NCBI GenBank assembly: GCA_029582155.1 | Contig: CM055895.1 | Span: 22,828,462-22,892,461, forward strand | Direction: 5' to 3' | DNA: 64,000 nt | Origin: Panopea generosa | Taxonomy: Eukaryota; Mollusca; Bivalvia; Adapedonta; Hiatellidae | Part shown: in pieces, positions 1-64,000 of the stretch | Position numbering within the stretch: position 1 is the first letter of the stretch | Layout of the letters: every line of letters starts with the position of its first letter | The notes under the pieces: model-generated | What the model was told of the DNA's origin: nothing | Seen by the model: only the letters and a program-made list of their open reading frames with translations | The model's database searches: none | Program-made: the position numbers and the translations under genes

Positions 1-128
1 GGTGAGAGACAAATGATAATGAGACACAATTTTGTATATTATCATGAAGACTCTTGCCGGGCAGGGATTCCCATTCACGAACCTTGGATTGATAGTCAGA
101 TGCAATACCAACTGAGCTAATTGGGCCC
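1..128 (-). repeat. tRNA-derived SINE, family A (cut by window edge)
   Basis: Family A, as named here: read on the - strand it starts with a tRNA-like head (TAGCTCAGTTGG resembles a Pol III A box), then a B-box-like GTTTGAATCC, a body with 'tctcattntcatttgtctctcacc', and a 3' end with 'gctaaatattcaaacaaac'. Full-length copies are about 280-300 bp. In this copy the head lies at about 60-128 and the rest continues left of the window. The A/B-box head is seen directly; Pol III origin is inferred from it. Confidence 0.7.
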
Positions 129-1330
129 AGCTCAAAGGGAAAGGGATATCAAACAAGGCAACGTTGAAATTGATTTTATTTGTGGTTATAATTCGAATCA
201 ATATTTACCAGTGAATGTATAACTACAGGAGATATTAAACTCAAAATGTTTCTATCTGCATCGTCATATTTAATAAATAAATTGACAATTTTCGTAAAAC
301 TGGTAAATTATGTTACACTTGTAAAAAGAATCTTCAAAGAAAATATATTTTTTTTATATTTTATTAGATTTCTTTTCCAACGTACAAACTGATGAAATTG
401 ATTTCAAAGAATTGTTGGAAATGAAATGCCTTTCAACTATTTACCAGTGTAATTCATGCCCTGTTCCAATATAAGAATGAAATAAGGAATCGGCCAAATT
501 TTATATACTGTACATATCTTACAAGATCTTAATGCATTGTATAAATAGTGTTAAAGGGAATATTTCAGGATTTTTCAAAATTTAAAAATTGGCTAAAAAC
601 ATTTCCCCTAGTATGTGATGACTGTTTATACTCATTGAACACATATTGCTAACAGGATAACTATTTAAACATACCAAAATCATATATGGCTACATGCCTA
701 GGTTAGACTAAAGAGTGTTCCGACTTAAAATTGCAACATATTTTCTGACATATTAAAGAGTCAAGTTAATTTATTATTTGATTTCAAATGAATCTACTAT
801 ACAGGTTTGCACATAAGAAAATATCTTTCATCTTAGAAAGAGTCCGAATGACAATTGGAAGGGAGTCAAGCATTATTTAAATGCTGTCTATTTTTAGAAT
901 AGGGATTTTGTTTCTTGTTTACCACTCAAATTAAAATATAGAGTTTGCCACGTTTTGGTGGATTTGACATACCAGATCATTCAATTTTTAATTATTAATG
1001 ATAATGAGATGACTTTTTAGCCATTTTAATTTTTTTTAAAGACATTTAAAGCTTTTTTAGCTGATATACTGCCTTTAAGTAAGTATATCAAAATTTCTGC
1101 ACAACACTTTAAAAGTAGGAAATGCACTGTAAAGTATGCTGAAACAATTTTACTCTCAAATTTCAATTAAGAAATTAAAAAAATATTATTATATAATTAA
1201 AGCTATTTCATTGCAGTTTAAATCAAGCAAATAATGGGTTAATTGTGGTGTAAGAGCAGCCTGTCCTTGTTTTGTGATGCGGTTGACATTAATTGTTATA
1301 GTTATTGTGTATGTTTCTCCTAAACACAGG
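129..1330. other. AT-rich non-coding stretch
   Basis: I see no gene, RNA gene or clear repeat here. It is presumably intronic to COX11 (inference from the downstream exon). Confidence 0.5.
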
Positions 1331-1334
1331 GTAC

Positions 1335-1705
1335 TCTGTTGCTAAGTGGTCCAAGGCCTTGATGTCTAACCACACTAACTTCTTACCACTGAGATTGTGG
1401 GTAATGAAAGTTAAGCGCATGAAGAATGGGGCTTTAACGCCATTTTCAACACATTTCAGGTTATTTATGGCATATCCAGTTTTACTGGTGGAGTCAGACA
1501 AAGTAGAACCACTGTCCTTCTGTAAGCAACTGGCAAACTTTTTTACATGAAGTTTTTTGATCAAGTGGGACTCGAACCTACGACCTTAGTGGTGAGAGGT
1601 AAGTGATCTTAAGATGGAGGACCCAAGCGCTGGAAGAAGGCTCATTTAATAATTTCATGTGAGAAAATTTGCCAGTCACTTGCAGACTTTAGGATGGTGT
1701 TTCTA
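1335..1705. repeat. SINE family B fragments (mixed orientation)
   Basis: Family B has a Leu/Ser-type tRNA-like head (GGCCGAGTGGTCTAAGGC-like) and a tail ending in 'ggatatgccataaataacctgaaatgtg'-type sequence. Three pieces are seen: a + head fragment at about 1335-1403, a - copy at about 1425-1626 with tail first and head last, and a + body fragment at about 1650-1705. The small open frames on both strands here are SINE sequence. Confidence 0.65.
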
Positions 1706-1910
1706 CTCATATTTTAATCTAGGCAGTAGTGTAGTAGAAAGAATGTTTGCGGCTGATGCCAGAGGTTGTGGGTTCGTCCCCCAGCTTGACCCCGATGCCT
1801 CTCAAATAACAAACTTAGTATTTGATATACTCAGGAAGCAGACTTGAGAGCAGTAAGTAAAAGCGATGAGCTCAAATTATCCGCAATTGAGCTGAAGTAA
1901 ATTAGTATAA
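1706..1910 (+). repeat. SINE family C copy
   Basis: Family C has a tRNA-like head (GTGTAGTAGAAAGAATG ... GAGGTTGTGGGTTCGTCCC, with a clear B box) followed by a body ending in 'gagctcaaattatccgcaattgagctgaa'. Relatives occur at 6,185, 11,565, 35,870, 52,745 and 55,848. Confidence 0.65.
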
Positions 1911-2224
1911 ATTACTCATTTTATTCCACAATTAAAACTGAATATTCAATAAATTTATATAAACTGTTGTAACATTGAAAACTCATTCACACAAATACAA
2001 GCCATGTAAAAATGCATGTTTCTCTCAACATTGTGAATATGAGGATTATAGTGATGAGTCACCCCGACTGTTCATGCTTATAATCTACCAATCATGTATA
2101 AAACATATCATTTATGTGGTCCAAATATCTCATTTTCATTTATATGTCTGGATTCCCCTTATAAAGTCACATAATATCCAAAAAGCATCATTACACTTTC
2201 ATCTAGTTTAAACTTATTTGTTTT

Positions 2225-2425
2225 ATTTCGATTGTGAAACAAGTTCTTACAACTTAGGCAAATTATTCTCGAAGTCTCCCTGGGAAGAACCCGTACATGT
2301 ACTAAGCATATACGGATAAATTTTCTTGCTCAAAAATACAACACAGCTGTGGCGGAGGATCGAACCCACGATCCTGGGTCTGAGGCTCCAACATTAGTCC
2401 TCGCACCCCACACTACACTTTCATC
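2225..2425 (-). repeat. SINE family D copy
   Basis: Family D has a Gly-like tRNA head (CTAGTGGTAGA-type A box, GGTTCGATCCTCCGCCAC-type B box) and a tail with 'tacccaggaagacttcgagnnngatttg'. Here it reads on the - strand, with the B-box-like end at about 2350-2370. Other copies lie at 13,612, 18,080 and 52,545. Confidence 0.65.
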
Positions 2426-2556
2426 TGCCATAAAGTGACTTGTATTGGCTATGTAGCTGATATCATAATTTATGTAAATCAAGTCAAGTTTATAATTATT
2501 TAATTGTTTTCTTGTAATTTCTTTTATCATGATTTAATATTCGGTATTAATCCTTT

Positions 2557-2862
2557 TTAGTTCATGATTGATTGATTGAATATTTAGCGTCATTTTTATA
2601 CCATCAAGGGCTAACAGACAATCAGTTAACCTAACCACTGTTTCCCAGGATCCTGAAAGGTTAACCAATACTCTAGCACACCCCATCTCCGTAACTAACA
2701 GATAACTTTCCTACTTGAATCAGCGGTGAGAAATGAATGATTATAAATGAGACACAATGTCGTATATCAATCATCACTGAGACTGTTTCTTGGTTTGGAT
2801 TCAAACTCATGACCCCTGGATTGATAGTCAGACGCATTACCAACTAAGCTAATTGGGCCCGC
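2557..2862 (-). repeat. SINE family A, near full length
   Basis: The 3' tail (attgaatatttagcgtcat) is at the left and the tRNA-like head ending in 'ccaactaagctaattgggccc' is at the right, so the copy lies on the - strand. It is about 300 bp and one of the best-preserved family A copies. Confidence 0.75.
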
Positions 2863-3345
2863 CTTTTTGTTCATTAATGATCATTGTACTTGTCACTATA
2901 TGGACAGAAATAGATGTGACATTTAAGAACAGCTCCCAAATGAGGCACCTACCTGATAATACCAGTATCAAATTGTGGGTTTGAGCTCAGTTCATTACAC
3001 ATGCGATCATGATTACATGTGAACACCACGCCTCTTTTAAAGGGATATCCAGCAATTTTGATATAATCTCACTTGACACTTGTAACTTCTGAAAAAAATA
3101 TATCCATTTGAAGCAACATGAAATTGAACAACCAGCCCCACAAAGATAATTAAGTTGACCATTAATTGGAAAAGGGCATAATACAGAGTGTGATCAACTA
3201 ATTCTGGTAAATGTTTGAAAATGAATTGTTTTTGTATTTTAGCAGATTTGTGGTCAACAGTTGCATTAAAAGATGTCAAATGTCGAAATATCAGTTTTTA
3301 ATTGTCAATATGATTGAAAATAATTTCCCATGGTTTCAAAATTTT

Positions 3346-3507
3346 GGCCATTATAAATTAATTGCTAGATTATCAGCCAAACTTTTCTTAAGAAAGGAGG
3401 AGGTGGGGGGGAGGATTTTATTTTTTATGAAAATAAAAAATTGTTGGGCGGCATGAAAATTAGGGGGTGGGTGGGGATGATAAACTAGCAATTAATTTAT
3501 TATGGTC
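3346..3507 (+). mobile_element. MITE-like element, copy 1
   Basis: A 162-bp element bounded by terminal inverted repeats of about 28 bp: 'aaattaattgctagattatc' at the left is answered by its reverse complement near 3,480-3,505. The interior holds G-runs and a 'catgaaaattagggggtggg' block. No protein is encoded. A reversed relative lies at 4,491-4,692. Confidence 0.6.
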
Positions 3508-4187
3508 TTATGTCAAAGATTCATTTACTCAATTTATTTCAAACTAATGTGACACACACCACTAGTTTTTTTTAAACAACAACCCTGTTGTTTGTTTCCA
3601 AAATGTAAAGTTTCATAAAGTAATAGTTGAAGATTAACTATATTCCTATTGATATGTATCATATTAGGTGTAAATATATGTGCATAAATGTTAGTAAACT
3701 CAGTTTAAATTAACATTGGATGTGTCCCTTTAAATTTTTCATTTTACACTTTTATCTAGATTATAATGGAGGTGTAATTAGTTTGGCAGTCTAGCCAGCA
3801 TGTTGTTAGAAAAGTGTTATACCATTAGGGTTATATAGAGTTCAAATGTTTGGAAGTAGCATAATTTCTACACAGTATCACAATTACTTAACACCTATTC
3901 TTATGATGTGTGGTGTCCTCATGGAAACCAGATTTGAGTTGTGAAAAACAAACCCAGTGAATGTAAAAATCATCTATGCTATATCTCTTTGTATTTGAAT
4001 AAATAACAGAATAATACAGAATGGCTTAGAACATGCATTCCCATGAGAATGTTAAATCTATGTTGTTAACAGCTTACCAACATAATTTGCTTTCTCTACA
4101 GCCATACAGTATAATAATGAATTCAGTAAAGTCTAGGAATGTACCCATTATTATTTATATGGAGTCTGAGAATCAGATTGTAGAGAA

Positions 4188-4460
4188 ACTTAGTTGTACA
4201 TCTGACCATCAATCCAGGGGTAGTGAGTGTAAATTCCTGTCTGACAACAGACTCTGTGATGATTGATATACATCACTGGGTCTCATTCTCATTTGTCTCT
4301 CACCGTTGATTTAAGTGGGAAAGTTATCAGTTACTTGTGGAGATGGGTATACTGGTCAACCTTCAGGGATTCCAGGAAAGAGTAGGGTAGGTTAACTGAT
4401 CATCTGTTAGCCCTTGATGGCATAAAAATGTCGCTAAATATTCAAACAAACAATCAAACA
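4188..4460 (+). repeat. SINE family A, 5'-truncated
   Basis: It starts at the 'tctgaccatcaatccagggg' part of the tRNA-like head and runs to the tail 'cgctaaatattcaaacaaac'. The first part of the head, with the A box, is missing. Confidence 0.7.
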
Positions 4461-4490
4461 TCTTTCAAGAAAAACAAAAATAAATGTTAA

Positions 4491-4692
4491 GGCCGTAATA
4501 AATTAATTGCTAGATTATCAACCCTGCCTGCCCCCTAATTTTCATACCGCCCCGACCCTTTTTATTTTCATATAAAACAACACATTATTATCAAAAAATT
4601 TAAAAATAAAAAATCAAAAAAAAAATCCTCGCGCTCTTCCCATTTTTAAGAAAAATTTGGATGATAATCTAGCAATTAATTTATAATGGCTC
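4491..4692 (-). mobile_element. MITE-like element, copy 2 (inverted relative to copy 1)
   Basis: A 200-bp relative of the element at 3,346-3,507 with the same inverted ends (aaattaattgctagattatc and its complement at about 4,663-4,690). The internal 'ccccctaattttcataccgc' is the complement of the copy 1 interior, so the two elements face opposite ways. Confidence 0.6.
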
Positions 4693-5491
4693 AATTGATC
4701 ATAATAAAAAGAATGCCAATTTAAATTAGAAAAGATATTCATGCATGCAGCCTTAAATAACCCATGAGGTATTATAACTTGTCAGATTCAATCTAAATCA
4801 GACCAAACATGATTTGAGATCACTTTTAAATGTACACATTGCTGCAGAAGAGTTAAAGTGCATAAACTTTGATTATCAATATAGATTTTGCATGATAATT
4901 TTTAAACATCTTGATGATTTTTAGGCAAAAAGCAAGTTACAGTGCCACTGTGAATTCAACATTTCTAAGTGCGAAAGTGGAGATCTTTTATTAGATCCTT
5001 TGTCAGAAGATTGAAAATTAAACTTGCTTGTTTGTATTTTGTACAGAAATCATGCTCCAGAATGTTTATTTACTATACTGAAAATATTCTGCAAAAAGAA
5101 CACAAAAATTACCTAAAATTACACTTAAATGTTATTTTTATGAATGGGTACAAATGTTGCCACGGTAATGCAGTGAGTCATGCGGAGATTTGATCAAGTT
5201 GAGTTGAATCACAGGTTATCTCGAGTCTGTAGATATCTCAGTTATGTGCTATTAGAGGAATAAGTGGTGTTCCAGATCTAATCATGTGAGCAATTTGACA
5301 CTTTCTGAGCCAATAAACAAATTTTATAGTTTAAAATTTCAGTACATTTTAGCAGAAGTGGTAAAAATGTAATAATGAAGTGGATTTCTGTTATTGTATG
5401 ATGTTTAGTATCGTTTTCAACATTTTTTTAGCAGAAAATCTCCTTAAAATACAGCATTTGGTATTTTAGACATCAAAATGTTCCAGGGGAT

Positions 5492-5520
5492 CCCCCCCCC
5501 CCCCCCCCCACACACACACC
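5492..5520. repeat. poly-C tract with short (CA)n
   Basis: About 19 consecutive C followed by a short CA run. The complementary strand is a G run. Simple-sequence DNA. Confidence 0.8.
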
Positions 5521-5689
5521 AGTGGGAGGTGGTTACATTCTCATACACTCTCTCCTCAGCTCAGGTTGCCTTCCCCTCACCCCTCCCCAATAATTGAAAT
5601 GCTCCTCTGTACATCATGCACTCTAATTGCCAGGTGGGACCTTTAAGACCTGACCATTGGATGCATGAATGTGTACTTGAGACAGTATT

Positions 5690-5960
5690 CTGAGCATGCT
5701 GCCACATGGTATGATACCCCACCCAGTCGCATACTGACACTGGACCAAATAAACCTAGAATTATCCTCTAACTGCTGAGCGCCAAGCTAGGAAGCGTCTA
5801 GTACCAGTATTCAAGTATTTGGTATGATCTGACTGGGATTCACAAAACCCACGACCATTCACATGCAAGACGGATGCTCTACCACTAGACCACTCTGCGT
5901 GGATCTAACCCACGACTTTGTGCATGCTATACCATTAGACCACCGATGTGGTTAATAGTG
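5690..5960 (-). repeat. SINE family E copy
   Basis: A tRNA-like head on the - strand (complement of 'gctctaccactagaccac', about 5,875-5,895) follows a body that includes CATGGTATGATACCCCACC at 5,705-5,725. A second head-like piece 'ataccattagaccaccg' follows at about 5,930, suggesting a nested or duplicated head. A second copy is at 16,047-16,238. Confidence 0.6.
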
Positions 5961-6184
5961 AGGTAGAAACTTACGATTTTGATTTTTAAAGATATTCTTA
6001 GTTATAGAAATTAACTGGTGAGAAATAATTTGCGTATTGAAGTTTTGCAAGCTGAGATATTTACCAACAAATAAAAATTAATTACAAACATGACCATTTC
6101 AAACATCTCTGAAACTGTTCTATTATACTTGATGAAACATTTTATATATTAATGATCAACTGGCCCTGCATGGCCTAGATATTT

Positions 6185-6345
6185 TATATATGAATGTTTA
6201 CTGGTATTGACACTTCCTTGATAAAACCAGTACTGAGTGTTGCTCATGAAAGGCGTTCGGCCAAGTTGGGGATCAAACCTTCAACCTCTGGTGTGAGTGG
6301 CCAATACTCTTCACTGTGCTAACACCCTGCTTCATGAAATATACA
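6185..6345 (-). repeat. SINE family C copy
   Basis: On the - strand; 'gtactgagtgttgctcatg' and a B-box-like 'ggggatcaaaccttcaacct' are followed by the head complement 'cttcactgtgctaacaccct'. Confidence 0.6.
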
Positions 6346-6434
6346 GGGTTTAAATACTGATAACATTACATAGTATTCATTTAAGCAGAATAGCAAGTTA
6401 GCAATTTTTGGGATTAAACATGCAATGTTTTGGT

Positions 6435-8590
6435 ACTTGGCACTAAAATTTTCCAACTTGACACTAAACTTTAGTGACTAAATAATCAAACTGAATGACA
6501 CAACACTTAGGATTTAGTGACTGAACAATCAAAATGAATGACATGACACTAAGGATTTAGTGACTCTACAATCAAACTGAATGACATAACACTAAGGATT
6601 TAGTGACTCTACAATCAAACTGAATGACACAGCACTAAGGATTTAGTGACTCAACAAACAAACTGAATGACATAACACTAACGATTCAGTGACTCAACAA
6701 TCAAAATGAATGACACAACACTTAGGATTTAGTGACTCAGCAATCAAAATGAATGACATGACACTAAGGATTTAGTGACTCAACAATCAAACTGGATGAC
6801 ACAACACTAAGGATTTAATGACTCAACAATCAAAATGAATGACATGACACTAAGGATTTAGTGACTCAACATTCAAACTGAATGACATAACACTTAACAT
6901 TGAGTGACTCTACAATCAAACTGAATGACACAGCACTAAGGATTTAGTTACTCAACAAACAAACTGAATGACATAACACTAACGATTCAGTGACTCAACA
7001 ATCAAAATGAATGACACAACACTTAGGATTTAGTGACTCAGCAATCAAAATGAATGACATGACACTAAGGATTTAGTGACTCAACAATCAAACTGGATGA
7101 CACAACACTAAGGATTTAGTGACTCAACAATCAAAATGAATGACATGACACTAAGGATTTAGTGACTCAACAATCAAAATGAATGACTTGACACTAAGGA
7201 TTTAGTGACTCAACAATCAAACTGGATGACACAACACTAAGGATTTAATGACTCAACAATCAAGCTGAATGACATAACACTAACGATTAAGTGACTCAAC
7301 AAACAAACTGAATGACATAACACTAACGATTCAGTCACTCAACCATTAAAATGAATGACATGACACTAAGGATTTAGTGACTCAGCAATCAAAATGAATG
7401 ACACGACACTAAGGATTTAGTGACTCAACAATTAAACTGGATGACACAACACTAAGGATTTAATGACTCAACAATCAAACTGAATGACATAACACTAAGG
7501 ATTAAGTGACTCAACAAACAAACTGAATGACATAACACTAACAATTCAGTCACTCAACAATTAAAATGAATGACATGACACTAAGGATTTGGTGACTCAG
7601 CAATCAAAATGAATGACACAACACTAAGGATTTAGTGACTCAACAATAAAACTGGATGACACAACACTAAGGATTTAGTAACTCAAAAATCAAACTGAAT
7701 GACATGACACTAAGAATTTAGTGACTCAATTCTCAAACTAAATGACACAGCACCAAGGATTTAGTGACTCAACACTCAAATTGAATGAGATGACACTAAG
7801 GATTTATTGACTCAAAACTTAAACTGAATGATATAACACTAAGGATTTAGTGACTCAACAAACAACTGAATGACATGACACTAAGGATTTAGTGACTCAA
7901 CAATCAAACAGAATGATATAACACTATGAATTTACTGTGACTCAACAAACAACTGAATGACACAACATAAAGGATTTAGTGATGGAACTCTCAAACTGAA
8001 TGACACCACACTAATGATTTAGTGACTCAACACTCAAACTGAATAACACAACATAAGGATTTAGTGATGTAACTCTCAAACTGAAAGACACCACACTTAG
8101 GATTTAGTGACTAAACACTCAAACTCAACAACATGACACTTAATATTTAGTGACTCAACACTCAAACTGAATGAGATCACACTAATGATTTAGTTACTCA
8201 ACACTCAGACTGATTGACATGACACTAAGCATTTAGTGACTCAACACTCAAACTGAATGAGACCACACTAAGGATTTAGTGACTCAACACTCAAACTGAA
8301 TGAGACCACACTAAGGATTTAGTGACTCAACACTCAAACTGAATGACATGACATTAAGCATTTAGTGACTCAACACTCAAACTGAATGACACAACACAAA
8401 AGATTTAGTGGCTCAACAAGTAAACCACACTAAGAATTTAGTGACTCGACACTCAAACTGAATGACACAGCACCAAGGATTAAGTGACTCAAAACTCAAA
8501 CTGAATGAGATGACACTAAGGATTTATTGACTCAATTTTCAAACTGAATGACACAACACTAAGGATGGAGTGACTCAATAACTTGACACT
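6435..8590. repeat. 43-bp satellite, about 50 copies
   Basis: A continuous tandem array of a 43-bp unit containing 'cactaaggatttagtgactc' followed by 'aacaatcaaactgaatgaca'. Copies differ by scattered substitutions and small indels; the right third is more diverged. Most units contain TGACTCA, identical to the AP-1 core motif. No coding capacity. It lies upstream of the COX11 terminal exon, presumably in its last intron. Confidence 0.9.
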
Positions 8591-9119
8591 AGACTTTTAT
8601 TACAACTCAACCATTAACCTGTTTGACTCAATATTTTACTTTTTGACTTAACATGTAACTTTTTCAGTTACTGCTTAAAATCTTTTTTTTCTCAGTACTC
8701 ACCTTTTTGTACTCGACAATCAAAATTTGCAACTCAACCATTATAGAAAACTCCTCATAATCAATATATCTCAACATTAATCATATTTTCTTATTCAATA
8801 TATTGATACTTCATAGAAATATAAGCTTGGCTAATTGTGAATTTTATGCTATGCCAATCATAGGCAAATAAGTTAATCATGGAGAAGTTGGTTTGTGCAT
8901 AAGATTATCAAGCCCTCAAGGGAAATCTCTTCAACCAGTAATTAGCATCCACACATGATTATCTCAATGATAATAACTAGCATGGTTAAAATGTTCCGCT
9001 ATTATGAATATTAATGAACAGATTAATTAGTCAGTACATGTAGAGTATAATACATGTAAGTGTACACACTGGTTCAATTCTACTTAGACTCTGAGTCATG
9101 TTTATAACCATTTATATCC

Positions 9120-9430
9120 ATCATTTGTCCATAAACTTTTGCTTCAAACAACTTCTCTTCTAAAACTGCTTGACAGAGTTTCACCAAATTTTATGTGAAG
9201 CATTCTTACATGCAGCTCTTTCATTTTCTTTTGAAATCATGACCCTTGGGTCAAATTTGGCTTTCCCCAGGCGCTTATCATTTTTTTCTTCAAAATTTCA
9301 AAAATCTTTTCTCGGAAACCTGATGATATATTCTTCCAGGTTTGTTCAAACCAATTGACTCTAGGGTCAAAATTTGCCCCATTCTTGGGACTTGTCAGTT
9401 TAGCATAGGGAAATTATAATATGAAAATCT
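9120..9430. repeat. fragment of a dispersed repeat related to 20.9-23.7 kb
   Basis: Phrases such as 'gcttgacagagtttcaccaa', 'atgacccttgggtcaaattt' and 'gggacttgtcag' recur in the 20.9-23.7 kb repeat. The short frame here is not a gene. Sequence of this style is common in bivalve non-coding DNA (general knowledge). Confidence 0.55.
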
Positions 9431-9699
9431 TCTTCAAGTATCTACCAGCATGGAAGTTATTCATATTTGATATAAATGATCAGATTGTGTTACTATGGGA
9501 AAACAGAAAATGCTCCCATCTATTTAAGGAATTATTTCATTCATCATGATATCTGGAGTATTGTTTAGACATAACAGTTGGGACCTGATTGTTTAAAGTG
9601 ATTTGATTTTGGAAAACAGCTGTAATAAAAACTGATATATTACAAGTTGCAAAATTTATTAGCAACTCGGCAAGACATTTACAATAATTACAGAAATAT

Positions 9700-10935
9700 G
9701 GCAAATGCTCACTGATTTTAGTAGACAACTGTTATATAACTGGTATATCACACTTTAGCGGACAGCTGTTATATACCTGGTATATTACACTTTAGCAGAC
9801 AGCTGTTATATAATTGGTATATTACATAAAGCTCACTGACTTTAGCCGACAACTGTTATATAACTGATATATTACACTTTAGCAGACAGCTGTTATATAC
9901 GTGGTATATTACACCTTAGCAGACAACTTTTATATAACTAGTATATTACACTTCAGCAGACAGCTGTTATATACCTGGTATATTACACTTTAGCAGACAA
10001 CTGTTATATAACTGATATGTTGCACTTTAGCAGACAGCTGTTATATCCCTGGTATATTACATAAAGCTCACTGACTTTAGCAGACAACTGTTATATAACT
10101 GATATATTACACTTTAGCAGACAGCTGTTATATACCTGGTATATTACACCTTAGCAGACAACTGTTATATAACTAGTATATTACACTTTAGCAGACAGCT
10201 GTTATATACCTGGTATATTACACTTTAGCAGACAACTGTATTATAACTGATATGTTACACTTTAGCAGACAGCTGTTATATCCCTGGTATATTACATAAA
10301 GCTCAGTGATTTTAGTAGACAACTGTTATATAACTGATATATTACACTTTAGCAGACAGCTGTTATATAACTGATATATTACACTTTAGCAGACAACTGC
10401 TATATAACTGATATATTACACTTTAGCACACAGCTGTTATATAACTGATATGTTACACTTTAGCAGACAGCTGTTATATCACTGGTATATTACATAAAGC
10501 TCACTGACTTTAGCCGACAACTGCTATATAACTGATATATTACACTTTAGCAGACAGCTGTTATATAACTGATATATTACACTTTGCAGACAGCTGTTAT
10601 ATACCTGGTATATTACACCCTATCAGACAACTGTTATATAACTAGTATATTACACTTTAGCAGACAGCTGTTATATACCTGGTATATTACACTTTAGCAG
10701 ACAACTGTTATATAACTGATATGTTACACTTTAGCAGACAGCTGTTATATCCCTGGTATATTACATAAAGCTCAGTGATTTTAGTAGACAACTGTTATAT
10801 AACTGATATATTACACTTTAGCACACAGCTGTTGTATAACTGATATATTACATAAAGCTGAATGACTTTAGTAGGCAGCTGGTACACAACTGATATATTA
10901 TATAAAGCTCAATGAATTTAGTAGACAGCTGTGAT
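9700..10935. repeat. 37-bp satellite with a longer variant unit, about 30 copies
   Basis: The basic unit is 37 bp (contains 'tttagcagacagctgttata' and 'cctggtatattacac'). At intervals a longer unit of about 50 bp carries an extra 'cataaagctcactgac' segment (about 9,825, 10,055, 10,295, 10,490, 10,765, 10,850), giving a higher-order pattern. Many units contain the palindrome CAGCTG; alternating units carry CAACTG. Confidence 0.88.
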
Positions 10936-11348
10936 GTTACTGAAAGTTTACATGTCTTAATGTGTTATCTTTTGAACATCAAATTAATGTAACAAACAAC
11001 ATGAAAAAACACAACAAAGTAGATTATCCAGTAACATATCGCTGAAACCAGGCAAAGTGATGATAACAAATTAAAAACCTTGAAATTCTTAACAAGCACT
11101 TGTGTTTTAAGTGTTACATCTTGTACCTCTTGACTGATATTGTGCACAGGGACAAAGGCATTTTGTACGTCTGAGTAGGTCGATATTGCTGTGTACAGTG
11201 GAATTATAGACACCTCTCACTCTTGTTTTATTTACTTCACTTCAGCAGACAGCGCATCATCCACATTTCCATCTTGGACTAAATATTATGATGACTTGTC
11301 ATAAATAAGTAGAGCCGGGTACCGCAAGAAAAATGTACTGTAATATAC
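10936..11348. other. no feature seen
   Basis: AT-rich sequence after the satellite. An 82-codon frame on the - strand (11,213-10,965) is not recognised, has no repeat relation and no splice context that persuades me. Confidence 0.4.
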
Positions 11349-11640
11349 CGCATTTTTAGCTCGCTGGGACGAAGTCCAAGGAGAGCTGTTGTCATGACCC
11401 CAGCGTTGTCGTCGGCATCGTCTGTAGACACCCAGGTTAAACTTTTGCGTTTAAGTTTCTGTTATCTATGCAACCCCTCATTGGATATAAATGAAACTTT
11501 GCATGTGTGTTAACCATCATCAATGGAACACACAGAGACAAGAACATACTAAAAGAGCAACAACAAATTGAGCCGGGGATCGAACCCACAACCTCTGCGT
11601 GAGCGGCCATTAATCTATCCAGTACACTACCACCATGCGA
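11349..11640. repeat. dispersed repeat piece plus SINE family C (-)
   Basis: 11,349-11,540 begins 'agctcgctgggacgaagtcc', a repeat start of a kind frequent in bivalve DNA (general knowledge). From about 11,565 a family C SINE head follows on the - strand, with B-box-like 'ggggatcgaacccacaacct' and end 'atctatccagtacactacca'. Confidence 0.55.
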
Positions 11641-12210
11641 TGTATATTATTCAACATCCTTACTACGAAGGTACAAACCAGTTATCTATTATTTCATCTC
11701 CAGCTGCATTCTTCTTATCCTCTTGGTACCTTGAATGCTCAAAGTTATTGTCTAAATGGTGTAGATAAAACTGCCCAGACTTCTTTAATAATGTATCAGG
11801 ATTCTCTAGGGAGAGCTTGTTTCTATTGATTTACTATCATTTTAAAATGAATTTGTAACATAGACATTGGTTATGTTGTCCTGAGGGTTACATGGATCCC
11901 CCTGGGTATTACTGAGTCAGTACTACACAGATATGCTCTCTGATTCTTAATATTGCTTATTGTCAATTAGAAGTCTTTTTACATAATATTTCAATGGTCC
12001 TTTGAGGTATGGCAGGTCTATAATATAGATATCTTCTATGTGAAATGTTTTATTTGTTGTTACATGTTATTCAAGATGGCCACTTTTGACTAAAAATAGA
12101 CCAAAAATCTTAAAAGAATTACTAACATCATCCCCAGACACCGTGAGTGATTGTCCAATGGTACGAAGATGAAAATGTTTTGCTTATGTTGCTTTTGTCA
12201 TCTTTATTCA
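11641..12210. other. no feature seen
   Basis: Small overlapping frames only. 'caagatggccacttttgac' near 12,070 resembles text in the 20.9-23.7 kb repeat, so part may be an old copy of it. Confidence 0.4.
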
Positions 12211-12212
12211 GT

Positions 12213-12410
12213 TTAGAGGTCTTCGGTGGCCAAGCGAGGTCTAAGGCACTAACAACCACTAACCTCTTACCACAGAGGTCGTCGGTTTGAGCCCAGCTTG
12301 TTCCGAAAACCTTTATGTGAGAAAGTTTGCCAATTATTCGCAGGATGGTGGTTCTACTCAGAATCGTGCTTAGGTCTTCCTCCACCTGTAAAACTGGATA
12401 TGCATTATAT
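12213..12410 (+). repeat. SINE family B copy
   Basis: Head 'ggtggccaagcgaggtctaa' and B-box-like 'gtcgtcggtttgagccc', then a body with 'gtgagaaagtttgcc' and 'ggatggtggttctactcaga', ending near 'aaactggatatgc'. Confidence 0.7.
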
Positions 12411-12589
12411 TACCTGTTATGTGATCAAAATGGCGTCTGTGTGGGGGTTTTGCGCCTTTATATCTAACAGTATCTTAGTTATATAATGGCGATTTGTGCA
12501 CTTTAAATCATGATTTCTGGGACCTGTCAGGCATTTAACCCCTACTTAACACATCTTATCCCTGTGATTCACTTCTTCCCCACATTATA

Positions 12590-12665
12590 TTCAGGTGGGA
12601 GATCCATGACCATAAAATAAAATTCATGGATAGTCAGATGGTTTATCAACAGAGCTAGCTGGGCC
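12590..12665 (-). repeat. SINE family A head fragment, diverged
   Basis: 'tggatagtcagatggtttat' followed by 'cagagctagctgggcc' matches the complement of the family A head. Old and truncated. Confidence 0.5.
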
Positions 12666-13067
12666 GTGCATCTTTATTAACTGATTATAAGACCAGGTTA
12701 GGTAAGATGGTCTTTCGAATATTAAAAAAGAATACCCATTGTAGTGAAATAGCGAAATAGGACCCCACCGTGGTGGAATCTGAAGACCACAATGTCATCT
12801 CAGTTATACAAAATTACAAAATAGGCATTTGACATCCAACTGAAAATCTTAAGATTATATGATTTTGTCCCCCTTCAAGTTTACTAATCATAATTCCAAT
12901 TCATGAAGTTAATTTGTTACTATAAATAGAACTAGAGCATTTTGCTAGTTATAGCAGTATAAACAGATATGGATACTATGATGCGAAAAACATGACTCAG
13001 TGTATATCAGGAGCCTTGTAGTATAATCATAGTGCATCTACATTCGATACTTCATAAATTACTTGAC

Positions 13068-13312
13068 CTGGTTAGCTCAGTTGGTAGCAAATCTGACTTT
13101 CAATCCAGGGATCATGAGTTTGAATCCCCACCCTGACAAAAGTCTTTGTGATGCACATTCTTCTTCCACCACTGATTCAAGTGGGAAAGTTATCGGTTAC
13201 TGGCATCGATGGGGTGCTTGAGTATTGATTAACCATTGAAAGAGTTGTTAGGTTAACTCATCGGTTCCTCGATTGCATAAAAATGAGCTAAATATTCAAA
13301 CAAACCAACATA
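13068..13312 (+). repeat. SINE family A, near full length
   Basis: Intact A-box-like 'ggttagctcagttggtag' at about 13,070 and B-box-like 'gagtttgaatcccc' at about 13,108, then the family body and the tail 'agctaaatattcaaacaaac'. Confidence 0.75.
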
Positions 13313-13611
13313 AATCATTTGTAGGGATGATTAATATATATTTATATTGCCTTAGACAATCTCTTAAGCCATTTGTGCTGGAATTGTTACCTAATGTTTC
13401 AGCAGACTGGTTTCTGTGGTCCTAGTTCTCATTTACAAGAATAATTAATGATGTTCTTGAAGGAAATCTCCAGGAACCAGACAAAAAAATTGCTGGTTTG
13501 TGTGAATAGTTAGTAGTACATGGTGTTAATTCTACATTTGAGAAAGGATCAGATGGGTGTCTCTGACATGAATTTATTGCTCTTGTTCAAAAGTTTTTTT
13601 AAGATATTTAT

Positions 13612-13860
13612 TTATGTGGAGCGTTTCATCCAGGGGTAGAGCATTGGACCAAGGATCGTGTGTTCGGTCCTCCACCACGTCTATATGTGGTGTCCTTCAA
13701 CAAGACACTTTATCTGCATATGCTAAGTTGGTACTGTATCTACCCAGGAAGACTTTGAGTGTGATTTGTCAAAGTTGTTAACATTCATTGTACATAGACT
13801 GTGAAAAAATTTCATACATCTTTAAGAAAAATCAAGTTCGAAATCTTCCTTGGTAGAACC
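13612..13860 (+). repeat. SINE family D copy
   Basis: Head 'catccaggggtagagcattg' and B-box-like 'gtgttcggtcctccacc', then 'cacttatctgcatatgct'-like body text and the tail 'tacccaggaagactttgag'. A second, inverted tail piece (cgaaatcttccttggtagaa) closes it. Confidence 0.65.
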
Positions 13861-15300
13861 ATTACTTAGTATATTATATATATTTTAATTGTCTTTCTCA
13901 AGGACATCACACATGACTAACTGCATTAAGTGTCATTGCCCAATGGAGAGAGCAAACCATATAACATTGACTGTAACAGATCAATTTCAGATTAATACTA
14001 ATTTAAAATATTCAACATAATAAATGGAAATTTAGCCTAAGTCACTGCTTATAGCTAAGACGCTATCATTACAAATGGGGTACTGTAACCATTTATTTTC
14101 TGATTAAACGATGCTTTGGTGGTTCTATTTTCTACATTGCCTTTATGAGCCCATTTTCTACCGGTTTAAAACATGATTTCTGCCAGTTTGTGTGTGTTAC
14201 GGGGAGGTGGCTCATCTGAGAACCAGTATCTGCCCCCTGGATCCCTGTTTGTATGCCAATGTTTCTCATATTATTTCTGTGGTATTTACTATTTAAATGC
14301 CGGGATTCCCAGACCACTTATACCACGGAGGTTACAGGACACATTATCACATATGTATTCCCATGTGTCTCTTCACTAATGTTGATATTAACAATTCATG
14401 TACATTATGTTCTGATGGCACTTCCCGGTGGTAAATCCAGGGTGTTCAGTAGATTTTCAGTATGTGGGATTGTGTGTGTGAGGAGTGGTGGGGTGGGGGT
14501 GGGTGGGGGGGGGGTTGGGGTTGGGGGCTCGTGCACTCATGATTTAGAGTGGGCACATACACAATTTTAACACATATTTTGCCCGTTTTAGGGGAAGCGT
14601 ACTCCGGTTCTGAGGCTGAGATACTTAGTTACTTAGTAAATTTACCTTGGTTTGTCAAATTTAAGGGTGTGTGCACTGGGTCTGTATCTGGGTCTGTAAA
14701 TGCTTTCACATCAGCGGATTGTCTTTTCTACTGAACAATATTCATTAACTGCACTTAACTGTATCAATACCTTCCTATTATTGTTACAGTTTATAAATTG
14801 GAATCAGGTATATATTGTTTTAAAATATTATTATATATGTCATTAAGAATTTATTTAATATCTCATTTAAAAAACATTTTGTAAGCTCACCTGAACATTT
14901 AAGGTGAAAGGTGAGTAATTCTGATCATCCTCTCCATGCGTGCGTAAACGCTTAAGCTGTGCGTATTCCAGCACTAGCATTTGCCCAAAACTAGTGTAGC
15001 TCAATACAGACCAAGAATGTAGATAGACTGAGTATTGCTCTGTGTCCCCAAATTTTATATCCATGATATTTTAAGCTGGCTAAATCTTATAATAATTAAA
15101 TGCCTTTTAATTGTCAAAACTTAACCCTATTTGACACTGTGTTCAATGTTGCACATGAATTTTTCATTAAATTTTTTCCAAACTTATTTGAAAAATTTTT
15201 TTTTTTTGAAAAGCCTGATATAATAAATATGTGAGTCGTTGTTTGGTGTTTAGTGTTGCTTTCAACAAATTTTCAGTTATATCACAAAGGTGTCTACTTA
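13861..15300. other. non-coding with a G-rich run; no gene seen
   Basis: Contains a G-rich tract at 14,484-14,530 and, near 14,883, a short piece starting 'taagctcacctgaacattt' that resembles the start of the dispersed repeat at 20.9 kb. The 105- and 61-codon + frames at 14.25-14.73 kb run through the G-rich tract and match nothing I recognise. COX11 upstream exons were looked for here and not found. Confidence 0.45.
14484..14530 (+). other. G-quadruplex-prone tract
   Basis: At least four runs of four or more G separated by one or two bases, including ggggttgggg-type spacing. It meets the usual G4 pattern by eye. Confidence 0.6.
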
Positions 15301-15319
15301 AGACAGATATTAAGTTCTA

Positions 15320-16075
15320 CCACACTGTACAGCAGACACATGGTATGATACCCCACCCTGTAGAAGTTCGGTGCAACAAACATATGGTATGATACCCCAC
15401 CCTGTAGAAGTATCGTGCAGCAGACACATGGTATTATACCCCACCCTGTAGAAGTGTCGTGCAGCAGACACATGGTATTATACCCCACCCTGTAGAAGTA
15501 TCGTGCAGCAGACACATGGTATGATACCCCACCCTGTAGAAGTATCGTGCAGCAGACACATGGTATGATATCCCACCCTGTAGAAGTGTCGTGCAGCAGA
15601 CACATGGTATTATACCCCATCCTGTAGAAGTGTCGTGCAGCAGACACATGGTATGATACCCCACTTTGTAGAAGTATCGTGCAGAAGACACATGGTATGA
15701 TACCCCACCCTGTAGAAGTATCGTACAGCAGACATATGGTATGATACCCTACCCTGTAGAAGTGTCGTACAGCAGACACATGGTATTATACCCCACCCTG
15801 TAGAAGTTCCGTGCAGCAGACACATGGTATGATACCCCACCCTGTAGAAGTATAGTAAAGCAGACACATGGTATGATACCCCACCCTGTAGAAGTATCAT
15901 GCAGCAGACACATGGTATTATACCCCATTCTGTAGAAGTGTCATGCAGCAGACACATGGTATGATACCCCACCCTGTAGAAGTGTCGTGCAGCAGACACA
16001 TGGTATGATACCCCACTTTGTAGAAGTATCGTGCAGAAGACACATGGTATGATACCCCACCCTGACTCACATTAT
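15320..16075. repeat. 44-bp minisatellite, 17 copies
   Basis: The unit is 44 bp (e.g. starts at 15,425 and 15,469), containing CATGGTATGATACCCCACC and 'tgtagaagtatcgtgcagca'. Because 44 is not a multiple of three, three overlapping - strand frames of 85-161 codons arise by chance and are not genes. The array runs directly into the SINE family E copy at 16,047, which carries the same CATGGTATGATACCCCACC text. Confidence 0.9.
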
Positions 16076-16238
16076 TCTGACACAGGGCCAACCTTGAACT
16101 ATCCTCTAAATGCTGAACACCAAGCGAGGAAGCTTCTATTACCATTTTTTATACTCAAGTCTTTAGTATGCCCCAGCTCAGGGATTGTGACTCAATATCT
16201 TCTGCATGCAAGGTAGACACTCTACCACTAGACCACTG
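16047..16238 (-). repeat. SINE family E copy adjoining the 44-bp array
   Basis: It follows the last 44-bp unit without a gap; shared landmarks with the 5,690 copy are 'aactatcctctaaatgctga'-like text, 'ccaagcgaggaagc' and the head complement 'ctctaccactagaccac'. Confidence 0.65.
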
Positions 16239-16289
16239 TTACAGTTTTATTGATGAGTTTTGGTAGTTAATAATTGCAAAAAATTATTG

Positions 16290-17292
16290 TTATATTTCAG
16301 GTTGACATGCCCATGATAAATATTGTAATATTTCAGGTTGACATGCTTCAGTGTTTATTTGGTAATGATAAATATTGTAATATTTCAGGTTGACATGCTT
16401 CAGTGTTTAATTGATAATGATATGTTTTGGTATATTTCAGGTTGACATGCTTCAGTGTTTAATTGGTAATGATATATTTTGGTATATTTCAGGTTGACAT
16501 GCTTCAGTGTTTAATTTGTAATGATATGTTTTGGTATATTTCAGGTTGACATGCTTCAGTGTTTAATTTGTAATGATATGTTTTGGTATATTTCAGGTTG
16601 ACATGCTTCAGTGTTTAATTGGTAATGATATATTTTGGTATATTTCAGGTTGACATGCTTCAGTGTTTAATTGGTAATGATATGTTTTGGTATATTTCAG
16701 GTTGACATGCTTCAGTGTTTAATTGGTAATGATATATGTTATGGTATATTTCAGGTTGACATGCTTCAGTGTTTAATTGGTAATGATATATGTTTTGGTA
16801 TATTTCAGGTTGACATGCTTCAGTGTTTAATTGGTAATGACATATGTTATGGTATATTTCAGGTTGACATGCTTCAGTGTTTAATTGGTAATGATATATG
16901 TTATGGTATATTTCAGGTTGACATGCTTCAGTGTTTAATTGGTAATGATATATGTTATGGTATATTTCAGGTTGACATGCTTCAGTGTTTAATTGGTAAT
17001 GATATATGTTATGGTATATTTCAGGTTGACATGCTTCAGTGTTTAATTGGTAATGATATATGTTATGGTATATTTCAGGTTGACATGCTTCAGTGTTTAA
17101 TTGGTAATGATATATGTTTTGGTATATTTCAGGTTGACATGCTTCAGTGTTTAATTGGTAATGATATATGTTTTGGTATATTTCAGGTTGACATGCTTCA
17201 GTGTTTAATTGGTAATGATATATGTTATGGTATATTTCAGGTTGACATGCTTCAGTGTTTAATTTGTAATGATATGTTTTGGTATATTTCAG
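16290..17292 (+). repeat. 52/54-bp minisatellite made of repeated splice acceptors
   Basis: Each unit contains 'tatatttcag' followed by 'gttgacatgcttcagtgttt' and 'ggtaatgatat'. The GTTGAC following each AG starts at 16301, 16337, then every 52 bp to 16701, every 54 bp to 17241, and finally 17293 after a 52-bp unit. The last is the true start of the COX11 terminal exon. Thus 19 extra copies of intron end plus exon start precede the real one. In the 54-bp units the frame stays open, giving an 18-residue repeat GIFQVDMLQCLIGNDICY; the closing 52-bp unit shifts the frame and creates a stop at 17295-17297. The long + frame at 16,671-17,297 is this array, not a separate gene. Confidence 0.92.
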
Positions 17293-17463
17293 GTTGACAT
17301 GCCCGTGTTTTTCTTTATTGATCCCGAGATTGACGATGACCCCGCCCTGGAGCAGGTCAACAACGTCTTCCTATCCTACACATTTTTCGAGGCCAAAGAG
17401 GGACTAGAGCTACCACTGCCTGGGTTCATTACGGGGCGCAAGACAAGTGTCAATGCAACATGA
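17293..17463 (+). CDS. COX11: COX11 cytochrome c oxidase assembly factor, terminal coding exon
   Basis: COX11 is a mitochondrial inner-membrane protein that delivers copper to the CuB site of cytochrome c oxidase subunit 1. The exon encodes 56 residues and a TGA stop. Visible hallmarks are VDMPVFFFIDPEIDDDP near the start and LSYTFFEAKEG then ELPLPGF, which match the conserved C-terminus of the family (animal COX11 has VDMPVFFYIDPE and LSYTFFEAKEG). The exon begins right after a tatatttcag acceptor, in phase 0, consistent with an intron just before VDMP. About ten extra residues (ITGRKTSVNAT) follow the usual PGF end. The membrane segment and the copper-binding CFCF motif belong to upstream exons, which I do not find; they probably lie left of the window. 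Codon use is GC-richer than the surroundings, as expected for real coding sequence. The acceptor is the last of 20 near-identical copies. Confidence 0.9.
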   Translation, partial: VDMPVFFFIDPEIDDDPALEQVNNVFLSYTFFEAKEGLELPLPGFITGRKTSVNAT

Positions 17464-18079
17464 TTAGAAATTGTGAAAATGAGGGGTTGGAGTGGGGATT
17501 GAGTGTTTATAATCAACTTCTATTTTCCTGAGAAAAATATCAACAATGAACTGTTTTGCTTATTCCTTTAAAGTTTTGTACATCATATTTCACTTAAATT
17601 ACATGCTTTTTTGTTATTAATTATTTGATGTTAAATGTATTTTCATGATTAATTTGAGTATGTACCTATTTTTTCGTGATTGATTTGTCATTTTAATCAT
17701 TCTGTAGTTGGTTGATTCTCGGACAGATAAAATATTGTTAGTTTACCGTGTATATGGTACGGTCAGGTCATGGCTTTATCCTAATTAAACATTTGTTTTA
17801 ATTAGTTTTAAGCATTTGATAAACTCTATAATTGTTATATTCAGGACATGTCAGCTCTTTAATATATAGTTTAACTGTTATTGTCATGACATATGAAGTC
17901 TTTGATAATCTGTATACTTGTTACAGTCGAGACAAATCAAGTTTTTGGTTACCTGTATACAGTCAAACCTGTCTTAAGTAGCAACTAAAGGGAAATAGCA
18001 AAATTGACCCCTTAATGCATGTGGCTGCTTACCGGTAATACTGGTTAATTATAACTAAACTTATGAAAATGATAAATAG

Positions 18080-18240
18080 AAAAATGTGGCTTCAGCAGAA
18101 CACTTTATCCACATGTGCTTAGTACTGGTTCTACCCAGGAAGACTTCGAAAGTGATTTATCTAAGTTGTAAGAACTTGCTTAATATAATATATGTAAGTA
18201 CTGGTTCTACCCAGGATGCAACTCAAGAGTGATTCAAATA
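18080..18240 (+). repeat. SINE family D tail
   Basis: 'actttatccacatgtgctta' and two copies of 'gtactggttctacccagga' mark the family D tail; the second copy at about 18,198 indicates a partial duplication. Confidence 0.55.
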
Positions 18241-18508
18241 AGCTTCAAGCTTTCTCTGCAATCGAGCTAATATTAATTAGCAGGAGCACACAAAACATGT
18301 GAAGCCATTACTCAACAACAAGGTCCGTATGTGTAAGTACATTTCAAACTGTTGAATACTGAACAATACCAGTAAAATATTGCAGACACTGTAAAAAGAG
18401 GTCACATGTATTGTATGGTTTTGTTTATTTAAAAACATGTTTTTGTTATCTTGCGCCCCATTTGATATATTGTTATTATGTCTTGCTTTGGGGTAAGATT
18501 TCTATATG

Positions 18509-18514
18509 AATAAA
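18509..18514 (+). terminator. candidate poly(A) signal for COX11
   Basis: AATAAA on the + strand downstream of the COX11 stop. Other weaker candidates exist nearer the stop, so use of this site is uncertain. Confidence 0.35.
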
Positions 18515-18983
18515 GAGAAAAAAAACATGAAAATATATTGTTAACCATGGTAGATTAAAAATAAATTGAATACTGTCACAAGTATGCTGTCAGACAATAC
18601 ATCGCTATGAAGAGATAATAATTATGTTTCTTAGTTAAAATAAATATATCCGACACAATAAATAAATTTTGGTTTTATTTGTTTTGATATGATGAAATGG
18701 GAAGTTTATTGGAAGACCAAATATTGAAGGGGAGTTAAAAGTTGAAAAATAAGGTATCAGTTATTTTATTGATGGCAACATTACAAAATTTGGCATAAAC
18801 CCCAACACCCTTGGATTTCAAAAAAAGTACTTATTAAGTGATACAGTAATTGTAATGTTCTAATAATATTAGTCAATAAATGCAAAAGTTACTACTTAAT
18901 GATGTAAGGATAAAAATGTAATTTCATGATGCAACTCATTCATTGAACTGAGCTGTATAAAATTCCTTAAAAGGTCGTTTCCT

Positions 18984-19258
18984 AGATCGGCTAGCTCAGT
19001 CGGTAGTGTGTCTGATCAATCCAGGTGTCATGAGTTTGAATCTTCACCCAGGCACAGTGTTCCTGATTGATATTGTATCTCATTGTCATTCATTTCTTAT
19101 TGCTGATTTAAGAGTGAGAAAGCTGTCAATTACTTGCGGAGATGGGTGTACACGGGTACTGGTCAACCTTACAGGATCCCAGGAAAGAGTGGTTTGGTAA
19201 ACTGATCATCTGTTACCCCTTGATGACATAAAGTGATGCTAAATTTTCAAACAAACGA
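18984..19258 (+). repeat. SINE family A, near full length
   Basis: A-box-like 'ggctagctcagtcggtag', B-box-like 'gagtttgaatcttcacc', and the standard body and tail to 'gctaaattttcaaacaaac'. The 64-codon + frame across it is SINE sequence. Confidence 0.75.
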
Positions 19259-19587
19259 AATGATGGTAAACTTTAGCTTTGGATAGATTTTATGATAAAA
19301 CCAGTGCTACCGAGATATTACGATAGGTTATGATGTGTCTGGATCCCATTTCCACTGTAGAAAATTAACTAATCTGTAGTAGATGTGGGTGCGCATTGTT
19401 GTTCTATTCCACTGACTGATTTGAACATACGAATACAATGGTTAATTTGCCTGCAAAAGATAATTGATAAATATGACAGAGAGATATAGACTGAGTGCAT
19501 CAATAATACAGATGTAAGATCAGAACTTCTTTTGTTGAACAGTCATGAGATATGAACTTACATGTAACAAGTAAATTAACATGAGCC

Positions 19588-19815
19588 TCTTCACTTACTT
19601 TGCAATTTAGATGTAAACCTATGAGGGTCTCTTACTTTGCACTTTTCGTGTAAATCTTTGATGGTCTCTTATTTTGCACTTTACGTGTAAACCTTTGAGG
19701 GTCACTTACTTTCGCTTTACATAGGGTCACTTACTTTGCACTTTACGTGTAAACCTTTAAGGTTTGCTTCATTTGCACTTTACCTGTAAACCTTTGAGGG
19801 TCACTCACTTTCATT
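19588..19815. repeat. about 47-bp tandem repeat, about five imperfect copies
   Basis: Repeats of 'cttactttgcactttacgtg' and 'taaacctttgagggtc'; one unit is shortened in the middle. Confidence 0.75.
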
Positions 19816-20890
19816 TTTATATGGTACATTTTAGCTCATATCTCATTATCTTCAACAAATTAAATTCATTCCTTAAATCCATTTCACAGTTACAGTTATC
19901 AATGAATCAATGGAGTATATTTTTATTAAAGTTATTTTCTTGTTAAACTTGTTAGATATAATATAGAATTCAGGTAACACTTTTTATTTAAATCTACATT
20001 TCCCTGGTTTGCTGCTTCACTGGTCTATTTCTTTATTTGTTTATATTTAGATAGCACAGTGTTGTGCTGAGCCCTTACATTTTGCTTAAGCCTTTTTCTT
20101 TTCTATTATACATGTATGCCTTTATATTGAGTTACTCTAAGATAGTGATATCTGCATGTTACATGGAAAATAAAGATGACTTTGTTGCTATTGATTTCTT
20201 TACGTTTCTGTTTTCCAAACTGTGTTTTACTTCCAAATCTGGGCACATGAAATATATTGCTGATGTCAAGAATTTCCTTTCTGATTTTTGTTTGTTTCCA
20301 AGTGATTTATGGGATAGCATGATGAAGAATGGTTTATTACCATTGGTGTCTGGCATGCAAGTTGATGTAGTGAATTTATGAAATATGATTTCTGTACAGG
20401 AGTCTTGGAACCTGTAGGCAAAAGCTGAAATCTTAATTGTAAACGATCAATAAATATATTTTAATTACAGTATTAGGTTTTGTTTTCTTGTAATGATTAA
20501 TTATCCCTTTTCAAATGGCTTACGAAAACTTCTAAAACAGAAGTTTGGTTATTTTAATTTAAAGATTACATTTGACCACTGAGAAAGTACTAGTTATAGA
20601 TAAAACATGGATTACTTTCAATAACATGGAACCGATATTTTGTTCTCAAAACTTGCAAAAATTTAATTATGGGTTTCTCTTTCCAATAAAGACCTGTGGC
20701 AACACACAAGGAGTAATTATTCACATTTGGAATTGCAGCAAGCTTTTTTTTATATTGATTTGTGTACTTCCAAACATCAGTGGAGAATAATTGCAAAACG
20801 ACCCATTAGAACTAGTACAGAGTAACGTCACATTGCTGAATAGAAATTGAAAACACATTATGAAGTTTGCTTGACTGCTAATTATTTATT
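19816..20890. other. AT-rich, no supported gene
   Basis: A 105-codon + frame (20,064-20,381) and its antisense shadow are the only sizeable frames. The predicted protein is rich in Phe, Ser and Lys, has no motif I recognise and no clear splice context. I treat it as chance or an old element fragment. Confidence 0.4.
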
Positions 20891-20892
20891 TA

Positions 20893-23700
20893 TATTTTTA
20901 GCTCACCTGAGCTAAAGGCTCACATGTGAGCTTTTGTGATTGGCCAGTGTCCATCTGTTCGCAGTTAATTTTTGCTTCACAGACTTTTTTGAAACAGCTT
21001 GACAGATTTTCACCAAATTTGGTGTGAAGCATTGTTACATGAAACTTTCTCAAATTTGTTCAGATTATGACCCTGTTGTCGAATTTGACCCTGCTATGGG
21101 GGCTTATCAGTTTTTAGCTCTACTGGCCAAAGGCCAGAAGTGCTTATGCGATGGCGCGTTGTCTGTCGTCCGTCGGCTGTCGTCTGATGTCTGTCGTCTG
21201 TCGTCTGTTACCAACACTTTCTCTGAAACCACTGGGACAATTAAATGAAACTTCACATGGGTGTTTCTGTTGCATAGGAGACTATACAGAAGATTTTTTT
21301 TTTTTCGATCTGAAATTCAAGATGGCCACCGTTACTAAAAATAGTCCAAAACTTAAAAAATCTTCTTCTCACGAACGGCCCAACAGATTTTCAAAATGTT
21401 TATGTAGTAATGATGACCAACTATAGTTTTATTAGATTTGTTCAAATGGTGTCCCTAGGGTTAAATATAACCCCGTCCCGAGGGTTCAGTTAGGGGACAC
21501 ATGTCATTATAATATTTTTTTATTTTATTTTTTTTAAAATGGAAATGATTTTACCTATATCTTCACAGAAGCATTGTTTGGTGAAGGAGGTTCAGATTTG
21601 TAAAAATGACTGGGTTCCACTGTCTTAAGGGGTCAGGAGGGGCCCCAAAAGGGTAAAAATTGGGAATTACTAAATTTGTTTTCTTAAGAACCAGTATGTC
21701 AGATTTGTTCATATTTTGCATAAATTATCCCTATGTGTAGGGGTTTGATTGCAGATAAGAATTTAGGGGCTAAAATGTATAGGGGCCCTGTAAGGGGACT
21801 TAGAATTTTACATAGGGATACTATGGGAAAACAGAAAATTCTCTTTTTCTTTCATTTGTTTTGAAACCACTAGACCAATTAAACTGAAATTTCACATGGA
21901 TGTTTCTATTGCGTAGGAGACTATACAGATGATTTTTTTTTTCGATCTGAAATTCAAGATGGCCGCCGTTACTAAAAAAAGTCCAAAACTTAAAAAATCT
22001 TCTTCTCATGAACGGCCCAACAGATTTTCAAAATGTTTATGTAGTAATGATGACCAACTATAGTATTGTTAGATTTGTTCAAATGGTGTCCCTAGGGTTA
22101 AATATGACCCTGCTCGAGAGTTCAAATAGGGGACACATGTCAATATAATATATATATATATATTTTTTTTTTTTAAATGGAATTGATTTTACCTATATCT
22201 TCACTAAGGCATTGTTAGGTGAAGGAGGTTCAGATTTGTAAAAATGACTGGGTTCCTATGTCTTAAGGGGTCAGGAGGGGCCCCAAAAGGGTACAAATTT
22301 GGAATTAGTAAAATTGTTTTCTTAAGAACCGGTTGCAGATAAGAATTTAGGGGCTATAATATATAGGGGCCCTGTAAGGGGACTTAGAATTTTACATAGG
22401 GATACTGTGGGAAAACAGAAAATTCTCTTTTTTTTTCATTTATTCTGAAACCACTAGGCCAATTAAACTGAAACTTCACATGGATGTTTATCTTGCATAG
22501 GAGACTATACAAAAGATTTATTTTTTATCTAAAATTCAAGATGGCCACCATTACTAAAAATAGTCCAAAAGTTAAAAAATCTTCTTCTCATGAACGGTCC
22601 AACAGATTTTCAAAATGTTTATGTGGTAATGATGACCAACTATAGTTTTGTTAGATTTGTTCAAATGGTGTCCCTAGGGTTAAAAATGATCCCACCCCGA
22701 TGTTTCTATTGCATAGTAGAATTTCAAAAAGTGCTATGGCCACTATGAGTCAGTAGAGCGTCCTCAGGCCCTCTTGTTTTCTTTAAAATTTCAAAACAAT
22801 TCTTCTACAAAAGTACAAGACCTGGAGCTTTGATATTTTGCATGTAGTACATCATCTTATCAGTTTCACTCAGGTTTGTACAAGCCGTGAGTCCCATGAC
22901 CCTAAGGTCAAAATTGGCCCCACCCTGGGGACTTACCAGTATTTCATTTAAAAAATGTGAAAAATCAAAAATCTTCTTTTTAAGAACCAAGAAGCAACAT
23001 TTGTTTGTATTGGTATACATGATCCTTATGCATATGGGTTTCATGTTGTTCAAATAAAGAGGCTAGAAATCCAGTAAGGTGATTTTGATTTTTACATAGG
23101 AATACTATGGGAAAACATATTTTTCTTGCCCATTTTTGGTATAATTCCAATAACATTTATGTTTGATGCATTGTTTAGTCATAACAGTTGAGACTGGGTC
23201 CTTCATATAGGATTTAATATCATGGATATTAATGTTTTGGGCATTGTTTAGTATTTACAGTGGAGACTGGGTCCTTTAACCCTTTACTTCATATAGACGC
23301 TTTTGGACACCTCTAATGTAGACGCCTTTGGACACCTAATATAGAAGGCTTTTGAATTATTGGGTGAATCATGTTTATATTAACTGACAGAGTGAAAAAC
23401 AGTGCAGGAAGTGTTCAGATTGCTCGTTACGAGCTATCTGAACTCTTCCTGCACTGTTTTCAAAGGCCTTCTGTGATTGGTGCGGGAAAAAGCATATCTA
23501 TGGAGTAAAGAGTTAAAGAAGATTGAATACACCTAAGGGTCAGCAGGGTCTCAAAAAAAGGGATAAATATGTGAATTTCCAAAGATCTTTTTCTCAAGAA
23601 TAATACAAATCAGCTAAGTTTGTTCACATTGGATATAAGTGATCCCTGTGAGTATATAAAAGCTATAACAGTTTAAAAATGTGTAGTGATACACTGCAAC
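20893..23700. repeat. dispersed bivalve-type repeat with internal triplication
   Basis: It starts 'ttagctcacctgagctaaag' and continues with 'cttgacagattttcaccaaa' and gtc-rich text (21,150-21,210). A block beginning 'gaaaccactnngncaatta' occurs three times, at 21,225, 21,863 and 22,446 (periods about 638 and 583), each with 'aattcaagatggccnccntt' and 'cttcttctcangaacgg'. Further repeat text resumes after a MITE insertion at 23,280-23,512. It contains no protein I recognise. It is likely non-autonomous; class unknown. Confidence 0.65.
23280..23512. mobile_element. fold-back MITE with TTAA target site (piggyBac-like)
   Basis: 233 bp flanked on both sides by TTAA (23,276-23,279 and 23,513-23,516). 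The left end CCCTTTACTTCATATAGA is matched imperfectly by the complement of the right end (CTCTTTACTCCATAGATA). The interior contains a near-perfect 65-bp palindrome at 23,396-23,460, centred on 23,428, with about two mismatches per 32-base arm, plus outer matching arms (agaaggcttttg / caaaggccttct). TTAA duplication and C-rich ends are typical of the piggyBac superfamily; no transposase is present. Confidence 0.65.
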
Positions 23701-23937
23701 AAATGGGCAGAATTGTCAAAAATGAAAGGATGTCATCAAACCATCGAAATTGTGAAAAAACGATCTGGTCAACCCCATTTTGTTCCTACATAATTGGACC
23801 AACAGAGGACTATCTATGGGAACAATGAACTTTTAGAACCATTGGTAATGTATCAAGTGTTCCAGAAGTGCATGTCTCTTTATGTAGAACAGTGCAAAAT
23901 TAATTGTTTGAGATGTATAGTAGAAATTAAAATGATA

Positions 23938-24195
23938 ATATGGATATGCCAGTAACAAAACTCTGATATTTAAATATGGATATGCCAGTAACAAAACTCT
24001 GATATTGATATTTAAATATGGATATGCCAGTAACAAAACTCTGATATTTAAATATGGATATGCCAGTAAGAAAACTCTGATATTTAAATATGGATATGCC
24101 AGTAAGAAAACTCTGATATTTAAATATGGATATGCCAGTAAGAAAACTCTGATATTTAAATATGGATATGCCAGTAACAAAACTCTGATATTTAA
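23938..24195. repeat. 36-bp minisatellite, about seven copies
   Basis: The unit contains 'atatggatatgccagtaaca' and 'aaactctgatatttaa'. One unit carries an additional six bases. As 36 is a multiple of three, open frames appear on both strands; neither is a gene. Confidence 0.9.
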
Positions 24196-24684
24196 TATCT
24201 TAATTGTGTAGCATTTTGTTTTTATTAAAAAAACAATATCAAATTCAGTTTAAAAAATCGTAAATAAAAATTTAATATCTTAATAAAGCTTCACTCTTCC
24301 TGTTTCAACTTTTCTTTTTCTCCGCAAGTCCGGATACAATTTTGTAATTAGTGTATCATATTTCCAAAATTAACTTCCTTAAAAAAACGAAATTCACAAT
24401 AATGCTTTATAGTATAATCACTATAATGTGATAATAAAATAAATACACATTACTTTAACTATGGTTTGATTGATTTATTCTTATTTTTATTATTTTAAAC
24501 AATCAATGGTGTGTTTCTCGTACACTTTAGTACACCATAATGGGGCAATTATTTCTTTTTCTCACGAGATTATTTAAATACACACACGTTTTAATTGAAA
24601 TATATATTTTAATTCACTCCTAGAAGGTGGAGGTGGTTATTTAAGGCAATATTGTCAAAATTTAGTCGGGGCAGCTGATGCATG
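24196..24684. other. AT-rich, nothing recognised
   Basis: No open frame, repeat or RNA gene stands out. Confidence 0.4.
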
Positions 24685-25050
24685 TTGTTTGAATATTTAG
24701 CGTCATTTAATGCTGACAGACTAACAGATTAAAAAAGGCGTGGATGAACAGCTTTTTTCTTATTTGAATATTCGATCAGCTGTCCATAACGCCATCTTTG
24801 GAATCGCAAAATAAAAAAAAAATCTTTAAAAGGCTCTTTCAGGAGACAGGCAAAATGTTGCACAAAAAGACGACCAGTTAACCAACCACTCTTTTCTGGG
24901 ATACTGGAAGGTTAACCATTACTCAAGCACACCCATCTCCACAAGTAACTGATAAATCTCTCACTTGAATCAATGGTGAGAGGCGAATGGCAATGAGACG
25001 CAATGTTGTCCGGAGACTTTGGCTCGGCGTGGATTCAAACTTACAACTCG
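24685..25050 (-). repeat. SINE family A interrupted by about 140 bp
   Basis: The tail 'gaatatttagcgtcattt' starts at about 24,690 and the body resumes at 'cagttaaccaaccactcttt' (about 24,876), with about 140 bp of unrelated sequence in between. The head side 'ggattcaaacttacaactcg' is decayed. Confidence 0.6.
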
Positions 25051-25840
25051 GAGCAGATGTATGCTTTTTATCAGATCTACCAACATCTTGTCACAAGCAA
25101 CAGGTAAGCATTCAGTATGTCTTTATTAGCATACATGCTGTTTTTGTAAAACAAATCCCAAATTTCAACCCTCATTTAATACTTTATCAATGTTATTATT
25201 CTAGCGATTTTTTACCCCATCCTTCACAAATAAAACAATACATGCTTCTGCATCATGTTTCATACCTCATACAAATGTATATATCACATCATCATTGTCA
25301 CCGTCGTGTCATATATTGTCATCATTTTTTTATGTTTCATAATTGTCGGCAATAAAGTATGGTTACTACGGCAACGAAACGTTATGTCTGCTGAATACAA
25401 AGTAATCATTTTACCTAGATTATACCCAAACATCAATCAGTTTAGTGTAATAACAGTGGTCGCAGCTTGAAAAATAAGCCTCTGCCAAAGTGTAATTTTC
25501 CTCCCTATTTCTGTGGTCAATGGCTAGAACCATGATAATTTATTTTTTTGTAACGGGGGTTTTATGTTATTTGCAACATGTTGTATGTTATATAATATGG
25601 CATCCTGAGTTGTATTGGTGGAGGAAACCCCAAAATGGATATACATGAGTAAAACCATCGTGACTTTGCAAGTAATTGGAAGTAACTGGCAAACATTCTC
25701 CCTTAAAGTGTTAGGAGCAACCAGGGCTCACTCTCACGACCTATGGGAGGAGAGAAAAGTGATCTGGAGATGACGGCTTAGACATCCAGGTCACAGACGG
25801 AGGCCTTGACAAAGAAATGGATATTATTGTAAATTAGATC
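25051..25840. other. non-coding, one possible diverged repeat
   Basis: A 122-codon + frame (24,987-25,355) starts inside the SINE and is His/Tyr/Ile-rich with no recognisable motif. At about 25,600-25,800 'ggtggaggaaacccc' and 'actggcaaacattctccc' resemble dispersed-repeat text. No gene is supported. Confidence 0.4.
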
Positions 25841-27172
25841 TTTATATTTAGAAGATTTTGACAGAGGTGTGTAGATTGTTATGTAGAGTTTGACAGAGGT
25901 GTGTAGAAGTTTATTTAGAATTTGACAGAGGTGTGTAGATTGTTATTTAGAACTTGACAGGTGTGAAGATTGTTATTTAGAACTTGACATGTGTGTATAT
26001 TGTTATTTAGAGCTTGACAGAGGTGTGTATATTGTTATTTAGAAGTTGACATAGGTGTGTAGATTGTTATTTAGAATTTGACAGAGGTGTGTAGATTGTT
26101 ATTTAGAACTTGACAGCTGTGTAGATTGTTATTTAGAACTTGACATGTGTGTATATTGTTATTTAGAAGTTGACATAGATGTGTATATTGTTATTTATAA
26201 TTTGACAGAGGTGTGTAGATTGTTATTTAGAACTTCACAGCTGTGTAGATTGTTATTTAGAACTTGACATGTGTGTATATTGTTATTTAGAGCTTGACAG
26301 AGGTGTGTATATTGTTATTTAGAAGTTGACATGTGTGTATATTGTTATTTAGAGCTTGACAGAGGTGTGTATATTGTTATTTAGAAGTTGACATAGGTGT
26401 GTATATTGTTATTTAGAAGTTGACATAGGTGTGTAGATTGTTATTTAGAATTTGACAGAAGTGTGAAGATTGGTATTTAGAACTTGACAGGTGTGTAGAT
26501 TGTTATTTAGAACTTGACATGTGTGTATATTGTTATTTAGAAGTTGACATAGGTGTGTAGATTGTTACTTAGAATTTGACAGGTGTGTAGATTGTTATTT
26601 AGAACTTGACAGGTATGTAGATTGTGATATTAAGAACTTGACAAAGGTGTGTTGATTGTTATTTAGCACTTGACAGAGGTGTGTAGATTGTTATTTAGAA
26701 CATGACAGAGGTGTGAAGATTCCTGTTTTTAATATCCCGTAGATGTTCTTGTTGTAAATTAGGACTAGACAGGTGTGTAGATTGTTATTTAGGACTTGAC
26801 AGAGGTGTGAAGATTCTTGTGATTTTTATCTGGTAGATGTTGTTGTAATTTAGAGCTTGACAGGTGTGTAGATTGTTATTTAGAACTTAACAGGTGTGTA
26901 GATTGTTATTTAGAACTAAACAGGTGTGTAAATTGTTATTTAAAACTTGACATGAAGATGTTAGGACATTCTTGTAATTTATATATTGAAAGATGTATGT
27001 AGAATATTATTTAGGACTAGACAGAGGAGAGAACATTCCTGTAATGCATGTCTCGTATTTGTTCTTGTTGTAATTTAGATATTGACTGAAGAGTGTATAT
27101 TGTTATTATGTAGAAATTGACATGCAAGGTGAGAACATTCTTGTAATTTAGATATTGACAGATATGTAGACA
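25841..27172. repeat. about 31-bp minisatellite, about 40 copies, decaying to the right
   Basis: Units contain 'tgacagaggtgtgtagattg' and 'ttatttagaac'; variants have gtatat for gtagat. Length varies between units by the loss or gain of 'ag' or 'aggt'. From about 26,720 onward units are interrupted and degraded. Confidence 0.88.
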
Positions 27173-27805
27173 ATGGTTGAAAAGAACACAAACACCGTTT
27201 ATTGGATTCTTTTTCCTGCTGAATCGCCAAGTATTAAAAGGAACAATAACTTAATGGATTTATTTTTTCCTGCTGACTCGTCTTATATTTCAGTTCAATT
27301 CAAATCATATTTTACCCGCGTACCATCTGATTATACGAACCATGATAGCATTTCGTTTGAAAACCTTCTCAATGGAAACTAATTGTGCGCAAACCATAGC
27401 GAGTTGAATATATATTGCAATAATTTCCCCACGGACTTTTGTCAAATTGGCTGATTCATACTACCAATATACCATAATTCATATTCTGAGATATACCAAT
27501 CGTATTTCCTTGAATCTTTTCCAAGACGTAAAAAGTATTCCAAACATCAATTATTTCTATGAAATGTTTAGGCTTATGCCTAAACTTAATTGATACATGC
27601 TCCATGCGTATCTACCAATTTGAGAGAATTTGAATAGTCGGCTATTAAGGAAGAAAAATCATTGACTTTTTTGGAAATAATGGCGCCAAGATGACGAATG
27701 CCCCATTGCGTATTTCACGGTAAGGTGGTTTGCATAATCGAGGTATTGCCTATATGCGTATGGTGTAGAAAATATTTAATTATGAAAAGGAAACGCTCGC
27801 TTTCA
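27173..27805. other. no supported gene
   Basis: A 69-codon + frame (27,173-27,382) repeats 'FPAES/FPADS' because of a short internal duplication. No family is recognised. Confidence 0.4.
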
Positions 27806-28086
27806 ATTTGTTTGTTTGTTGGGTATTTAGCGTTAGTTTATGCAGTCCAGGGCAGTTAACCTTACCATTTTTCCCTAGGGTTCCTAGAATGTTAATCAGT
27901 ATTCAAGCACACCCATCTTGGCAAGTAACATATAATTTCCCCCCTGAAATCAGTGGTGAGAGACGAATGACAAACGAGTTGCAATGTCGTACACCAATCA
28001 ACATGAAGATTGTTGCCGGGCGGGGATTCAGGCTCACGGCCCCTTAGATTGATATTCCGAAGCGCTACCGACTGAGCTAACCGGAC
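27806..28086 (-). repeat. SINE family A, full length
   Basis: Tail 'gtttgttgggtatttagcg' at the left; head complement 'gcgctaccgactgagctaac' at the right. The 79-codon + frame is SINE sequence. Confidence 0.75.
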
Positions 28087-29067
28087 CCTGCGCAGGTCCC
28101 ATTCAAAGATAATGGTTGATTCTGCCCTTGTAGTTTATCATCGAACAGCATAAGATATACTGGTTCGTGATGCGGTAAGTATGCTGTATTGTGCATCTAA
28201 ACATGTGCCATACAATACATCAACCACATGTCCGGACAAGAACCGGGTGTGGGTAAATGTTTAATGATCTCGTTTATTCTAATAAAGATACGTTCAGGTT
28301 TCACATGTTTGGTGAAATTATACCAATTAATTGATTTCAAAGCGAAGTTAACCTGGTGGGATTCCGGAGCATGTTTAGTTGATCGATGGATAATTAAGAG
28401 TTATGATAGCAGCTCTTGATGTTACAGATACTAATATTGACAAAATAATTGATGTATTTCCAGACAAGTTTACTGCGCATGTCCGTTTACAAACTTGCAT
28501 TGAGGCATAGCACCACTGTTGGAAACAGGAAATCATGTGCTTCCTTGGGGTATTGGGGACACTTTGATGCTATTTTTTTTATATTTGAAAAGCGTTATTT
28601 AAATATTAAGCATTGTCATGTTTGAATTGTGAATTTAGAAAAAAAATGATGGGGTATGATTTTACATGTATATGATTTCTGACGTGTTCTTTCACCTTGG
28701 CAACAAAAGGGTAGCATTATGGTTAGTTTCATATTAAATATCGCTAGACGAAAGAAGAATAGAATATCAAATAAACTCTAATCTGCCTCTATGAACAACT
28801 ATAGCTGTATTTCTAGGCATAGGTAGCACATAACACCCAAGCACGTGCTATGACCTTCTGTAGTATTATCCCCACGTAGATGTAGGAATTTATATCGCTG
28901 ACGGCGAAGGGAAAAACCCAAAATGTTATCATGTCACAATGTCATAGGTCAATATCTACATGTCACCACCTCAATGGCGAACCGTCAGATTTCTAAAAAG
29001 ATATATATGTCATTTCTCCAATAGTAATGTAACGTCACAAGTACGACTCCTATGTTCGGCCGTTTGT
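28087..29067. other. no feature seen
   Basis: Non-coding, moderately AT-rich. The 63-codon + frame at 28,228-28,419 shows nothing I recognise. Confidence 0.4.
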
Positions 29068-29198
29068 CCACGTGACAGAATATTTATCTTGATAGCTTCG
29101 TCTGTATCTTAATTAAGTCCCCGTCCATCGGATTGGGCCATTACTTAACCGGACAACCCCCAGGGCAATATGGGGTTCAACGTACTTCTGTCACGTGG
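29068..29198. repeat. perfect 13-bp inverted repeat around a 105-bp core
   Basis: CCACGTGACAGAA at 29,068-29,080 is matched exactly by TTCTGTCACGTGG at 29,186-29,198. The core contains no frame. It could be a tiny MITE or paired CACGTG-containing sites. Confidence 0.5.
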
Positions 29199-29674
29199 AA
29201 GAAACGGGTTTCACATTTTCGGTCTCTGTGTATACGTGGTACGGTCACATAACAATGTTTCAATATAGCGACAATAAGTAGTATTGTATATATATGATTA
29301 CCTTATTATTATATTATATATATTTCATTATAAATCAATTAAATAATGTTATTATTGTATCGTACAAAAGTATAAAGAATGAAAAAGAGCAACTAATATC
29401 TACTGATGCAGAGATTGTAGATTGGTCTGTGTATGTTTTATAGCCATGAGTGAAAAGGTCGGCGTGATGTCTTTATGAATTATTCACGCTGTCTGTTCGA
29501 TAAAGACACGTATGTGGAGGCAAGCATACAGAATTAGATTAGAGAACGCTGATTGTATGACGTAAAATAACTCCTTGATGAATCCGTGTCAATCTGAATT
29601 TTGATATCGCTCTATTATGGTATATATATTATAGGATTGATACTATGGTAACACAGAGCGCTTTCTTTCTTCAA

Positions 29675-29678
<4 letters not shown>

Positions 29679-29733
<55 letters not shown>
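29679..29733. repeat. (GT)n microsatellite
   Basis: 55 bases of uninterrupted GT. The Cys/Val repeat frame across it is an artefact. Confidence 0.95.
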
Positions 29734-29735
<2 letters not shown>

Positions 29736-29755
29736 AACATGCAGCAAACAAGCGA

Positions 29756-30048
29756 GCCAATCAGTGGTCCAGTGGTTAACGCCTTGGAGTGCAAACCCAG
29801 GGGTCACTGGTTCAATTCCCCACTCCCCCCAACTAAGATACTAATATGTCTTTCGGATGAGACTTTAACAAAAAATGAGGTACCATGTATCGATGCTTAA
29901 CACTGGGCACGTAAAAGAACCAGGGACGCTAGAAAAATGTCTTCTGTATCTCTGCACTATCCTCCAAAACTACAGATACTCTTCTGGAGGTGTCGCCCAT
30001 ATAGGAAATCGGTGGCGACGATAAATACAATTATCATCATCATCATCA
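29756..30048 (+). repeat. tRNA-derived SINE, family G
   Basis: A tRNA-like head (gtccagtggttaacgccttg, B-box-like ggttcaattccccact), a central block containing 'gtctttcggatgagacttta' and 'taaaagaaccagggacgcta', and a tail of atc repeats ending near 30,048. The central block style is widespread in invertebrate SINEs (general knowledge). Confidence 0.7.
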
Positions 30049-30192
30049 ACAAACAGCCTTGATATAAGACGTATAATACAGAAATGAATATAGTAACTGA
30101 TGTCTCAAATTGTAGTAATTCACAACTCCACAAATTAGTAGAAGCCTTTCATCCGATTTTTATAATATAATTACTCAGTCAGGGGACATACG

Positions 30193-30230
30193 TGCATGCA
30201 TGCGTGCGTGCGTGCGTGCGTGCATGTATG
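30193..30230. repeat. (GCGT)n microsatellite
   Basis: Short tetranucleotide run; a complementary acgc run lies at 31,122-31,149. Confidence 0.85.
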
Positions 30231-33200
30231 TGTGAGGGGAATGGGGTAAAGGTATGTGTGCGGGGGAAGGGGAGAGGGGGGTGGGTTACTTGAATTTGTA
30301 GTTAAAATGTGTTTTAATATCCACTTATCTCAATCGATCCAGGCAGTGGACAGCCAGTTGATGAATGTCATGATATTGTCGTTCGTCTATTTATGTCATG
30401 TTTATTTTTAACGCCAAGTAAAGGTATTTACATTGCATTCTTTGATTTCACAGACACTTGATATAACAACAAACAATAATATAATACTGACACCCGGCTG
30501 ACCTTCCTTGAAATAAAATTTAAATGCGGAGCCAAGAACGCGGAAGTTATTTGCAGGCAGACTGAAGTCGATGATATTCGTGTTTCGTATTTCGATATGA
30601 AACTAACACGAACCGTTCCAGCCGCCAATAATGAAGAGTATCTCACCTGAATATCGAAACACGGAAAACGAATATTAAACTATCTTGTAACTTCTTCATT
30701 CATTTATACCATTTTCAAGTGTTTCGCATGACCGGACCGTGGACATCCGCAATAACAGTTTGCAAGACGGTCAATTTTATTTTTATTTCATTCCACTTTG
30801 TTTGCGTGAACATTCAGGTTTACTGACACCGAGTTTGACATAACCAGTTAGATGACCGTTTGATGGACATGCTATCCTTCACCTAGCTTACCAGCTAGTC
30901 TCTACTTGGGATTATTTTTAAAGAAGATTGTACAAATAACGGTAATCTCATGATTTAATTAGGAATGTCCTTTATGTTGCAGATGGACGGCTAATTATAG
31001 ATGTTACAATCCATGCCCAACCCCAGGAGGAATCTGGGGGTAGAAATGAAAGGTCACAGAAAAATCAAAGAATGGTAGGAACATTTATAGGCCCATCTTT
31101 TAAATCAGCCACCTACATAATACACGCACGCATGCACGCACGCACGCAACTCACGCAAATGCTTCTTTAAATGTTTTCAAAGAATCAAAGACAACACTGC
31201 TTGTATTGTAAGGCATTTTATTACAAAATGCAGTCTCCAAAATGGCTACAAATATGGCATTTCAGTTTTATGGTTAACATGTGTTATCTTATCTAGTATA
31301 TTTATCAGGATACAAAAATGGAATTCAAGAAACGGACGATATTTTTCAAGTAAAAAATAATTTTAAACAATGCAATGGGCATGTTCTGTGGTGTTAAAGA
31401 AAACTTTACGCTAGACCACGTCATTGCGTATGCCCATCTTACAAACTGAAAATATAAAACAAACATGCGCAATGAGAGGTCAAGATTTGTCTGGTGGCAC
31501 TTTCATTCGGAATGTGACGTGTTTTATGCTATATCATCTAACTATCAAACACAAAAAAACTTCATAAAAACAAAGACACTTTAAATGTTCTTGTCAGATT
31601 CAGCAGAACCATGCCGATATGCATTTGTAATTTGACGACAGACATCCGGAAATGGACACCGCCTCGTTCAGGCCGCCAACGCACAGACGAATTATAGCCT
31701 ACGAAAAAGTTCAACCGGCGGCATACCACTTCGCGGTTCTCGAATGTCCTAATCTCAAATTAAAGATGAATTTATACAATCGCCACAAGAGTGAAACCAC
31801 TCCTCCATTCCTTATGATAGAATTTATGAAACGATCATTTGCTCAGACAAGTCAACTGAAAGACATGTTCGCTACATCAGAGCCGTTCAGCGTTTTCTTA
31901 AAGAGAAATGGAGGAACAGCGCCGACGCAGTCAGTTGAGTATCATAAGTGTTCATGAACACATTAAACAACCATGTTGAACCGAACTGAAACTGAACGCA
32001 GTCCAGTTACAGACAGGAGTATATGTGATGTGTAATATTGATCCAGAACACTGCGGATTAGGAAACGGATCAATGCAGCCAGAGAACAATTTAATTTTTG
32101 GCGCTTTGGCTCTTAGAATCGTCTGCAATAAATGGCCATATATTTGTACTGAGCATCGTGCATTGTTTCTTTATTGGAAATATCATATTGTCTTCATCGA
32201 CACATGCCGCAGTAATTAATCTTCAGAATAATTTTGAACGAATACAAAACTAATGGATATCACGTGGCATTAATGGCGTTATAACTGCTTTATCGTGCAA
32301 TTCACAAATACCTTAATATTGGACGTTCATGTTTATATAAGACTTCAGATATGAGATAAAGGAATCAATCATTGGTATTTAGTAAAGAAAATGTAAGTTT
32401 AATTTTTTTTCGAAAACGATGCTCTGTCGAGTTTTCTGCCAAATCTATGATACCGAAGGTTGAAGTTCCATAGTGTCAATGGTATGCACGTAATCGAGTC
32501 TTTCTCTTGCATACCAACAATATTTTTATTCGTTTTTCAACACAGACATTTATTAACCATATTCTAAGATAGGATGACGTCATATTAGCACGTGCATTTT
32601 TGTTTCTTGTACTGGTTTATCTAGAACACTCTGTCGATTACAAATACATATATTCTTGGTTTCTAACGTAGTAATTACCTGGATGTTTTTATCCAGTGTT
32701 GCATATACCGAAACTTAATGTGGATTACATGAACACACCCGACATTTAACCTATCTTGTAAAAAGGATCTTGTACATCTGGGTTATAGATGAGATGATAA
32801 ATTGGTCTAAAACTTTCATCGGCGCTTGCTTTTCTGTTTCCTAGTTTAAAAAATCACAGTCTTTGATCATCGTCAACGCCTTTACTTTTCTAATAGTTGA
32901 AACTCATCAAGTCGTGCTTTACTGTTTGCCTCTAAGAAAAGCAAATGTTGAAGATGATCCAGACTTGTGGATAATATTACACCGGTAATTGCCAAACAAT
33001 TTAATTTAAAGCCGTTTAAAACTGCTGAGCGTTTTTGATGTTCTCTAAGTGAAACGTAATGTAATAAATCCTATCTTAGTTCTACAGATAAAAGGTACTT
33101 TCCGGTATTTCGCCTGTCACTCACAAATATTATAATGGATTTGCGCAACATGTCAAATTTAGAGAAACGCCGTCTAACGATGTACGGACCATTCACACAA

Positions 33201-33270
33201 TATAGGTTTATATGATGGATATTTGAATAATGGAGAAAAAAACACTTAATTAAGCAAAATCATAATATTG
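30231..33270. other. no confident gene
   Basis: Complex, mostly single-copy-looking sequence. The largest frame is 101 codons on + (31,652-31,957), compositionally gene-like but without a motif or family I recognise and without obvious splice sites. A 64-codon frame at 32,025-32,219 and a 72-codon - frame at 30,646-30,428 are equally unsupported. Confidence 0.35.
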
Positions 33271-33329
33271 ATATCGGCTATTAAAGCTCCGTGGTCCCGT
33301 ATAGCAGAATACATAGACAAGCGTTCCCA

Positions 33330-33890
33330 CACACTCATTCACTCTGTCAATTAACCTGACGCGAGAACGACCAGCGCTCCGCCCACTGGTCACGTGACGT
33401 TGTTTTTACTTGATTCACCAATCGTGAAACATCGGGTATTTCCGTATCCTCCGTAGAATACACCTCGTGTATAGCTCTAGAATACACCAACGCGAATCGC
33501 CTGTGTTACAAGTCAGTGTTCATTCGCGTGAAAGTAACAAATAATGTATCCTTCATTAAGTTGATTTTATATGGCGTTGTTATATCGATTTTTTATTTAC
33601 ACACTCGACATGGGTCATTTTTATAGGGAAATTTAAAATATCAGTCTTGATTAACAAACGTTTATATTTTCAATGTACATGTATATAAACAGATGACATA
33701 AGGGGGCCGCCATTTTATTTTATCATGTGACTGAAAGTATTTCCAAAATGGCGCCTTATTATGTCAGAGGTCTATTGCGTAGCATAAAGGCCGAGGTGAT
33801 CAGATTGTTGATCCACCTGTACAAGTCTTGGAAATCGTCAGGGTATCTAGGGAAAATGGCGGCGCTGGGACCAATATCGATCGCTGATTG
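33330..33890. promoter_or_regulatory. promoter-like stretch with CACGTG, GC-box and YY1-like motifs
   Basis: 'gctccgcccactggtcacgt' followed by gacgt (33,376-33,399) combines a GC box, CACGTG and a TGACGT half-site. Farther right come 'gccgccatttta' (33,708), 'aaaatggcgcc' (33,746) and 'gaaaatggcggcgctgg' (33,852), the last two YY1-like, and 'gattgg' (CCAAT complement). Such a cluster is typical of a TATA-less promoter (inference). It lies 3' of fascin. Confidence 0.3.
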
Positions 33891-33960
33891 GATAACCGAC
33901 ACCCCGCGTCAGGTCAACTTCAAAGTAGTAGATACTTTCTATTTACACACAATATTTTAA
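33748..33960 (+). CDS. unrecognised small open frame in promoter-like stretch
   Basis: An ATG in good context (aaaATGG, 33,748-33,750) opens 70 codons ending with TAA at 33,958-33,960. The N-terminal part is rich in Arg, Lys, Leu and Ile (MAPYYVRGLLRSIKAEVI) and could form an amphipathic helix. A second ATG (MAALGPIS) lies inside a YY1-like motif. I recognise no family. It may be a first exon, a small ORF or chance. Bases 33,774-33,807 of it recur, with one mismatch, at 63,900-63,933. Confidence 0.15.
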   Translation: MAPYYVRGLLRSIKAEVIRLLIHLYKSWKSSGYLGKMAALGPISIADWITDTPRQVNFKVVDTFYLHTIF

Positions 33961-34527
33961 ACAATACATGTTCATACTTGACGTACACATACAATATCAC
34001 AATTTCACAGCAACACCCCTATTGTATTACAAAGCGTCCGTCAGTCCTAAATTCATAAATTCAAGCACGTTCTCTACGCATTGGTATATACATGTAGGCG
34101 ATTAGTGTAAAGAATGAAGTCTACACACAGTCTATATACAGGGATGTTATTTCCACTGGTCCATATTTATGACGTTGTTATAATATTATGTCAGATATAT
34201 AAAAATAGTAGTTAATAACTTCCCAAGCGTCCATGTTTTATTTGATTATATGAATAATATCCTTTGGCAAAGCTGGTTAACTGATATCCTTTTATATTAA
34301 TCATCAGTATTTATTCATCGATCTCTAACTTCCTTAATGGTCACGTGATTTGACATTTAAAACATTATTAAGTTCGTTAAGAAAGTCATGGTCAATGCTT
34401 TAGAACCGGATGTTCTATACAATGCGTATACATACACGTCTGATGCACTTCGAACTCTTCGGAATAGTCCCGTTTGTACACGATTTAAGTGTGTTTCCCG
34501 CATACACGTGGAACTTGTTTGAGTTAC
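33961..34527 (-). other. probable fascin 3' UTR and flank
   Basis: AATAAA signals on the - strand lie at 34,315-34,310 and 34,242-34,237, about 215 and 290 bases after the fascin stop. Which is used is unknown. Otherwise no feature. Confidence 0.4.
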
Positions 34528-62380
<27,853 letters not shown>

Positions 62381-62932
62381 TTTTAGTATTTCTATTAAAA
62401 ATAATATTTAAACCAACAAAATAATTATCGCAAAAATCTAAAATCCGATAACAAAAAGTGTTTATTAAATAACAAACAAAAAAAAGCTAAAAAATATTGA
62501 TTTCCGATAATGCGCTCACAAAGTCAATGCTATTTAACTCAATCCGTTTTATTTTACACTCGTTTCAAACGCTCCTGTGTCTAGCGCTTACACTACAGAA
62601 GTGACTGCTTCGACATCGGAGTTAGCTAGCTATACTCGGCAAATGAATCACTGATCGCATCCGCGATGATTCGCTTGAGAAACCTTTAGTTGAGGTTTAC
62701 AGTTACACTAAAAGAACTAAAAAAACAGGACTATGACACATGTAGATGCAGAATTTATACAATATGTGTACACTACAATGATAGACACATCATTAAAGTA
62801 GAAGCTGTGGATGGAAATAAACATATTGACAAACACTCATATAACGTTGAATTAACCAAAAAATAAAGAAAAGAAGAAGGTTCTGATTTTCGCGAAGATG
62901 GTTTTGTGTTGTTTTTTTATTTAAGAATACGT
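62381..62932 (-). other. fascin 5' flank or 5' UTR/intron
   Basis: AT-rich sequence immediately upstream of the start codon. A candidate acceptor (AG at 62,393-62,392) precedes the ATG by 11 bases. No clear TATA box on the - strand within this stretch. Confidence 0.35.
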
Positions 62933-63052
<120 letters not shown>

Positions 63053-63374
63053 GAATATCTCTAAGTAAGACGATGTACGCCCTCGAGGGTAACTTTCTGC
63101 AGAAACTGTTGTCAAAGTAAAGAAGATCGATTTGCGTATTTTTCCATGTTATGTGACATAAAAGTCTTGTATTTTACATAATATAGCACTGAGTATTGAC
63201 TTAACTGATTAATTAAGAACAGTTATTAATGGTTTGAGGGCACTGTCGATTTTTTTAAGTTTTGTTAAAATTATTCGCGTTGAAGTCAACAAAGATGACA
63301 TTTCAAAATAATCTTGCCAACGGAACTCTGTTATTTATATAAGGAAAACGAAGTTTCAGACATCTAAGTCTGTT

Positions 63375-63438
63375 TTTTTAACTGGATATGCCATACATAA
63401 CATAAAATGTGTTGAAAATGACGTTAAACCCCATTCAA
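63375..63438 (+). repeat. SINE family B tail fragment
   Basis: 'aactggatatgccatacata' and 'aaaatgtgttgaaaatgacg' match the family B 3' end; the head is missing. Confidence 0.6.
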
Positions 63439-63765
63439 TTTTTATATAACATATTAATAATAAACGATCCGTTATGTCGACATGTGTCATGACCTTCAAC
63501 CCAGTGAAAAGTGTGTGATGAATTCTATTGTTACGCATTCTCTCCGGCTTATCACGAACTATTGTAAAAATACCAGCACAGTTGTTATGCTATTAACATT
63601 CCCTTCTTATTGTATATACACATTTTCAATATCAACGTTTTTAATGTCAACCATTCCAATGGAAATACATAAACACGTGACTATATGTCAATTTATTATA
63701 TTATAGAAAACGTTGTTATTTTTGCGAAATTCGTTAATTGGTTAAGTCGCATGAGCGACCGGACC

Positions 63766-63775
63766 CTATATAAGT
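63766..63775 (+). promoter_or_regulatory. TATA-like element
   Basis: 'ccctatataagtgcgag' on the + strand with an upstream GTCGC-ATGA-GCGAC inverted repeat at 63,747-63,760. If real it would drive a + strand transcript leaving the window. No downstream gene is visible. Confidence 0.2.
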
Positions 63776-63841
63776 GCGAGTTAAGAAATTGACTCTGGGC
63801 GCTGCAATATTGAAATGTCACAATCACGTGTTAAAAACACG

Positions 63842-63943
63842 GCATTCGCCACCAATCGTGAAACATCGGGTATTTCCGTATCCTCCGTAGAATACACCTA
63901 TTGCGTAGCATAAAGGCCGAGGTAATCAGATTGCATTCGCCAC
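63842..63943 (+). repeat. insert copied from two sites at 33.4 and 33.8 kb, flanked by 11-bp direct repeats
   Basis: 63,850-63,899 equals 33,416-33,465 (50 of 50 bases) and 63,900-63,933 equals 33,774-33,807 (33 of 34). GCATTCGCCAC occurs at both edges (63,842-63,852 and 63,933-63,943). Confidence 0.8.
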
Positions 63944-64000
63944 ATGGAGGTCGCCATTGTTTTTCTAAACATTGCATCATGGGAATGTACAAACCGCTCC

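Follow-up and report, generated by a model that had tools for sequence, protein, structure and literature searches.

How would a spliceosome settle on one 3′ splice site when 20 similar ones stand in a row before the same exon? The question is raised by the end of the last intron of COX11, a respiratory-assembly gene, in the bivalve Panopea generosa. Within the 64,000-nucleotide stretch of DNA analysed here (hereafter the window), CAGGTTGACATGC occurs 20 times in succession, with exon-start positions running from 16301 to 17293. A sequence-only reading of this DNA had described the last 3′ splice site of COX11 as amplified into a 20-site array ahead of the true exon, and the motif count and the spacing agree with that description. 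We consider the array to be a minisatellite that arose by tandem duplication across the COX11 junction and later grew internally, with the last site being used through exon definition, and we put the probability of this account at about three in four. Both the order of the duplication events and the use of the last site are what we infer from the DNA itself.

Architecture of the acceptor array

The array consists of 19 head-to-tail copies of the intron-4/exon-5 junction of COX11, followed by the true exon. The 19 successive steps between exon starts measure 36 bp once, 52 bp seven times, 54 bp ten times and finally 52 bp again, 992 bp in all. The spacing of 52 bp and then 54 bp given earlier holds for the seven, the ten and the closing step, but the initial step of 36 bp had been left out. 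The positions of all features are collected in Table 1.

Table 1. Features of the COX11 acceptor array and its surroundings in the window
Feature	Window position	Strand	Remarks
3′ part of COX11 intron 4	1..17292	+	46,952 nt in total; donor about 29.7 kb before window position 1; from the exon assembly in upstream DNA
Other minisatellite of the same intron	15330..16064		44 bp × 16.7 copies, 91% match; about 240 bp upstream of the array; unit unrelated
Intron sequence leading up to the array, with TTATATTTCAG at its end	16231..16300	+	last 19 bases against the end of units 1 and 2: 17 matching
Whole array	16301..17292	+	
Unit 1, 36 bp, beginning GTTGACATGCCCATG	16301..16336	+	of all units the most similar in sequence to the start of the true exon; lacks an internal part of unit 2
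Units 2–8, 52 bp each	16337..16700	+	
Units 9–18, 54 bp each (AT insertion)	16701..17240	+	COX11 frame open; 3 distinct sequences among the 10
Unit 19, 52 bp	17241..17292	+	equal to units 5 and 6; source of the true acceptor's branch candidate and pyrimidine tract
True COX11 exon 5 (VDMPVFFFIDPE...NAT*)	17293..17463	+	171 nt including the stop; 50% GC
TGA met in phase 0 from decoy acceptors 9–19	17295..17297	+	
Repeat of 43 bp × 3.4 copies	17815..17959		about 350 bp past the COX11 stop codon; perhaps 3′ UTR
Fascin (singed), at least four exons	61499..62386, 37432..37602, 35407..35706, 34531..34749	−	tail to tail with COX11

TRF detected the array independently at 16328–17302, with a period of 54, 18.4 copies and 95% match, which excludes chance. 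The core of the junction is reproduced exactly in every unit, with 19 to 22 nt per unit equal to the true junction; the repeat unit thus holds an authentic splice junction, and the array abuts the true acceptor in register. In the whole 1.47-Gb assembly the 20-mer TATATTTCAGGTTGACATGC across the junction occurs 18 times, every time at the COX11 array and never in the reverse reading, acceptors 2 and 3 being one base off it. As many units are near-identical, it might be suspected that their number is an artefact of assembly, or that the array is private to one haplotype. We regard this as very improbable, given that the units form ordered blocks (36, 52, 54 and 52 bp) with unit-specific variants, nine distinct sequences among the 19, in a contig of 100 Mb.

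The COX11 gene and the predicted products of decoy use

Searches with the true exon gave PF04442 at E = 1e-9 and, among structures, that of CtaG, 1SO9, at E = 0.0026. Further COX11 exons were not found in the 64-kb window: outside the terminal exon, the lowest E was 0.11 for 111 homologs compared with the window and 0.14 for an approximate human COX11 query. The four remaining exons were found within the 80 kb of upstream DNA on the same 100-Mb contig. After trimming of the exon ends to the splice consensus before joining, COX11 comprises five exons separated by introns of 1198, 2515, 1141 and 46,952 nt, all in phase 0, with an uninterrupted frame of 311 residues. Exon 4 has only 42 nt (contig position 22798760, about 29.7 kb to the left of the window), lies between the 1.1-kb and the 47-kb introns and encodes CFCFEEQILNPHEQ, which we take to have a role in the metal site. 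Its donor, CAG/GTAGAA (here and below a slash marks the splice boundary), is the lowest-scoring among the four COX11 donors.

A search of the whole genome with a COX11 homolog query (E ≤ 1) gave five matches, all of them to these five exons, and therefore one copy of the gene was found. Exon 5 keeps the motifs VDMPVFF, IDP and L.YTFF, common to all 22 aligned homologs (chosen from the 111), and deviates at one position, having V where 22 of 22 have I. An isolated exon or a pseudogene was considered and dropped in view of the four upstream exons together with the lack of a second copy in the genome search. Likewise, the possibility raised earlier that the exon belongs to an unexpressed duplicate of COX11 is made unlikely by the single copy found, the intact frame and the retention of nearly all strictly conserved exon 5 residues. 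The product of this gene is absent among the 111 homologs from the protein search, with no identity above 78%. The intron directly before VDMP seems to be old, judging from the database translations P0101 and P0056, which read as retained introns at that place. Rfam gave no match in the window at gathering scores.

When read in the COX11 frame, all 19 decoys end in a premature stop, and the COX11 C-terminus is obtained from acceptor 20 only. In phase 0, acceptors 1–8 and 19 add 18 or 30 residues before a stop, and acceptors 9–18 add 36 to 198 residues before the stop at 17295–17297. The frames as computed bear out what had been read from the letters, namely that the 54-bp block carries an 18-residue repeat in frame until that same stop, shared by decoys 9–19, with loss of the C-terminus. 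Since COX11 is intact, one copy was found and every decoy truncates the product, the full-length protein would come from the last site only. The early stops fall in the last exon and so should have no downstream junction to trigger nonsense-mediated decay. As for the 18-residue repeat peptide, no relative was found among 1931 candidates at E ≤ 1. The open frame of the 54-bp block was also considered as coding, with matches to five Pfam families (including DUF7640 and a cobra-type toxin family), which we take as spurious matches of an 18-residue repeat.

Choice among the 20 acceptors

What, then, separates the true acceptor from the 19 decoys? Acceptors 6, 7 and 20 share a single sequence between −65 and +10, so that nearby intron signals cannot distinguish these three and any difference must lie further out. 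All 20 acceptors have an AG-free stretch of 32–37 nt and, inside it, between −31 and −33, a branch candidate of the form yUnAy; this candidate is TTAAT at −31 or −33 in 18 of them, and TTGAC and TTTAT at −32 in acceptors 2 and 3. Local accessibility was tried as the selector and rejected, since the true acceptor is predicted to be unpaired with a probability of 0.0048, within the range of the decoys (0.0009–0.0456). The differences lie downstream: GC content is 0.29 in the array against 0.50 in the exon, and the first 100 nt contain four purine-rich GAR-type triplets for acceptor 20 against 0, 0, 0 and 1 for acceptors 1, 6, 12 and 19, the four decoys counted.

The last site is the one most likely used, because it alone is followed by a GC-richer coding exon and presumably by polyadenylation signals, whereas the decoys precede an AT-rich repeat. 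Under exon definition the terminal exon would be recognised as a unit and the spliceosome would take the last, exon-nearest acceptor, leaving the 19 upstream acceptors as decoys that now lie inside the 47-kb intron. According to the available text of PMC9225289, long flanking introns lead to a preference for the sites closest across the exon; the minigenes described there tested 5′ sites, and the measurements behind the exon-centric rule concern internal exons, while COX11 exon 5 is terminal. The same text refers to the classical rule of Reed and Maniatis, by which the upstream 3′ site is favoured under intron definition, and which counts against use of the last site. For duplicated β-globin 3′ sites, PMC5389562 describes constructs whose upstream site had an exon of 14, 55 or 205 nt, and in which splicing went only to the distal site and was very inefficient. 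It also states that duplicated 3′ splice sites can be occupied concurrently and that concurrent occupancy inhibits splicing. In the COX11 array, competing occupancy by U2AF and U2 may lower the efficiency of splicing. No test of splice-site choice with 20 sites was seen in these sources. From the reading frames and the published systems taken together we infer that the exon-nearest site alone would be used, and the published exon-centric proximity offers a good general answer to the choice of the last site.

Each junction reads AG/GT and most units have donor-like sites, which makes a self-correcting, or recursive, splicing conceivable: any decoy would be used first, and the inserted repeats would then be spliced out to the last acceptor. 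The sequence CAG/GTTGAC is present at all 20 sites, yet it scores −3.09, under all four real COX11 donors (0.6 to 6.97), on an approximate vertebrate donor matrix. On the same matrix TTG/GTAATG scores −0.15, near the 0.6 of the real exon-4 donor; GGTAATG had been reported for each unit, but it is present in only 14 of the 19. On balance, recursive splicing is a very unlikely way for the last acceptor to be reached.

The decoys might also be more than passive by-products. By hand alignment of units 2–19 (one 2-bp gap), all ten columns with substitutions, like the indel, are confined to positions 22–45, and an invariant run of 30 nt extends through the junction ATATTTCAG/GTTGACATGCTTCAGTGTTTA, with P = 0.0007 under random placement and P = 0.009 without unit 2; an automatic alignment with a misplaced gap gave P = 0.0016. 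A gap-aware script was applied alike to all arrays, 19 in number, of which nine were tested and ten had too few or too many events. It returned a 29-nt quiet run with P = 0.0067 for the COX11 array, as against 0.17–0.70 for the eight others. An ungapped control, in which 16 arrays passed the filter and ten were tested, gave P = 0.0004 for the COX11 array and 0.19–0.69 for the others, and is unreliable because cutting the units without gaps puts the 52-bp units out of register.

One explanation for the quiet half would be that the decoys have a function: selection would have kept them as a bank of acceptors that bind U2AF and U2 and act as a copy-number rheostat, or as a landing platform at the end of the 47-kb intron, thereby setting full-length COX11 mRNA against truncated or unspliced product. 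Besides the invariant junction and its contrast with the other arrays, the presence of a branch candidate and an AG-free stretch at each of the 20 acceptors speaks for it. However, the evidence comes from one locus in one individual with few events and falls off without unit 2, the gap-aware P value is only borderline among nine arrays tested, and mutational bias or conversion among the units could do the same. The gap-aware result slightly lowered our odds for functional decoys, which we consider unlikely, though less so than recursive splicing or an assembly artefact. Conversion from the true exon fails to explain the quiet run, as TTCAGTGTTTA is absent from the exon. Its cause may be selection for working acceptors, conversion between units, local mutability or chance. 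A purely passive array would not predict the quiet junction half, which counts against our preferred account as an unexplained hint.

Origin of the array and related systems

How could such an array arise? In the account that we prefer, the founding duplication would have taken a segment over the intron-4/exon-5 junction, with about 20 nt from the end of the intron and at most some 30 nt from the exon, and internal expansion, including the change from 52 to 54 bp, would have come later. Beyond the core the resemblance is weak. When unit 2 was compared with the exon there, 45 random pieces and 85 shuffles, out of 5000 each, scored at least as well; for the intron flank the counts were 49 and 318, again out of 5000 each. 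On the exon side three units were compared and unit 2 did best, units 5 and 12 not rising above controls; on the intron side it was the best of six, where the others were mostly unremarkable. None of four units gave a significant local alignment on the exon side, and on the intron side the alignments of units 5 and 19 were equalled in 65 and 86 of 2000 shuffles, the match being to a stretch further upstream. A first duplication of about 50 bp across the junction is thus likely, not proven.

Unit 1 looks like the exon fragment of that first duplication, carrying a deletion. As had been pointed out from the letters, this leftmost copy is the most similar to the true exon start, with 12 identical bases against 10. 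The earlier suggestion that the array grew between an old and the current exon boundary calls for refinement; nothing shows that the left boundary ever worked. Unit 19, at 52 bp, has the same sequence as units 5 and 6, and between them all ten 54-bp units stand in a single block, with three different sequences; the block therefore looks like an interior amplification, and the array probably grew from within.

The surroundings are rich in repeats of this kind. In 144 kb (the window plus the 80 kb upstream), 45 tandem arrays with a period of at least 10 and at least three copies cover 21.5% of the bases. COX11 and fascin together have 14 splice boundaries within these 144 kb, of which one falls inside an array, as counted by eye and with the ends of protein matches standing for the fascin boundaries. 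In such surroundings an array on one of 14 boundaries is an unsurprising mutation; what is notable is its persistence on the only COX11 copy found. The first fascin intron seen is about 24 kb long, and the closest named match of this fascin (64%) comes from Mya arenaria, a clam. In Sinanodonta the locus tags of COX11 and fascin follow directly on each other; in Mya, Mercenaria and Mactra the two genes are on contigs of equal length, which we take to be one contig, so that the linkage would be shared with four other bivalves. Of the two fascins of the snail Babylonia, only the less similar one is on a contig as long as that of COX11.

Several known systems resemble the COX11 array in part. In the human CBS 844ins68 allele a tandem copy of an intron–exon junction creates competing 3′ splice sites, and the distal site at the true exon is strongly preferred, as far as the available text of PMC2630376 goes; that text says "donor", and the title of the work cited there (Romano 2002) says 3′ splice site. 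The CBS case has two copies of 68 bp at an internal exon, compared with 20 sites at 36–54 bp before a terminal exon that follows a 47-kb intron in COX11. The 37-bp repeats of human F7 intron 7 occur in 5–8 copies. They also form a splice-site array, of which normally only the most upstream, exon-nearest site is used (PMC6627357, in the part accessible), but they are donor sites and fewer in number than the COX11 acceptors. The 31-bp VNTR of human CBS (c.1444_1467+7, 16–21 copies by the marker's name; PMC2630376, same text) covers an exon–intron boundary with a similar copy number, on the donor side by its c. numbering.

Duplicated splice signals have given rise to new splicing options in potato, where an intron–exon structure was duplicated, in novel introns of Drosophila and in the 24-bp AGGT repeats of fission yeast (PMC4974935 and PMC2891723, as excerpted). 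In those cases a new intron was gained, whereas in COX11 an intron that already existed became longer and came to carry many acceptors, with no new exon shown; as regards intron gain by tandem duplication, the COX11 units contain only weak donor-like sites by the approximate vertebrate matrix. The COX11 array belongs with the minisatellites derived from splice sites, among which a two-copy acceptor duplication and multi-copy donor arrays were already known. A many-copy minisatellite derived from an acceptor was not seen in the portions consulted of the open-access literature on splice-site repeats, which is a weak negative.

Since the use of any wrong copy would cut the protein short, the locus is a natural test of splice-site choice, a ready-made one both for exon definition and for the effect of many competing U2AF/U2 sites. 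It also bears on how a presumably essential gene tolerates an expanding repeat on its splice site. Should the less likely idea of functional decoys hold after all, the 19-acceptor array would be a hypermutable splicing rheostat that tunes the output of a single-copy respiratory gene through U2AF/U2 competition. On the account that we favour, the locus would show that an intron can lengthen by taking in copies of its own acceptor, here in a stretch of DNA of which one fifth is tandem arrays.
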